Source: Desulfoluna sp. (lineage in GTDB: Bacteria; Desulfobacterota; Desulfobacteria; Desulfobacterales; Desulfolunaceae). From it: a DNA stretch of 64,000 nucleotides. Of this stretch, positions 1 through 64,000 are shown piece after piece; positions within the stretch are counted from its first letter, which is position 1; every line of letters starts with the position of its first letter. The DNA lies in contig NZ_JAQYWB010000006.1 in assembly GCF_030145185.1 (NCBI RefSeq), positions 1-64,000 of the forward strand. The letters run 5' to 3'. The position numbers were made by a program, and so were the translations under genes. A model generated the notes under the pieces. It saw only the letters and a list, made by a program, of their open reading frames with translations. It had not been told where the DNA came from and searched no databases.

Positions 1-120
1 GACCTGGATCGTGAGATGTCCCGTCTGGTGGAGAACAACATCCGCTATCGCTCCACCGTGGAGATGATGATGCGTAAGGTGGCGACCCTTCGGGATGCCA
101 TCGGTGAAGGGGTGAAATAA
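1..120 (+). CDS. flgB: Flagellar rod protein FlgB, C-terminal end (partial)
   Basis: The reading frame is open from the left edge to TAA at 118-120 and gives the last 39 residues. They match the C-terminal helix of FlgB (RLVENNIRYR, then a basic stretch and LRDAIGEG), which packs with the other axial proteins in the proximal rod. flgC follows after 16 bases, the usual flgB-flgC-fliE order. The N-terminal part lies outside the window. Confidence 0.85.
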   Translation, partial: DLDREMSRLVENNIRYRSTVEMMMRKVATLRDAIGEGVK

Positions 121-136
121 AGGAAGGGGAATGACC

Positions 137-571
137 ATGGATCTTCTGGGAGCCATTAAAGTCAGCAGCTCGGCTCTGACAGCCCATCGAACCAAGATGA
201 ATGTGGTGGCGGAAAATATTGCCAACTCTGAGACCACGCGTACCGCCGAGGGCGGTCCTTACCAGCGCAAGATGGTGGTCTACGAAAAGCAGACGCCTGA
301 AAGTTTCGATTCGATGCTCAAAAACGAAATGACCCGGGGCGACAGGGTGAAGGTGACCGAGATCGTCAGCTCCCCGGATGACTTTCGCCTGGAGTACAAC
401 CCGGCCCATCCGGACGCGGACCCGGAAACGGGCTACGTGAAAATGCCCAACGTGGATATTCTCTCTGAAGTGGCCGACATGATGGTGGCCAGGCGTTCCT
501 ACGACGCCAGCGCAACGGCCGTCGAGAACTCAAAAAATATGATCATGAAAGCCCTGGAGATCGGGCGCTGA
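137..571 (+). CDS. flgC: Flagellar basal-body rod protein FlgC
   Basis: A 144-residue proximal rod protein, the usual FlgC length. It has the N-terminal rod signature (SSSALTAHRTKMNVVAENIANSET) split over residues 9-32, the mid-protein GYVKMPNVD segment and a C-terminal helix with AVENSKNMIMKALEIG. A start at 131 is also open, but the AGGAAGG at 121-127 sits only 3 bases from it and 9 bases from the ATG at 137, so 137 is preferred. It is exported by the flagellar type III system and assembles with FlgB, FlgF and FliE. Confidence 0.95.
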   Translation: MDLLGAIKVSSSALTAHRTKMNVVAENIANSETTRTAEGGPYQRKMVVYEKQTPESFDSMLKNEMTRGDRVKVTEIVSSPDDFRLEYNPAHPDADPETGYVKMPNVDILSEVADMMVARRSYDASATAVENSKNMIMKALEIGR

Positions 572-589
572 TAGGTGAAAGGTTTTTAG

Positions 590-877
590 ATGAAGATTTC
601 CCAGCTCACATCGGGCGCCTCCGCCCTGCAACCGTCGGACACCGCGTCTCCCCTGTCTGGACCCTCCTTTGAAGATCGCTTTAAAGGGGCCGTGGCAGAG
701 GTCAACGCCAAGCAGCAGGTGGCCGATGGCGCCGTGGAGCAGGTCGTGGCCGGAAAAATGGGTATCCATGAAGGGATGCTGGCTCTCCAGGAAGCGGACA
801 TCTCCATGAAGGCTCTGCTTCAGGTCCGTAACAAGGTCATCTCCGCCTACAATGATGTGATGAAGATGCAGGTATAA
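590..877 (+). CDS. fliE: Flagellar hook-basal body complex protein FliE
   Basis: A 95-residue FliE, the adaptor between the MS ring (FliF) and the rod. The C-terminal half is typical: a helix with MGIHEGMLALQEADISMKAL is followed by QVRNKVISAYNDVMKMQV, the conserved FliE ending. It sits between flgC and fliF, as in most flagellar operons. A 95-base gap without a gene separates it from fliF. Confidence 0.95.
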   Translation: MKISQLTSGASALQPSDTASPLSGPSFEDRFKGAVAEVNAKQQVADGAVEQVVAGKMGIHEGMLALQEADISMKALLQVRNKVISAYNDVMKMQV

Positions 878-972
878 CCTCTCCTTCTGCTGTCTGGCCG
901 CCCCTCCCGTGATGCTGTTCTATTCTGATCGAGGAGCCCGTTTTACGCCGTCTGCCACGAGGTAACCCGCAG

Positions 973-2541
973 ATGTTCCAGTTTTTCCAACAGATTCGTT
1001 CCGTTCTCGATAAGATGCCCCTCTCGCGCAAGATTGCGGTGGGCGCCCTCCTTTTTTTAGTGATCAGCCTCTTTGCCGGGATTATTTTCTGGAGCAACAT
1101 GGTGGAGTATCGCCCGCTTTACAGCGGCCTCTCCCCGGAAGATGCCTCCCAGGTGGTGACCCGTCTGAAAGATCTCAAAATCCCTTACAAGCTGGAGAAT
1201 GGCGGCGCTGGTGTTTCGGTGCCGGAAGATAAGCTCTATGACCTGCGCCTGACCCTGGCTGCCGAAGGCCTGCCCAAGGGAGGTGGGGTGGGGTTTGAGA
1301 TTTTCAATAAGACCGAATTCGGAACCACGGAATTTGTGCAGAAACTCAATTTCCAGAGAGCCCTTCAGGGAGAGCTGGCCCGCACCATCCGTGAAATTGA
1401 CGAGGTGCGTGATGCCCGGGTGCTGATCGTGATGCCCAAGGACTCCGTCTTTGTGGAGGAGTCCAAGCCTCCTTCGGCCTCCGTCCTCCTCAAATTACGC
1501 AAGAGCCTGCCCCAGGGCCAGGTGGATGCGGTCGTGCATCTGGTGGCCAGTTCGGTGGAAGATCTGACGCCGGATCGGGTCACCGTGGTGGATTCTCGGG
1601 GAAAGATTCTCTCCAGTGGCACCCCGGAGGATGCCGACAAGCAGCTTCTGAATTCCCAGCTGTCATACAAACTCGCGTATGAGCGCAACGTGACCCAACG
1701 TATTCAAAGTATGCTGGAGCGGATTGTCGGCCAGGGAAAATGCATCGTTCGTGTGACGGTCGATATGGATTTCTCCCGTGTGGATGTCAGCGAAGAGCTC
1801 TTCGACCCCGATGGTCAGGTGGTGAGGAGTCGGCAAAATGTTGCGGAAAAGAGCGACAAGACCAACCTGGGTCCGGATAAGATCTCCAGCGTAAACCCTC
1901 TGGCGGATCTGGATCCCAATCGGCGTACCGAGAGCCGCGAGAAAAACGATGATACGATTAACTATGAGATCAGTCGGACCACCCGTCGGACCACCCGCCC
2001 CCTGGGGGAGGTGAAGCGTCTCTCCGTCGCGGCGGTTCTTGACGGAACCTATACGATTGAAACCGCAGAGGACAGCACCCGCAGTCGAAAATATCACGCA
2101 AGAACCCCGGAAGAGATGAAGCTCTTCTCCACCATCGTTCGTCAGGCCATGGGGTACAGTGAAGATCGGGAAGATCAGGTCTCGGTGGAGTCGATTCCCT
2201 TTACCATGGACGATGGCTGGGAGTTGGAAAAAGTACCGGCAACCGGTGTGGATAAGCTGGTGGAAGATTATGGCAAGGTGGGGCTCAATCTGCTGGCCAT
2301 TCTTTTGGTCTTTCTCTTTGTGGTTCGCCCCTTGATTCGTGCCCTGCGGGAGGCGGGACAAGGGGATACCGATGAGTTGTTAGAGGAAGAGGATGACGGC
2401 GTCACGGTCTCCATCGGCGCCGAAGCCCTGGCTGAGTCAGGGGTTCGGGAAGGCACGGCCCAGGAGCGGGCCATGCGTCTGGTGCGTGAGGATGTGGACA
2501 AAGCGGCCAATATCATCAAGGGCTGGCTGGGGGAGGAGTAA
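973..2541 (+). CDS. fliF: Flagellar MS-ring protein FliF
   Basis: A 522-residue inner-membrane ring protein. A transmembrane helix is visible at about residues 20-43 and a second at about 436-455 (LLAILLVFLFVVRPLI). Between them lie the ring-building motifs with the YRPLYSGLSPEDA segment and the FQRALQGELARTI region. The acidic C-terminus (about 465-522), ending KAANIIKGWLGEE, is the FliG-binding tail. The length is near the family norm of 520-570. GAGGT at 958-962 serves the ATG. The stop is two bases before the fliG start, so translation is probably coupled. Confidence 0.97.
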   Translation: MFQFFQQIRSVLDKMPLSRKIAVGALLFLVISLFAGIIFWSNMVEYRPLYSGLSPEDASQVVTRLKDLKIPYKLENGGAGVSVPEDKLYDLRLTLAAEGLPKGGGVGFEIFNKTEFGTTEFVQKLNFQRALQGELARTIREIDEVRDARVLIVMPKDSVFVEESKPPSASVLLKLRKSLPQGQVDAVVHLVASSVEDLTPDRVTVVDSRGKILSSGTPEDADKQLLNSQLSYKLAYERNVTQRIQSMLERIVGQGKCIVRVTVDMDFSRVDVSEELFDPDGQVVRSRQNVAEKSDKTNLGPDKISSVNPLADLDPNRRTESREKNDDTINYEISRTTRRTTRPLGEVKRLSVAAVLDGTYTIETAEDSTRSRKYHARTPEEMKLFSTIVRQAMGYSEDREDQVSVESIPFTMDDGWELEKVPATGVDKLVEDYGKVGLNLLAILLVFLFVVRPLIRALREAGQGDTDELLEEEDDGVTVSIGAEALAESGVREGTAQERAMRLVREDVDKAANIIKGWLGEE

Positions 2542-2543
2542 CA

Positions 2544-3569
2544 ATGGCTGGAGAGAATGCACAAGTCGGTGAGAAGAAGATGGCGGGTCCCATGAAGGCC
2601 GCGATCTTTCTACTTTCACTGGGCGAAGGCCGCGCTGCCGAGGTGTTTAAAAAATTGAGTGATGCGGAGATTCGGCAGGTGGCGACGACCATGACGCAGA
2701 TTCGAGAGATTCTGCCCGAAGACCTTGCCGCCGTGGCCGAAGAATTTATTGAACGTTTTGAAGGGGATACCAAGCTGATGGTCGAGTCCGGCGATTTCCT
2801 CCGGAATGTCATCAAAAATACCTTGCCCGCAGATCGGGCCGAGGAGATCTTGAAAGAGATCGAAGCCCTGCAGCGAGACAAGCCCTTTGGCTGGAGTCGT
2901 GACGTGAACGTCTCGGCCCTGTCCACGGCCCTGCTCCTGGAACACCCCCAGACCATCGCCATGATTATGGCCCATCTGCCCCCGGATATTGCCGCGGACG
3001 TTTTGATCTCCTTTCCCGAGGAGATGAAAGGGGATGTTGCCTTGAGGGTGGCCCGCATCGGCCAGATCCCCGAGGAGATCGTCCGAGACGTGGACGGTGC
3101 CCTTAAAGATGAACTCAAGAATATGGTCAGCTCCGGCGGCAAGGTCGGCGGGCTCCAGGTGCTGGTGGATATTATTGGTGGCGTGGACAAGGCCACCGAA
3201 GACACCGTGATGGAGATGATCGAAGAAGAAGACATGGAGATGGCCATGAACGTTCGGGACATGATGTTTGTCTTCGAAGACATGGTGGGCGTCGACGACC
3301 GGGGCATGCGCGAAGTGCTGAAACGGGTGGAAGGGGCACAGTTGACAATCGCCCTGAAGACCGCCAGCGAAGAGATGAAGAACAAAATCCTTGGCAACCT
3401 CTCTTCTCGAGCCGCCGAGATGATTCTGGAAGACCTCGAGGTGATGGGGCCAGTGAAGCTCTCCGAGGTGGAGGCATCGCAGCAGGCCGTGGTGCAGGCG
3501 GCCAAAGATCTGGAAGCCGAAGGCACCATTACCCTGGCCGGCAAAGGCAAGGACGATGTGTTGGTGTAA
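2544..3569 (+). CDS. fliG: Flagellar motor switch protein FliG
   Basis: A 341-residue rotor protein of the C-ring that transmits stator torque. The N-terminal domain binds FliF. The middle domain carries the EHPQTIAMIMAHL motif (about residues 132-144). The C-terminal torque domain has the charged helix with DMMFVFEDMVGVDDRGMREVL, here split at residues 240-260. The length fits the family (330-345). The ribosome binding site GGAGGAG (2532-2538) lies inside the end of fliF. A gap of about 160 bases without a recognisable gene follows before fliH. Confidence 0.97.
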   Translation: MAGENAQVGEKKMAGPMKAAIFLLSLGEGRAAEVFKKLSDAEIRQVATTMTQIREILPEDLAAVAEEFIERFEGDTKLMVESGDFLRNVIKNTLPADRAEEILKEIEALQRDKPFGWSRDVNVSALSTALLLEHPQTIAMIMAHLPPDIAADVLISFPEEMKGDVALRVARIGQIPEEIVRDVDGALKDELKNMVSSGGKVGGLQVLVDIIGGVDKATEDTVMEMIEEEDMEMAMNVRDMMFVFEDMVGVDDRGMREVLKRVEGAQLTIALKTASEEMKNKILGNLSSRAAEMILEDLEVMGPVKLSEVEASQQAVVQAAKDLEAEGTITLAGKGKDDVLV

Positions 3570-3730
3570 AGGGGCTCCTGCCAGTGGCGGGTAGACGGTT
3601 TGGGGACACGGTTCACGGGAAGGGAGGTCCTTCTCGGCCGGGTCCTGTGGCAGAGCATGGTGTCCCGTTGGGGATGGAATCATAAGACCTTTGAGGGGCT
3701 GCAAGGTCACCGGCAGGGTGTGGAGAGGGT

Positions 3731-4603
3731 ATGGCAGAGGACGGATTTCGCCCCTTGGTGAATGTCTCTTCGGGCGGGTTTGAGAAAAAAGCCAACGCCG
3801 GGGGGGCCGATCGTTTTAACCGGCTGGAGTTCAAACAGGAAGAGTCCCCGGAGTTCAAGCAGGAAGCCCCACAGCCTGAGGCTTCGGAGGCGAGTGAGTC
3901 CGTCGAGACGGCTCCGGAACCCTGGGCCGATATGGTTTACGAAGAGGCCCCGTCTGCACCTGAAGAGGGGGCTCTCGTTTCTGAGCCGGGCTCTCCTGCG
4001 ACTGAAGAGACGGGCCTGGCAGTGACCGATGCGGCCCCTGTCGAACCGGATCCCGGTATTCTTGAGGTGGAACGTCAGGCCTTTGAGATGGGGTTTGAAA
4101 AGGGCGAGCGGGAAGGATTCAGCAAGGGGGAAGAGCGGGCCATGGAGATGCTGGTTCGTTTGGAAAATCTGATCCTCGGTTTTGAAGGCGCATGGCGCCG
4201 GAGCTGTGAGAATCGTGAACAACAGCTGGTGAGCCTGGCTCTGGTGGTGGCTGAAAAAGTGGCCCTGGCCAAAGCCGATCGGGATGACGAAATGGCCGCT
4301 CGGGCTCTGGTGGAGGCTCTCGCTGCCCTGGAAAACCCGGGGACCTGTACGGTGCGCGTGCATCCCGACGATTTTGATTCGGTGGAACGCCTTCGAGGAG
4401 ACCTCTTTCAACGGGTCGCAAATCTTCAGGAGATTACCATCCTCCCTGACAGCGCGGTAGATGAGGGGGAGGTTCGACTGGAAAGCGATAACGGCTGGCT
4501 GGAAACCGACGCCAGAAAACGCCTGGATGAGGTGCTTTCCCGCGTAGGGGAAGCGGCCGGACTCTCGAATTTTGGGGCCGGGGAGGCCACCGGTGGAGAA
4601 TAA
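3731..4603 (+). CDS. fliH: Flagellar assembly protein FliH
   Basis: A 290-residue negative regulator and stator-like partner of the export ATPase FliI. The N-terminal 110 residues are low-complexity, rich in Glu, Pro and Ala, as is usual for FliH. The middle has the FEMGFEKGEREGFSKGEE repeat with small residues spaced along a helix, then a helical segment and a C-terminal domain (about 190-270) with CTVRVHPDDFDSVERL and the DEGEVRLESDNGWLETD region typical of FliH and HrpE. It overlaps the start of fliI by 11 bases. Confidence 0.92.
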   Translation: MAEDGFRPLVNVSSGGFEKKANAGGADRFNRLEFKQEESPEFKQEAPQPEASEASESVETAPEPWADMVYEEAPSAPEEGALVSEPGSPATEETGLAVTDAAPVEPDPGILEVERQAFEMGFEKGEREGFSKGEERAMEMLVRLENLILGFEGAWRRSCENREQQLVSLALVVAEKVALAKADRDDEMAARALVEALAALENPGTCTVRVHPDDFDSVERLRGDLFQRVANLQEITILPDSAVDEGEVRLESDNGWLETDARKRLDEVLSRVGEAAGLSNFGAGEATGGE

Positions 4604-5915
4604 CGCAGGGCCCTGGGAGGCCATGGAAGAGGCGGCAAAACAGACCCGTCTCTTTTCGTCGGAAGGCCGTGTCGAACAGGTCCTGGGGCTTGTGGTGGAA
4701 GGCCGCGGCCTCAAGGCCGGTATCGGGAGTCTTGTGACCATTCTCTCTTCCTCCGGTCACGCCCTGACAGGGGAAGTGGTGGGCTTCCGTGAGGGACGCG
4801 TCGTGGTCATGCCCTATGGAGATATCGCAGGGGTGTGTGAAGGGGACCGAATCCGCCTGTCAGAAGCGGAACCCGCAGCCAGTGTGGGCGATGGTTTTTT
4901 GGGCCGCGTGGTCGATGGCTTGGGACACCCCATTGATGGCAAAGGCCCCCTGGGGCCTTGTGTGGATTACCCTCTTTATGGCAAGCCCATCAACCCCATG
5001 CAGCGGCGTGCCGTGGATGAGTTCCTGGATGTGGGGATCTCCGCCATTAACCTGATGACCCCGGTGGGCAGGGGACAGCGAGTGGCCATTATGGCGGGCT
5101 CCGGCGTGGGTAAAAGTGTGCTCATGGGCATGATGACCCGCTACACCGAAGCCGAGGTTGTGGTCATTGGTCTCATTGGCGAGCGTGGCCGTGAAGTGAA
5201 AGATTTTGTGGACAAAACCCTGGGGAAAGAGGGGCTGGCGCGGGCCGTGGTGGTGGCCGCGACCTCAGACAGCCCGCCCCTGGTACGCATGCGTGGCGCG
5301 TATCAGGCCACAGCCCTGGCGGAATACTACCGCGATCAGGGCAAAGACGTGCTCCTGATTATCGATTCCATTACCCGTTTTGCCATGTCTTCCAGAGATG
5401 TCGGCCTCTCGGCCGGCGAGGCTCCCACCAACCGGGGGTACACCTCCTCTTTTTTTGTAAAAATTCCTGTGTTGCTGGAACGCGCCGGAGCCGTTGAAGG
5501 CAAGGGCTCCATCACCGGATTTTATACCACTCTGGTGGAAGGGGACGACATGAACGACCCCGTGGGGGACACCGTTCGATCCATCGTGGATGGCCACATC
5601 GTTCTCTCCCGAGACCTGGCCAATCGGGGGCATTATCCTGCCATCGAGGTTTTGGGCAGCGTCAGCCGTGTGGCAAACGATGTGGTGGGGCCGGATCACC
5701 TGGCCCTGAGGCGTCGGCTCCAGGGGCTTATGTCCACCTATCGGCAGTCGGAAGACATGATCGCCATTGGTGCCTACAACCAGGGCAGCAATGCCCAGAT
5801 CGACGAAGCCATCGCCCTGAAACCGAAGATCGACGAGCTGCTCTGCCAGAACGTGGAGATGAAATGCAGCTATGGCGTCTCTCTGAATCGGTTGAAGGCC
5901 TTGTTTATGGCTTAG
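4593..5915 (+). CDS. fliI: Flagellum-specific export ATPase FliI
   Basis: A 440-residue hexameric ATPase of the flagellar type III export apparatus, homologous to the F1 beta subunit. The Walker A motif GSGVGKSVLMG is near residue 170. Walker B (LLIIDSITRFAM), the ERGREVKDF segment and the YPAIEVLGSVSR motif follow. Starts further upstream are open, but GTG at 4593 has GGGGAGG at 4578-4584 with 8-base spacing and overlaps the fliH stop, so translational coupling is likely. Confidence 0.96.
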   Translation: MENNAGPWEAMEEAAKQTRLFSSEGRVEQVLGLVVEGRGLKAGIGSLVTILSSSGHALTGEVVGFREGRVVVMPYGDIAGVCEGDRIRLSEAEPAASVGDGFLGRVVDGLGHPIDGKGPLGPCVDYPLYGKPINPMQRRAVDEFLDVGISAINLMTPVGRGQRVAIMAGSGVGKSVLMGMMTRYTEAEVVVIGLIGERGREVKDFVDKTLGKEGLARAVVVAATSDSPPLVRMRGAYQATALAEYYRDQGKDVLLIIDSITRFAMSSRDVGLSAGEAPTNRGYTSSFFVKIPVLLERAGAVEGKGSITGFYTTLVEGDDMNDPVGDTVRSIVDGHIVLSRDLANRGHYPAIEVLGSVSRVANDVVGPDHLALRRRLQGLMSTYRQSEDMIAIGAYNQGSNAQIDEAIALKPKIDELLCQNVEMKCSYGVSLNRLKALFMA

Positions 5916-6049
5916 CGCCACAGGTTCGCGAATGCTCTCACCCTTCGTTTCCCAGGGTGATCACTTTCGTAGATGGCGCAGCCCGTGGCCCAAGAGGCCA
6001 CCGCTTCGATGGCTGATTAAAACCTGTTTGTCAAACGTTTCAAAAGTTT

Positions 6050-6081
6050 GGCCCCCGGCAGGGCCGCCGGAGGCCTTTTTT
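6050..6081 (+). promoter_or_regulatory. Terminator-shaped hairpin that includes the fliJ ribosome binding site
   Basis: The arms GGCCCCCGG (6050-6058) and CCGGAGGCC (6067-6075) pair except for one C-A mismatch. They are followed directly by six T residues (6076-6081), and the fliJ ATG begins at 6082. The 3' arm contains the only Shine-Dalgarno-like GGAGG before fliJ. The element could act as a partial terminator or attenuator after fliI, or sequester the fliJ ribosome binding site. The 120 bases upstream of it have no gene. Confidence 0.5.
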
Positions 6082-6537
6082 ATGAAAAAATTTACATTCA
6101 AGCTGGATTCGGTGCTTTCCCTGCGCCTTCACAAGGAGCGTCTTGTCATGCAGGAGGTGGGGGCGCTCACCCAGGAGCTGGCACGTGTGAAGGCTGTGAT
6201 GGCGGCGCTGGAGAAGGAGCGGTTCGAGGTCGAAGGGAACCTGGCCCAGCGCATGAGCGGTGGGATGAGCGGTGCCGAGCTTCAGGGGGTTCAGGCTTAC
6301 ATTAAAGGGATTGCGGGGCAGTGGGGAGAGGAGCTGGCTCTGTGTGACAAGGTGCAGCTTTATCTTGATGCCAAGCGGGGTGAGTTGGCCCGATGCGCCG
6401 TGGACCGGAAAGCCATGGAGACCCTCCGGGACAGGCAGCGCGAGGCTTTTTTACGCGAGCAGGACGCGGAACAGCGCAAACAGGACGAAGAAACGGTCCT
6501 GGTGCATCGGGCTGCCATGGCCCGAAACAGGAAGTGA
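6082..6537 (+). CDS. fliJ: Flagellar export protein FliJ
   Basis: A 151-residue, highly charged coiled-coil protein beginning MKKFTFKLDSVLSLRLHKE, the usual FliJ N-terminus. FliJ sits in the centre of the FliI hexamer and connects it to the export gate FlhA, acting as a chaperone escort. Its place right after fliI and its 145-155 residue length support the call. The frame is open upstream to 5932, but that part looks non-coding and lacks a ribosome binding site, so ATG 6082 is chosen. Confidence 0.88.
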   Translation: MKKFTFKLDSVLSLRLHKERLVMQEVGALTQELARVKAVMAALEKERFEVEGNLAQRMSGGMSGAELQGVQAYIKGIAGQWGEELALCDKVQLYLDAKRGELARCAVDRKAMETLRDRQREAFLREQDAEQRKQDEETVLVHRAAMARNRK

Positions 6538-6543
6538 GACGTG

Positions 6544-7116
6544 ATGAAGGCGATGAAACAGGTGATGATGGGTGTGGTGATTGTTCTGGGGCTTTTCGGC
6601 TCCGCGTGGGGGGCCGATTCTCCCCCGGAGGACACGGCCGGTGTGGAAGAAAAAGCCGCGGCTCCCGCTCCAGAGACTCCCGAGGTGCTTTTTCGGGGGC
6701 TTGAGGCCAAGCGTCTTGCCCTGGAAGAGCGGGCCGAAGCGATTCGCCTGGAGGAGAAGAAGCTCAAAGAGCTCAAGGCCGAGCTGGAGGAGAGCCGTGA
6801 GGCGTTGGAAACACTTCGGCAACAAATCGAGACCAGCCTGAGCCGACTCGAAGTGAAAGAGAAGGCCGTCAATGAAGTCCAGCGTTTGGAAGAGGCCAAG
6901 AGAATCAAGCAGCTCGTCAAGCTGTATTCCAGCATGAAACCCAAGCAGGCCGCGGCCATCGTGGACAAAATGGATATCGTCATTGCAGAGCGTCTCTTCA
7001 TGAACCTGAAAGGGGAGGTGGCCGGTAAGATTTTAGCGTATGTCGAGCAGCCCAAGGCGGCCCGCATCAGCGAACGTCTGGCTGAAACCCTGGATGACCT
7101 TCCAGAGGTGAAGTAG
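6544..7116 (+). CDS. MotE-like periplasmic coiled-coil protein with MgtE N-like domain
   Basis: A 190-residue protein with a signal peptide (about residues 1-24, cleavage near AWGA-D), an Ala/Pro/Glu linker, a long coiled coil (about 50-120) and a C-terminal helical domain. The segment KLYSSMKPKQAAAIVDKMD is the MgtE-N-like helical repeat also found in MotE proteins. MotE is known in rhizobia as a periplasmic chaperone of the motor protein MotC, and similar genes often close fliJ-containing operons in other bacteria. It ends the flagellar operon here. A role at the motor or export apparatus is inferred from position. Confidence 0.75.
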   Translation: MKAMKQVMMGVVIVLGLFGSAWGADSPPEDTAGVEEKAAAPAPETPEVLFRGLEAKRLALEERAEAIRLEEKKLKELKAELEESREALETLRQQIETSLSRLEVKEKAVNEVQRLEEAKRIKQLVKLYSSMKPKQAAAIVDKMDIVIAERLFMNLKGEVAGKILAYVEQPKAARISERLAETLDDLPEVK

Positions 7117-7151
7117 GGATAGGCAAAAAACAATCTCTTTAAAAATAGTCA

Positions 7152-7187
7152 AAGGGTCGCGATTTTCGAAATCGGGACCCTTTTTTT
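7152..7187 (+). terminator. Rho-independent terminator of the flagellar operon
   Basis: A strong inverted repeat (AAGGGTC, then GCGATTT paired with AAATCG, then GGACCCTT) is followed by seven T residues at 7181-7187. It lies 35 bases after the MotE-like stop codon. It also lies downstream of the convergent minus-strand lipoprotein gene. Confidence 0.85.
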
Positions 7188-7211
7188 ATGCTTTTGATGG
7201 TGCCTTAGAGC

Positions 7212-7805
7212 TTAAAAGTGGAAGGTTTTGTCGATGGTTTTGATGTAGAGAATGTTGTTTTCCTTTTTGACGAAGACGTTGATTTGAAGATCCTGGCCCT
7301 TTTCTTTCAGGAGTTCTTCCAGTTGGAGTGTGGCCTTGTTGTCCGTGAGAAGGCGCTTGATCCGTTCCGAATCAGGAAATTGCAGAAGAATTTCTTCATG
7401 GGCGGCCGGTTCCACTTCGCCACAGGGGATGATCTTCCCGGAGTTGCCGATGAGCCGTCCCATCTCTTCTTCACTTGCGTTGGCGTAGATTTTAGCCACC
7501 AGGTAATCCACGGCACCCAGCCCGTATAACGGCAGTTCACACAGGGCGATGATAAACCCTCTGGGGCGTTTGCGTGAGACCTGAATCTTTTCGACGGTCT
7601 CCTTGCAGTAGGGCTGCCGAGTCAGGGTGTAGATGCCCTTCTCTTCTTCGAGCATGTAGACGACGTTGATACGATCGCCCATCCCTTTTTCCCCCTCAGT
7701 GATCTCCTCAACACGCGGTGCGACCATGGTGAGGCCAGACGCACATCCCATGGCAAAGAGGAGGCCTGCGAGGCAGATGAGGCTGATGATTTTTTTCAGT
7801 TGCAT
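7212..7805 (-). CDS. Putative lipoprotein of unknown function
   Basis: A 197-residue protein with a lipoprotein signal: MQLKKII, a hydrophobic core and the lipobox AMGC with Cys at residue 21. I do not recognise the mature domain. It contains a short hydrophobic stretch (about 82-100, FIIALCELPLYGLGAVDYLVA, here split) and a charged C-terminal half ending in alternating hydrophobic residues (LQINVFVKKENNILYIK) that looks like beta strands. The frame is open for 15 more codons upstream, but ATG 7805 gives a clean signal peptide. It lies 41 bases after the PstS-like gene on the same strand and is probably cotranscribed with it. Confidence 0.7.
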   Translation of the reverse strand: MQLKKIISLICLAGLLFAMGCASGLTMVAPRVEEITEGEKGMGDRINVVYMLEEEKGIYTLTRQPYCKETVEKIQVSRKRPRGFIIALCELPLYGLGAVDYLVAKIYANASEEEMGRLIGNSGKIIPCGEVEPAAHEEILLQFPDSERIKRLLTDNKATLQLEELLKEKGQDLQINVFVKKENNILYIKTIDKTFHF

Positions 7806-7846
7806 GGTGTTCTCCCGTTGTTCAGTTGTGGGATGAGGCTCAGGGA

Positions 7847-8641
7847 TCAATCGACGAGGGGGGTGAGGCCCAGATGTTTCATGTTCTCCCGAACTTTTTC
7901 GGACAGGGAGTAGTTAAGGACTTCACGAATAACGCCAGAGGGCTGGCCACGGGTGATCAGGGAGAAGGTCTGCATGTAGGGGTATTTCTTGCTTGTGGGC
8001 TTCATGCCGTCGACGGAAAAGGTTTTTATGTTGCTGTACTTGGAGACCACGCTACGCGTGGCAAAGGAGATCGCCCCGGGAATGTGGCTCACCGCTTCCA
8101 CGGCCGTGGAGGCTTTAGCGGCCTGGTAGTCGAATTTCATCTGTGAGGCCCCCATGGCTTGCCTGACAAAGTTGACATAGGCCGCCGTCTCTTGGATGGG
8201 CGTGATAATGCGGACCGGCAGGTCGGGTCCTCCCACCTCTTTCCAGTTGGTGATGTGGCCGCTGAAGAGCCGCCTCACCTCGGTGAGAGAGAGGTTGCTG
8301 ACGGTGATCTCTTTGCAGGCGATGACCACCATGGGGTCTTTGCAGATGGGAATGGCCACGAGCCCGCTTTTTTTATCCTCGGGAGACAGCTTAAGGGCTG
8401 ATGCGGCCAGTTCACAGAAACCGTTTTTCAATCGATTGACCGAGATCTGGGACGAGAACACGTGGAGGGTGACACCAAGGCCTGTGGTTTTTTTGAAGTC
8501 GTCTAAGACCACTCGGCCGAAGGCCTCGGCGATTTGTGAGGAACAGCTGGCGTTGACCACCCCCTGGGCAAGAACCGCAGGGGGCAGTGCACAAGCAAGG
8601 GCCGTAAGTAAAACGAAAAGAGCTTTTTTAGGGGTTGTCAT
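7847..8641 (-). CDS. PstS-like periplasmic substrate-binding protein
   Basis: A 264-residue protein with a Sec signal peptide (residues 1-25, ending AVLAQ). It has the phosphate-binding-protein fold markers VNASCSSQIAEAF near the mature N-terminus, the LSLTEVRRLFSGHITNWKEVGG segment (about 121-142) shared by PstS-family proteins, and a C-terminal region with the AVSHIPGAISFATRS turn. No ABC permease or ATPase genes are nearby, so it is an orphan binding protein. It could scavenge phosphate or another oxyanion, or act as a sensor. The ligand cannot be told from the sequence. Confidence 0.8.
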   Translation of the reverse strand: MTTPKKALFVLLTALACALPPAVLAQGVVNASCSSQIAEAFGRVVLDDFKKTTGLGVTLHVFSSQISVNRLKNGFCELAASALKLSPEDKKSGLVAIPICKDPMVVIACKEITVSNLSLTEVRRLFSGHITNWKEVGGPDLPVRIITPIQETAAYVNFVRQAMGASQMKFDYQAAKASTAVEAVSHIPGAISFATRSVVSKYSNIKTFSVDGMKPTSKKYPYMQTFSLITRGQPSGVIREVLNYSLSEKVRENMKHLGLTPLVD

Positions 8642-9041
8642 GGCGTCTCTCTGGGTAGAAGGTTATGATTTTATAATTCTAAAAATGAAAATTCTTTTTG
8701 TGTGCGTGACCGGGAACAACGATACGTATAAACAGAGATAAGGTAAAGAGTCAATGTTTCGGCTCTGCTCATATGAGGAAAAAATGAGCAGAGCAGATCC
8801 CCTGAGGGGATCCATGTGTCATGCTCGTATACCACCTTGAACATCGATCACAGAGGAGATGGGTGGTCATACAATTTTGTTGACAGCAAAAAAGAGAACA
8901 GCCTATACTTTTTGGTAATGCTATACAGGGTTCGGCCATGACGAACAATCGTCGGTCTGGTCCGGGACCCATTTCATTTTCATACCTCGGGGACGGTTTT
9001 TTTTCGGATGCCCGGTACGTCGTGACGAGAGGGGGACCACC
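8642..9041. other. 400-base intergenic region between divergent units
   Basis: No convincing gene. It holds a perfect 11-base inverted repeat (GCTCTGCTCAT at 8762-8772 and its complement at 8784-8794), directly followed by the palindrome GATCCCC-TGA-GGGGATC (8796-8812), and then the promoter at 8881-8910. The inverted repeats have no T tract, so they may be operator sites or a structured leader rather than a terminator. Reading frames here (8769-9206 minus, 8938-9399 plus) lack a ribosome binding site and any recognisable family. Confidence 0.6.
8881..8910 (+). promoter_or_regulatory. Sigma-70 type promoter of the FrhB-like gene
   Basis: A perfect -35 box TTGACA (8881-8886) and a -10 box TATACT (8905-8910) are 18 bases apart. 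Transcription would start near 8917, leaving a leader of about 125 bases before the ATG at 9042. Confidence 0.65.
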
Positions 9042-10163
9042 ATGCAGGTTCGAGGAGGAAAGGCGTTGGTCAGTGAGGTCCAGGAAAAGGGCCTGTGCGT
9101 CGACTGTGGGGGCTGTGTGGGGCTCTGCCCCTATTTTCGAAGCCACCGGGGGCGTGTGGCCATGCTCTTTGACTGTGGCCTGGACGAAGGCCGGTGCCAT
9201 GCACATTGCCCCAAGGTGGAGGTCGATTTGGATGCGGTCAGTCGACAGATCCCGGGCGTTCCCTATACCGAGGCACCTGCCGGTTATTTTCGCCGTATGG
9301 TCAAGACCCGTGCCGGGGAAAAGATGGTGGGACGGGCGCCCTATCAGAATGGCGGAACGGTCTCTTCTCTTTTGGCGCTGGCTTTTGATTCTGGATTGAT
9401 TGATGCCGCTGCTTTAACCGATCGGGAGGGGCTGATACCTCGGCCCCGGGTGGTCACCGATGTGGCCGGGGTGCTGGCCTGTGCGTCATCGAAGTACATG
9501 GCCTCCCCCACGGTGTCTGCGGTTCATGAAGCGATTGCGGCAGGTTTTCAGCGCATCGCTTTTGTGGGGACCCCCTGCCAGGCGACCTCTGTGGGGCAGA
9601 TGCGGTGCCAGATCCCTGGCCACAGCGAAAACGGCCCCATCGCCCTGACCATCGGCCTGTTCTGTACCTGGGCCCTGGACGCCAGGGCATTGACCTCCAT
9701 GGCGTCAGCAGAGATGGATCTTCAGGCCATTACAGGGATGGATGTTCCCCCGCCCCCTGCCTCGGTTTTTTCCTTTAAAACTCAAAACGGGTCCGTGGAT
9801 ATCCCCCTTGAGCGCGTGCGGGAAGCGATTCCCGAGGGCTGTCGGATCTGCCCGGACATGACCGCCGAATTTACCGATCTGTCTGTGGGTGCGCTGGAGG
9901 GAGACACCACCTGGAACAGCCTCATCTGCCGAACGGCGGCCGGTGAAGCCCTTTTCGATGCGGCTCTTAAAAAGGGGTATCTGGAAGCGGCCCCCATGGA
10001 TCCGGCCCAGGCAGCAGGGCTTCTCAAGGCCTCCGCCGTTAAGAAGGCCCGGGCCATGGCAAGGGCTCGGGAAGAGGGGCTGTTGAATAATGCAGAAGGG
10101 GCTTCGGCTCTCCGGGTGGAGCCCGCGGTTGTGGATCGGATTCTGGGAGGGACAGGCCAGTGA
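9042..10163 (+). CDS. FrhB/FdhB-family (coenzyme F420 hydrogenase/dehydrogenase beta subunit) iron-sulfur flavoprotein
   Basis: A 373-residue protein with an N-terminal ferredoxin-like motif CVDCGGCVGLCP (Cys 19, 22, 25 and 29), a second cysteine pair (CHAHCP), the FrhB N domain (GYFRRMVKTRAGE, then QNGGTVSSLLALAFDSGLIDAA) and the FrhB C domain with AFVGTPCQATSVGQM and CRICPDMTAEFTDLSVG. The family moves electrons between F420-like or flavin cofactors and iron-sulfur clusters. Sulfate reducers have many paralogues without F420 use. Directly upstream of iorA it probably exchanges electrons with ferredoxin. The specific partner is not known. Confidence 0.8.
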   Translation: MQVRGGKALVSEVQEKGLCVDCGGCVGLCPYFRSHRGRVAMLFDCGLDEGRCHAHCPKVEVDLDAVSRQIPGVPYTEAPAGYFRRMVKTRAGEKMVGRAPYQNGGTVSSLLALAFDSGLIDAAALTDREGLIPRPRVVTDVAGVLACASSKYMASPTVSAVHEAIAAGFQRIAFVGTPCQATSVGQMRCQIPGHSENGPIALTIGLFCTWALDARALTSMASAEMDLQAITGMDVPPPPASVFSFKTQNGSVDIPLERVREAIPEGCRICPDMTAEFTDLSVGALEGDTTWNSLICRTAAGEALFDAALKKGYLEAAPMDPAQAAGLLKASAVKKARAMARAREEGLLNNAEGASALRVEPAVVDRILGGTGQ

Positions 10164-10307
10164 GCGGGGAACCCACCGCGTAAGTTTGCATCTCAGGAGG
10201 TGGTCTTACCGCCGAAGTTATTCCGATTAACACCCCTCTCTGAATTGAAACCGGCGTACCCACAGCCTGTGGGTGTGGGGCGCAAGTGGTCGGCCCTCAG
10301 GCTCCGC

Positions 10308-10398
10308 GCGAATGCGCAGGCAGTACCGCTCGAAGTAACGACGTCCCTGTCGCATTCGCAAACCCGCTTTCAAGGTGGCACACCTTGCCACCGGAGGC
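10308..10398 (+). repeat. Two-hairpin intergenic repeat, copy A
   Basis: Outer arms GCGAATGCG (10308-10316) and CGCATTCGC (10351-10359) are perfect complements. They are followed by the inner hairpin CAAGGTG-GCA-CACCTTG (10371-10387) and the tail CCACCGGAGGC. A run of T residues (10402-10407) follows. The end of the element lies 30 bases before the iorA start. A small extra hairpin, ACCCACA-GCC-TGTGGGT, is at 10258-10274. Confidence 0.85.
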
Positions 10399-10428
10399 TG
10401 CTTTTTTCACGTCCATCAGGGAGGAGAG

Positions 10429-12414
10429 ATGAGCCATCTGCATGAGGAGAAGCCGGGGAATCGCCGGCTCTGTATGGGAAACGAAGCCATCGTCAGAGGA
10501 GCCCTGGAGGCCGGTGTTGCGGTGGCGGCGGGTTATCCTGGGACCCCAGCATCCGAGATCATCGAGACGCTTTCGGCCCTGGCCGGTCCGATGAACCTTT
10601 ATGTGGAATGGTCTGTCAACGAAAAGGTCGCTTTGGAGGTGGCGTCCTCCGCATCCTTTGCGGGGCTTCGAAGTCTGGCGGTTATGAAGCAGCCCGGGCT
10701 GAATGTCGCCTCTGATTACCTGCTTCATTTGTCGGGTTCCGGCACCCGCGGGGGGATGGTGCTGGTCTCAGCAGACGATCCCGGAGCGCTCTCCAGCGTG
10801 AATGAAGGGGAGACCCGCCCCTATGCCAAGCTGATGGAAGTGCCGCTGCTGGAGCCGGGGGATTTTCAGGAGGCCAAGGAGATGACCGTCTGGGCCTTTG
10901 AACTCTCTGAAACCATTCGGAATGTGGTGCTGCTGCGCACCGTGACCCGGCTCTCCCATGCCAGCGGGACCGTCGTGATGGGGGAACTGCCCGAGACGGA
11001 GAAGCAGGCACGCTTTAAGCACGATGGCTTTATCATCGACCCCATGGAAGGGGTGGTGATGAGCCCGCCGGTGGAGTGGAAACACAGCCAGCAGCAGGAA
11101 AAGCTGAAACAGGCTCAGGCTCTTTTTGAAACCTCTCCCTTTAATACCTACGAAGGCCCGGATGCCCCTGAATTGCTGATTATTACCAGCTCGGTCTGCA
11201 CCCTCTACTGCAAAGAGGCCGTGGCGCTTCTGGATGTGGGGGAAAGGGTGGGGATCCTGAAACTCGGCACCACCTGGCCCCTGCCTGAAAAGTGGGTGAA
11301 GAAACACCTGGCCACATCCGACACGGTCCTGGTGGTGGAAGAGGTGCTCCCCTTCCTCGAAGGCGAGATCAAAATCCTTGCTGCTGAGTCCGTGGCTGAA
11401 ATCGGCGCGAAAACGTTTTACGGCAAAAAAGAGGGAAGCCTTCCCACCACCGGTGAGATGAACCCGGATCGCGTGGTGGCCGCCCTCTCCACCATTCTGG
11501 GTGTTGAGTACATCGGCCAGGAGGCCGCCTATGCCCAGAGGGCCAATGAGATCTCTTTTGCGGGGGCGCCCAATCGGGAAGCCACCTTTTGCCCGGGTTG
11601 TCCCCATCGGGCCTCATTCTGGTCCATCAACACGGCTCTCTCCATGGACAACCGGAACGGGTTTGTCTGCGGGGATATCGGCTGCTACTCCATGGCGGTC
11701 CTCCCGGCAGGCTTCTCCACCCTTAAAACCCTCCACGCCATGGGCTCGGGCACCGGGGTGGCCAGTGGCTTCGGGAAACTCTCACCCTTCGGTATGGACC
11801 AATCCGTGGTCGCCGTCTGCGGGGACAGCACTTTTTTTCATTCGGTCCTGCCCCCCCTGGTCAACGCCATTCACCACCAGTCAGATCTTACCCTCATCGT
11901 CCTGGATAACAGCGGCACTGCCATGACCGGCTTCCAGTCCCATCCGGGCCTTGCTGCCAACGCCATGGGGGAGATTGCCGCCGTCATCGATATCCCGACC
12001 GTCTGCCAGGCCCTCGGCGCCAGGGTGAAGGTGGCCGATCCCTTTGAGGTCATGAAAACCCGGGAACTTCTCTTGGGACTGCTCGATGAGAAAGGCGTGA
12101 AGGTCCTGGTCCTGAAGCAGGCCTGCGCCCTGAGCCCTGAAAAGAAACACAGCAAAGCCTGGGAGATGACCATTGATGAATCCATCTGCCTGGGAGACAC
12201 CTGCGGCTGTAACCGCTTCTGTACCCGCATCTTCGCTTGCCCCGGCCTTGTCTGGGATAAAGAAAAAGGCAAAGCCCACATCGATGAGGTGGTCTGTACC
12301 GGCTGCGGCGTCTGCGCCGAGATCTGCCCAGTGGGCGCTATCGGAAAAGGGAGGGCAGAGAAAAAGGGAAAAAAGCGTGCCTCCGGCGGCGAGGTGAGCC
12401 ACCTCGAAAGCTGA
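10429..12414 (+). CDS. iorA: Indolepyruvate:ferredoxin oxidoreductase, alpha subunit IorA
   Basis: A 661-residue TPP-dependent oxidoreductase subunit that converts arylpyruvates to aryl-acetyl-CoA while reducing ferredoxin. It has the N-terminal pyrimidine-binding domain (GNEAIVRGALEAGVAVAAGYPGTP, split across residues 17-40), a middle domain and the TPP-binding domain (FCPGCPHRASFW, CGDIGCYSM, GDSTFFHS and DNSGTAMTG). The C-terminal ferredoxin domain has two cysteine sets, CLGDTCGCNRFC and CTGCGVCAEICP. The frame is open upstream to 10375 inside repeat A, but ATG 10429 has AGGGAGGAGA at 10418-10427. The last eleven residues are encoded by repeat copy B. It works with IorB, encoded 347 bases downstream. 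Confidence 0.95.
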   Translation: MSHLHEEKPGNRRLCMGNEAIVRGALEAGVAVAAGYPGTPASEIIETLSALAGPMNLYVEWSVNEKVALEVASSASFAGLRSLAVMKQPGLNVASDYLLHLSGSGTRGGMVLVSADDPGALSSVNEGETRPYAKLMEVPLLEPGDFQEAKEMTVWAFELSETIRNVVLLRTVTRLSHASGTVVMGELPETEKQARFKHDGFIIDPMEGVVMSPPVEWKHSQQQEKLKQAQALFETSPFNTYEGPDAPELLIITSSVCTLYCKEAVALLDVGERVGILKLGTTWPLPEKWVKKHLATSDTVLVVEEVLPFLEGEIKILAAESVAEIGAKTFYGKKEGSLPTTGEMNPDRVVAALSTILGVEYIGQEAAYAQRANEISFAGAPNREATFCPGCPHRASFWSINTALSMDNRNGFVCGDIGCYSMAVLPAGFSTLKTLHAMGSGTGVASGFGKLSPFGMDQSVVAVCGDSTFFHSVLPPLVNAIHHQSDLTLIVLDNSGTAMTGFQSHPGLAANAMGEIAAVIDIPTVCQALGARVKVADPFEVMKTRELLLGLLDEKGVKVLVLKQACALSPEKKHSKAWEMTIDESICLGDTCGCNRFCTRIFACPGLVWDKEKGKAHIDEVVCTGCGVCAEICPVGAIGKGRAEKKGKKRASGGEVSHLES

Positions 12415-12461
12415 TTGCCCCTGCGCTTTCTCCTTCGTTCCTCAGGAAAAAGCGCAGGGGC
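12379..12461 (-). repeat. Two-hairpin intergenic repeat, copy B (overlaps the end of iorA)
   Basis: Inverse orientation. GCCTCCGGCGG at 12379-12389, inner hairpin CGAGGTG-AGC-CACCTCG (12390-12406), then outer arms GCCCCTGCGCTTT (12417-12429) and AAAGCGCAGGGGC (12449-12461), a perfect 13-base pair unlike the other copies in sequence but equal in position. The iorA stop codon TGA is at 12412-12414, inside the element. In the element's own direction it ends near a run of T residues. Confidence 0.85.
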
Positions 12462-12761
12462 GTTCGCCGCGGGCTGTGCCCGCCACCAAAGCGGGTGACT
12501 GTCCGGGCATTGTGACAAGCTCTGTGAGGGTGTGGACTCGGTGTCATCACTTAGTCGACATTGTTCGGAGTATGAAGTGCTCTCGGTGTTCCCCGGCTCA
12601 TGCGCTTGTGACATACGTTGATTGGCCTCAAACTTAGCGCGAATGCGGACGCATTTCAGCCCGGAGTTACGACTCCCGATGCGCATTCGCAAACCAGCTT
12701 TCAAGGTGGCACACCTTGCCGCCGGAGGCAGGCTTTTACCCGGACAAGGAGACGAGAACCT
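12415..12761. other. 347-base gap between iorA and iorB
   Basis: It contains the rest of repeat B, a small hairpin GCGGG-CTGTG-CCCGC (12469-12483) and repeat C, which ends 32 bases before iorB. No gene or clear terminator is seen. iorB may be transcribed from iorA or from its own promoter, which I could not identify. Confidence 0.5.
12639..12729 (+). repeat. Two-hairpin intergenic repeat, copy C
   Basis: Outer arms GCGAATGCG (12639-12647) and CGCATTCGC (12682-12690), inner hairpin CAAGGTG-GCA-CACCTTG (12702-12718), tail CCGCCGGAGGC to 12729, then TTTT. Same orientation as copy A and almost the same distance (32 bases) to the following start codon. Confidence 0.85.
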
Positions 12762-13382
12762 ATGGAGACCATTGGACTTCCTCATGATCCATACAATTTG
12801 ATTATTACGGGTGTGGGCGGGCAGGGGAATGTGATGACTTCGCGGACCCTTGGGGGCATGCTGGCCTCCCAGGGGCTTTTTGTTACCATCGGGGAGACTT
12901 TCGGGGCGTCCCAGCGGGGCGGGTCGGTGATGAGTCATCTGCGTTTTTCCAGGCGATCGAGCTGGTCCCCGCAGATTCCTTTGGGGCAGGCGCATATGGT
13001 GGTCTCCATGGAGCCCTCAGAGGCCATTCGGGTGCTCAAGGATTTTGGGAACCGCGGGGTGAAGGTGATCACCAACACGCGGCCGTTTCTGCCGGTGGGG
13101 GTGATCTCGGGGCAGCTTAACTATCCGTCGGAGGATGAGATCCGGGACTGGGTCAATGAGATGACGGAGGCCGCCTGGTTTCTTAACGCCACGGAGGAGG
13201 CGGTCAAGATCGGGGCGCCGGTGCTGGGCAACGTCATCATGGCGGGTGCCTTGGCGGGATCAAAGGCGCTTCCCCTGCCGAGGGCCCTATTTGAAGGGGC
13301 GGTGCGTGAGCGATTTGAAGGGGAGAGACTGGCGCAGAACCTCGCAGCATTTGATGTGGGGTACGCGGCCGTTGCCGGCTGA
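12762..13382 (+). CDS. iorB: Indolepyruvate:ferredoxin oxidoreductase, beta subunit IorB
   Basis: A 206-residue gamma-domain subunit of the 2-oxoacid:ferredoxin oxidoreductase family. It opens with the typical LIITGVGGQGNVMTSRTLGG motif (split, residues 13-32) and has GETFGASQRGGSVMSHLRF (about 46-64), both hallmarks of IorB. The frame is open upstream into repeat C, but the ATG at 12762 with AAGGAGA at 12746-12752 is the likely start. It pairs with IorA to oxidise aromatic 2-oxoacids in amino-acid fermentation, or runs in reverse for synthesis. Confidence 0.94.
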   Translation: METIGLPHDPYNLIITGVGGQGNVMTSRTLGGMLASQGLFVTIGETFGASQRGGSVMSHLRFSRRSSWSPQIPLGQAHMVVSMEPSEAIRVLKDFGNRGVKVITNTRPFLPVGVISGQLNYPSEDEIRDWVNEMTEAAWFLNATEEAVKIGAPVLGNVIMAGALAGSKALPLPRALFEGAVRERFEGERLAQNLAAFDVGYAAVAG

Positions 13383-13419
13383 GCACCCCGCATCATGCTG
13401 TGAACGATAGGAGAGTGTG

Positions 13420-13488
13420 ATGAAGAAACTCCCTGTGTGGGGGAGTGGTTTGGTATATTACACGGACCGTGCCAGAAGAGGATAAAAA
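13420..13488 (+). CDS. Possible small protein of 22 residues downstream of iorB
   Basis: ATG at 13420 has AGGAG at 13409-13413 with good spacing, and the frame runs to TAA at 13486-13488. The product is basic and aromatic (MKKLPVWGSGLVYYT, then DRARRG). It lies between iorB and its terminator. There is no homology I can recall, and such a short frame may occur by chance. Confidence 0.2.
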
Positions 13489-13592
13489 AAGGATAAGCCC
13501 GAAACACAGGGGTTTTATCGTATTTTCAAGGGAGGGTGCTGGCCAGGAAATGTGGCGGGGAAAAATCAGATGGATCCAAAAGAGTCATTGTG

Positions 13593-13641
13593 CGCCGGCC
13601 TGTGGGAGAAAATACCACACAGGCCGGTGTTTTGTTTTTTT
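13593..13641 (+). terminator. Rho-independent terminator of the ior unit
   Basis: A twelve-base stem, CGCCGGCCTGTG (13593-13604) with CACAGGCCGGTG (13618-13629), one G-T pair included, is followed by TTTTGTTTTTTT (13630-13641). Confidence 0.9.
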
Positions 13642-13762
13642 ATAACTATTCAGATAGTGCCTCCGGCGGCCCTGCCGGGGGCTAAATTTTTGCATAATTT
13701 TATAAAGAAGGGTTTAACAAACAGGTTTTAAAAAATTCTTCTTGAATGAATTTTGTTTTAAA

Positions 13763-13846
13763 TGCGGATGTGATTTGACCCGAGGAACGAGGGGCAAAGC
13801 GCATCCGCAACCTGCTTTCAAGGTGGCACACCTTGCCGCCGGAGGC
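13763..13846 (+). repeat. Two-hairpin intergenic repeat, copy D
   Basis: Outer arms TGCGGATG (13763-13770) and CATCCGCA (13802-13809). Relative to copies A and C, an A-T pair has become G-C, with both partners changed. Inner hairpin CAAGGTG-GCA-CACCTTG (13819-13835), tail CCGCCGGAGGC to 13846, then a T run. Confidence 0.85.
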
Positions 13847-13906
13847 TTTTTTTGGAGCTGAACCGTTACGTTTTTTTTAACGGAATGAGGCCATCGGTGA
13901 AAACGG

Positions 13907-14890
13907 TCACAGCGCCAGGGTGCGCCCCACTTCAATGGGTTGGTAGGCATCACCAAAGACCTCGCGGAACCGATTCAGGCTCCAGTCACAGCTGTCATGG
14001 GGGGAGAGCCCCACGGCGGTGACACCGGCCTGTTGGATGGCATCCATGCCGCGCTGGACATCCTCTTCGGTAAGGCCGTTCCACGGCATGCGATCAGACC
14101 CTACAAGCTTTTGCAGATTGAGGGGGCCAAGCATCATTCGTCCCCCATGGATGGGGTAGTGCAGGCCACCGATCACAGCAAAGATGGGGTGGGGGAAAAG
14201 GGCCTGGCATCGTTCGAGGAGGCGTTCGATGGTGGGGTGCCCGCATCCGATGATCAGCGCCATGCCTTTGCCCTCAACGTGGATGGCCAGGGCCTGTTCT
14301 ACAGTATAGCCCATAATAAAAAGGGACCGCCCCATGGGGCCCAGGGACCAGACACCCGGAGCGAGCTCGCGGGGTGCCGTGACGGTGACGGCATGGCACC
14401 CCGTTGGGAGGGCACCGGTCAGGGTCTCCGGGGTGTAGACGGGAAGGTCAGAGCAGGGGGAGGCTCCGGGCGAAAAGGAGAACCGTTTCTCTTTTTCTTC
14501 GGGGATGCCTCCCACATGATCCCGATGGAGATGGCTGAGCACGAGGGCGTCCAGACTGCCCAGGTCCACGCCGAGTTTTTTTGCGTTGGCGAGCAGGGGC
14601 GAGGGATCCTCGCATTTTTCGTTGGCGCCCACGTCAAGAAGGATCCGGGTGTCGCCCGCTGTTACGAGATAGGAGACTCCCGCCTCGGTGGCGAGGGTCT
14701 CATCGGCGGCGTGGAAATCCACCAGGGGGAGGATGGAGAGGGTGGGGACAGACCCTGAGGAGTCGAGTTCCGGGGGAAGGAAGGCTGCGTCTTCCTGCTC
14801 CTGGCGATGGATGCCCCGGACCAGTTTACGTTTGAGCAGCGACAAGGGGGCGATAATGACGAGGGCGAGAATCAACATGAGGTAGGCCAT
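13907..14890 (-). CDS. Membrane-anchored metallo-beta-lactamase-fold hydrolase
   Basis: A 327-residue protein with one N-terminal transmembrane helix (residues 2-19, MLILALVIIAPLSLL) followed by basic residues. A metallo-beta-lactamase domain carries the metal motif SHLHRDHVGG (His120, His122, Asp124, His125), then later CGH and a C-terminal SPHDSCDW segment. It resembles the subgroup of archaeal and bacterial proteins related to methanopterin-pathway synthase-like hydrolases (GCGH and GGLHYP motifs). The substrate is unknown. A repeat copy in the same orientation lies 42 bases upstream of its start. Confidence 0.75.
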   Translation of the reverse strand: MAYLMLILALVIIAPLSLLKRKLVRGIHRQEQEDAAFLPPELDSSGSVPTLSILPLVDFHAADETLATEAGVSYLVTAGDTRILLDVGANEKCEDPSPLLANAKKLGVDLGSLDALVLSHLHRDHVGGIPEEKEKRFSFSPGASPCSDLPVYTPETLTGALPTGCHAVTVTAPRELAPGVWSLGPMGRSLFIMGYTVEQALAIHVEGKGMALIIGCGHPTIERLLERCQALFPHPIFAVIGGLHYPIHGGRMMLGPLNLQKLVGSDRMPWNGLTEEDVQRGMDAIQQAGVTAVGLSPHDSCDWSLNRFREVFGDAYQPIEVGRTLAL

Positions 14891-14932
14891 GGGTTTCTCC
14901 GGCTAAGGGTGGCAGTATCTGTAACAAAAAGT

Positions 14933-15022
14933 GCCTCCGGCGGCGAGGTGAGCCACCTCGAAAGCTCATTTGCGAATGCGTATCGGTTGTCGTTAATCTC
15001 AGCACCTCGCGTCCGCATTCGC
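14933..15022 (-). repeat. Two-hairpin intergenic repeat, copy E
   Basis: Inverse orientation. GCCTCCGGCGG at 14933-14943, inner hairpin CGAGGTG-AGC-CACCTCG (14944-14960), outer arms GCGAATGCG (14972-14980) and CGCATTCGC (15014-15022). Read on the minus strand, it ends with a T run 42 bases before the start of the minus-strand gene at 14890. Confidence 0.85.
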
Positions 15023-15112
15023 GTGAAGGGTGAGGGGCTGCAACGTTCGTCACAAGTGCACGAATGGTCGGTGCTTCCTTGCCAACTCACGGGTTGACAT
15101 TAACCGGAATAA

Positions 15113-15194
15113 CTCCGGCGGCAAGGTGTGCCACCTTGAAAGCTGGTTGCGAATGCGCTTTGCCCCGCGCTTGTCGCGCCGGAGGCATGTTCGC
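15113..15194 (-). repeat. Two-hairpin intergenic repeat, copy F (degenerate outer stem)
   Basis: Inverse orientation. CTCCGGCGG, inner hairpin CAAGGTG-TGC-CACCTTG (15122-15138), outer arm GCGAATGCG (15149-15157) and a poor partner CATGTTCGC (15186-15194). It lacks the T run of the other copies. Confidence 0.7.
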
Positions 15195-15201
15195 TTTTTT
15201 C

Positions 15202-16041
15202 TTAGATCTTCACTACCTGATCCAGCTCGATTCCTTTGCGGCCCTCTTTGACGGTGGCCGCGGCGACGGTGGGGTCGTGTTCGAAAAAGAGCGTCCAGTT
15301 CTTGGCCACGGCTTGCTTGAGGACCCCTTCTTTTTCGGACATAATGAGCAGGGGCTGGTTGTCGTAGCCCATGTGCCAGGGGATGGGTATATGGGCTGAG
15401 GTGGGGATCAAATCGCCGCAAAAAAGAAGGGACTCGGTCTCTCCCGTGATAAGGGGGAGCTGCTGGCCGCAGGTGTGGCCGTCGGAGAAAAGCAGTTCAA
15501 TGCCATCAATGGGGAGGTTGTTGCCGTCCAGGACCCTCAACTGTCCGTTTGTTTCCATGGGGGTCCAGTTTTCGGCAAAGAAGCTCGCCCGGTCCCGCAG
15601 GGTGGGATATTTGGCCCAGTTAAGCTGACGTTTCTGAATGTAGTAGGTGGCGTTGGGAAAGGTGGGGACGGCGTTTCCTTCTTTGAGAAAGGTGGTGCCC
15701 CCTGCGTGATCGAAGTGGAGATGGGTGAGGATGACGTCGGTGATCTCGGCGGTGGAGAGACCGTAATCGCGCAGCGCCTCATCGGGACTGCGGGTGGCGG
15801 TGACGCCGTAGATGGCCAGCTCTTTTTCGCTGAATTTCGTGCCGCAACCGGTGTCGATCAGGATATTGCGTCCGTGCCCGCAAAGCAGCAGGGAGCGTGA
15901 CTTTAAAGGGATGCGATTCTTGGCATCCGACGGGATCTTACGGTCCCAGAGCGGCTTGGGAACCACTCCAAACATGGCCCCTCCGTCCAGAAGAAAATCA
16001 CACATCTCCACCGCATGGCATTTGTATCCACCCACGTCCAT
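15202..16041 (-). CDS. Soluble metallo-beta-lactamase-fold hydrolase
   Basis: A 279-residue MBL-fold protein without a signal peptide. The motif THLHFDHAGG (His107, His109, Asp111, His112) is followed by DGHTCGQQ (third metal His), CGDLIP and the late FFEHD. The layout is that of the lactonase/glyoxalase II-like subgroup, including N-acyl-homoserine lactonase-like proteins (NILIDTGCG before the metal motif). The substrate is unknown. It is separated from the membrane-anchored MBL gene by two repeat copies. Confidence 0.8.
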   Translation of the reverse strand: MDVGGYKCHAVEMCDFLLDGGAMFGVVPKPLWDRKIPSDAKNRIPLKSRSLLLCGHGRNILIDTGCGTKFSEKELAIYGVTATRSPDEALRDYGLSTAEITDVILTHLHFDHAGGTTFLKEGNAVPTFPNATYYIQKRQLNWAKYPTLRDRASFFAENWTPMETNGQLRVLDGNNLPIDGIELLFSDGHTCGQQLPLITGETESLLFCGDLIPTSAHIPIPWHMGYDNQPLLIMSEKEGVLKQAVAKNWTLFFEHDPTVAAATVKEGRKGIELDQVVKI

Positions 16042-16214
16042 TGTTGCCTCTCCCTCGTTGAAAGATGAACCCCAACATCCCGGCCCAAGCCTGCCACACT
16101 TTTTCTCAAGAACGGTATCCTACTTGATTTAACCTGTAAATACCTGAATATTCGAGGTGGACAATGTTACCGGAAGGGGCGGGAGAGAACGCGAGGTCTG
16201 TCTCCGGGATGTTT

Positions 16215-17108
16215 TTAAGCCGCCTTGCTCAGTTGGTCGATGCGTCGGTCTTTCTCTTCCCAGACGCCGTTGATCCAGCTCTGGAAGTGAGCGCGGAAGT
16301 CTGGGTCGTTTTCATAGGAGCCGATGATGTCGTCGGTGACCTCCATATGTTCTACATGAACTTTGACGGCATCGATCTTGCCGCAGAGGTATTCCCAGAA
16401 GCTTTTCGTTCCCTTGGGGTAGACGATGGTGACGTTGACGATCCCGGTCATCAATTCGCCCATGGAGCCGAGGACAAAGGCGACACCGCCGGCTTTGGGT
16501 TTGAGAAGGTGGGTAAAGGGGGAGTTCTGCCTGCTGTGTTTGCCCGGAGTGAATCGGGTGCCCTCGACAAAGTTGACGATGGAGACCGGAATGGTTTTGT
16601 ATTTTTCGCAGGCCTTTCGGGTGACTTCGGTATCTTTTCCCCTGAGGTGGGGGTTTTTCTTCAGGAACTCTTTGGAGTAGCGCTTCATGAAGGGAAAATC
16701 CATGGCCCACCAGGCCAGCCCCATAATGGGCACCCAGATGAGTTCTTTTTTTAAAAAGAATTTGAGAAAGGGGATTTTTCGGTTGAGGACCCGCTGGAGG
16801 ATGAGGATGTCGACCCAGCTTTGATGGTTGCTGATGACGAGGTACCACATCTCTTTGCTCAGGCCCTCGGTTCCGGTGATTTCGAGGTCGAAATCCTGCA
16901 TGAGCCACATATTGAAGGTGTTCACGTCGATCCATGTGGTGGCGAGCACATCCAGGATTTTTCGGGAGATGAGTTGCCAGAAGGAGAAGGGGATCAAAAA
17001 CTTGGTGACGGCGATGATCACAAGGGGGACAACGATGACAACGGAGTTGAGAAGGTAGAGCAGAAAGGCGAGCGCTCCCCTGACTGGACGGGGCAGAAAG
17101 GATCTCAT
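16215..17108 (-). CDS. PlsC-type 1-acyl-glycerol-3-phosphate acyltransferase-like protein (YihG-like)
   Basis: A 297-residue membrane protein with an N-terminal hydrophobic region (about 12-40). The acyltransferase motif I NHQSWVD (His95 and Asp100, the HX4D catalytic pair) is followed by VPIMGLAWWAMDFPFMKR and motif III NFVEGTRFTPGK. This is the YihG-like subgroup. It probably transfers an acyl chain to a lysophospholipid at the inner membrane. It appears monocistronic, with gaps on both sides. Confidence 0.82.
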   Translation of the reverse strand: MRSFLPRPVRGALAFLLYLLNSVVIVVPLVIIAVTKFLIPFSFWQLISRKILDVLATTWIDVNTFNMWLMQDFDLEITGTEGLSKEMWYLVISNHQSWVDILILQRVLNRKIPFLKFFLKKELIWVPIMGLAWWAMDFPFMKRYSKEFLKKNPHLRGKDTEVTRKACEKYKTIPVSIVNFVEGTRFTPGKHSRQNSPFTHLLKPKAGGVAFVLGSMGELMTGIVNVTIVYPKGTKSFWEYLCGKIDAVKVHVEHMEVTDDIIGSYENDPDFRAHFQSWINGVWEEKDRRIDQLSKAA

Positions 17109-17669
17109 GGTGGGTGATCTCCGTGCTTGTGTGATGAATGAAATAAATAACCGGTTTTGGAAAAGACGCCGTCCCCATTGTGACGGCCCCTGCGGTGGTG
17201 ATGTTTGGGTCTGTCCGTTTTCTTAGCCGGTTGGTTTTGCGAAGATTGTAAGCAAACATCATGCCTGGATATAAAACAAGGCAAAAGTGGCTGTAACTAC
17301 AGGCTTCTTGGTTTTTGTGGGGGAAGGCACCTTCAGGGAGAGAGGGCCGGGGTGTGCAAATCAAGCCCTCTGAATCGCATGATTTGTACATGGTCCCGCT
17401 GGTTTTGGCAGGCCCGTCGCAGGGCCCTTGCCGGGAGGCTGCCAGCGATCACAGGCGAGGCAGGCCTCACAACAGCTCCGGCAGGGGCGCCGGGGGGGAC
17501 TTTTTTAAGCGCTTGGGGGCCTAACCCGGCTCGCCCGAAGGGTGAGAAAATCAGACAGAATACAGTGGATCACATTTTGCCTTTTTGAAACGACTGAAAA
17601 TATGACTGCGAAGAACTGTCATTACAGATTATTCCTTGGCTCTGGTTGTTTTCTCATGAAATAGCCGGG
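17109..17669. other. 561-base gap without a supported gene
   Basis: The only long frame (17205-17588 plus) has no recognisable domain and is rich in Arg, Ala and Gly, which looks like translated non-coding GC-rich DNA. The stretch 17429-17506 is structured: GCCGGGAGGCTG and CAGCTCCGGC form a partial inverted repeat, GAGGCAGGCCTC is a near palindrome (17457-17468), and six T residues follow (17501-17506). This may be a relic of an intergenic element. The acyltransferase promoter should lie here on the minus strand, but I could not assign it. Confidence 0.5.
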
Positions 17670-18428
17670 CTAAGCGTTGTCACGCTGAGTCATCGCCTCG
17701 TAGGTGAGGGCGGTTCCACCGAAGATGTCCAGGGCACTGCCCACGGTAAAGTCGATGGCCCCTTTGCCCAAAAGCCCGATGGTGTCGATATCGGAGAGGG
17801 ACCGAATCCCTCCGGCATAGGTTACCGGGTGCTGCCCCCACTGCCCTAAAAGGGCCACCAGAGGCTCTTCAATACCGGAGACCATGCCTTCTACGTCCAC
17901 CCCGTGGATGAGGAATTCGTGGCAGGATGTGGCCAGTCGGTCGAGCAGGGGGAGGGTAATCACTTCCTTCGTCCATGTCTGCCATCGGTCGGTGACGATG
18001 CGGTAGCCCTCTGAGCTTCGCCTGCAGCTTAAGTCCAGGACGAGGCGCTCTTTTCCGACCGTTTTTACCAGCCGGGAGAGGCGCTCTTCATCAATTTTTC
18101 CGTCATGGAAGACGTGGGAGGTGACGATGATGGACGCAGCCCCCCGGTCGAGCCAGTCACCTGCATTTTCACAGGTGATCCCACCCCCGATCTGCAGGCC
18201 GCCGGGCCAGGCAGCCAGGGCCCCCCGGGCGGCGTCCTGGTTCCCGGCGCCCAACTGAATGATGTGACCGCCGGTGAGGTTGTCTTTTCTGTAGAGTTCG
18301 GCAAACCACGACGCCGGGTGGGTGGCAGAAAAGTTGGTGGTGGGCGCCGCGTCTCCGTCCGTTAACGTGCCGCCCACGATCTGTTTGACGACCCCCTGGT
18401 GGAGGTCGATGCAGGGTCTGAATTTCAT
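17670..18428 (-). CDS. hisA: Eukaryotic-type HisA (ProFAR isomerase)
   Basis: A 252-residue TIM-barrel protein for 1-(5-phosphoribosyl)-5-[(5-phosphoribosylamino)methylideneamino]imidazole-4-carboxamide isomerase, the fourth step of histidine synthesis. The sequence follows the fungal and plant HIS6 type rather than ordinary bacterial HisA: FRPCIDLHQGVVKQIVGGTL, TNFSATHPASWFAELY, LQIGGGI, VLDLSCRRSS, DRWQT, EFLIHGVDVEG, VTYAGGIRS and GSALDIFGG. Catalytic Asp8 and Asp132 are in place. The start at 18428 is chosen over 18476 because the conserved domain begins there. It lies 23 bases after queD, not in a his operon. Confidence 0.85.
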   Translation of the reverse strand: MKFRPCIDLHQGVVKQIVGGTLTDGDAAPTTNFSATHPASWFAELYRKDNLTGGHIIQLGAGNQDAARGALAAWPGGLQIGGGITCENAGDWLDRGAASIIVTSHVFHDGKIDEERLSRLVKTVGKERLVLDLSCRRSSEGYRIVTDRWQTWTKEVITLPLLDRLATSCHEFLIHGVDVEGMVSGIEEPLVALLGQWGQHPVTYAGGIRSLSDIDTIGLLGKGAIDFTVGSALDIFGGTALTYEAMTQRDNA

Positions 18429-18451
18429 GGTGTCTCGTCCCGAAGGCGTCT

Positions 18452-18823
18452 TCAGCCAGTGATGTAGGTGGCGCATGAGTTTTCAGATTCCCAGGCCGAG
18501 ACACGGGAAATCCGGATGCCGTCCACGTCGATGCGGTGCTCCAACTCTTTGGCGATATACATGGCAATGTGCTCAGATGAGGCGGGGACATCTTTAAAGA
18601 TCTCCAACTCATTGAGAAAGGTATGATCCAAGGTGTTGATGACCTCTTTGAGCTCTGTTTTGATGATCCCAAAGTCCATGAGGACCCCGCCTTTGTCGAG
18701 CTTTTCACCCTGAACGTAGACCTCAATGTGCCAGTTGTGGCCGTGGAGATTTTCACACTTTTTTCCCACCATGGTGAGTTTATGTGCCGCCGCAAAACGA
18801 GTGGTGACTTTCAATTCAAACAT
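18452..18823 (-). CDS. queD: 6-carboxytetrahydropterin synthase QueD
   Basis: A 123-residue enzyme of the 6-pyruvoyl-tetrahydropterin synthase family, which makes 6-carboxy-tetrahydropterin from dihydroneopterin triphosphate for queuosine synthesis. Zinc ligands are His14 (AAHKL), His27 and His29 (NLHGHNW). The catalytic Cys23 precedes them. The second catalytic pair lies in NTLDHTFLN and the ESENSCATY end. It sits 12 bases after dnaJ and 23 bases before hisA, suggesting a dnaJ-queD-hisA unit. Confidence 0.93.
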   Translation of the reverse strand: MFELKVTTRFAAAHKLTMVGKKCENLHGHNWHIEVYVQGEKLDKGGVLMDFGIIKTELKEVINTLDHTFLNELEIFKDVPASSEHIAMYIAKELEHRIDVDGIRISRVSAWESENSCATYITG

Positions 18824-18835
18824 GCGCCCTCCTTT

Positions 18836-19954
18836 TTAGTAACCTGAACCCTTGAGTAGGTTTTTCAGCCTGTTGGTGAACTTTTCCGAGTCGAGTTTTT
18901 CAAACTCTCGAAGTAATTTCTCCTGCTTTTTGGAGAGTTTCTTCGGGGTGGTGATCTCCACCTGAATGATCTGATCGCCTCGTCGACCTCCTCGCAGGGA
19001 AGGAATGCCTTTGCCGGGGAAACGCAAAGTGTCTGCGTACTGTGTCCCGGCCGGGATCTTGAGGCTCTCCTCACCTTCCAGGGTGGGGATGGGGATGGTG
19101 GCCCCCAGGGCCGCCTGAGTGAAGGAAATTTCCACCAGGCAGATGATGTCGTTTTCGCTGCGCTGGAAGTGCTTGTGGGGACGCACGCTGATGAAGACGT
19201 ACAGGTCACCGGCGGGGCCTCCGTTGGGGCTGGCCTCTCCTTCACTGGTGAGGCGCAGGCGGGAGTCGGTGTCCACGCCGGCAGGAATCTTTAAAGAGAC
19301 GGTTTTGCTGACGGCGATCTGGCCACGGCCCCGGCATTCGGGACAGGGACTTTTAATGGACTTTCCAAGGCCCTGGCAGGCAGGACAGGTGGAACGCACC
19401 GTGAAAAATCCCTGGCTCTGGGTGTGCTGGCCTGTGCCTTTGCAGAGGTGGCAGACTTCGGGCTCGGTACCGGGCTTGCAGCCGTTGCCCTTGCACGTGG
19501 GGCAGGTCTGGCGTTTGTCCAGGTGGATCTCTTTTTCCGTGCCGAAGGCGGCCTCTTCGAAGGTGATGGTGAGATCGTACCGAAGGTCGGCGCCACGTTG
19601 AACACGACTTCTGCCGCGTCCCTGGCCCCGGCCACCGCCTCCTCCCATCCCGAAGAAGCCTTCGAAGATGTCCCCAAAGTTGGAGAAGATATCGTCAAAT
19701 CCACCGGACCCGGAGAATCCATTGCCCTCAAGGCCCTGGTGACCGTGCTGGTCGTAGATCTGTCGTTTTTTGGCGTCGGTGAGGACATCGTAGGCTTCAG
19801 CAGCCTCCTTGAACTTGTCTTCAGCTTCCTGGTCGCCCGGATTTCGATCGGGATGGAATTTCAGTGCCAGCTTGCGATATTTTTTTTTCAGTTCCTCGGC
19901 ACTTGCCTCGCGATCGACGCCGAGGATTTCGTAGTAGTCTCTTTTCGTCGTCAT
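18836..19954 (-). CDS. dnaJ: Chaperone protein DnaJ
   Basis: A 372-residue type I Hsp40. It has a J domain (residues 5-70) with the HPD motif at 34-36, a Gly/Phe-rich linker (about 75-115) and four CxxCxGxG zinc-finger repeats ([32 protein letters not shown]). C-terminal substrate-binding domains follow. It stimulates DnaK ATPase activity. dnaK and grpE are not in the window. A near-palindromic site lies just upstream of its start. Confidence 0.97.
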
Positions 19955-19984
19955 GTATATTTCCGATACGCTTCCAACAGGTTG

Positions 19985-20004
19985 TCACGATTGACCAATT
20001 GTGA
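19985..20004 (-). promoter_or_regulatory. Imperfect palindrome upstream of dnaJ
   Basis: On the minus strand the 20-mer TCACAATTGGTCAATCGTGA has 9-base arms with a single mismatch. It starts 30 bases before the dnaJ ATG. It is not a CIRCE element by sequence. It could be an operator, but no repressor gene is adjacent. Confidence 0.3.
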
Positions 20005-20144
20005 TATTTTTCATGGCTTGGTCCTGCGATGCGCCCCAGAGGGGCACGGGATCATTATTAAAGGCTGCCCAAAACATGCGGCAAGGCCATCGGCGTGGTT
20101 CCGCCACTACTTAAGGTGATGTTCATAAAGGGCGCACCCCTCCC

Positions 20145-20906
20145 ATGTCGGCAGAACCATGGACTAAATTAATTCAGAATCTGGTGTTGTCAATGAATAA
20201 TGTAGAGCTTCCCTTTATTCGGGAGATGTTTGACGCCATTGCCCCGAAGTATGATTTTTTGAATCGAAGCCTGAGTTTGTACCAGGATGTGATCTGGCGA
20301 CGCCGGGCCATTGCCTCTCTCGGGCTTGGAAACGGGCGCGGAAAAAAAATGCTCGATGTGGCCTGTGGCACCTGCGATATGGCCATTGAAGCGGCCCGAC
20401 GAACCCAGGGGCGACTCACCGTCACCGCCACCGATTTTTCCTTTAACATGCTGGCCTTAGGGAACATCAAGGTGGCCCATGAGCCCCATGGTAAGGCGAT
20501 TTCCCTGGCCCAGGGCAACGGCCTGGCTCTCCCCAGCTTCGATGCGGCCTACGACGCCGTTACCATTGCCTTTGGTATCCGCAATATTATGGACCGCAAG
20601 GGCGCCCTCCAGGAGTTTCACCGTTGTCTCAAAAATAACGGCCGCGTGGCCGTTCTGGAACTCACCACCCCCACACATACATTGCTCCGGAGCCTCTATC
20701 TCCTCTATTTCCAGAAAGTCCTCCCCCTCATTGGCGGGCTCTTCTCCAAAAATCGAGGGGCTTACACCTACCTCCCCGAGTCGGTCCTTAAATTTCCCAG
20801 CCACGCCGAATTCAAGGCCATTATGACCGACGCGGGCTTCACCGAGGTTCAGGCCCGTCCCATGACCTTTGGAATCGTCACCCTCTTTACCGGGAAGAAA
20901 GCCTGA
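20145..20906 (+). CDS. ubiE: UbiE/MenG-type quinone biosynthesis C-methyltransferase
   Basis: A 253-residue SAM-dependent methyltransferase. Signatures are FDAIAPKYDFLNRSLSL (about 27-43), motif I DVACGTCDMA (about 69-78) and the family motif AFGIRNIMDRKGALQEFHR. The end carries LYLLYFQKVLPLIGG and YTYLPESVLKFP. It probably methylates demethylmenaquinone, menaquinone being the usual quinone in this group. Motif I has Cys where Gly is usual (GTGD). The start is uncertain: there is no clear ribosome binding site at 20145, and ATG 20193 is an alternative. Confidence 0.88.
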   Translation: MSAEPWTKLIQNLVLSMNNVELPFIREMFDAIAPKYDFLNRSLSLYQDVIWRRRAIASLGLGNGRGKKMLDVACGTCDMAIEAARRTQGRLTVTATDFSFNMLALGNIKVAHEPHGKAISLAQGNGLALPSFDAAYDAVTIAFGIRNIMDRKGALQEFHRCLKNNGRVAVLELTTPTHTLLRSLYLLYFQKVLPLIGGLFSKNRGAYTYLPESVLKFPSHAEFKAIMTDAGFTEVQARPMTFGIVTLFTGKKA

Positions 20907-20966
20907 GAAGAGAGGCTCCCCTGATTCTTTCATGACGGTGTTGACTCAAAGAGTCGGAGACAGACG

Positions 20967-21002
20967 AAACGAGCCGTGGACAGATGTGTTCACGGCTCGT
21001 TT
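20967..21002. terminator. Shared terminator hairpin between ubiE and pyk
   Basis: A perfect 12-base stem: AAACGAGCCGTG (20967-20978) with CACGGCTCGTTT (20991-21002), then TGTTT. It lies between the convergent ubiE and pyruvate kinase genes and could stop transcription from both sides. Confidence 0.75.
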
Positions 21003-21031
21003 TGTTTCTATCGGTCGGTTTTGGGAGCGGT

Positions 21032-22444
21032 TTAGGGCCTCGTCAGCAGATTTTTAGCGGTGCTGATCTCCACAAAGGAAGCGCCATTGGTGGCGCCGAA
21101 GTGGCCGGCCAGGACGACGAGGAGGTCCTCTTCGGTGAAGGCGCCCTGGGCCATGAGGCCGGTCAGCGTTTTGTGGAGGAACTCGTTGGTGGTCTGGTTG
21201 AGTTTCATGTAGCTGCCGTGGACGCCAAAGGAGAGGGCGAGCTCGCGCATGGTGCGTTTGCTGTAGCACTGGGCGTAGATGGGGTTTTCTCCCCGGTAGG
21301 CGGCCAGGCCCCTTATGGTGCGTCCGGTGAGGGTGTCAGCGACAATGGCTTTGGTCGGAAGGCGCAGGGCGGCTTTGACGGCAGCCTTGGTGAGGTAGTC
21401 CGTGGTGACGCTCTCCGGGGTGTACGGGGTGTCGTTGAAGGTGCTTCGGCTCTCTTCGACTTCCAGGGCGATGCGGGTCATGGTCTGGACCGCCTCCACC
21501 GGGTATTTGCCGTTGGCCGTTTCTCCGGAGAGCATGATGGCGTCGGTGCCGTCAAGGCAGGCATTGCCCACATCGGAGACTTCCGCTCGGGTGGGGCGTG
21601 GGGCGTGGATCATGGAGTGGAGCATCTGGGTGGCAATGATCACGGGTTTTCTTTTCTCCACGCATTTTTTTACCAGTCTTTTCTGGATGAGGGGGATCCG
21701 CTCCGCCGGAATTTCGATGGCCAGATCACCCCGGGCGATCATGGCACCGAAGGCGCAGTCCAGGATCTCATCGATGTTGTCGAGCCCTTCCTGATTTTCG
21801 ATTTTGGCAATAATCTTTGCCTGGCTTCCCTGGGCGTCCAGGATCGCCTGAACGTCCAGAATGTCCTCTTTCTTCCGCACAAACGAGTGGGCGATGAAGT
21901 CGACGTCCTGTTCGGCCGAGTACTTGATGAACGCGATGTCTTTTTCCGTGAGGGCGGGCAGGTTGATGGTCACATCGGGGATGTTGATGCTTTTTCGGCC
22001 CTTGATGGCCCCATCGTTTTCTACCCGGCAGTGGAGGGTTCGGTCTGTCTTTCCGATGACAGACAGGGCGATGTCGCCATCGTCGATGAGGAGCTGGCTT
22101 CCCACGGGGACATCGGTGGCCAGTTTGTCGTATGAGACGCAGAGGAGGCCGGGCTTCGAGGCGCCGGTGGCGTCACCTCGGACATCGATGGCATCTCCGG
22201 CGGTGACCGCCAGCTCGCCTTCCATGGGCACGGTACGAATTTCAGGGCCCTTGGTGTCGACCATGATGGCGAGGTGTTCAGAGACGGCACGCACATTGTC
22301 GATGACCTTCTGGGCATCGTCTGTGGTCATGTGGGCCGTGTTGAGGCGTACCACATTCATCCCGGCAGCAAAAAGCTCATTTAAAAAATCAACATCACAT
22401 TTCAGGTTGGAAATAGTCGCTACGATTTTTGTCTTTTTTTCCAA
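21032..22444 (-). CDS. pyk: Pyruvate kinase
   Basis: A 470-residue glycolytic enzyme converting phosphoenolpyruvate and ADP to pyruvate and ATP. The N-terminal TKIVATISN segment leads to the RLNTAH substrate region and the catalytic IIAKIENQEGLDNI (active-site Lys). The metal-binding MIARGDLAIEIP and the signature ATQMLHSMIHAPRPTRAEVSDV follow, then the C-terminal regulatory domain. Ala replaces the usual second Gly in GDLG. It is monocistronic and convergent with ubiE. Confidence 0.95.
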   Translation of the reverse strand: MEKKTKIVATISNLKCDVDFLNELFAAGMNVVRLNTAHMTTDDAQKVIDNVRAVSEHLAIMVDTKGPEIRTVPMEGELAVTAGDAIDVRGDATGASKPGLLCVSYDKLATDVPVGSQLLIDDGDIALSVIGKTDRTLHCRVENDGAIKGRKSINIPDVTINLPALTEKDIAFIKYSAEQDVDFIAHSFVRKKEDILDVQAILDAQGSQAKIIAKIENQEGLDNIDEILDCAFGAMIARGDLAIEIPAERIPLIQKRLVKKCVEKRKPVIIATQMLHSMIHAPRPTRAEVSDVGNACLDGTDAIMLSGETANGKYPVEAVQTMTRIALEVEESRSTFNDTPYTPESVTTDYLTKAAVKAALRLPTKAIVADTLTGRTIRGLAAYRGENPIYAQCYSKRTMRELALSFGVHGSYMKLNQTTNEFLHKTLTGLMAQGAFTEEDLLVVLAGHFGATNGASFVEISTAKNLLTRP

Positions 22445-22889
22445 GGGTCATCCGCCTTATTCGTCATCTGGGTTCCGCCGCAATCCGAGGCATCCAGCAT
22501 CTTTTGGGATGATTGCAGATCGTCAAAGACGCGGTTGCGGCCGCCTTGATTCCATGGGTTACTCTACAGGAAGCGTTATCAAAATAAAACGGTTCATTCC
22601 GGCGGGACAGATTTGGGTTCCCGTGTGCGGCGGGGAGGTCTCGATGCCGGGATACCCTTCGGATTATGCTATGGGGCGCGCTCCAGGTATGATATAAAAA
22701 GAAGTGTGTTTATCGTTACTTGTGGAGAACCTCCCTTCCTTTTGTCTTGTTTTTGTTTCTTTTTGAGCCCTGGGCACACAGGGTTACCAGCGAAATATCC
22801 CAGAAAAAAAAGAGTTCGCAGGCATTGGCTCTGATGGCCGACTCCGGTGCCGCCTTTCACTTAAACAATCCAATCAGAGAGACAAGCCG
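22445..22889. other. 445-base gap between divergent pyk and the HD-GYP regulator
   Basis: No supported gene. On the plus strand TATGAT (22688-22693) followed by an AT run is a possible -10 box for the regulator, but its -35 (TTATGC at 22664-22669) is weak. The frame at 21861-22697 is an antisense shadow of pyk. No repeat copy is found here. Confidence 0.5.
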
Positions 22890-23894
22890 ATGAATGTATT
22901 GGTCGTGGATGATGAGATACTCTCCGTGGAACTCCTTAAACAGGCGCTGACCACCATGGGATATCAGGTAAGCGTTCGTGAAAACGGCAGTGAGGCCCTT
23001 GCCTACCTTCGGGATCATGGGGATTGCCGGATCATGATCACCGACTGGGAGATGCCGGACATCGATGGGCTGGAGTTGACCCGCCGGGTTCGTCAGGAGA
23101 GCCTGGGCCACTATGTTTACATCATCATGGTGACCAGTCGGGGGGGGACCGCCAACGTGGTGGAGGGGCTGGAGGCCGGGGCAGATGACTTTATGTCCAA
23201 GCCTTTTCATCCGGCCGAGTTGGAGGTGCGATTGCGGTCGGGGTTGCGCTTGATGGCCCTTGAGGCGAGCAACATGACGATTTTCGCGCTGGCCAAGCTT
23301 GCGGAATCCCGGGATCCGGAAACCGGGGCGCATCTGGAACGGGTCCGCGGCTACTCCCGGGCGTTGGCGGCTCATATGGCCTCGAACAGCCCCTGCCGTC
23401 ACGAGATTGATGCTACCTTTATTGAAAATATTTATCTCACCGCCCCGTTGCACGATATCGGCAAGGTGGCGATCCCGGATCATGTGTTGCTCAAGCCCGG
23501 ACGTCTGACCGATGCGGAGTTCGAAATCATGAAAAGGCATACCACCGAAGGAGCGGCCACGTTGAATTCGGTTCTGGAGGTCGCGCCCCATGCCTCCTTT
23601 CTCAAGGTGGCACGGGATATTGCCTTGTGTCACCATGAACGCTATGACGGCACCGGGTATCCACGGGGGCTGAAAGGGACGGATATCCCTCTTTCTGCCC
23701 GTATCTTCAGTGTGGCCGATGTCTATGACGCCTTGATCTCCAAGCGTGTCTATAAATCTGCCTTCAGCCATGACGTGGCGAAGAGTTTGATCATGGAAGG
23801 CGACGGGACCCAGTTTGATTCACAGGTTGTGGCGGCTTTCTTGGCTTTGGAAACGACCTTTCAAACCATTGTGAAAACTCAGGCGGAACCCTGA
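22890..23894 (+). CDS. Response regulator with HD-GYP cyclic-di-GMP phosphodiesterase domain
   Basis: A 334-residue protein. The receiver domain (1-120) has the acidic pair VVDDE, phospho-acceptor Asp52 (TDWEMPDIDG) and Lys in FMSKPFHP. The HD-GYP domain (about 135-325) has HDIGKVAIPDH (His188, Asp189), HHERYDGTGYPRGL and FSVADVYDAL. It is expected to hydrolyse c-di-GMP when phosphorylated. Its stop codon is one base from the stop of the convergent hybrid kinase, its likely partner. Confidence 0.93.
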   Translation: MNVLVVDDEILSVELLKQALTTMGYQVSVRENGSEALAYLRDHGDCRIMITDWEMPDIDGLELTRRVRQESLGHYVYIIMVTSRGGTANVVEGLEAGADDFMSKPFHPAELEVRLRSGLRLMALEASNMTIFALAKLAESRDPETGAHLERVRGYSRALAAHMASNSPCRHEIDATFIENIYLTAPLHDIGKVAIPDHVLLKPGRLTDAEFEIMKRHTTEGAATLNSVLEVAPHASFLKVARDIALCHHERYDGTGYPRGLKGTDIPLSARIFSVADVYDALISKRVYKSAFSHDVAKSLIMEGDGTQFDSQVVAAFLALETTFQTIVKTQAEP

Positions 23895-23895
23895 C

Positions 23896-26778
23896 TCACC
23901 TCCCCTCTTCAAGATGTGTGATGAAGTGTTCGACGCCCTTTTCAATGGCGGCCACCTGCTCTCTGCTTGCCTCGATGTCACCGGCTTCCGAAGCGCTTTG
24001 GAGTCTGGTGGCCAGATGTTCCAGCCTTTTGGCAGAGATGTTGGCAAAGTATCCTTTCATTTTGTGGGCCTGGGCGCGGACGCGTTCGAGGTCGTTCTCT
24101 TCGACAGCCGCCCGTAACAGGCTGAGTTCGTGGGGGGTCTTGTCGATAAAGAGGGCGATGAGTTTGTCCAGAAGCCGGGTGTTTCCCTGGATGCGTGAAA
24201 GGAGTTCCTTTCGGTCAAACAGGGGGCGTTCTCCGGAGGGCTCGGAGGCTTTCGGGGAGGTTAGATCCTGGGCCTTTTCGGTGTGCGGTGTGGTGTCGGA
24301 GGGGCTGAGGAGATAGGTTTGCAGGGCCTGGTAGACCGCTTCGGGCAGGATGGGTTTGGCGATGTGATCGTTCATGCCGGCTTTCAGGCATTTTTCCCGG
24401 TCGCCTTCCATGGCATTGGCGGTCATGGCCACGATGGGGACCTCGTGTCGCTTTACGTTGGACAAGGGGTCCCGGACAATACGGGTGGCTTGAAAACCGT
24501 CCAATTCCGGCATCTGAAGGTCCATGAACACCAGGTCGTAGGCCGTCTTTTCCATGGCGAGGATGGCCTGTCGGCCGGTTTCCGCCACATCGGCTCGGAA
24601 TCCGAAGCTCTCCAGAATGCCAAGGGCCACCTCTTGATTGATGGGAAAGTCCTCGACCAGGAGGATGCGGTGGGTTCGGCGTTTCATCTCTGCCATGGTG
24701 TGGCGGGTGATGAAGAGCTCCCGGGGTTCGGTCTGGATGGGCTCGGCTCCCCGCAGGGTGGCAATGCAGTTGTAAAGTTGGGACCGCTTGTAAGGCTTGG
24801 TGAAATAGGCGTCAAAACCGGCCGATTTATAACGGTTGGCGTCTCCCCGTTGCCAGAGAGTGGCCATGAAAATAAGGGACAAGGATTTAAAGGCCTCCTG
24901 CTTTCGAATTTTTCTTCCCAGGGTTTCACCATCCATGTCCGGCATGTCGCTGTCGATGATGGCGATGAGATAGGGGTCCCGGTTGGCGGCCGCTTCCAGG
25001 AGCATGCTGAGGGCCTCTTCGGCGCCGGGGGCCTCCCCGGTGCGGCAGTGCCAGGCCTCTATTTGAATTTTAAGGGACAGGCGGCTGCTTTTATTGTCGT
25101 CTACAAGAAGAATCCGGCTGCCCCGAATATCGGTGGCTGGTGTCATGCAGACGGCACCTTCCCGTGAGCCGCAGGCGAGTATGGCGGTAAACCAGAAGGT
25201 GCTGCCCCGTTCCACGCCACTCTCCACGCCGATTTCCCCCCCCATCAATTGGACCAGCTGTTTTGAAATAGAGAGCCCCAGGCCGGTGCCTCCAAAACGT
25301 CGTGTGGTGGAGACATCGGCTTGGGTGAAGGGTGAAAACAGGTGACGGGAGGTATCCTCGGCGATGCCGATGCCTGTATCGGACACGGAAAACCAGAGGG
25401 GGACCCTCCAGGGCGTGTCGGTTTCCCCTTCTTTGAAGCGGGTCACGTGGATCAGAATTTCCCCTGAGGCGGTGAATTTGATGGCATTACCGATCAGGTT
25501 TACCAGGATCTGCCGGAGGCGGGAGGGGTCCCCGGAAACCCGCAGCGGGACATCGTGATCCATGCGGAATATGTACTCCAGCCCTTTGGTCTGGGCCTTG
25601 ATGGCCATGATTTCATTGATATTTTCCAGCATGGTCAGCAGATCAAAATCGAGGGTTTCCAGGTCCAGCTTGCCTGATTCTATTTTTGAAAAGTCCAGGA
25701 TGTCGTTGATGATGGCAAGAAGGGCGTCGGCACTCTTTTGAATGATGTTGACCCGATGGGCTTGTTCTTCCGAGAGGGGGGTGCCCAGCAGGAGCCGGGT
25801 CATGCCCATGACCCCGTTCATGGGGGTACGGATTTCATGGCTCATGTTGGCCAGGAATCGGCTTTTGGCCCGGTTGGCCGCTTCGGCGGCCCGCGTGAGT
25901 GTTTTGGCATTGTTGATGGCATCCCGAAGGTGAAAGTTGGCGGCTTCGGTGGCGGCTTGGGCGTCTTTGAGATCCGCGACGGTCTGTCTGAGTTCGGTGG
26001 TGCGTGAGGCAACGTTCTCTTCCAGGTGCTCGTGTTGCCTGAGGAGCTCACCGTCGCGGCGTTGGATCTGGCCCAGCATTTCGTTGAAGCCTTCCATGAG
26101 AAGGCCAATTTCGTCGTCGGTCCGTTTTGTGGCCCGGACCGTGTAATTTTTCTCTCCAGAGACCTGGTTCATCATCCCCGTGAGTTCGAGGATGGGGCCG
26201 GAGACGATTTCCTGGAGGCGTGATGAAATGGTGTAGGCCGCAAAGATGGAGAGGACGAGAACGACTCCGGCCGCGGCAAGATAAAAGAGGAGGCGTCGGT
26301 AAATCTGGCTCATGTCGGCTTGGAGGTAGACCGTTCCGAGGGTCTCTCCGTCAAAGCGGATCTCTTCCAGCACTTCGATATGTGTATCAAGCAGAGGGAT
26401 CCCTTCCAAAAGGCGGCTGGGGCGGTTGGTCGTGCCCCGGTGGTCGGGCTTGGGCAGAGGGTTCCGTTGGTTCCTGTACTGGGCAAACATGCTTCCGTCA
26501 TGGCGGTAAATGCGGGCAAGGTTCAGGCTGGGCTCAACGGAGAGGCCCTCCAGGTTTTCCCGGGCCACCTCGGCGTCATTAAAGGTGAGGGGGGCCACGG
26601 AGTTGTACCCGATGATGCGAGCCAGCATGGAGAGGTTGTTGCTCATCTCCCGCCGGGAGGTGAAGGCCTCCGTCGCCACCAGAAGCAGGGTGGAGAGAAT
26701 CAGGATCGTTCCCGAGATGAGCATCATGAGAGCGATGAGTTTTTGACGAAGGGGAAGAGCCTTGAAAAGTCGGAGCAT
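23896..26778 (-). CDS. Hybrid histidine kinase with CHASE8-like sensor, two receivers and an Hpt domain
   Basis: A 960-residue membrane kinase. TM1 is at about 12-35, a periplasmic domain at 36-160, TM2 at 162-184 and HAMP at 185-240. A short coiled coil leads to HisKA with His314 ([12 protein letters not shown]) and an HATPase domain (about 415-540). Receiver 1 ([11 protein letters not shown]), receiver 2 ([12 protein letters not shown]) and a C-terminal Hpt domain (AQAHKMKG, His905) follow. The periplasmic part ([20 protein letters not shown], then [14 protein letters not shown]) resembles the CHASE8 sensor of YfiN. The frame is open 34 codons upstream of ATG 26778, but that part is not kinase-like. 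yfiR-like lies 19 bases upstream. Confidence 0.93.
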
Positions 26779-26797
26779 GGCATCACCTGACTGAGGT

Positions 26798-27343
26798 TTA
26801 GGGCACCAACCGGGCGAGCTTAAGCAATCGGGAGCTGATGGTAAGCCCGGCCATTTGGGTGGTGGAGAGGTTGACTTCAAAACGGATTCTGTTTTCTGCC
26901 TTTATAAAGGTGAGCATGCCACCCCGCAGGGAGAAATCGGGCAAGCTGCTGACGGTCAGGATAGGGCGGCTTGCAAGGGCAGAAAGAACCTGCGGGAGAT
27001 CCGGGGATTTAATTTCGCCGACAAAGAGCATGTGACAGGCAGGCAGGTCGGCAAGGGTGTCGATGTGTTGGATCACCAGGGGGCGGTCCTGGACCCGTTT
27101 GTATTGGATGGTGGGGAGAGCGGAGTCGATGGAATCTTCCCCCAGGACACAGAGCACAATGGGGGAGACGCTGCTTTCGAAGGCCACATCCGGCCAGGTC
27201 ACAAACCGGGCAAAGTTCAAGAGGTAGGCGGCTTTGATCCGGCTTTCAGTGGCAGGCTCGGCGTGCAGAGGAGGCGGGACGCCGCCGTGCAGTGCGATGC
27301 TGAAAAGAAGCCCTGTGATGACGATGAGTCGCTTGATGGTCAT
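26798..27343 (-). CDS. YfiR-like periplasmic protein (DUF4154)
   Basis: A 181-residue protein with a signal peptide (residues 1-29, ending LHAEP). The YfiR signature follows: [15 protein letters not shown], then [32 protein letters not shown], the [19 protein letters not shown] segment and the [12 protein letters not shown] end. YfiR of Pseudomonas and E. coli binds the periplasmic CHASE8 domain of the cyclase YfiN and represses it. Here the downstream gene is a kinase with a similar sensor. ATG 27343 is chosen because it gives the signal peptide. Confidence 0.88.
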
Positions 27344-27407
27344 GGTCCTTGGGTCGGATCGGAGGGTGAAGGCAGCGGGGCAGGGAGTGCCAGGCTGCCG
27401 GATGGGT

Positions 27408-29438
27408 TTAAAACGACAGCGTTGCCTGGGCGTGGACGGACCTCTCCACCTCGGTGGGTTCGATCCATACCAGGGTTTCAATGAACTCTGGGTGGCTTGT
27501 ATGCAGAAGGTTTTGCCCGGTGAGGGAGAGCTCCAGCCCCTTGCTGGGTCTCCAGGCGATGCGGGCATCCAGTTCGGTGTAGGCATCGACGCGATTTTCC
27601 TGGATGTCGTCTACATAGCGGAGCCAGAGGTCCAGGGTGACCTGGCGGGGCAGGTCAAAGCCAGAGCGCAGGGAGAGCTGGTGGGTGGGAGCCGCATTGT
27701 CGGAGTATTGGGCGGTGGCATCGGCGTATCCGCTCTTAAAGGTTAAGTCGGCCTGAAAGAGGCTGTAGGCGCTCTGGAATCGCAGCTCGGGACGGGGGCT
27801 CCAGTTGGTGGCCAACTCCAGGCCCCAGGTGTTTCCTTCCATGAGGTTCTGGATGGTGCTGGCAAGAATGACCCGCGGGGGAACGGCGTCAAGATCGGGT
27901 TTCGGGGGGGAGGGGGCATAGCCGTAGAGATCATCATAGAAGTAATAAAACAGAGTGAGGTCCAGTGAGAAGGGGGATTCCGGGGTGAAACGGTACCCGG
28001 TTTCAAGGGCGATGAGTTTTTCAGACTCGAGGGTTTCTACGCCGACGAGGAGCACCTCAATGGGCAGCAGGGTCGGGTTGGCGGGGGATTCCGGTGGGAT
28101 GATGCTGTTTCTCAGGCAGATCTGGGTTTCCCCCCGGTTGGGGGTCCGAACTGCTCGGGACGCGGCGAACCACAGGTTGTTGGTCTCATCGGGTTTCCAG
28201 AGGAGGCGGAGGTTGGGCTGTACCTCGGTCTGGGTGTAGTCGTTGTGTTCCACCTTGGTGCCAATGGTGAGTTGAAGGGTGGGGGAGAGGGCGATGTCAT
28301 CCTGGAGGAAGGCGCTGATGAGGTGGTCTGTGGTGGTGGGTTTCTCAAAGACAAAGGCCTCGGTGACGTTCAGGGTGTCGGTGTAATAGCGATAACCCAG
28401 CCCCCAGATGACTTCGTGTCCGTTAAGGGGCTGGAGGCGATGCTGGAGATCGAGATCCACCAGGTCTCCCGTCGAGGAGAGCTGGGTCTCTTCTTTCATT
28501 GTCTGGTCGTAGTAGAGCTGCACGGAGAACTCGGAGGTGGGAGAGAGGGTGTGGGAGAGACGGCCCAGAAGGTTCATGCCCCGGGAGGTGTTCTCATGTT
28601 TGTATAAGGTGGCGTAAGGGGGGGTAAGGGAAGGGATATTCGTCTCTTCGTTGATGTGGCCGGTGTAGCCATCGCCTTGAAAGGTCCATTGTGTGTCAGG
28701 ATTCGAGGCCAGGTCGGTACGGAATCCGGTTTGCAGGTGGTCCCAGGGGTCGGCTTGTTCCTCTCCGCTGGAATTTACCGAGGCCTCCCGGTCGCTGTAC
28801 GTGGTGTAGACCCGGTAATGGCCAGTCTCCCCAACGGGTGCGCCATAGCGGACCCCCCCGTTGGTGCGGGTGAAGGTACCGATGCTGTTGGTGGAGAAGG
28901 CACCTTGGGTTTTCGCGGTTTGTTTGGTGATAATATTGATGATGCCGTTGACAGCATTGGCTCCCCAGAGACTGGCTCCGGGGCCCCGGATGACCTCGAT
29001 GCGGTCGATGTCTTCCATCAGGGTGGCATGAGATTCCCAGAAGACACCGGAGAAGATGGGGGAGTAGAGGGTGCGTCCGTCCAATTGGACCAGGAGTTTG
29101 TTCGCGTACCGGCTGTTAAACCCTCGAGCGGAGATGGCCCACCGGTTTGAGGAGATCCGGCTCACCTGGATACCCGGAACCATGCGGAGGGCATCGGGAA
29201 TGGAGGTGACCCCGGAACGCCGGATTTCATCGCCGGTGATGACAAAGATAGCCGTGGCGGAGTGGGAGAGCTTCTGGGGCTTACGTGAGACCGAGGTGAC
29301 CTCGATGTTGGCCAGCTCTTCAATGGAGAGTTCGGTGAAATCCTCCATGGCTCGGAGGGGGGGCACCAGGCAGAGGCCACTGATGATGAGAATGGCTGCA
29401 AGGATGGCGGGGCCGTTCACGGGTGGTAAGATCGTCAT
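27408..29438 (-). CDS. TonB-dependent outer-membrane receptor
   Basis: A 676-residue receptor with a signal peptide (1-30), a possible TonB box region (ELSIEELANIEVTSVSRK, about 36-53), a plug domain (AIFVITGDEIRRSGV, then IDRIEVIRGPGASLWGANAVNGIINIITK, split) and a C-terminal beta barrel ending in Phe (ATLSF). The substrate cannot be told. It heads a receptor, YfiR-like, hybrid-kinase operon with gaps of 64 and 19 bases, an arrangement known in other proteobacteria. Confidence 0.92.
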   Translation of the reverse strand: MTILPPVNGPAILAAILIISGLCLVPPLRAMEDFTELSIEELANIEVTSVSRKPQKLSHSATAIFVITGDEIRRSGVTSIPDALRMVPGIQVSRISSNRWAISARGFNSRYANKLLVQLDGRTLYSPIFSGVFWESHATLMEDIDRIEVIRGPGASLWGANAVNGIINIITKQTAKTQGAFSTNSIGTFTRTNGGVRYGAPVGETGHYRVYTTYSDREASVNSSGEEQADPWDHLQTGFRTDLASNPDTQWTFQGDGYTGHINEETNIPSLTPPYATLYKHENTSRGMNLLGRLSHTLSPTSEFSVQLYYDQTMKEETQLSSTGDLVDLDLQHRLQPLNGHEVIWGLGYRYYTDTLNVTEAFVFEKPTTTDHLISAFLQDDIALSPTLQLTIGTKVEHNDYTQTEVQPNLRLLWKPDETNNLWFAASRAVRTPNRGETQICLRNSIIPPESPANPTLLPIEVLLVGVETLESEKLIALETGYRFTPESPFSLDLTLFYYFYDDLYGYAPSPPKPDLDAVPPRVILASTIQNLMEGNTWGLELATNWSPRPELRFQSAYSLFQADLTFKSGYADATAQYSDNAAPTHQLSLRSGFDLPRQVTLDLWLRYVDDIQENRVDAYTELDARIAWRPSKGLELSLTGQNLLHTSHPEFIETLVWIEPTEVERSVHAQATLSF

Positions 29439-29640
29439 GGGATTCTCCCGGTTGTCGATCAGAAAGGGGTGACAACCGCAGGAAGGGGATGGGCGTTGGG
29501 GCGCTTGGATGGGTCAGCGGGGGCGGGCTGAGAGAAGGGCACGAAGGGGTGGGTGGGCAAGCGCGCAATATTCTTGAATATATCATGATAAGCGGCGCGC
29601 GGCAACAGGTTGAGGGGGAGTGGGCATTGGCCCCATCTGC

Positions 29641-29679
29641 AAAAAAAAACGCCCTGCCCCTAAGTGTGGGACACGGCGT
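29641..29679 (-). terminator. Rho-independent terminator after tRNA-Arg
   Basis: On the minus strand ACGCCGTGTCCC pairs imperfectly with GGGGCAGGGCGT and is followed by nine T residues (plus-strand A residues 29641-29649). It closes the mltD-like/tRNA-Arg unit. Confidence 0.75.
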
Positions 29680-29693
29680 GATCTTTGTGTGGG

Positions 29694-29768
29694 TGGTACC
29701 CCCAGCAAGAATTGAACTTGCGCACATGGATTAGGAATCCAATGCTCTATCCACTGAGCTATGGGGGC
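29694..29768 (-). tRNA. tRNA-Arg (anticodon CCT)
   Basis: Cloverleaf on the minus strand: acceptor GCCCCCA with TGGGGGT, D arm AGCTCAGTGGATAGAGC, anticodon loop TTCCTAA (CCT, reads AGG), T loop TTCAATT and encoded CCA. There is a T-T mismatch at the top of the anticodon stem. The 5' end is one base after the stop codon of the lytic transglycosylase gene. Confidence 0.95.
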
Positions 29769-29769
29769 A

Positions 29770-31515
29770 TTAGTCGATATAGAGACGTTGACCCGGATAG
29801 ATGGTGCTTCCCGGAGTCAAGTTGTTTACTTTAAGCAATCTCGCGACTGAAATATTATGTTTTGTGGCAATTGTAAAGGGATTATCACCTCGCTTGACAT
29901 AATAAACGGATTTTTTGGCCGTGCGAGCCTTGGGCGCCTTGGGCTGAGGCAGGGAAAGAACCTGTCCAACCTTCAGGGTGTTGCTCGAGAGTCGGTTGAC
30001 TTCTTTAATCTCTGTGGGGGTGGTTCCGTACTTGCGGGCAATGAGCCAGAGGGACTCCCCTTTGTGGACGACATGCCGGGTGGGGCGCTTGGTGCCGTTA
30101 AGGGGTGTGTTGGCGTAGTAGCCGCGTGTGGTGTAGCCACGCTGGGGGATTTTAATTTTTTTGCCGACCACGATGATATGGCGATTGGAGAGGCCGTTGG
30201 CCTTTGAGATCGTCTTTATGGAGGTGCGATAGCGTTTGGCCAGTGAGGAGAGGGTGTCTCCAGATTTTACCTTGTGGTAGACGAAGGCGCGTTGTGGGGG
30301 CAGGGAGACCCTCAGGGTTGCCATGGCGGCCTGAACCGCTTCGCCTTTACCCACAGGGACGCGGAGGGTGTAACTCTCCTTGGGAAGGATGGTGTAGCGC
30401 AATTCCGGGTTCAGCTTTTTCATGGTGGCGTGGGAGGCGCTGATGGCCCGAGCCACATCCGAGAGTTTGACCTGCTTTTGAACGGTGACGGTGTCGAAGA
30501 GATCGGGCGCGTCAGGGGTGACCTTGTCGAACCCATACTTCTTCAGGTTGTTGGCAATATGAAGGGTGGCGATGAACTTGGGGACGTAGCGGCGCGTTTC
30601 CGAAGGAAGCCGGGAGTAGAGGTCCCAAAAATTGTCCAGGTAGTTGATGTTCTGACGTCTGATGGTTTTCAGCACTCGCCCTTCGCCGCAATTGTATGCC
30701 GCCAGGACCGTGGACCAGTCTCCGAAAAGCTTGTGAAGCCTTTCAAGGTAAGCGATGGCCGCATCGGTGGCCTTTTCAGGATCGAGGCGCTCGTCGACAA
30801 AGGTGGTGCGTTTCAGCCCGTACATGTAGCCCGTAGAGGGGACGAACTGCCAGAGCCCCAGTGCCCGGGCGGAGGAGAGGGCTTTGACCTTGAACCCGCT
30901 CTCCACAAGGGGGAGCCAGGAGAGCTCGGCGGGCAGACCCGCTTCCTGGAGCTTCTGGAGCATCATGGGGCGGTATTTACCGGCCCGTTTCAGCGATTCG
31001 GAGAAGAAGCGGCGGTCTTTTTTGGTGAAGATGTCGATTTCACGCTGAACCTGCTGGTTGATGGTGATGGGAATGGCGTTGCGTGTAAAAGAGGCGGTGG
31101 TGGTCCGGGAGGTGTAAATCTCCAGAATTCGGCGTGAGATGGTGAACCGCAGATCCTCTTTCTGTTGAAGAAGCAGGGGGGCATTTTCGGTGTCGACCTG
31201 AAGGATAAGGCCATAGGCCTCGTCAAGGCTTGAAAGGGCTCCGTCCATATCTCCTTTCTCCCAGAAGGTCTGGGCTGCCTTACAGTATTCAATGGCACGA
31301 TCGAACAGGGGCAGCTCTGCTTCGGTCTCTTCAGGGAGTTCCAGCGAGATGTTGCGGAGGTTGGTGGCGAAGTTGAACTCCACCGGTTCAGGGGCTGTCG
31401 CTTCGATCCCTATATAAGGATACCTCGGTGTTTTCGACGCGAGGGGAATCGTTGACGAGGTGCATGCGGATGTGAGCAGCACAAGGGCGCAGGAAAGAAA
31501 TAAGGGCTGTTTCAT
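29770..31515 (-). CDS. mltD: MltD-like membrane-bound lytic murein transglycosylase with LysM repeats
   Basis: A 581-residue lipoprotein (lipobox LTSAC, Cys18). A helical region precedes the SLT domain (about 190-310) with catalytic Glu205 (WLPLVESGF), ARALGLWQFVPSTG and AAYNCGEGRV. Three LysM domains follow (about 414-457, 472-515, 535-580), the last ending at the C-terminus. A weaker LysM-like segment is near 355-400. It cleaves peptidoglycan strands and makes anhydro-muropeptides. The tRNA-Arg directly after its stop is likely on the same transcript. Confidence 0.93.
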   Translation of the reverse strand: MKQPLFLSCALVLLTSACTSSTIPLASKTPRYPYIGIEATAPEPVEFNFATNLRNISLELPEETEAELPLFDRAIEYCKAAQTFWEKGDMDGALSSLDEAYGLILQVDTENAPLLLQQKEDLRFTISRRILEIYTSRTTTASFTRNAIPITINQQVQREIDIFTKKDRRFFSESLKRAGKYRPMMLQKLQEAGLPAELSWLPLVESGFKVKALSSARALGLWQFVPSTGYMYGLKRTTFVDERLDPEKATDAAIAYLERLHKLFGDWSTVLAAYNCGEGRVLKTIRRQNINYLDNFWDLYSRLPSETRRYVPKFIATLHIANNLKKYGFDKVTPDAPDLFDTVTVQKQVKLSDVARAISASHATMKKLNPELRYTILPKESYTLRVPVGKGEAVQAAMATLRVSLPPQRAFVYHKVKSGDTLSSLAKRYRTSIKTISKANGLSNRHIIVVGKKIKIPQRGYTTRGYYANTPLNGTKRPTRHVVHKGESLWLIARKYGTTPTEIKEVNRLSSNTLKVGQVLSLPQPKAPKARTAKKSVYYVKRGDNPFTIATKHNISVARLLKVNNLTPGSTIYPGQRLYID

Positions 31516-31913
31516 AATGTATTGGCTTCTATATGTCTGTAAATTGTTGTTATCTGGATACAGGGGAATTACAGGCTTGGGCGAGAGGTGTCAAGTGATT
31601 TGGGGGCGGGGGCGAGGGCCGGTCCAAGGGGCGAGTGGCAAAAAATAACCCCGCAAACGGGAAAACATGAAATTAGATTTAAAGGGATTAAAAGATAATT
31701 TTGTGGTAATATCCGGGGATTAGCGTTTGAAACAGGTGCCTTCGAAGCTATGATTTTGAAAATTCGCATTTGAAAGAGATATCGAGAGCATTCAAGCGTA
31801 AAACTTGGGTTAAAGGGTGATATTTGGCTCTCATCGCCTGTAAGCGGTATTGATAAAAAATGGTCAGCTGGGTAGAAGAGGACGTTCTTTGACGACGGCA
31901 GTCATCAAATCGA
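31516..31913. other. 398-base gap between mltD and the tRNA-tuf operon
   Basis: AT-rich in its second half. It must hold divergent promoters for mltD (minus) and for the strong tRNA-tuf operon (plus). TTGGCT and TATTGA with 18-base spacing near 31825-31855 is the best plus candidate, but it is weak. No gene is seen. Confidence 0.4.
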
Positions 31914-31989
31914 GCCGGCATAGCTCAGTTGGCAGAGCTTCTCACTTGTAATGAGATGGTCCTCCGTTCGATTCGGGGTGCCGGCTCCA
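31914..31989 (+). tRNA. tRNA-Thr (anticodon TGT)
   Basis: Complete cloverleaf with acceptor GCCGGCA/TGCCGGC, anticodon loop CTTGTAA (TGT) and encoded CCA. It is first in a Thr-Tyr-Gly-Thr tRNA set upstream of tuf, the same order as E. coli thrU-tyrU-glyT-thrT-tufB. Confidence 0.96.
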
Positions 31990-32009
31990 AAAAGAACATG
32001 TTCAAAAAT

Positions 32010-32094
32010 GGTGGGGTTCCCGAGTGGTCAAAGGGATCAGACTGTAAATCTGACGGCTCAGCCTTCGGAGGTTCAAATCCTCCCCCCACCACCA
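32010..32094 (+). tRNA. tRNA-Tyr (anticodon GTA)
   Basis: An 85-base class II tRNA with a long variable arm, acceptor GGTGGGG/CCCCACC, anticodon loop ACTGTAAAT (GTA) and encoded CCA. Second of the four clustered tRNAs. Confidence 0.97.
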
Positions 32095-32190
32095 TCCCGG
32101 AATAGCAAGCTGGGTGTAGGAGGCCAAATGGCCATGACTACGCGGCTGCCTACAATTAACTTGCTTCCGGTGCACTGCGCCGGTAGGTCG

Positions 32191-32266
<76 letters not shown>

Positions 32267-32300
32267 TTTGGCATTTGCCCGACCGCACATCAGCGATTAA

Positions 32301-32377
<77 letters not shown>

Positions 32378-32493
32378 CGCTGATTTGTTGTTGCGCCTTC
32401 TTATATTACGGCAGGTGTAAGTAAGCAAGTCACACCATATTATATACAGACTACAATTGGGTAAAGCACCAAACGTACAGGGAGGTAGTTGAC

Positions 32494-33690
<1,197 letters not shown>

Positions 33691-33706
33691 ATCGAGGAGC
33701 CGATAA

Positions 33707-33856
33707 GTGCGAACTTTAGTAACTCTCGCCTGCACTGAGTGCAAAAGGCGAAACTATACAACGACGAAAAACAAGCGTACGACGCCTGACAAACTTGAAT
33801 TCAAGAAATACTGTCCCTTCTGCAAGAAGCATCTTGTCCACAAGGAGACGAAGTAA
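33707..33856 (+). CDS. rpmG: Ribosomal protein bL33
   Basis: A 49-residue protein with a GTG start: [20 protein letters not shown], then a basic middle and [15 protein letters not shown]. It is the zinc-binding form with two CxxC pairs (CTEC, CPFC). It sits 16 bases after tuf and upstream of tRNA-Trp, the common tuf-rpmG-trnW-secE order. Confidence 0.96.
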
Positions 33857-33922
33857 TCAGGTCCAGAGCCGGGGTGGGCTTTAATCCACCCAGCCCGGTC
33901 GCTTGAAAAAGGTTTAGCGTGA

Positions 33923-33999
33923 AGGTCAGTAGCTCCAATTGGTAGAGCGTCGGTCTCCAAAACCGAATGTTGGGGGTTCGACTCCCTCCTGACCTGCCA
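33923..33999 (+). tRNA. tRNA-Trp (anticodon CCA)
   Basis: Acceptor AGGTCAG/CTGACCT, anticodon loop CTCCAAA (CCA) and encoded CCA end. It is located between rpmG and secE, as in many bacteria. Confidence 0.97.
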
Positions 34000-34059
34000 C
34001 AAACCTTGATTAGAGGGGCTCCCTGGGACCTCCCTATCGACAGATAAAGAAGGAGAGGT

Positions 34060-34443
34060 ATGGGTCGTATACAGCGCAAAAAAACTGAGAGCCAGAAATT
34101 AAAGCTGAAAGAGAAGCAAAAGCTTCGCAAGGACACTCATGCTGACATTCTGGCTGACCAAGGGCCCTCGTCAAAGAAATTACCTGATCAGAAAAAGCAG
34201 ATTCAGACTAAGGCTCATTATTCGGTAAAGACGACCGGAATCAATAATGAGCCTGGTTTGATTGAGAAGGTCAAGGCTTTCTTTAACGAGGTGAAATCAG
34301 AGACAAAAAAGGTCGTGTGGCCTGAAAAGAAGCAGACAATAGCTTCCACAGCGGTGGTGATTGTTCTGGTGATTATCATCTCATCCTTTTTGGGCTTGGT
34401 CGATGTGGGTTTAAAGGGCTTAATTAGTCTCGTCCTTCACTAA
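34060..34443 (+). CDS. secE: Preprotein translocase subunit SecE
   Basis: A 127-residue protein with a basic, hydrophilic N-terminal extension of about 75 residues, then the conserved SecE core: amphipathic FFNEVKSETKKVVWPEKKQT and a single transmembrane helix (about 103-124). SecE clamps SecY in the translocon. AGGAGAGGT precedes the ATG. Followed by nusG. Confidence 0.95.
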   Translation: MGRIQRKKTESQKLKLKEKQKLRKDTHADILADQGPSSKKLPDQKKQIQTKAHYSVKTTGINNEPGLIEKVKAFFNEVKSETKKVVWPEKKQTIASTAVVIVLVIIISSFLGLVDVGLKGLISLVLH

Positions 34444-34461
34444 AACCGAGGAGATAGTTCA

Positions 34462-34992
34462 GTGGCTCTAAAATGGTATGTGGTTCACGTATACTCGGGC
34501 TTTGAAAACAAGGTCAAGGCTGCCTTGGAAGAGCGGATAGCCGTATCACCCTTCAAGGAAAAGTTTGAAGAGATCGTTGTGCCCACTGAGCAGGTCGTAG
34601 AGCTGGTCAAGGGGAAGCGGCGTGAGTCTTCAAGGAAATTCTACCCGGGCTACATCCTTATTCGAATGGAACTGAACGACAATACCTGGCACATCGTTAA
34701 CAACACCGCTAAAGTAACTGGTTTTCTGGGTGGAAGGAACAGGCCTGCGCCGATCTCCGAGGAGGAGGCGGAAAAGATCCTGAACCGTATGGAGGCAGGC
34801 AAAGAGAAGCCCCAGCCGAAATTTCTATTCGAAACAGGCGACGAAATTCGTGTGACCGACGGGCCATTCACCAATTTCAATGGCACGGTAGAAGATGTCA
34901 ATCCTGAAAAGGGAAAGATCAAAGTGCTGGTGAGCATCTTTGGACGTGCTACGCCAGTTGAACTGGACTTTGTTCAGGTAACGAAGTTATAG
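34462..34992 (+). CDS. nusG: Transcription antitermination factor NusG
   Basis: A 176-residue protein with a GTG start. The NGN domain ([19 protein letters not shown], then [12 protein letters not shown] and [14 protein letters not shown]) is followed by a KOW domain ([21 protein letters not shown]). It binds the beta-prime clamp helices and couples RNA polymerase with the ribosome or Rho. Confidence 0.97.
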
Positions 34993-35020
34993 CATTCACT
35001 ATCGGGAGTAAATAAGTACA

Positions 35021-35446
35021 ATGGCAAAAAAAGTTATTGGACAAATAAAATTACAGGTACAGGCCGGCAAAGCCAACCCTTCACCACCCATTGGTCCCGC
35101 TCTTGGTCAGCACGGAGTGAACATCATGGACTTCTGCAAGGCGTTCAACGCACGAACCGCCAACGAAGAACCTGGCATGGTCATCCCGGTGGTGATTACC
35201 ATTTTTGCCGACAGAACATTTAAGTTCATCACCAAGACCCCTCCGGCATCGGTGCTTCTGAAAAAAGTAGCCAAGCTTCAGAAGGGCTCTAGCGATCCCC
35301 TTCGCAACAGGGTCGCAAAAATTACCATGGATCAGGTGGAAGAGATCGCCAAGATCAAGATGGAAGACCTCAACGCCAACGATCTCGCGGCAGCCAGCAA
35401 AATCATCGCAGGCACGGCCCGAAGCATGGGGATTGACGTCGTCTAA
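35021..35446 (+). CDS. rplK: Ribosomal protein uL11
   Basis: A 141-residue L11 with the N-terminal [25 protein letters not shown] and the C-terminal rRNA-binding domain ending ARSMGIDVV. It forms the GTPase-associated centre with L10 and L12. First of rplK-rplA-rplJ-rplL. Confidence 0.98.
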
Positions 35447-35477
35447 ATTGGATTTAGATAAGGAGCAATAGGGTACG

Positions 35478-36182
35478 ATGCCAAAGCGTGGTAAAAAATA
35501 CATAGAAGCTGGAAAAGACATAAAGCCTCTGCAGAGCTTTGAGTTGGCCGATGCAGTGTCGGCAACTGTCTCCAATGCATTCGCCAAGTTTGACGAAACC
35601 GTGGACGTCGCGATCCGTCTTGGGGTCGATCCCCGTCATGCGGATCAGATGGTGCGTGGCACCTGTATCCTTCCTCACGGACTCGGCAAAGAGGTGAAAG
35701 TTCTTGTGTTCTGCAAGGGCGAGAAAGAGAAAGAGGCGCTGGACGCCGGTGCCGATTTTGTCGGTAGCCAGGAGTTGGTCGAAAAGATCCAGGGCGGATG
35801 GTTTGGGTTCGATAAAGCCATCGCCACCCCTGATATGATGGGGGTTGTGGGAAAAATCGGGCGTGTGCTCGGGCCCCGTGGTCTGATGCCCAACGCCAAA
35901 ACCGGGACCGTCACCTTTGACGTGGCCAAGGCCGTGGATGAGTTGAAGGCCGGTAAGATCGACTTCCGAGTGGAGAAAGCGGGGATTATTCACGCTCCCA
36001 TCGGAAAAGTCTCTTTCGGTGCTGAGAAATTGACCGAAAACCTGGTTGCACTTCTTGAGGTGTTGGTTAAGCTCAAGCCCTCTGCAGCCAAAGGTGCCTA
36101 TTTCAAAACCGTGACAGTCTCCTCTACCATGGGACATGGTCACCGTATTGATACAGCCACCCTGAAAGAAGTTGCGAAATAG
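35478..36182 (+). CDS. rplA: Ribosomal protein uL1
   Basis: A 234-residue L1 with the [20 protein letters not shown] region and the signature [15 protein letters not shown]. It forms the L1 stalk of the large subunit and usually represses its own operon. Follows rplK after 31 bases. Confidence 0.98.
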
Positions 36183-36284
36183 ATCTTGCTTTTGGGTGAC
36201 TAAAGGTATATCTTATACCGATTTTTACTTTTGGGCATGATTCGTCCCCCCTTCTCTTTTGATGAGGCGGGGGCGGATTGAATA

Positions 36285-36400
36285 TATGTCACAGACAGTA
36301 GGTGCACACGTTAGGTTCACCGTGTTTAATCGGCGAGGCCGGCCTACCGAGACACTCGTTTTGGTACAGTTGGCACCTCATGTAGAAAAATCTGCTTAAA
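36285..36400 (+). promoter_or_regulatory. rplJ leader (L10 autoregulatory mRNA element)
   Basis: The 233-base leader of rplJ has a closed structured domain: AGGTGC (36300-36305) pairs with GCACCT (36373-36378), with inner helices CACG/CGTG, CGGC-GAG-GCCG, TAGG/CCTA and CGAG-ACA-CTCG. Position and shape match the known L10 leader bound by the L10-L12 complex to control translation of rplJL. A GC-rich hairpin (about 36240-36280) precedes it. Confidence 0.65.
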
Positions 36401-36415
36401 GGAGGTGTGAAAGAA

Positions 36416-36937
36416 TTGAATCTGGATAAAAAAAAGGCTGTTATAGATAGCCTGCATGAAAAGCTTGCGAAGTCCGCCATCGTCATTGCGACGGATTATA
36501 AGGGCCTGGACGTCGCCGCCGTGACTCAGCTCAGGGCGGAGCTTACCAAGGCTGGCGTGGAGTTTCAGGTTGCGAAAAACACCTTGCTCCGACGTGCTTC
36601 CGTGGAAACCGATGCAGCGCTTATTGCCGATTCCTTTAAGGGACCCACGGCCATCGCCATCAGTTTTGATGATCCGGTGGCTCCTGCCAAGATCCTGACC
36701 AAGTTTGTTGAAGACAATGACAAACTGCAGATCAAGGCAGCGGTTATGGAAGGAAAGCTTCTGGATATTGAAGGCATCAAGGCTTTGTCCTCACTGCCCT
36801 CTCGAGAGGTTCTCCTCTCCCAGCTGCTCGCCACCATGAACGCAGTGCCCACAGGTATGGTACGCGTACTTGCTGAAATGCCAAGGCAGATGCTCAACGT
36901 GCTTTCGGCCATCAAGGATCAGAAGGAAGCAGCGTAA
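36416..36937 (+). CDS. rplJ: Ribosomal protein uL10
   Basis: A 173-residue stalk base protein beginning with NLDKKKAVIDSLHEKLAKS, containing TDYKGLDVAAVTQLRAEL and the L12-binding C-terminal helix. The frame is open to GTG 36407, but AAAGGAGG (36398-36405) is correctly spaced for TTG at 36416 and too close for 36407, so TTG is chosen. Downstream of the L10 leader. Confidence 0.95.
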   Translation: MNLDKKKAVIDSLHEKLAKSAIVIATDYKGLDVAAVTQLRAELTKAGVEFQVAKNTLLRRASVETDAALIADSFKGPTAIAISFDDPVAPAKILTKFVEDNDKLQIKAAVMEGKLLDIEGIKALSSLPSREVLLSQLLATMNAVPTGMVRVLAEMPRQMLNVLSAIKDQKEAA

Positions 36938-37009
36938 TTACCGCGGTTTTCAATCACGTAAAATCGACACTTATAGAATAAGATAAGTTTTTCTGGAGGT
37001 TATTAGACA

Positions 37010-37390
37010 ATGGCTGATATTACCAAAGATGAAGTAATTGAGTTTATCGCAAACATGACTGTTCTTGAGCTTTCTGAGCTCGTAAAGGAACTTGAAGATA
37101 AATTTGGTGTTTCTGCTGCAGCTCCCGTGGCTATGATGGCTGCTGGTCCTGCTGACGGTGGCGCTGCTGCTGAAGAGAAGACTGAGTTTGACGTCATTCT
37201 CACTGCTTGCGGCGACAAGAAGATCAACGTGATCAAAGAGATTCGTGCCATCACTGGTCTCGGCCTCAAGGAAGCCAAAGCTCTCGTTGACGAGGCTCCC
37301 AAGGCAGTTAAAGAAGGCATCGCCAAAGACGAAGCAGAAAAAGTTAAAGCTCAGCTTGAAGAAGCTGGCGCCCAGGTTGAACTTAAGTAA
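37010..37390 (+). CDS. rplL: Ribosomal protein bL12
   Basis: A 126-residue acidic stalk protein: N-terminal dimerisation domain, an Ala/Gly hinge (about 37-55) and a C-terminal domain with [21 protein letters not shown] that contacts translation factors. It binds L10 in multiple copies. Confidence 0.98.
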
Positions 37391-37442
37391 TTATACGCTT
37401 AATAAGCCTACCCATACCCAAATACTATCACCTTTGCGGATG

Positions 37443-37468
37443 AAAGGCGGGCACTTGTGCCTGCCTTT
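37443..37468 (+). terminator. Attenuator hairpin between rplL and rpoB
   Basis: AAAGGCGGGCA and TGCCTGCCTTT form a hairpin with one mismatch and a CTTG loop, followed only by TTAA. A partial terminator at this place, which lowers rpoBC relative to rplJL, is known in E. coli. The weak T tract suits read-through. Confidence 0.6.
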
Positions 37469-37518
37469 TAATCCGCTAATTCTGTTTCTGCAGTCTCAAC
37501 AAACAATTTGGAGATGAT

Positions 37519-40500
37519 ATGACTGGAAGCCCCTTGGCGAAAAAGCGATTAAGGAAGAATTTCGGAGGGAAGCATAAAATCGCTGAGATTCCTGATCTTA
37601 TCGGTATGCAGCGAGATTCTTACAACCGTTTTCTGCAGATGGACGTTCCGCCTGAGAAGAGGGAGGACATAGGTCTCCAGGCAGTCTTCAAGTCCGTTTA
37701 CCCCATCAAGGACTTTACAGGTAGCGCTTCTCTTGAATATGTGTCGTACTCTTTCGGTGAAGTCAAGCATTCGATGGCAGAATGTATTCAGCGCGGGATG
37801 ACCTATGAAATTTCTTTGAGAATTCGTGTTCGCCTTGTCGTTTATGATATTGACAAGGAAGCCGGTACCTCCAATATCCGGGACATTAAAGAGCAGGAGA
37901 TCTATTTCGGCACCATTCCCCTGATGACGAAGCGGGGAACCTTTATCATCAACGGCACCGAACGTGTCGTGGTGAGCCAGTTGCATCGTTCTTCCGGTGT
38001 CTTTTTTGACCATGACAAAGGGAAGACCCACTCCAGCGGTAAGATCATCTATTCTGCACGGATTATTCCTGTGCGTGGTTCCTGGATCGATATGGAAGTC
38101 GATCCCAAGGATATCGTTTACATTCGCATTGATCGCCGCAGGAAATTTCCTGTGACTGTCCTCTTTAAGGCCTTTGGTTACACCAACGAAGACCTGCTGA
38201 CCTATTTTTACTCTAAAGAGAAGATTCTTCTCGACAAGGGTGAGTTCAAACGAGTCTTTAATGAAGATTTCTTGAAAGGCCAGCGCGCAAGCGAAGACAT
38301 CGTGGATTCCGACTCCGGCGAGGTCATCGTGAAGCAGGGGCGCCTGTTTACAAAACGGGCCATCAAGCAGCTGAAAGGGGTGGGCACTGAGACCCTTCCC
38401 ATCAGCCCTGATGATATTGCTCAGCGTGGCCTGGCGACTCAGCTGGTGGATCCGGTGACGGGCGATGTTATTGCTCTGGCCGGCGAGCTGGTGGATGAGG
38501 AGGTTCTTGAGCGTATCTCCGAGTCCAATGTCACTGGTTTTGAACTTCTTTATCAAGATTCAGCCTACTCTTCGGATGCGGTCCGTAAGACCATTATGGT
38601 CGATAAAGTGTCTACCAAGGAAGAGGCTCTGGTTGAGATTTACCGACGTTTGCGTCCGGGTAACCCGGCGACCCCCGAGGTGGCTCAGGAGTTCATCGAT
38701 CATCTCTTCTTTAAAGAGGCCTACTACGACCTTTCGGGTGTTGGCCGTCTGAAGATGAACCACCGATTGGGACTGAACACCGATATCAACATCAAGACCT
38801 TGCGTCGTGAAGATATATTGCTTACCGCCAAAACCCTGGTCCAGCTTCGTGATACCCAGGGGATTGTCGATGATATTGACCACCTCGGCAACCGTCGTGT
38901 GCGTGCTGTTGGGGAGCTCCTGGAAAACCAGTATCGTATTGGTCTGGTTCGTATGGAGCGTGCCATCAAAGAGCGCATGAGCATGCAGGAAGTGGATGCT
39001 CTGATGCCCCATGATCTGGTGAACCCCAAGCCGGTCTCGGCTGTGGTCAAGGAGTTCTTCGGGACCAGCCAGCTTTCCCAGTTTATGGATCAGACCAACC
39101 CGCTCTCCGAGACCACGCACAAGCGTCGTCTTTCCGCCCTGGGACCCGGGGGCCTCACCCGTGAGCGCGCCGGTTTTGAGGTGCGTGACGTGCATCCGTC
39201 TCATTATGGACGCATTTGTCCCATTGAGACTCCAGAAGGCCCGAACATCGGCCTGATCGTTTCTCTGTGTACCTACGCACGGGTCAATGACTTCGGGTTT
39301 ATCGAAACCCCCTACCGTGTGGTGAAGGACTCCCATGTGACCAATGAGGTCCGCATGCTCAGTGCCTTCGAAGAGAAGGCGCTGCCTATTGCACAGGCCA
39401 ACGCGCCCTTAGACGATAATAACAATTACGTCAATGCGTTGGTGACCTCCCGCGTGGAGGGCGAATTTGAGATGGTGGAGCGCGAAGAGATCGAGCTCAT
39501 GGACATCTCTCCCAACCAGCTGGTGAGCGTCTCCGCGTCGCTGATTCCTTTTCTGGAAAATGATGACGCCAACCGTGCTCTCATGGGCTCCAACATGATG
39601 CGTCAGGCTGTGCCGCTGACTCAGAGCCGCGCCCCTCTCGTCGGTACCGGTGTCGAGGGCGTGGTCGCTCGTGACTCCGGGGTGGCCATTGTGGCCGAAT
39701 CCGACGCCATTGTGGTGGAGGTCGACTCCGAGCGCATTGTGCTTCAGCATGAGGTAGAGATGGAAAAACCCGGGTTTAACCCGGTGACCATTTACAACCT
39801 CTCCAAGTTTATTCGTTCCAACCAGAACACCTGCTTTAACCATCGTCCCATTGTGGTCAATGGGCAGAAGGTCAAAAAAGGCGAAGTCCTTGCCGATGGT
39901 CCCTCCACAGAGAAGGGCGAACTGGCGTTAGGGCAGAACGTTACCGTGGCCTTTATGCCTTGGGGTGGCTATAACTTTGAGGACTCCATCCTCGTTTCTG
40001 AGGCCATTGTCCGTGACGGTGTTTATACGAGTATCCACATCGAAGAGTTTGAGGTGGTTGCTCGGGATACCAAGCTGGGCAAGGAAGAGATCACCCGGGA
40101 CATTCCCAACGTGGGTGAAGAGGCTCTGAAGGATCTTGACGAAAGTGGGATTATCCGCCTGGGCGCGGAAGTGTGCCCCGGGGATATCCTTGTGGGCAAA
40201 ATTACGCCCAAGGGTGAAACACAGCTCTCTCCCGAAGAGAAGCTGCTTCGGGCCATTTTCGGCGAGAAGGCCGGCGATGTGAAAGACACCTCTCTGCGGG
40301 TTCCCCCCGGCGTGATGGGGACCGTGGTGGATGCCAAGGTCTTTTCTCGACGCGGCGTGGATAAGGACGACCGGACCCGGCATATCGAAGACGACGAGAT
40401 CGCAGGCTTTGAAAAAGATCGCAACGACAAGGTCTCTGTGATTGAAAAAACAGCCCGTGAAATGGTTGAAGCTCTGGTGGAGGGCAAGAGCTGCCCCACA

Positions 40501-41619
40501 CCGCTGAGAAAAGCCAAGAAAGTCGTCATTCCTGCGGATACCCTCATCACACGTGAGCTCCTCGCTGAGATTCCTCTTTCTCAGATTGAAGGGATTATTC
40601 TTGATGACGATACGGTCACCGAGCAGGTGAACGAGATCCTCGATCGCAAGAATGAAGAGATTGATAAGATCAAGAAGACCTTTGAGGATCAGGTGGTTCG
40701 TTACGAAAAGGGCGATGATCTGCCTCCGGGCGTCATTAAGATGATCAAGGTCTATGTGGCGATGAAGCGTATGCTCTCCGTCGGTGATAAGATGGCGGGG
40801 CGTCATGGTAACAAGGGTGTGGTCTCCCGTGTTCTGCCTGTGGAGGACCTGCCCTATTTCGAAGACGGCACCATGGTCGATATGGTTCTGAACCCTCTGG
40901 GTGTTCCCTCTCGTATGAACGTGGGGCAGATCCTGGAGATTCATCTGGGGCGTGCAGCCAAAGGGCTGGGCAACCAGATTGCTGATCTCATCGATGAGAA
41001 GAAGGCCGATCATCTCAGAGCTAAATTGAAAAAAATCTTCACCGGAGAGACCGACCACGAGATGGTCGACAGCCTCGAAGGGGATGATATTTATACCTTT
41101 GCAGAAAATTATCGTCGAGGGGTTCATATGGCTACCCCGGTTTTTGATGGCGCTGAAGAAGAAGACATCAAGAATTACCTGACGGAGGCTGAGTACAAAA
41201 CCTCCGGCCAGGCTCGTCTTTTCGATGGCCGGACCGGTGATCCTTTTGACGGCGAGGTGACCGTCGGTACCATGTATATGTTGAAACTCCACCATTTGGT
41301 GGATGACAAGCTCCACGCCCGATCCATTGGTCCTTACTCCCTCGTCACTCAGCAGCCTCTGGGCGGCAAGGCACAGTTCGGCGGCCAGCGTCTTGGCGAG
41401 ATGGAGGTCTGGGCCATGGAGGCATACGGTGCGTCCCATGCACTTCAGGAATTTATTACGGTCAAGTCCGATGACATGGCCGGCCGTACCCGCATGTACG
41501 AGAAGATCGTGAAGGGTCAGGCCGTTCTTGAACCGGGGATGCCCGAATCCTTCCGCGTTCTGACCAAGGAACTGCAGAGCCTCGGACTGGACGTAACCTT
41601 ATTGGAAGGCACTAACTAA
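37519..41619 (+). CDS. rpoB: RNA polymerase subunit beta
   Basis: A 1366-residue catalytic subunit, a usual length for the group. The rifampicin-binding cluster (about 516-545) reads [20 protein letters not shown], then RLSALGPGG, with no change I recognise as a resistance change. Other landmarks are [20 protein letters not shown] and the C-terminal [18 protein letters not shown] region. Eleven bases separate its stop from rpoC. Confidence 0.98.
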
Positions 41620-41629
41620 GGAGCAGATA

Positions 41630-44600
41630 TTGGAAACCCTATACGATTTTTTCGCCAAGCCGATAGATCCCAAGATGTACTCCGGCGTAAAGATTGCCCT
41701 GGCCTCTCCCGAGCAGATCATGCAATGGTCTCATGGGGAGATTAAGAAGCCAGAGACGATCAATTACCGTACGTTCAAGCCTGAGCGTGACGGCTTGTTC
41801 TGTGCCAAGATCTTTGGTCCCACCAAGGACTATGAGTGCAATTGCGGCAAATATAAGCGCATGAAGCACCGCGGTGTTGTGTGCGAAAAATGTGGTGTTG
41901 AGGTGATTCAGTCCAAGGTGCGTCGTGAGCGCCTGGCCCACATTGAATTGGCCACCCCCGTGGCCCATATTTGGTTTCTGAAGAGTTTGCCCAGTAAGAT
42001 CGGCAACCTCTTGGACATCACCCTCAAAAACATGGAGAAGGTCCTCTATTTTGACAGCTACATCGTCACGGACCCCAAGGAGACCGGTCTCACCAAGTAC
42101 CAGCTCCTCTCCGATGATAAATACATTGAAGCGTCCGAGCTTTATGGCAGAGAGGCGTTTGAGGTCGGCATCGGTGCCGAGGCGGTTCGAAAACTTCTCG
42201 AAGAGTTAAACCTCGAGCAGATTTACAACGATCTGCGTGAAGAGCTGAAAACCACCACCTCCCTGGCCAAGAAGCAGAAGCTCAGCAAGCGGCTGAAAAT
42301 TGTCGACGCCTTCTACAACTCCGGTGTTGACCCGATCTGGATGATCATGAGCGTGGTGCCCATTCTTCCTCCGGATCTTCGCCCGCTGGTTCCTCTGGAG
42401 GGGGGGCGTTTCGCCACCTCAGATCTGAACGATCTTTATCGTCGGGTCATCAACCGGAACAACCGTCTGAGCCGTTTGATGGAGCTGAAAGCTCCTGACA
42501 TCATCGTTCGGAACGAAAAGCGTATGCTCCAGGAGTCCGTGGACGTCCTTTTCGACAACGGCCGTCACGGCCGTGTGGTGACCGGCACCAACAAGCGTCC
42601 CTTGAAGTCTCTTTCTGATACGCTCAAGGGCAAGCAGGGTCGTTTTCGTCAGAACCTTCTCGGAAAGCGTGTGGATTATTCTGGACGTACTGTTATTACG
42701 GTGGGACCGAGCCTGCGTCTCCACCAATGCGGTCTGCCCAAGAAGATGGCTCTGGAGTTGTTCAAACCTTACGTGTATCATCGTCTGGAGAAGAAGGGGC
42801 TCGTTTCCACGGTCAAGAGCGCCAAGAAGATGGTGGAGCGCGAAGTCCCCGAGGTCTGGGATACCCTGGATGAGGTGGTGAAGGAGTATCCGGTGATGTT
42901 GAACCGTGCTCCCACCCTTCACCGCTTAGGTATTCAGGCCTTTGAGCCGGTTCTGGTGGAGGGCAAGGCCCTTCAGCTTCACCCCTTGGTCTGTACCGCC
43001 TTCAACGCCGACTTTGACGGTGACCAGATGGCGGTTCACCTTCCGCTTTCTATTGAAGCGCAGGTGGAGTGCCGTGTTCTGATGCTGGCCTCCAACAACA
43101 CCCTCTCGCCTGCCAACGGTCAGCCGGTGATTGTTCCGACTCAGGATATTGTCCTGGGCCTTTACTATATTTCCCGTCAGGTGGCGGGTGCCCGTGGTGA
43201 AGGGTCGACGTTCGGCAGCTTTGACGAGGTTCGGACGGCTTATGACCACGGCGTGATGGGGCTTCATGCCTCCATTAAAGTCCGTATGGGGTCGTCCTAC
43301 ATGGAGACCACCGTGGGCCGGACTATTTTGTGGGACATTATTCCTTCCCATCCCGAGCTCAGCTTTCGCCGCATCGTGGTGAAGGATCGTGAAAAGGCTG
43401 AGACCATTCATGCCTCGCTCGTGTCTGGCACGCCTTTTGCCGATCTGGTTTCCCGTTCTGACTCGACTGACAGGAAGCGTGGCGGTGATATCGGGTACAT
43501 GGATCACGAAGAGATGCGGAAGGTGTTCCGTCTGAATGACGACACCCTGGATGCCCTTTTTGCTCTGGAGATGGGGACGTTCAGTGAGGTGGTCGAAACC
43601 TCGAGCGGATACCACGTCTTTCATGTCACTAACCGGCGTCCGGGCATTCCTTTTGCCATGATCAACAAGGTCATGGATAAAAAAGCGTCCCGGGACCTGA
43701 TCGACTTTGCGTATCGTTACATCAGCCCCAAGGCGACGGTGCTTCTCGCGGATCGCCTGAAGGACCTGGGCTACCGTTACTCCACCATTGGAGGCCTCTC
43801 CATTTCCATCGATGACATGGTGATTCCCGGCAACAAATGGGATATCATGCATGAATCCGAGGATAAGGTGCTGGAGATCAACCGCCAGTATGCAGAAGGT
43901 CTGATCACTCAGGGTGAAAAGTACAACAAGGTGGTGGATATCTGGGCCAAGGCCACGGACGACATCGCCAACGCCATGATGGATACCATGAGTGAACCCA
44001 AAGTGCCGGTTCTTCTCCCTGAAAAGGGGGAGCACGATATCCGTCTTGATACACGCAACGTGGACAACATCAACTCGATCTTTATGATGGCCGACTCCGG
44101 CGCCCGAGGGTCGAAAGACCAGATGCGTCAGCTGGCTGGTATGCGTGGCTTGATGGCCAAGCCTTCCGGGGAGATCATTGAGACGCCCATCCAGGCCAAC
44201 TTCCGCGAAGGGCTTTCGGTGCTGCAGTATTTTGTCTCCACCCACGGTGCCCGTAAAGGTTTGGCGGATACGGCCCTTAAAACAGCCAACTCGGGTTACC
44301 TGACCCGTCGTCTGGCGGATGTGGCCCAGGATTGTGCGGTTATTGAGCCCGATTGCGGCACCACCATGGGGATTGAGGTGGAGGCCCTCATGGAAGGTGG
44401 TGAGGTCATTCAGCGCCTCGGTGAGCGTATCCTTGGCCGCACAACCCTGGAGAACGTCTACGACCCCTTTACCGATGAAGTGCTGGTGGAAGAGGGCGTC
44501 GAGATCGACGAAAAAATTCTTTCCATTATGGAAGATGCCGGGATCACCAGCCTTAAGATTCGTTCGGTTCTGACCTGCAAGACCCGCGGCGGGGTGTGTG

Positions 44601-46066
44601 CCAAGTGTTACGGTCGAGATCTCTCCCACGGCGATACCGTGGAGATCGGTCAGGCGGTGGGTATTCTGGCGGCTCAGTCCATCGGTGAGCCGGGGACCCA
44701 GCTCACCATGCGTACCTTCCATATTGGCGGGACGGCCAGTCGAAAGGTTGAAGTCGCAGAAATCAAGGCGCGAGTCGATGGCAACATCAAGTTCCTTGAT
44801 GACCTGAAGGTGGTGAAGAACGAAGTCGGTGAGTTTATTGTCATGAACCGACGCGGCGGTGAATTTTCCATCGTCAACGACACCGGCCGTGAGCGTGAAA
44901 AGCATCACGTTATTTACGGTGCACACCTTATGGCACTGGATGGGGTGAGCGTTGAAAACGGACAGCTTCTCGCCTCCTGGGACCCCTTCACGGTTCCGAT
45001 CATCACGGAAGTCTCCGGCAAGGTAAAGTTTGGGGACATTGAGTCGGGTAAGACGATGCAGGAAAAACTGGACCCCGTCACCGGGAAGTCCAGTCGTACC
45101 ATCATCGAAAGCCGTCTGGGGGATGCGCGCCCTCGAATTTCCATTAAAGACGATGCCAACAAAACGGTTCAGCTGGGGGGCGGAGCACTGGCCCGCTACA
45201 CACTGCCTGTTGAAGCGGTTATTCTTGTGGAAGAACACGATGAGGTCCGGGCGGGGCATATCATCGCCAAGCTGCCCCGTGCAACCACCAAGACCAAGGA
45301 TATTACCGGGGGTCTCCCCCGTGTCGCCGAACTCTTTGAAGTTCGGAAGCCCAAAGAGACAGCGGTTCTGGCCCAGATTGACGGGTACGTTGCTATCTCC
45401 AAGGGGACCAAGGGCAAGCAGAAGGTCACCGTGACCAATGCGGAGGTCAACGAAAAACGTGAGTACCTGATTCCCAAGGGGCGTCATATTAACGTCTACG
45501 AGGGGGACTACGTCCGCGCCGGTGAGAAACTCACCGGAGGCAGCGAGAACCCGCAGGATATTCTCAACATCAAAGGGGAGGTGGCTCTGGCCAGCTACCT
45601 GGTGGATGAGGTTCAGCAGGTGTATCGACTCCAGGGTGTGCGTATCAACGACAAGCACATTGAGGTGATCGTTCGCCAGATGATGAAGCGGGTGAAGGTG
45701 ACCGACTCTGGTGACTCCTCTTTTATTATGGAGGAGCATGTGGATCGTACCGATTTTGCCGATGCGAACCGAAGTCTCGTGGAAGAGGGCGCCCAGCCTG
45801 CACAAGGTGAGCCCTTGATTCTGGGGATCACCAAGGCCTCTCTCTCCACCGACAGCTTTATCTCCGCGGCATCCTTCCAGGAAACCACAAAGGTTCTCAC
45901 CGAGGCCAGTATTCGTGGTAAGGTGGACACCCTGCGCGGTTTGAAGGAGAACGTGATCATGGGTCGATTGATTCCTGCCGGTACCGGGATTGATCGGTAC
46001 CGAGACATTGAGGTCAAGAGCGACATGGAAGAGGTTGCTGAAGAGATCAACGTGATTGATCTTTAG
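41630..46066 (+). CDS. rpoC: RNA polymerase subunit beta-prime with an inserted parvulin-like domain
   Basis: A 1478-residue subunit with a TTG start; AAGGAG overlaps the rpoB stop. The zinc-finger start, the catalytic NADFDGDQM (Asp461, 463, 465), the bridge helix (MADSGARGS, then [10 protein letters not shown]) and the trigger loop ([12 protein letters not shown]) with a following large SI3-type insert are all present. Unusually, residues 573-671 interrupt the conserved run between WDIIP and [10 protein letters not shown]. This insert has the PpiC rotamase pattern: [37 protein letters not shown] and SSGYHVFHV. Without the insert the length is 1379, about normal. Both flanks stay in frame with conserved sequence, so it is a true domain insertion. 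Confidence 0.97.
43346..43642 (+). other. Parvulin-like (PpiC) domain inside rpoC
   Basis: Coding segment for RpoC residues 573-671. The order of motifs follows the rotamase family from end to end: first strand RRIVV (580-584), helix with [19 protein letters not shown], the signature RGGDIGY (617-623), the helix [13 protein letters not shown] (637-649) and the final strands [19 protein letters not shown] (651-669). His662 matches the last conserved His. The first conserved His (usually in a xxHILV strand) is Arg here. By eye the insertion point corresponds to about residue 585 of E. coli beta-prime, in the Rpb1 domain 3 (pore) region. Confidence 0.88.
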
Positions 46067-46073
46067 AAAACAG

Positions 46074-46110
46074 GGCGGGTTTCCTGGGTTTTCTAAGGAA
46101 ACCCGCCTTT
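46074..46110 (+). terminator. Terminator after rpoC
   Basis: An 11-base stem, GGCGGGTTTCC with GGAAACCCGCC (46074-46107), and a short TTT. It lies 8 bases after the rpoC stop. Confidence 0.75.
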
Positions 46111-46138
46111 GATACAAATAGGTAAGGAAAATAATTTC

Positions 46139-46167
46139 TTGACAGAACGGGATGGTATATGTATCAT
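46139..46167 (+). promoter_or_regulatory. Promoter of the rpsL operon
   Basis: TTGACA (46139-46144) and TATCAT (46162-46167) with an exact 17-base spacer, directly after the rpoC terminator and 55 bases before rpsL. Confidence 0.85.
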
Positions 46168-46221
46168 GCCGTATTTTGCGTTTTAGGAAAATGACAAACA
46201 ATTAAAGGAGTTTGGTACGAA

Positions 46222-46593
46222 ATGCCTACGATTAACCAGTTGGTCCGCAAAGGAAGAACGCGCGCACGAAAGAAGACCAGCACGCCAGCCCTGATGGGTG
46301 GACCTCAGAAGCGTGGTGTCTGTACTCGTGTGTATACTTCGACTCCGAAAAAACCAAACTCAGCACTCAGGAAGGTAGCCAGGGTTCGACTCACCACAGG
46401 TGTGGAGATCACTGCCTATATCCCCGGAATTGGTCATAACCTTCAGGAACACTCTGTTGTTCTTGTTCGTGGTGGTCGAGTGAAAGACCTTCCCGGTGTC
46501 CGTTACACGATTGTAAGGGGTACCCTTGATACGCTGGGTGTGGAAGACAGAAAACAGAGTCGCTCCAAGTACGGAGCTCGCAAGCCGAAGTAA
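46222..46593 (+). CDS. rpsL: Ribosomal protein uS12
   Basis: A 123-residue decoding-centre protein. [19 protein letters not shown] and [19 protein letters not shown] are intact, with Lys at the usual streptomycin position. Expressed from its own promoter. Followed by rpsG. Confidence 0.98.
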
Positions 46594-46640
46594 GATGACT
46601 CTCCATCTGAATCGATAACCAAGATTTGTCAAAAGAGTGA

Positions 46641-47117
<477 letters not shown>

Positions 47118-47205
47118 TCCGGATCCAATTTTATCGCGACCGATTGCACTGTGTGAATGAAGCCCGCTTTATGTCATCCTGTCACTAAGGAAACCTTTAT
47201 CGTAT

Positions 47206-47224
47206 TCCGGCCCGCCAGGCCGGA
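47206..47224 (+). promoter_or_regulatory. Hairpin next to the second tuf ribosome binding site
   Basis: TCCGGCC-CGCCA-GGCCGGA is a perfect 7-base stem that abuts AGGAGGA (47224-47230), 18 bases before the ATG. It occupies the junction where fusA would normally be. A role in translation control of tuf is only a suggestion. Confidence 0.35.
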
Positions 47225-47241
47225 GGAGGAAACAAACCACC

Positions 47242-48438
47242 ATGGCAAAAGAAAAATTTGAACGCAACAAACCGCATGTAAACGTTGGTACCATTGGTCA
47301 CATTGACCACGGTAAGACCACGCTCACCGCTGCGATTACCAAGCAGAACGCCCTCCGAGCCGGAACCGCCGGTGCCATTGCCTTTGACGAGATCGATAAG
47401 GCACCGGAAGAAAAAGAGCGCGGCATCACCATTGCAACCGCACACGTGGAGTACGAGACTCCCAATCGACACTATGCTCACGTCGACTGCCCTGGTCACG
47501 CTGACTACATTAAAAACATGATCACTGGTGCCGCCCAGATGGACGGCGCGATCCTTGTTGTGTCCGCAGACGACGGTCCCATGCCCCAGACCCGTGAGCA
47601 CATCCTGCTCGCTCGCCAGGTGGGTGTCCCCCGCATTGTTGTGTTCCTCAACAAGTGCGATATGGTGGACGACGAAGAGCTCATTGAGCTCGTTGAAATG
47701 GAACTCCAGGAGTTGCTCTCCAAGTATGAGTTCCCCGGTGACGACACACCGATTATCCGCGGCAGCGCCCTGCGTGCTCTGGAAGCTGACAGCCACGAAG
47801 ACGAAGCGGCCAAGTGCATCTTCGAGCTCATGGATGCCTGCGACAGCTTCATCCCTGAGCCCGAGCGCGACACGGACAAAGACTTCCTCATGCCTATTGA
47901 GGATGTTTTCTCTATCTCCGGTCGTGGCACCGTCGTGACGGGTCGTATCGAACGTGGCGTGGTTCACACCGGTGATGAAGTGGAACTCGTAGGGATTCGT
48001 CCTACGTCCAAGACCGTTTGTACCGGTGTTGAGATGTTCCGCAAGCTTTTGGATGAAGGCATGGCTGGCGACAACGTGGGCCTTTTGCTTCGCGGCACCA
48101 AGCGTGAAGAGGTCGAGCGTGGTCAGGTTGTGGCCAAGCCCGGTTCCATTACGCCCCATACCAAGTTCAAAGCAGAAATTTATGTCCTCTCCAAAGAAGA
48201 AGGCGGCCGTCATACCCCGTTCTTTAAAGGCTACCGCCCCCAGTTCTTCTTCCGCACTACTGACGTAACCGGTATTCTTGGTCTCCCTGAAGGTGTTGAG
48301 ATGATCATGCCCGGCGACAACACCGCCATTATTGCTGAACTGATTCACCCTATCGCCATGGAAAAAGAGCTTCGCTTTGCAATTCGTGAAGGTGGGCGCA
48401 CTGTTGGCGCAGGTGTAGTTTCTGAAATTATCGAATAG
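47242..48438 (+). CDS. tuf: Elongation factor Tu, copy 2
   Basis: A 398-residue EF-Tu with the same GTPase motifs as copy 1 ([21 protein letters not shown]). It differs at 14 positions, for example TAGA for IGSA near residue 40, and Lys for His and for Ser in the C-terminal half. It is followed by rpsJ after 15 bases, the tufA position of the str/S10 junction. Confidence 0.98.
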
Positions 48439-48453
48439 GTAGGAAATCAAATC

Positions 48454-48765
48454 ATGATGATCAATACCAAGATCAGGATCAGGCTCAGGGCATATGACCA
48501 CAGGCTTCTCGACAAATCAGCACTTGATATTGTTGACACCGCCAAGAAGACGGGCGCAAAGATTTGCGGACCCATTCCGCTGCCCACACGTATCAATAAA
48601 TTCTGCATTCTTCGCTCACCCCACGTGAACAAGAAGTCACGTGAGCAGTTTGAAATCAGAACCCACAAGCGTCTGCTGGACATCCTTGAACCGACTCAGC
48701 AGACCGTGGACGCTCTGATGAAGCTGGATCTTTCACCTGGTGTCGATGTAGAGATTAAACTGTAG
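48454..48765 (+). CDS. rpsJ: Ribosomal protein uS10
   Basis: A 103-residue S10 ([18 protein letters not shown], then [20 protein letters not shown]). It also serves as NusE in antitermination. First gene of the S10 operon. ATG 48454 or the next codon may be used. Confidence 0.97.
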
Positions 48766-48783
48766 TTAAGGGGTATATTACCA

Positions 48784-49416
48784 ATGAGTAGAGGACTTTT
48801 GGGTAAAAAATTGGGGATGACAGGCGTCTACTCCTCAGACGGGAGGTACATCCCCGTCACTGTAGTACAGGTAGGCCCCTGCGTCGTAACTCAGATTAAG
48901 ACCGTGGACACGGACGGGTACAATGCCGTTCAGCTCGGATTCGGAGATAAAAAAGCCAAGCACACGACCAAGCCCCTCCAGGGCCATTTCGCCAAGAGTG
49001 GCGAGAGCTTTTTTTCCGACGTTCGTGAATTTGAAGTGGCTAACCCAGCCGAGTATGCCCTGGGTCAGCAGATCACCGCTGAGATGTTTGCAGTGGGTGA
49101 ACTTGTTGACGTAACCGGTACCTCCAAGGGTCGCGGTTTTTCAGGGACAATCAAGCGTCACGGATTTTCTCGTGGGCCTGAAACCCACGGTTGTCGTAAC
49201 CATAGAGCCCCTGGCTCCATTGGTTGCAGTGCCTGGCCTGCCAAAGTTTTTAAAGGAAAGAAGCTTCCCGGACAGTACGGCGGCGTCAGAAAGACCGTTC
49301 GCAACCTGATCGTAGTGGATATCCGCGCAGAAGAGAATGTGGTCCTGATTCAGGGTTGCATCCCCGGCGCGAAGTCCGGTCTCGTTGAGATCAAGAAGCC
49401 GAAGTTTGGCAAGTAA
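48784..49416 (+). CDS. rplC: Ribosomal protein uL3
   Basis: A 210-residue L3 beginning MSRGLLGKKLGMTGVYSSDG, with GTSKGRGFSGTIKRHGFSRG and HRAPGSIG near the peptidyl transferase loop. Cys occupies positions next to the loop that are often Gln or Met (SIGCSAWP). Confidence 0.97.
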   Translation: MSRGLLGKKLGMTGVYSSDGRYIPVTVVQVGPCVVTQIKTVDTDGYNAVQLGFGDKKAKHTTKPLQGHFAKSGESFFSDVREFEVANPAEYALGQQITAEMFAVGELVDVTGTSKGRGFSGTIKRHGFSRGPETHGCRNHRAPGSIGCSAWPAKVFKGKKLPGQYGGVRKTVRNLIVVDIRAEENVVLIQGCIPGAKSGLVEIKKPKFGK

Positions 49417-49492
49417 ACGATGAACATCAACGTGTGTCCAACCGCAGAAACCAAGCGAAGTGGATGCATGAAAATAAAAAACGAGGGAAGTT

Positions 49493-50116
49493 ATGGCTGT
49501 CGTTGATGTACTGAATGTTACAGGAGATAAAGTGTCGCAGGCTGAACTTGCGGACGATATCTTCAATGTAGCCGTAAAAGGAAGTGTCCTTCACGAAGTG
49601 GTCAAGATGCAGCTGGCCAACCGGCGTGCCGGGACTGCATCCGTTTTGGGCCGCTCCGATATTACCGGTAGCACCAAAAAGCTTTACCGACAGAAGGGTA
49701 CCGGCAACGCCCGTTCCGGCTCCGTGAAGTCTCCTCTGCGTCGTGGAGGGGGGGTGACCTTCGGTCCCCAGCTCAAGAGCTGGGCCTACAAAGTGCCCAA
49801 GAAGGTCCGCCGACTCGCTCTGAAAATGGCTCTTTCAAGCCGTTTCCAGGGGGAAAACCTGATGGTGGTCAACACCTTCGGTCTGGAAGAGATCAAGACC
49901 CAGTCCGTTGTAAAGGCGCTTGCTGATCTGAAAATTGAGAACGCACTGATTGTGACGGATGCGGAAGATATCAACTTCGAGCTTTCATCGCGCAATATCA
50001 AAGGCATCAAGGTGATTCGTACCGAGGGCCTTAATGTGTATGATATTCTCAAGTACAAGACGCTGCTCCTGCTCGAGTCTTCCATTAAGGGAATCGAAGG
50101 GAGGCTGTCAGCATGA
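49493..50116 (+). CDS. rplD: Ribosomal protein uL4
   Basis: A 207-residue L4 with the exit-tunnel loop [20 protein letters not shown], then TFGP. It overlaps rplW by 4 bases (ATGA), so translation is coupled. L4 often regulates the S10 operon in gamma-proteobacteria, but no such leader is evident here. Confidence 0.97.
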
Positions 50117-50400
50117 ACACATTCGATATCATTATCAAGCCGTTAAATACGGAAAAGACCACCATTCAGAAAGAGACGCTGAATCAGGTATCTTTTGAAG
50201 TTGCTCCGAAGGCCAACCGGATTCAGATCAAGAAGGCTGTCGAGAAGATCTTCAAAGTCGGCGTGGAAGATGTCCGCACGATCGTCGTGAAGGGCAAGGT
50301 CAAGCAGAAAGGCAAAATCGTCGGAAAACGCAAAGACTGGAAAAAGGCGATTGTGACGCTGGTGCCTGGAAGTACCATTGAATTCTTTGAAGGTGTATAG
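50113..50400 (+). CDS. rplW: Ribosomal protein uL23
   Basis: A 95-residue L23 ([15 protein letters not shown], then [18 protein letters not shown]). It lies at the tunnel exit and docks trigger factor and SRP. Confidence 0.97.
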
Positions 50401-50414
50401 ACCGGGAGCGATAA

Positions 50415-51242
50415 ATGGCAGCAATTAGAAAAACCAAACCGACATCACCTGGCCGCAGGCACCAGGAATATTCGACGTTTGAAGGGATTACCACCGACAA
50501 ACCCGAAAAAAGTCTGCTGCGGCCTCTGACGAAAAGCGGCGGTCGTAACGTGAACGGCCGGATTACTTGCCGTCACAAGGGTGGTGGTCATAAGAGACAT
50601 TACCGGGTCATCGACTTCAAGCGTGATAAAGTCGGGATCCCTGCAAAAGTAGCTACGATTGAGTACGATCCCAACAGAACCGCACGGATCGCTCTCCTTC
50701 ATTATGTCGACGGCGAGAAACGGTACATCCTGGCCCCCATCAACTTGAATGTGGGTGATCAGATCATGTCCGGCGCCGAGGCTGATATTAAGCCCGGGAA
50801 CTGCCTCCCCCTGGAGAACATTCCCCTGGGTACTCAGATCCACAATATTGAGCTCAAGGTTGGCAAAGGCGGGCAGATTGTTCGCGGTGCCGGCACCTTT
50901 GCTCAGCTTATGGCCAAAGAAAAGGCCTATGCGATGGTTCGGCTTCCCTCCGGTGAAGTACGTATGGTTCTTGCCAAGTGCAAGGCGACCATCGGGCGAC
51001 TTGGAAACACAGAGCACAGTAGCATCAACAAGGGCAAGGCAGGCCGGACCCGTTGGTTGGGCGTTCGTCCCAGCGTGCGTGGTGTGGCTATGAACCCTGT
51101 TGACCATCCCATGGGTGGTGGTGAAGGACGCTCTTCCGGCGGCCGTCACCCTTGTTCTCCCTGGGGCGTCCCTTCTAAAGGGTATCGTACCAGAAAGAAT
51201 AAGACCACCAATCGCTACATCGTGAAGCGGCGCACGAAATAA
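50415..51242 (+). CDS. rplB: Ribosomal protein uL2
   Basis: A 275-residue L2 with [17 protein letters not shown] and the catalytic-site loop [20 protein letters not shown]. Essential for subunit association and peptidyl transferase assembly. Confidence 0.98.
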
Positions 51243-51297
51243 CAGGTTCACGTAAAAGCATGTACGGGTAATTGAAAGTTTAAGAACAGGAGACAAA

Positions 51298-51576
51298 ATG
51301 CCACGTTCGCTTAAGAAAGGGCCGTTTGTTGATGCAAAGCTTGTCAAGAAAGTGCTCTTGGCTCAGGAAAACCGATCCAACCAGGTCATCCAGACGTGGT
51401 CGAGACGATCTACCATTTTTCCCGAAATGGTCGGTTTGACACTTGCAGTACACAATGGTCGAAAGTTTATTCCGGTATTCGTTACTGAGAATATGGTAGG
51501 ACATAAACTGGGGGAATTCTCACCGACACGCACCTACTGGGGGCATGCGGCTGATAAAAAGACCAAGGGCAAATAG
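51298..51576 (+). CDS. rpsS: Ribosomal protein uS19
   Basis: A 92-residue S19: [33 protein letters not shown] and [13 protein letters not shown]. It sits in the head of the 30S subunit. Confidence 0.98.
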
Positions 51577-51610
51577 CGCCCCGCAACCTTTAAGTAGAGG
51601 ATGATTTACA

Positions 51611-51946
51611 ATGGAGGTAAAAGCTGTAGCAAGGTATGTGCGAATTTCTCCTCGGAAGGTGCGAAAGATCGTAGGCGCCGTGAAGGGGAAGCCCGTCGAG
51701 ACGGGTATTAATTCGCTCAAATTTATGCCTCAGAAAGCTGCTGCAATCGTCGTAAAGACTCTGCAGTCAGCTGTTGCCAACGCCGATCACAACAACGAGC
51801 TTGACGTTGACGCGCTCTTTATTAAAAATATCACTGTTGATCAGGGGCCGAGTCTGAAAAGATTTAGGGCCAGAGCGCGCGGCAGAGGATCACGCATTCT
51901 GAAGAAAACCAGTCACATCACAGTCGTCGTGGCTGATGAGGCGTAA
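51611..51946 (+). CDS. rplV: Ribosomal protein uL22
   Basis: A 111-residue L22 with [20 protein letters not shown] and the tunnel hairpin tip [18 protein letters not shown]. It lines the exit tunnel. Confidence 0.97.
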
Positions 51947-51964
51947 CCAAAAGGAGATAATAAG

Positions 51965-52612
51965 TTGGGCCAGAAAGTAAATCCAATAGGACTTAGACTC
52001 GGAATCAACAAGACCTGGGATTCCCGCTGGTACGCCGACAAGCAGTATGCGGATTTCGTCATGGAAGATTTCCAGATTCGCAAGTTTCTCAAAAAGCGAC
52101 TGTACCATGCCGGTATTTCCAAGGTAGAGATTGAACGATCCTCTAAGAGGATCCGGCTCCGCATTCACACTGCCCGTCCGGGGATTGTTATCGGAAAGAA
52201 GGGTTCCGAGATTGGTCTTTTGAAGACCGATCTGGTGAAGCTCATCTCCTCTGGTGGTGATAAACGTGATGTGATGATCGATATTCAGGAGATCAAACGC
52301 CCTGAACTCGATTCTCAGATGGTGGCGGAAAACGTGGCTCTCCAGCTGGAGCGTCGTGTTGCTTTCCGTCGTGCCATCAAACGTTGCGTTTCCTCGGCCA
52401 TGCGTTTCGGTGCTTTGGGCATCAAAATTATCTGTGCCGGCCGTCTCGGTGGTGCAGAAATGGCTCGTACCGAATGGTACCGGGAAGGCAGGGTTCCCCT
52501 TCATACCCTCCGTGCGGATATCGACTACGGTTTTGCCGAAGCCCATACGACCTATGGGATCATTGGCATCAAAGTGTTTATTTTCAAAGGAGAGATCCTG
52601 AACAAGGATTAA
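51965..52612 (+). CDS. rpsC: Ribosomal protein uS3
   Basis: A 215-residue S3 with a TTG start. It has [20 protein letters not shown] at the N-terminus, a KH domain with [14 protein letters not shown]-like residues and [19 protein letters not shown]. It is part of the mRNA entry channel. Confidence 0.97.
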
Positions 52613-52651
52613 TTTTGCCTTGTTTTGTCAGGATAATGAAGGAGTTTCCAA

Positions 52652-53065
52652 ATGCTGAGTCCTAAAAAGGTCAAATACAGAAAACAGCAGCGTGGAAGAA
52701 TGACGGGGAAAGCCTATCGTGGCTCTTCCCTCAGCTTCGGTGAGTTTGGGCTTCAGGCCCTGGAGTGCGGGTATGTCAACGCACGCCAGATTGAGGCCGC
52801 CCGAATTGCCATGAACCGCCACGTGAAGCGTGGTGGGAAGATGTGGATCCGGATTTTTCCGGCCAAACCCATCACTAAGAAGCCTGCCGAAGTCCGAATG
52901 GGTAAAGGTAAAGGTTCCACTGAGGCATGGGTCGCTGTTGTTAAACCCGGTAAGGTTCTTTATGAACTTGAAGGCGTTCCCAGAGAGCTGGCTCGTGAAG
53001 CGATGCGTCTTGCTTCCCACAAGCTGTCCATAAAAACTCGATTTGTTGAGAGGGGCGACTACTAA
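52652..53065 (+). CDS. rplP: Ribosomal protein uL16
   Basis: A 137-residue L16: [19 protein letters not shown], then [20 protein letters not shown]. Its stop overlaps the rpmC ATG by one base. Confidence 0.98.
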
Positions 53066-53247
53066 TGAAGATCCAAGATATTCGTGCCATGGGCAAGGAC
53101 GATCTGAAGGCAAAGCTTCAGGACCTGAAGGAAGAGCACTTCAACCTGCGCTTTCAGCATGGTGTCGGTCAGCTTGAAAAGACCTCCACACTGAAAAATG
53201 TGCGCAGAGACATTGCCAGGGTCGAGACCGTCATTCGGGATAACTGA
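53065..53247 (+). CDS. rpmC: Ribosomal protein uL29
   Basis: A 60-residue helical L29 ([44 protein letters not shown]). It overlaps rplP by one base. Confidence 0.97.
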   Translation: MKIQDIRAMGKDDLKAKLQDLKEEHFNLRFQHGVGQLEKTSTLKNVRRDIARVETVIRDN

Positions 53248-53277
53248 ACTTTCTAAAGGTAGAGAATAGTTAGCGCT

Positions 53278-53535
53278 ATGAAAAAACGAGGAATGAAAAG
53301 ACAGCTGCAGGGAACTGTGGTGTCCGATAAGATGGATCGAACCGTCGTCGTTCTTGTTGAAAGGTTGGTTAAGCATCCTATTTACAAGAAGTATATCAAG
53401 CGCCATAACAAATATGCAGCCCACGATGCTGAAAACGCTTGCGGGATTGGCGACAAAGTGGTCATCTGCGAATGCAGACCGCTGAGCAAAAGCAAACGGC
53501 ACCGCGTGAGTAAGATTGTTGAAAAGGCGGTTTGA
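53278..53535 (+). CDS. rpsQ: Ribosomal protein uS17
   Basis: An 85-residue S17 of OB fold: [20 protein letters not shown], then [20 protein letters not shown]. Confidence 0.97.
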
Positions 53536-53553
53536 TAAAGAAGGAAGACAACG

Positions 53554-53922
53554 ATGATTCAGACAGAAACTAGATTGACCGTGGCAGACAACTCCGGTGC
53601 CAAGGAGCTGTACTGCATCAAGATATTGGGCGGTTCCAAAAAGCGATATGCAGGTGTCGGCGACATCATCGTCGTGTCTGTCAAGGAAGCCATTCCCAAC
53701 GCCAAAGTGAAAAAGGGCGATGTGATGAAGGCTGTGATTGTACGCACGAAAAAAGCCATCAAACGTGCCGATGGTTCCTATATTCGTTTTGATGAGAACT
53801 CCGCGGTACTGGTTAATCAGAACCAGGAGCCTATTGGAACTCGTATTTTCGGCCCGGTTGCAAGGGAGTTGAGGGCAAAGCGGTTTATGCGTATCATCTC
53901 ACTGGCTCCTGAAGTACTTTAA
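53554..53922 (+). CDS. rplN: Ribosomal protein uL14
   Basis: A 122-residue L14: [30 protein letters not shown]-like segment and [20 protein letters not shown]. Binds 23S rRNA near the factor-binding site. Confidence 0.98.
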
Positions 53923-53961
53923 TTCCGGAAAAGATCCCGGTCGCTATTTTGGAGACGAACG

Positions 53962-54291
53962 ATGAACAGTGAAAAATCTCATATCCGACGAGATGATAAA
54001 GTTAAGGTTCTTACCGGAAAGGACAGGGGCAAGATTGGAAAAGTCCTCAAAGTCATCCGGAAAGAAAACCGGGTTGTTGTGGAGAACATCAACAAGGTGA
54101 AACGACACCAGAAGCCTAACTTCAAAAATACCCAGGGTGGTATTATTGAATCTGAGGCACCGATTCACCTTTCTAATGTTCAATTGATGTGTAACCACTG
54201 CCTCAACCCCATCCGAATAAAGATGAAGGTCTTGGAAGATGGTAAGAAGGTTCGTGTTTGCAGAAAATGCAATGAAACCATCGAAGCTTAG
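53962..54291 (+). CDS. rplX: Ribosomal protein uL24
   Basis: A 109-residue L24 with a KOW domain (DDKVKVLTGKDRGKIGKVLK) and a C-terminal zinc-ribbon-like part with CNHC and CRKC pairs, as in many non-enteric bacteria. Confidence 0.97.
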   Translation: MNSEKSHIRRDDKVKVLTGKDRGKIGKVLKVIRKENRVVVENINKVKRHQKPNFKNTQGGIIESEAPIHLSNVQLMCNHCLNPIRIKMKVLEDGKKVRVCRKCNETIEA

Positions 54292-54311
54292 GGCCGAGGC
54301 GGAGGATGTAA

Positions 54312-54851
54312 ATGTCAGACATTAAGAAACAGTATCAGGAAGAAGTTGTTCCCAAGCTGATGGAAGCCTTCGGGTATAAAAACCTCATGGAGGTTCCCAA
54401 GGTTGAGAAGATCGTTTTGAACATGGGTTTGGGCGAAGCCATTAAAAATGGTAAGCTCCTCGATTCGGCTGCGGCTGAGTTGGCGACCATTACAGGTCAG
54501 AAACCCGTCATTACCAAAGCGAAGAAGTCTATCGCGGCGTTTAAGCTGCGTGAAGGCATGCCCATCGGATGTATGGCGACTCTACGGAAAGAGAAGATGT
54601 GGGATTTCCTTTATAGGTTGATCAACATCTCTCTTCCTCGTGTTCGTGACTTCCGTGGTATCTCCGGTAAGGCTTTTGACGGCAGAGGCAACTACTCTTT
54701 GGGCGTTCGTGAGCAGATTATTTTCCCTGAAATCGATTACGATAAGATTGATCAGATCAAGGGCCTGAATATCACGATCGTGACCACTGCTAAGAACGAC
54801 TCGGAAGGCAAAGAGCTTCTTAAGCTCCTTGGGATGCCTTTTCGGAATTAG
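54312..54851 (+). CDS. rplE: Ribosomal protein uL5
   Basis: A 179-residue L5: [36 protein letters not shown] and [20 protein letters not shown]. Binds 5S rRNA. Confidence 0.98.
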
Positions 54852-54928
54852 AGGAACAAGATCTGACTTCATGAAGGGGGCGTAAGGGAGACCGAGTCCC
54901 CATAAGGGAAGTCTGCAAGGAGAAAGCT

Positions 54929-55114
54929 GTGGCGAAGAAATCAATGATGGTGAAGGCCGAACGCAAGCCCAAGTTTAAAGTCCGTGCGAACAACAGATGC
55001 CCGATGTGCGGGAGGCCCAGGGCTTTTATGCGAAAGTTCGGTATCTGCCGTATCTGTTTCAGGAACCTTGCATCGCACGGCAAGTTACCCGGTGTTACTA
55101 AGTCGAGCTGGTAG
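54929..55114 (+). CDS. rpsN: Ribosomal protein uS14, zinc-binding short form
   Basis: A 61-residue S14 with a GTG start, CPMC and CRIC zinc pairs and the [10 protein letters not shown] end. The short C+ form is usual for this lineage. Confidence 0.97.
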
Positions 55115-55173
55115 GACAGACCTACCCTCGATACTGGTATAAACCTTTACAGTACTATTCAACGGAGTAAATC

Positions 55174-55572
55174 ATGACGATGAGTGATCCTATTGCGGAC
55201 TTGCTGACACGCATCCGCAATGCCGGCAAAGCCAAGTTCCCCCATGTCGATATCCCCGGATCTAAAATTAAGATCGAGATCGCGCGGGTTCTTCAGGAAC
55301 AGGGCTTCATTAAGAACTACAAGTTTGTTGAAGACGGAAAGCAGGGCATGCTGAGGCTGTACCTTAAGTATGATCAGGAAGGTACCCACGCCATTTTCGG
55401 AATCACCAGAGTGAGCAAGCCCAGCCGACGCGTGTATGCCAAGCACAAAGAACTTAAGCCGGTGCTCAATGGACTCGGCGCGGCCGTGGTCTCAACCTCC
55501 AAGGGTGTCATGACCGATAAGCAGGCCAGATCGGAAAAACTTGGCGGAGAGATTCTCTGCAATATTTGGTAG
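55174..55572 (+). CDS. rpsH: Ribosomal protein uS8
   Basis: A 132-residue S8: SDPIADLLTRIRNAGKAK, then RVSKPSRRVYAKHKEL and the STSKGVMTDKQAR signature near the C-terminus, ending EILCNIW. S8 commonly represses the spc operon. Confidence 0.98.
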   Translation: MTMSDPIADLLTRIRNAGKAKFPHVDIPGSKIKIEIARVLQEQGFIKNYKFVEDGKQGMLRLYLKYDQEGTHAIFGITRVSKPSRRVYAKHKELKPVLNGLGAAVVSTSKGVMTDKQARSEKLGGEILCNIW

Positions 55573-55587
55573 CAAGGGAGTGACATA

Positions 55588-56121
55588 ATGTCTCGAATTG
55601 GAAAAAAGCCCATTGTGCTGCCTGAATCCGTCAAGGCTGCCTATGTGGGAAGAAAACTTGTAGTAGAGGGCCCTAAAGGCAAGCTGGAACAGGAGATTCA
55701 TCCTGTTGTGGACCTGAAGATTGAGGACAACGTCATATCCGTTGAAATCATCGACAATGTTCGTGATGCGGGAGCGTATCACGGGATGGTCCGAGCCATT
55801 GCCGCCAACATGGTGACCGGCGTCAGCACGGGATTTGAAAAGGCCCTTGAGGTCAATGGTATCGGCTACAAGGTTGAAGTCAAAGGTCAGACGGTCATCC
55901 TGAACGTCGGATACTCACACGCTGTCAGCTATGAGCTTCCCAAGGGCATCACTGCCATTGTGGCGAAGAATATTCTCAAGATTGCCGGTGCCGACAAGCA
56001 GATGGTGGGCCAGGTTGCCGCCAACATCCGTGACGTTCGTCCTCCCGAGCCTTTTAAAGGCAAGGGGATCAAATATGTCGACGAGCACATCCAGAGAAAA
56101 GCTGGGAAGACAGGAAAATAA
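55588..56121 (+). CDS. rplF: Ribosomal protein uL6
   Basis: A 177-residue L6: MSRIGKKPIVLPESVKA, VEGPKGKLEQ, then the C-terminal RPPEPFKGKGIKYVDEHIQR. A 93-base gap to rplR follows. Confidence 0.98.
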   Translation: MSRIGKKPIVLPESVKAAYVGRKLVVEGPKGKLEQEIHPVVDLKIEDNVISVEIIDNVRDAGAYHGMVRAIAANMVTGVSTGFEKALEVNGIGYKVEVKGQTVILNVGYSHAVSYELPKGITAIVAKNILKIAGADKQMVGQVAANIRDVRPPEPFKGKGIKYVDEHIQRKAGKTGK

Positions 56122-56214
56122 TAAGACTGACATTGTGTCACCAGCTATGGTGCCGGCGGGATCTGACTCATTGGGTCCCGTCAAGTTTCAGCTTATCATA
56201 TACAGGATAAAGAT

Positions 56215-56580
56215 ATGGGTACTACAAACTCTCGCAAAGAGAAGCGACTCAAAAAAAAGATCAGGATCCGTAAGAAAATTATCGGAACTCAGGAACGTCC
56301 TCGTCTCTGTGTGTTTCGCAGCGCCAAGCATATCTATGCGCAGCTTGTTGACGATTCAGCCGGTGTGACACTTGCATCTGCGTCTACCGTCGACAAGGGC
56401 TACAGCGCCGTAGAGGGTGGCGACAAGTCTGCCAAGGCCAAGTTGGTCGGCAAACTTGTAGCGGAAAGGGCTATGGAAAAAGGTGTAAATAGCATCGTTT
56501 TCGATCGCAGCGGTTACATCTACCATGGTCGTGTCAAGTCCCTTGCTGAAGGGGCTCGAGAAGCAGGACTTGAATTTTAA
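56215..56580 (+). CDS. rplR: Ribosomal protein uL18
   Basis: A 121-residue L18: [28 protein letters not shown] and [20 protein letters not shown]. Binds 5S rRNA with L5. Confidence 0.98.
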
Positions 56581-56597
56581 TCTGAAGGAGGCGTCCT

Positions 56598-57092
56598 TTG
56601 TTTAAGAAAGACACAGAAGATAACGGATTGATTGACAAGGTTGTCTATATCAACCGCGTTGCCAAGGTCGTCAAGGGTGGTCGCAGATTCAGCTTCAGTG
56701 CCATTGTTGTCGTTGGTGATGGAGCGGGAAGCGTCGGCTACGGACTCGGCAAAGCCGGTGAGGTCCCCGAAGCCATTCGTAAAGGTGTGGAAACCGCCAA
56801 GAAGAATATGGTCAAGGTAAACCTGGTGAACGGAACGATTCCCTCTGAGGTAATCGGGAAGTTCGGCGCCGGTCGCGTGATGCTCAAGCCCGCGTCTGAA
56901 GGTACTGGCCTCATCGCCGGTGGTGCGGTTCGCGCCGTCCTCGAAGCGGTGGGTGTTCACAATATTCTGACCAAATGCATGGGTTCCAACAACCCCCATA
57001 ACGTAGTCAAAGCTACCATTGCAGGCCTGAAAGCTAATCAGAGCCGAGCACAGGTGGCCCGACGCAGGGGTCTGAGACCTGAAGATCTGTAA
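56598..57092 (+). CDS. rpsE: Ribosomal protein uS5
   Basis: A 164-residue S5 with a TTG start served by GAAGGAGG. It has [39 protein letters not shown] and the [19 protein letters not shown] segment. Confidence 0.97.
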
Positions 57093-57108
57093 TCGGGGGA
57101 GTTAGCAA

Positions 57109-57303
57109 ATGTCACAGAAGCTGAAAATCACTCTTGTCAAAAGTATGATCGGCCGACCCGAGAAGCACCGTAAGGTACTCAGAGGCATGGGCCTGACCAA
57201 GATGAACAAAACAGTAGAGCTGGAAGACACCCCCTCTATTCGGGGCATGGTCACCAAGGTCGTTCATCTTGTGAAAGTTGAGGAGAACGCCAATGAAGCT
57301 TAA
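57109..57303 (+). CDS. rpmD: Ribosomal protein uL30
   Basis: A 64-residue L30: [20 protein letters not shown], then [20 protein letters not shown]. It overlaps rplO by 11 bases. Confidence 0.97.
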
Positions 57304-57730
57304 TGAACTGTCACCGGCCGAAGGCTCGGTAAAAGCGCGCAAGCGTATTGGCCGTGGTGTGGGATCCGGTTGGGGTAAAACCTCTGGCCGTGGTACCAAG
57401 GGCTTTAAAAGTCGCTCCGGCGGCAATGTCCGTCCCGGGTTTGAAGGCGGTCAGATGCCTATCCACCGACGGTTGCCCAAACGTGGTTTTACCAATATTT
57501 TCAAAAAAGAGTTTGCCATTTTGAACATCAAAGACCTTGTTCGTTTCGAAGACGGACAGGTCGTGGATGAGGCGGCTCTCGTAGCGGTTGGTCTTGTAAA
57601 AGGTAACCGGGACGGCATTAAGATCCTTGGAAACGGGGATCTCACCATGAAACTCACGATCAAAGAGTGTCTGGTGTCCAAGAGTGCCCGAGAGAAAATT
57701 GAAGCAGCAGGTGGAACAGTAGAGGCCTAA
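57293..57730 (+). CDS. rplO: Ribosomal protein uL15
   Basis: A 145-residue L15: [20 protein letters not shown], then [17 protein letters not shown] and [17 protein letters not shown]. The start at 57293 (overlapping the end of rpmD, with GGAGAA upstream) is chosen over 57278 because conserved homology begins there. Confidence 0.97.
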
Positions 57731-57736
57731 GACCAT

Positions 57737-59035
57737 ATGACGACCAGTGGATTCCAGAACCTATTCAAACTGCCGGAACTGAAGAAGCGGATCGTGACCA
57801 CCCTGATGCTGTTGCTTGTCTACCGCATCGGTGTGCACGTTCCCACACCCGGGATCAATGCCGATGCACTTGCCGATATTTTTTCTAAATATGGCGGGGG
57901 CATCGTGGGCATGTTCAACATGTTCTCCGGGGGCGCCCTGGAGCGCCTCTCGGTCTTTGCCCTGGGTATTATGCCCTATATCAGTGCATCCATCATTCTT
58001 CAATTGATGACCGTGGTGGTACCCCACCTTGAGCAGTTGAAGAAAGAAGGGGAGCAGGGACAGAAGAAAATCACTCAGTACACACGGTATGGTACGGTGC
58101 TTCTGAGCGTGATCCAGGGCTTCGGTATCAGTGTGGGCCTGGAAGCCATGCATGTTGTGGGGCACCCCGGTTGGGGGTTTCGCATTATGACTGTCATTAC
58201 CCTGACGGCCGGTACGGCTTTTATCATGTGGCTGGGTGAGCAGATTACCGAACGCGGCATCGGCAATGGGATTTCTCTCATTATCTTTGCAGGCATTATT
58301 GCCCGCATGCCTTCCGCGGTGATCAGCACGTTCCGGCTCATTTCTTCAGGTGAAATGAACTTGTTCAGCGCCTTGCTGCTTGTTGCCATGATGGTCTCTG
58401 TTATGGGCTTTATTATCTTCATGGAGACGGCTCAGCGCCGCATCCCCGTGGAGTACGCCAAGCGCGTTGTGGGGCGTAAGGTCTACGGGGGGCAGAGTTC
58501 GCATCTACCCCTGAAGATCAACACCTCGGGTGTCATTCCGCCCATCTTTGCTTCGTCCATCATCGTTTTTCCGACGACCATCGCGTCGTTTTTTCCGCAT
58601 ATTCCGGTGATGAATACGATCAGTAACCTGATGGCGCCAGGCAGCCTGCTCTACTCGTTAATCTTTGTTGGATTTATTGTTTTCTTCTGTTTCTTTTATA
58701 CCGCCATCCAGTTCAACCCTACGGATGTTGCGGAGAACATGAAGAAAAATGGTGGATACATTCCAGGTATTCGACCTGGCAAGCGTACTGCCGACTACAT
58801 CGACCGTGTGTTGACCCGCATTACGGTCGTGGGAGCTGTTTACGTCTCTGCTATCTGTGTCCTTCCGACGATACTGATAACCAAGGCGCATGTTCCCTTT
58901 TATTTTGGTGGCACAGCACTGCTGATTGTCGTGGGTGTTGCCATCGATACTGTGGCCCAGATGGAATCGCATCTTGTGATGCGGAATTACAGCGGATTTC
59001 TGGGTGACGGGAAAGCGATAAAAGGTCGACGTTAA
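57737..59035 (+). CDS. secY: Preprotein translocase subunit SecY
   Basis: A 432-residue channel protein with ten predicted transmembrane helices. Signatures are [51 protein letters not shown] and [20 protein letters not shown]. It forms the translocon with SecE. The adk and map genes that often follow are absent. Confidence 0.98.
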
Positions 59036-59057
59036 TTTCTAAAACGTATGTGGATGC

Positions 59058-59105
59058 ACAACCCTTTCGCCTTCCTCTTGTGGAGGGCGGCTAAAAAAGG
59101 GTTGT
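59058..59105 (+). promoter_or_regulatory. Long hairpin between secY and infA
   Basis: ACAACCCTTT (59058-59067) and AAAGGGTTGT (59096-59105) are perfect 10-base partners enclosing a second imperfect stem (CGCCTTCC with GGAGGGCG). There is no T tract. The 277-base region secY-infA contains no gene. The hairpin could be a processing site or attenuator between the spc and alpha parts. Confidence 0.45.
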
Positions 59106-59312
59106 TATCCATTTGCGAGTGTAGTATCACATCATGCTGGTTTTGTTTTGTTTCGTGGCCACCTCTCCATGGGACTGCCGGTTGAGTTGCAATGTTAAGA
59201 TACTCGATATTTGGATATCATTCGTAAGGTAAACTCTGCAATCTGGTCGAAAGCGGTGTGAGCCGTTTAACCCATTGGACCAGACAGATGCAATTATCGT
59301 GGGAGGAGAGTT

Positions 59313-59531
59313 ATGGCAAAGGAGGAACCCATTAAAGTACAGGGGACTGTACTTGAGACTTTGCCCAACGCAATGTTTAAAGTGGAACTGGAAAACAAGC
59401 ATCAGATCCTGGCTCACATTTCGGGTAAAATGCGAATGCATTTTATCAAAATTCTGCCTGGGGACAAGGTGACGGTAGAGCTGTCACCTTATGACTTGAC
59501 CAGAGGAAGAATCACCTACCGATCCAAGTAG
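59313..59531 (+). CDS. infA: Translation initiation factor IF-1
   Basis: A 72-residue OB-fold protein: [30 protein letters not shown] and [15 protein letters not shown]. It binds the A site during initiation. Confidence 0.98.
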
Positions 59532-59577
59532 GTATCCTTACGATATTTGAAGGATAAGACGAGGGAGTATAACCCAT

Positions 59578-59691
59578 ATGAAAGTCAGAGCTTCAGTAAA
59601 AAAAATATGTCCTAAGTGCAAGGTTGTACGTCGTCACGGCGTTGTACGGGTTATCTGCGAAAACAAACGCCATAAGCAGAGACAGGGATAG
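59578..59691 (+). CDS. rpmJ: Ribosomal protein bL36
   Basis: A 37-residue zinc-binding L36 ([20 protein letters not shown], then [13 protein letters not shown]). Zinc ligands are the CPKC pair, a later Cys and a His. It lies between infA and rpsM. Confidence 0.97.
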
Positions 59692-59704
59692 AGGAGGTTA
59701 AATT

Positions 59705-60073
59705 TTGGCAAGGATTGCAGGGGTAGACTTACCCAGAAAAAAAAGAATCGATATCGCATTGACCTACATCTTTGGTGTGGGCCTTTCCACTTCTAAAGAT
59801 ATTCTTGGGAAGAACGATATTGACCCGAGTACCAATACTCAGGATTTAACCGAATCTGACGTCAACCTTATCAGGAAAACAATTGACGCAGATTGTCGTG
59901 TAGAAGGCGAGCTTCGCACCGAGATCTCCATGAACATCAAGCGTTTGATGGACCTGGGTTGCTACCGCGGACTTCGTCATCGTAAATCCCTCCCTGTCAA
60001 TGGACAGAGAACCAAAACCAATGCACGTACCCGCAAAGGCCCCAGACGAGCTGCTGTCAAGAAGAAGAAGTAA
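59705..60073 (+). CDS. rpsM: Ribosomal protein uS13
   Basis: A 122-residue S13 with a TTG start after [27 protein letters not shown], then [20 protein letters not shown] and a basic tail. First ribosomal gene of the alpha operon part. Confidence 0.97.
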
Positions 60074-60121
60074 GTGCAGCTTGGGACACCTGGTCACGAT
60101 TAAAGGAGGCTTTTAAGCGTC

Positions 60122-60511
60122 ATGGCGAAGACACGCGCAAGACAGAAGAAAAAGGTCAGAAAGAATATATCAAGTGGAGTGGTTCATATCCAGTCCACAT
60201 TTAACAATACCATTGTCTCTGTTACCGACACCAATGGTAACGTTATTTCTTGGTCCAGTGCCGGCATGCACGGCTTCAAAGGATCCCGGAAGAGCACCCC
60301 TTTTGCTGCACAGCTTGCGGCAGAAGATGCGGCCAAAAAGGCTCAGGAACACGGCATGAAAACCGTGGAAGTTGAGGTGAAGGGACCCGGAGCTGGTCGA
60401 GAATCCGCTCTTCGTTCTCTTCAGGCAGCGGGCTTTGTGATTACCAAGATCAGGGACGTTACCCCTGTGCCTCATAATGGCTGTCGCCCCCCGAAAAAGA
60501 GAAGAGTTTAA
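60122..60511 (+). CDS. rpsK: Ribosomal protein uS11
   Basis: A 129-residue S11: [39 protein letters not shown] and [13 protein letters not shown] at the end. Confidence 0.98.
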
Positions 60512-60565
60512 AAAAGATTATTTGGAATGATACGATATATATTTTGAGTATCAAAGGAGGAGGAT

Positions 60566-61192
60566 TTGGCTAGATACAGGGGTTCCGTCTGCCGTCTCTG
60601 CAGACGCGAAAACATGAAACTTTTCCTTAAGGGCGATCGGTGCTACTCAGACAAGTGCAGTTTTGATCGTCGCAGCTATGCACCTGGTCAGCACGGCCAG
60701 CGTCGCAGCAAATTTTCCGATTACGGTATCCAGCTGCGGGAAAAGCAAAAAGTAAGACGCATTTACGGTGTTTCCGAAAAACAGTTCCGTATTATTTTCA
60801 AAAAAGCGGATCAGAAGAAGGGAATTACCGGTACCAACCTGCTTCAGGCTTTGGAATGCAGACTTGACAACGTTGTTTACCGACTCGGTTTTGTCAACTC
60901 TCGTACTCAGGGTCGTCACTTTGTCCGTCACGGACATTTTCAGGTGAACGGTCGCAAGGTGGATATTCCTTCATGCCTTGTCAAAAAAGATGATGTGGTT
61001 GAGATCCGTGAGAAGAGCAAGAAGGTTCAGTTTGTTCAGGATGCCATTGACGCCGTTGTTCGCAGAGGCGTGCCCCAGTGGCTGGAACTTGACAAAGATA
61101 ACATGAAAGCCAGAGTTGTAAATCTTCCTGTACGTGAAGACATCACCCTGCCGATTCAGGAACAGTTGATCGTCGAGCTATACTCCAAGTAG
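60566..61192 (+). CDS. rpsD: Ribosomal protein uS4
   Basis: A 208-residue S4 with a TTG start after AAAGGAGGAGG. The N-terminal zinc knuckle has four Cys (9, 12, 26 and 31), the C+ form. The S4 domain with [19 protein letters not shown] follows. Nucleates 30S assembly. Confidence 0.97.
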
Positions 61193-61247
61193 TGGAGCAT
61201 ATTAACGTGAGCATACTGTTGTTCTTGGCACAATTCTGGAGATCAAT

Positions 61248-62267
61248 ATGACATCAAACGAAATGATATACAGGAACTGGCGTGAGATGATCAGCCCGGA
61301 CAAAGTTCTTTTGTCCGGCAGCTCAACTTACGGTAAGTTTGTATGTGAACCTCTTGAAAGGGGATACGGTATTACCATTGGTAATACCCTCCGGAGGATC
61401 ATTCTTTCATCCCTTTATGGTGCCGCCGTTGTGTCGGTCAAAATTGAGGATGTATTGCATGAGTTCTCTCCGATCCCCGGGGTTCTTGAGGATGTCTCTG
61501 AGCTGATTCTCAACGTCAAAGAGATTAAGTTGAAGGTGGATGACACCGAAACGCGGGCACTGGAGCTAAGGGCCGAAGGTCCGGGTGAAGTGTTTGCGGG
61601 AGACCTCATCAGTCCCGATGGCCGGGTGGAGATACTCAATCCTGAGCTTCATCTTGCGACCCTGAACGAAGGGGGCAAGCTGAACGTGGATTTCACCGTT
61701 AAGGTGGGTCGTGGGTATGCTTTGGCCAGGGATAATAAAGACGAGGACGCACCGGTCGGAACCATCGCCATCGACTCCGTCTTTTCTCCCATCAAGAAGG
61801 TCAATTACACGGTTTCCAACTCCCGTGTGGGTCAGAAAACTGACTATGACAAGCTGACCCTTGAGGTGTGGACGGACGGCAGCCTGCTTCCAGAAGATAC
61901 TGTGGCGTATGCTGCAAAGATCATTAAGGAGCAGATGAGTCCTTTCATCAACTTTGATGAGGATATCGAGCCTGAACACGACAGCGTCAGTGAAGATGGT
62001 GGGGACAGAGATTTCAATGAGAACCTCTACAGAAATGTAGATGAACTTGAACTCTCGGTACGAAGTGCCAACTGCCTCAAAAATGCCGACATCATCAAGA
62101 TCTATCAGCTTGTTCAGAAAACGGAAGCCGAAATGCTCAAAACAAAAAACTTCGGTCGCAAGTCTTTGAACGAGATCAAAGAGGTCTTGACTGAGATGGG
62201 GCTTTCCCTCGGACTGAAACTTGACGGTTTCAATCCGAAGGAGGAAGACGGAGCTGAAGGGGAGTAA
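61248..62267 (+). CDS. rpoA: RNA polymerase subunit alpha
   Basis: A 339-residue subunit. The N-terminal domain ([30 protein letters not shown]) dimerises and binds beta and beta-prime. A linker leads to the C-terminal domain ([17 protein letters not shown], then [20 protein letters not shown]), which contacts UP elements and activators. Confidence 0.98.
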
Positions 62268-62273
62268 GACGAA

Positions 62274-62660
62274 ATGAGACATAAAAAAGCAGGCGTTAAG
62301 CTGGGCAGAACCTCTGCCCATCGTAAGGCGATGTTTCGTAATATGGTGACCTCTCTGTTCAAGCATGAGAGGATCAAGACCACCGACGTGAAAGCCAAAG
62401 AGTTACGTCGTTGGGCTGATAAAATGATCACTCTGGCCAAGCGTGGAGATCTTCACGCCCGACGTCAGGTGATGGCTGTTATTATCGAAAAAGACGTGGT
62501 GCACAAGCTTTTCGAAGAAGCTCCTGCACGCTTCGGCGGTAAAAACGGCGGATACACCCGAGTGACCAAAATCGGTTTTCGTGCCGGTGACGCAGCGTCG
62601 ATGGCTATTGTGGAGTTTACCGCTCCCAAGGTCGAAGCCTCTGCAGCAACTGACGCGTAA
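62274..62660 (+). CDS. rplQ: Ribosomal protein bL17
   Basis: A 128-residue L17: [40 protein letters not shown] and [19 protein letters not shown]. Last gene of the cluster. Confidence 0.98.
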
Positions 62661-62755
62661 AATCGGGGAGGGCTTTGCCCTTCCGGTCTCTGCATGAGCA
62701 GTTAGTAACAGCCAAGGAGCATTTGCTCAGGAGGTGGCTGTGACCTGTTGCACAT

Positions 62756-62791
62756 AAAAGCCCACGGCATTTCATGCCGCGGGCTTTTTTT
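62756..62791 (+). terminator. Terminator of the ribosomal super-operon
   Basis: AAAAGCCCACGGCA and TGCCGCGGGCTTT form a 13-base stem with one mismatch and a TTTCA loop, followed by a T run. It lies 96 bases after rplQ and also faces the convergent GGDEF gene. Confidence 0.9.
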
Positions 62792-62832
62792 GTTCTCTTT
62801 TCACCGAAGGCTCTAAGGCCTGTGGCGACGGG

Positions 62833-63852
62833 CTATGCCGTTCGTTTTTTGTTGCGATACAGTGCCTTGTCGGCATGCTTCAGCAGGGAGGGATAGCTGT
62901 GGGACTTTTCGACCTGCAGGGAGGCGATCCCGTAGCTGATCTGCTGGTAAAGCGTGTGGCTATTGATGGCGATGGGGGTTGACGCCATCTCCTCCTGAAT
63001 ACGCAGCATCATGGACTCGGCCTGTGACACGGGGGTCTCTGGAAGAACCAGGACAAATTCGTCTCCGGCGAAACGGCAGAGGATATCGCTTTCCCGTGTA
63101 TAGCGAGAGAGGATTTTGGCTACATCCATGAGCACTTTATCCCCCGCATCGTGGCCGTATTGGTCGTTGACGAGCTTGAATTTGTCGAGATCGATAAAGG
63201 ACACAGAGAGCTCCCTGTTGTAGCGTATGGCTCGATTGAACTCTTGCTTCAGGGCATGTTCCATGGATCGCCGGTTGAGCAGTTCGGTCAGGGGGTCGTT
63301 GAAGGCGAGGAGCCGTAATTTTTCGTGTGCCGTGACATTGGAGAGGCACAGGGAGAACTTGAGGGCGAGTTGCGCGAGAAGGACAGGATCGAGTTCGGGT
63401 GAGAATCGGTCAGCCGTGACATCTCCCTGGTTGAGGCAACCGATGATATCCCCGTCCAGACTGATGGGAGCCACTGACATGGAGCGAATCAGCCAGTTGC
63501 TTTTCTTGGGGATTAAAGCGCGGTAGGTGCTGATATCTTCGTTGATGAGGGTGGGGGTGCTGCCGGTCCCTAGAAGGCCCTGGAATTGGGAGCGTGTTGT
63601 GAGGTTGACGCGCTCAGGAAGTAGCTCCGAAGAGCCGAACGCCTTGAGCAGAAGCCTCGATGTGTCGCTGCCTTCAACCAAAGTAATCCAGACATATGGA
63701 ATGCTGAACTGTTTTGATATTTCCGAAAGAAGGGTTTCGAAGAGATCTTTGAAATTTAGGATTGTCAGGATTTTTGCTTCAACTTTGTTGAATTTACGAG
63801 ATGTTATTTCGTTTTCCCTGACTCGATTTAGGAGTTGTTGGAATGTCAGCAT
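62833..63852 (-). CDS. Diguanylate cyclase with N-terminal DUF484/GAF-like sensor
   Basis: A 339-residue soluble protein. The N-terminal 175 residues resemble DUF484/GAF-type sensors (LLSEISKQFSIPYVWITLVE, SMSVAPISLDGDIIGCLNQG). The GGDEF domain (about 180-335) has DPLTELLNRRS, FIDLDKFKLVNDQYGHDAGD and the active-site variant AGDEF at 262-266. The product-inhibition I-site RESD (253-256) is five residues upstream, as required. It is expected to make c-di-GMP. Ala replaces the first Gly of GGDEF, a change also found in active enzymes. Confidence 0.92.
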   Translation of the reverse strand: MLTFQQLLNRVRENEITSRKFNKVEAKILTILNFKDLFETLLSEISKQFSIPYVWITLVEGSDTSRLLLKAFGSSELLPERVNLTTRSQFQGLLGTGSTPTLINEDISTYRALIPKKSNWLIRSMSVAPISLDGDIIGCLNQGDVTADRFSPELDPVLLAQLALKFSLCLSNVTAHEKLRLLAFNDPLTELLNRRSMEHALKQEFNRAIRYNRELSVSFIDLDKFKLVNDQYGHDAGDKVLMDVAKILSRYTRESDILCRFAGDEFVLVLPETPVSQAESMMLRIQEEMASTPIAINSHTLYQQISYGIASLQVEKSHSYPSLLKHADKALYRNKKRTA

Positions 63853-64000
63853 ATGCCTAATTTTTACGATGGGTTATTAAAAAAAATAAAAGAAGCTTAA
63901 AAAAAATAGTTTAAATCCGATAATAAAGTCAAGAGAATAGATATAAACGCCTTAAAGCGGGGGTACGAGGGCATGGTCGTCAGGGAGAGCGGATTTTCCG

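Follow-up and report, generated by a model that had tools for sequence, protein, structure and literature searches.

A probable new family of mobile, non-autonomous, structure-conserved two-hairpin repeats multiplied in Desulfoluna

SPRITE, BOX and RUP of Streptococcus pneumoniae are small, structured intergenic repeats lying near gene 3' ends. The Desulfoluna repeat described here resembles them in its enrichment in convergent gaps, in its terminator-like form, shared by one of the three, and in the lack of a clear transposase, reported for SPRITE in the accessible part of that account (PMC3049150). It differs from them in its host, which belongs to another phylum, and in its unit of two hairpins with a changing but paired stem and a constant tag, present in 241–817 copies per genome in five genomes. 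We know of no sequence relation between it and these repeats. REP elements of the GTAG/CGTC type are likewise palindromes whose one end bears a short, invariant, unpaired tag, show subfamilies with alternative complementary stem residues and lie mostly downstream of genes; the CGTC class is presented without a dedicated transposase in the available sections of the source (PMC3733652). The Desulfoluna tag is, in contrast, the 12-mer GCCGCCGGAGGC, carried by a two-hairpin unit of about 90 nt, compared to the 20–40 nt given there for a REP, and the units are not mainly dimers. On the best reading, REP and SPRITE/BOX elements are the closest kinds. Hundreds of palindromic, non-autonomous copies are also typical of the REPIN/RAYT system, as far as the excerpts of two accounts go (PMC3116915, PMC2817692); unlike in that system, no RAYT bracketed by Desulfoluna copies was seen in 42 loci, and doublets are a minority. 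A subset of the type of copy D (below) has terminal inverted repeats (TIRs) and an 8-bp target duplication, like the Correia/ERIC MITEs in the accessible part of PMC10969869, whereas most Desulfoluna copies have neither. Judged by titles and abstract starts, none of the papers listed from an open-licence library describes the repeat, and none retrieved with its 12-mer box deals with bacterial repeats.

In the window (the whole 64-kb stretch that was analysed), a covariance model derived from 53 copies (B among them) recovered all six copies A–F of the initial annotation, with E-values from 5.9e-21 to 1.1e-8 (Table 1). The next-best row, with E 0.24, was the sole other one up to E 1. Both orientations occur, as had been stated: A, C and D on the plus strand, B, E and F on the minus strand. 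Copy A separates the FrhB/FdhB-like gene from iorA; in four relatives, the equivalent gap is repeat-free and about 20–60 nt long, measured between tblastn ends. Copy B supplies the last codons of iorA (ASGGEVSHLES) and its stop, which explains an oddity in the annotation of this gene: its end derives from a repeat. Apparently orthologous copies of B are present in D. limicola and D. spongiiphila, the latter with its 3' hairpin replaced. The impression that every gap is filled holds for the four gaps from the gene at 9042–10163 to that at 15202–16041, each with a copy, but not for the next gap (16042–16214), which has none. A tie of the family to this redox/metallo-beta-lactamase island is not supported by the relatives, whose equivalent island has other repeats or none.

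Table 1. Positions of the six repeat copies and of neighbouring features in the window.
Feature	Position	Strand	Remarks
FrhB/FdhB-like gene	9042..10163	+	Pfam PF04432, PF04422
Copy A	10308..10398	+	5' hairpin 10308-10359; 3' hairpin and tag 10366-10398; then T-run
iorA-like gene	10429..12414	+	POR_N, TPP_enzyme_C, Fer4; name inferred from domains
Copy B	12379..12465	-	Covariance model; overlaps iorA 3' end
Copy C	12639..12729	+	Upstream of iorB; 5' hairpin 12639-12690; 3' hairpin and tag 12697-12729
iorB-like gene	12762..13382	+	POR domain; name inferred from domain
Presumed native iorB terminator stem-loop	13595..13627	+	MITE target; read from sequence
Left target-site duplication GTTTTTTT	13634..13641	+	In T-tract of presumed iorB terminator
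MITE carrying copy D	13642..13869	+	228 bp; TIRs of GTAACTATTCAGC type, left ATAACTATTCAG, right CTGAACCGTTAC
Copy D	13760..13846	+	Right part of 228-bp MITE; covariance model
Right target-site duplication GTTTTTTT	13870..13877	+	8 bp
MBL1	13907..14890	-	Metallo-beta-lactamase-fold gene (Pfam)
Copy E	14933..15020	-	Upstream of MBL1; covariance model
Copy F	15111..15198	-	Just downstream of MBL2 by model ends; last bases meet gene end at 15202
MBL2	15202..16041	-	Metallo-beta-lactamase-fold gene (Pfam)

The full unit of about 90 nt is composed of a 5' hairpin (~45–52 nt) and an adjacent 3' hairpin (33 nt, tag included) that ends in the tag and is usually followed by a T-run. The outer stem of about 90 bases around an inner hairpin, as first drawn, is thus wrong: the two hairpins stand side by side. 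The inner stem variants were read correctly, with CAAGGTG/CACCTTG in A, C, D and F and CGAGGTG/CACCTCG in B and E. As for the other stem, copies A and C share GCGAATGCG/CGCATTCGC, and D has GCGGATGTG/CGCATCCGC, with one G-T pair. Copy B does have a stem different from that of A and C, but it measures 18 bp with one G-T pair and is not a perfect stem of 13 bases. In the main class, which comprises 163 of 312 copies, the 5' hairpin has the commonest loop, GAGGNACGA; such a loop on a stem of 12 or more pairs was always accompanied by the tag (32/32). About a fifth of the copies (60/270; stem score ≤6) have no clear 5' hairpin, and several other 3' and 5' modules were found beside the same core.

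The family is not restricted to the region in which it was noticed. The host genome contains 358 matches to the 3' hairpin and tag with up to two mismatches (reversed control, 0), and its total is roughly 350–670 copies; the figure of 358 is a whole-genome count with a pattern stricter than the one behind the density estimate. Copy density was sampled in 60 host-genome stretches plus the window (1,221,900 bases), possibly with an upward bias, the stretches lying nearly all on contigs from the pattern hit list (exception, C115). The density counts leave out loci L001–L012, picked for transposase genes, and loci L305 and L307–L313 enter no copy count. By pattern, five of six Desulfoluna genomes carry the element: besides the 358 copies of the host (G000), the five others have 817, 672, 248, 241 and 0. 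The pattern was absent from 52 other relatives, and the reversed control from all genomes. The covariance model gave six matches in G003, at least 150 in each of five other genomes and none in G006 or G007. In a separate scan, the named hosts among the matches listed are D. limicola, D. spongiiphila, D. butyratoxydans and the MAG GLD-1. An apparent restriction of the limicola matches to the plus strand is probably a matter of listing order; exact minus-strand matches exist in the same stretches.

Some copies are carried by a MITE with TIRs and an 8-bp target-site duplication, as seen for copy D. An exact 8-bp duplication flanks 18 of 66 TIR pairs, and a 7-bp one flanks another, versus 2/1305 at 7 bp in the swap control; nine of these 19 pairs contain a core. 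The insertion sites of the MITE are mostly A/T-rich, for example, a terminator T-tract. In principle, every copy could be what is left of an end of a GTAACTATTCAGC MITE that a DDE transposase once moved and that later lost its TIRs: the left end of the MITE carries the same GCCTCCGGCGGC box, and insertion into T-rich targets could account for the T-run behind the core. This origin is nevertheless unlikely. Only 11 of 100 cores have a TIR within 40 nt (≤1 mismatch) and 89 lack one; at a loose setting (≤77 nt, ≤3 mismatches, both strands), a TIR accompanies 56 of 312 copies. The remaining 256 show no target duplication above the swap control, so the evidence for movement is indirect for most copies. 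Moreover, other 3' and 5' modules adjoin the same core, and no parent insertion sequence appeared in the fetched loci, which cover part of each genome: TIR pairs 0.9–3.5 kb apart lacked an exact 8-bp duplication. IS66 was considered as the source of the TIR transposase and rejected, three IS66 transposase loci being devoid of the TIR.

The compensatory change proposed in the initial annotation is supported by 53 diverse main-class copies, compared with shuffled and slid controls, and by three comparisons of apparent orthologs. In the 5' hairpin of the 53 copies, double changes that keep the pairing occur in 15 of 17 pairs; 92.4% of the cells are paired versus 79.5% after shuffling, with 169 double-change cells versus 51.7, a number reached by none of 500 shuffles. 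Only copies with GAGGNACGA at one set position (135/312 copies) were admitted to this set and to a 75-copy set, so the loop conservation in the 53-copy test results partly from the selection. Over all classes (270 copies), the two arms of a copy match each other better than exchanged arms do (mean stem score, 10.4 vs. 6.8). In the 75 copies, stem G-T and A-C combinations stand at 77:18, versus 115:71 after shuffling, a ratio reached by none of 2000 shuffles; this asymmetry identifies the strand that folds. With the folded strand defined, the copies might also be the structured RNA of the initial annotation. The ortholog comparisons (L035/L236 and copy B versus two species), chosen after inspection, contain 10 changed pairs: eight changed on both sides and still pairing, one on one side and still pairing, and one unpaired. 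They come from an alignment of 10 same-strand pairs, most of which align poorly outside the core. A counter-example outside this tally is the host copy L013:12436, which has lost its 5' arm relative to its apparent ortholog. With stems that vary in their letters but remain paired, it is the fold rather than the sequence that counts most.

Quasi-palindrome correction by template switching is an established process, and pairing could be kept by such mutation between the hairpin arms instead of by selection. The stems are often perfect and their differences clustered, as this would predict. Copying of arms should, however, restore perfect pairs and be strand-neutral, whereas G-T is tolerated far above A-C on one strand, and two positions stay unpaired in most copies (-41/-15, 32% paired) or in many (-36/-20, 54% paired). 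Maintenance by mutation instead of selection is, for these reasons, rather improbable, although template switching could contribute to the pairing of the stems.

The copies are intergenic: none of 172 cores lies more than 40 nt inside a called gene. Convergent gaps are preferred (26/95 copies vs. 80/558 gaps) and divergent gaps avoided (5/95 vs. 107/558), with gene positions taken from a simple custom gene caller (coding fraction 0.81). A T-run of at least four follows 71% of 275 cores, versus 12.5% further downstream, and the core folds more stably on the sense strand, with -16.6 versus -11.6 kcal/mol for the A-T variant and -15.4 versus -13.4 kcal/mol for the G-C variant. A duplex followed by a T-rich tract and enriched at convergent ends is also what defines SPRITE-like elements, a likeness of kind and not of membership. 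The 3' part can also fold like a terminator in one orientation, and a copy may incidentally end transcription. In Rfam, the only matches of the window at the gathering score are six tRNAs, and the best sub-threshold match in 10200–15300 reaches 24.8 bits of the 60 needed.

The T-run and the terminator-like fold, together with the wobble asymmetry that points to one strand and with copy B, which three species seem to have retained while compensatory changes arose in it, would suit a host-functional RNA, each copy being transcribed and serving gene regulation as a terminator, an attenuator or an mRNA-stability hairpin. Such a role is quite unlikely. Between co-directional genes, there is no orientation bias (sense:antisense, 35:29 and 21:19), and the terminator fold has little compensatory evidence (two double-change cells). 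In other species, the syntenic site has no core for 15 of 28 host copies and 30 of 46 limicola copies, any core in the interval, in either orientation, being taken as present. Furthermore, iorB seems to have possessed a terminator of its own in this gap when copy D arrived, as suggested by similar stem-loops without a MITE in D. spongiiphila and D. butyratoxydans (read by eye).

Movement by a RAYT (Y1) transposase, as in a classical REP/REPIN, has in its favor the high copy number, the palindromes, the gene-end placement and the Y1 (PF01797) matches, 76 altogether, that each of the eight genomes searched contributes to. Close neighbors (<500 nt) are also in excess in the host: 21 pairs among 141 copies versus 7.9 expected, 10 of them inverted. 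In limicola, six pairs were found among 83 copies (8.2 expected), five of them inverted; inverted doublets are, hence, not the predominant arrangement, close pairs being in excess in the host genome only and a minority of the copies. The loci of 42 of the 76 Y1 matches were examined: a core lies within about 1.5 kb of six of them by the strict pattern, and of a seventh (L011) with a 4-nt loop, compared to 7–18 expected by rough arithmetic from copy densities. None of the 42 has two cores around the gene, and the suggested RAYT with matching ends finds no counterpart in inverted copies bracketing a gene. The consensus of 275 cores ends in neither a GTAG nor a CGTC tag, and a replication-strand bias as in IS200/IS605 is absent (76/144; GC skew proxy, loci partly chosen by pattern). 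On this evidence, RAYT-driven movement is very unlikely. A RAYT flanked by the GTAACTATTCAGC repeat was also considered: the 42 loci contain only scattered matches, with an exact 13-mer at two (L002 and L008) and no TIR pair around the gene.

The Desulfoluna repeats are probably a new family of non-autonomous, mobile and structure-conserved interspersed repeats multiplied within this genus of sulfate reducers. In general terms, the REP/MITE-like mobile element of the initial annotation stands: copies are genus-wide and intergenic, the species differ in their presence, and copy D sits in a MITE with TIRs and target duplication. At ~80% interspecies identity, the genomes are too diverged for exact junctions of copies without TIRs. 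The agent that copies or retains the repeat would read the loop, the tag and the hairpin shape, and not the stem sequence. Units without TIRs may be moved by an enzyme acting on a folded strand, or they may be remnants and propagate through recombination from repeat to repeat. Their frequent placement at gene ends would reflect T-tract targeting and purging from genes and divergent promoters, and probably not a regulatory function of every single copy. More tentatively, and with considerable doubt, hairpins tagged with GCCTCCGGCGGC might represent a third superfamily of tagged palindromes beside GTAG and CGTC, spread over more than one Desulfobacterota family. Their stems would drift while paired, and a putative enzyme would read the tag and the shape of the hairpin on a single strand. 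Desulfoluna would harbor an extreme form with a second hairpin and the loop GAGGNACGA, which might be closed off by a GNA triloop on tandem sheared G-A pairs.

Repeats of this kind should not be taken for regulatory RNAs of the genes that they flank by chance. Interspersed repeats are usually defined by a conserved sequence; here, the stem drifts, and pairing, loop and tag are kept. Each genome, therefore, offers hundreds of natural variants that test how a mobilizing enzyme or the RNA machinery recognizes a hairpin.

The two-hairpin repeat is spread genus-wide in Desulfoluna. All six copies (A-F) noted in the redox/MBL island of the window are present, and a covariance model of 53 copies (window copy B included) recovers the same six from the 64-kb window, with no other match below E 0.24. 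The initial annotation had seen the family in this region only; in the host genome, to which the window belongs, the 3' hairpin plus tag matches 358 times with up to 2 mismatches (reversed control, 0). With 4-nt loops allowed, 141 copies were counted in 1.22 Mb of chosen host stretches, which scales to about 670, an estimate that may be biased upward. By pattern, 241-817 copies occur in five of six congeneric genomes; the sixth, G003, yields 0 by pattern and 6 by covariance model. The pattern search covered 58 genomes, and the remaining 52 contain no copies by it; nor do two genomes of the same family (G006 and G007) in a covariance-model search. Hosts among the matches listed are Desulfoluna limicola, D. 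spongiiphila, D. butyratoxydans and the MAG GLD-1, and the window's genome is classed in the same genus.

Each unit consists of two hairpins side by side, instead of the outer stem enclosing an inner hairpin that was first described. On the strand ending in a T-run, a 5' hairpin (~45-52 nt) is followed by a short linker (commonly AACCN) and a 33-nt core, GCTTTC[A/G]AGGTGNNNCACCT[T/C]GCCGCCGGAGGC, made up of the 3' hairpin and the constant tag. A run of at least four T lies within 15 nt after 71% of 275 cores, vs. 12.5% of stretches further down. Around the tag there are variants in which the loop is 4 nt long or contains an additional small hairpin, or in which a different 3' hairpin precedes the same tag; the alternative hairpin GGGGTCCAGGGG...CCCCTGG was found 16 times in the sample. 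About a fifth of the copies (60 of 270, with a stem score of 6 or less) show no clear 5' hairpin. At three loci, a small hairpin (GGTGGCGAAGCCACT...) is inserted in the loop of the hairpin next to the tag, either as a nested insertion or as a variant. At the start of host contig C11, the core alone forms a tandem array with a 38-nt period right at the end of the contig; this may be an amplification at which the assembly broke. At 44 of 312 cores, a further module common to them, TTTAACCATAGAAGGC (4 mismatches allowed), is present 10-63 nt downstream and often trails the T-run, as in loci L036, L038 and L070; a control stretch gives 2 of 312. The repeats therefore form mosaics.

The repeat is strongly structured in its main class. 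Over 270 copies of all classes, the arms within one copy fit better than exchanged arms do (mean score 10.4 vs. 6.8). For the closer pairing test, 53 mutually different copies were drawn from the 135 (of 312) in which the loop GAGGNACGA occupies a fixed position; counting every copy that has it anywhere nearby, the number is 163. Loop uniformity here partly reflects how the set was selected, only the fifth base being left free; that base is A in 117 of the 135. Compensatory stem change, as initially proposed, is borne out by these 53 copies and by comparisons of apparent orthologues. Standard pairs fill 92.4% of the cells in 24 proposed pairs (79.5% when shuffled), cells changed on both sides number 169 (51.7 when shuffled), and none of 500 shuffles matched any of five pairing measures. 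When the partners are shifted by 1-3 columns, pairing falls to 35-47%. Double changes affect 15 of the 17 pairs of the 5' hairpin; in the 3' hairpin, a single pair covaries (A-T in 26 and G-C in 26 of the 53), and the others hardly vary. The terminator-like fold of the core is 98.4% paired, but it is plausible rather than proven, because just 2 cells carry a double change.

Stem imperfections in 75 copies favor G-T over A-C (77:18; 115:71 when shuffled), a ratio reached in none of 2000 shuffles. The excess persists without pairs -43, -37 and -36 (34:15 vs. 73.5:55.9). This asymmetry marks the folding strand but does not distinguish RNA from single-stranded DNA. Copies that appear to be orthologous were compared in three cases, chosen after inspection (window copy B with limicola, copy B with spongiiphila, and host locus L035 with limicola locus L236). 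Among the 10 pairs that changed, 9 still pair (8 altered on both sides, 1 on one side) and 1 has lost its pairing. In another apparently orthologous copy (L013:12436), the 5' arm is lost in the host. Pairing is thus usually kept as the stem changes by descent, and single copies decay.

Most of the 297 genomes searched for the 12-mer tag GCCTCCGGCGGC are near the level of the reversed control. The tag is enriched over that control in a few other genomes of the phylum: three of one family, f94 (G097, 97:2; G329, 103:12; G267, 64:11), and G093 (76:5). With both strands read, 16 of 20 distinct f94 sites (5/6 in G267, 5/7 in G329, 6/7 in G097) and 3 of 8 sites in G093 have a stem of at least 6 starting no more than 2 nt from the tag; random places give 9%. 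The f94 stems are not alike, and GAATCCC or GACCCC comes after 9 of the 16. Across loci L263-L292 of these four genomes, from other Desulfobacterota families, the tag precedes hairpins of varied sequence, often with GAATCCC/GACCCC. This small sample suggests that tagged hairpins with drifting stems may exist beyond Desulfoluna.

The repeat is mobile in evolutionary time. Syntenic counterparts are missing for 15 of the 28 copies compared from the host and for 30 of the 46 from limicola. According to a home-made gene caller, none of 172 cores extends into a called gene by more than 40 nt, and a few overlap gene ends. Convergent gaps are over-represented (host, 26/95 cores vs. 80/558 gaps; limicola, 22/71 vs. 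33/199) and divergent gaps under-represented (5/95 vs. 107/558; more weakly in limicola, 9/71 vs. 35/199). Cores whose tag end points toward a stop codon lie a median of 21 or 31.5 nt from it. No orientation preference was found between co-directional genes (35:29 in the host, 21:19 in limicola), nor a replication-strand bias in limicola (76/144). Neighbors closer than 500 nt form 21 pairs in the host vs. 7.9 expected, and 6 vs. 8.2 in limicola.

The island itself argues against a system that is local or linked to redox genes. Gene order (FrhB-like gene, iorA, iorB, MBL1, MBL2 and acyltransferase-like gene, the last named by eye) is conserved in G001, G002, G003 and G005. The repeats differ between relatives. 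The copy-A gap is about 20-60 nt and repeat-free in these four, and the G003 island contains no copy at all. The 13 kb fetched from GLD-1 yielded just MBL1, MBL2 and the last gene. The end of iorA falls within copy B; by eye, the gene ends in other residues in relatives.

The proposal of a REP/MITE-like element holds in that the repeat behaves like a REP, SPRITE or MITE; the MITE definition applies only to a subset including copy D. Among the loci read, 18 of 66 pairs of terminal inverted repeats (TIRs, GTAACTATTCAGC type) show an exact duplication of 8 bp and a further pair one of 7 bp, mostly A/T-rich (swapped-pair control, 2/1305 at 7 bp). A core lies inside 9 of these 19 pairs. Only 11 of 100 cores have a TIR within 40 nt (56 of 312 with a looser match), and copies lacking TIRs show no target-duplication signal. 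Around the copy D element, the duplicated bases are the T-tract belonging to a stem-loop downstream of iorB; by eye, a similar stem-loop without the MITE is present in spongiiphila and butyratoxydans. A second MITE family (~365 bp) has the same ends and exact 8-bp duplications, with no core inside.

Coordinates of individual features in the window and in fetched loci
Feature	Location	Position	Details
MITE bearing copy D	window	13642-13869	228 bp; GTAACTATTCAGC-type ends; 8-bp duplication GTTTTTTT
iorA C-terminus from copy B	window	12379-12414	residues ASGGEVSHLES and stop codon encoded by repeat
Second MITE family	L016	3612-3978	
Second MITE family	L049	6803-7167	
Second MITE family	L062	18731-19094	
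Small hairpin in loop	L026	near 14065	
Small hairpin in loop	L019	near 4488	
Small hairpin in loop	L040	near 3782	
Tandem core array	L013	1-140	
tRNA genes (Rfam)	window	31914-33996	five; plus strand
tRNA gene (Rfam)	window	29697-29768	minus strand

As to what moves the repeat, IS66 was rejected as the TIR transposase, as its genes do not carry the TIR. In a RAYT-linked REP, the RAYT gene would be flanked by inverted copies of the element; the loci examined do not support this. RAYT-like (Y1) matches occur in 8 of 8 genomes searched, but among 42 Y1 loci examined only 6 have a strict-pattern core and one more a core with a 4-nt loop, none of the genes lies between two cores, and a RAYT with matching ends, as envisaged initially, did not emerge. 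The fetched part of the genomes yielded no autonomous element bearing the TIR. The favored reading is a non-autonomous element, which would be read by its loop, tag and shape; in sense copies, an incidental role as terminator is possible.
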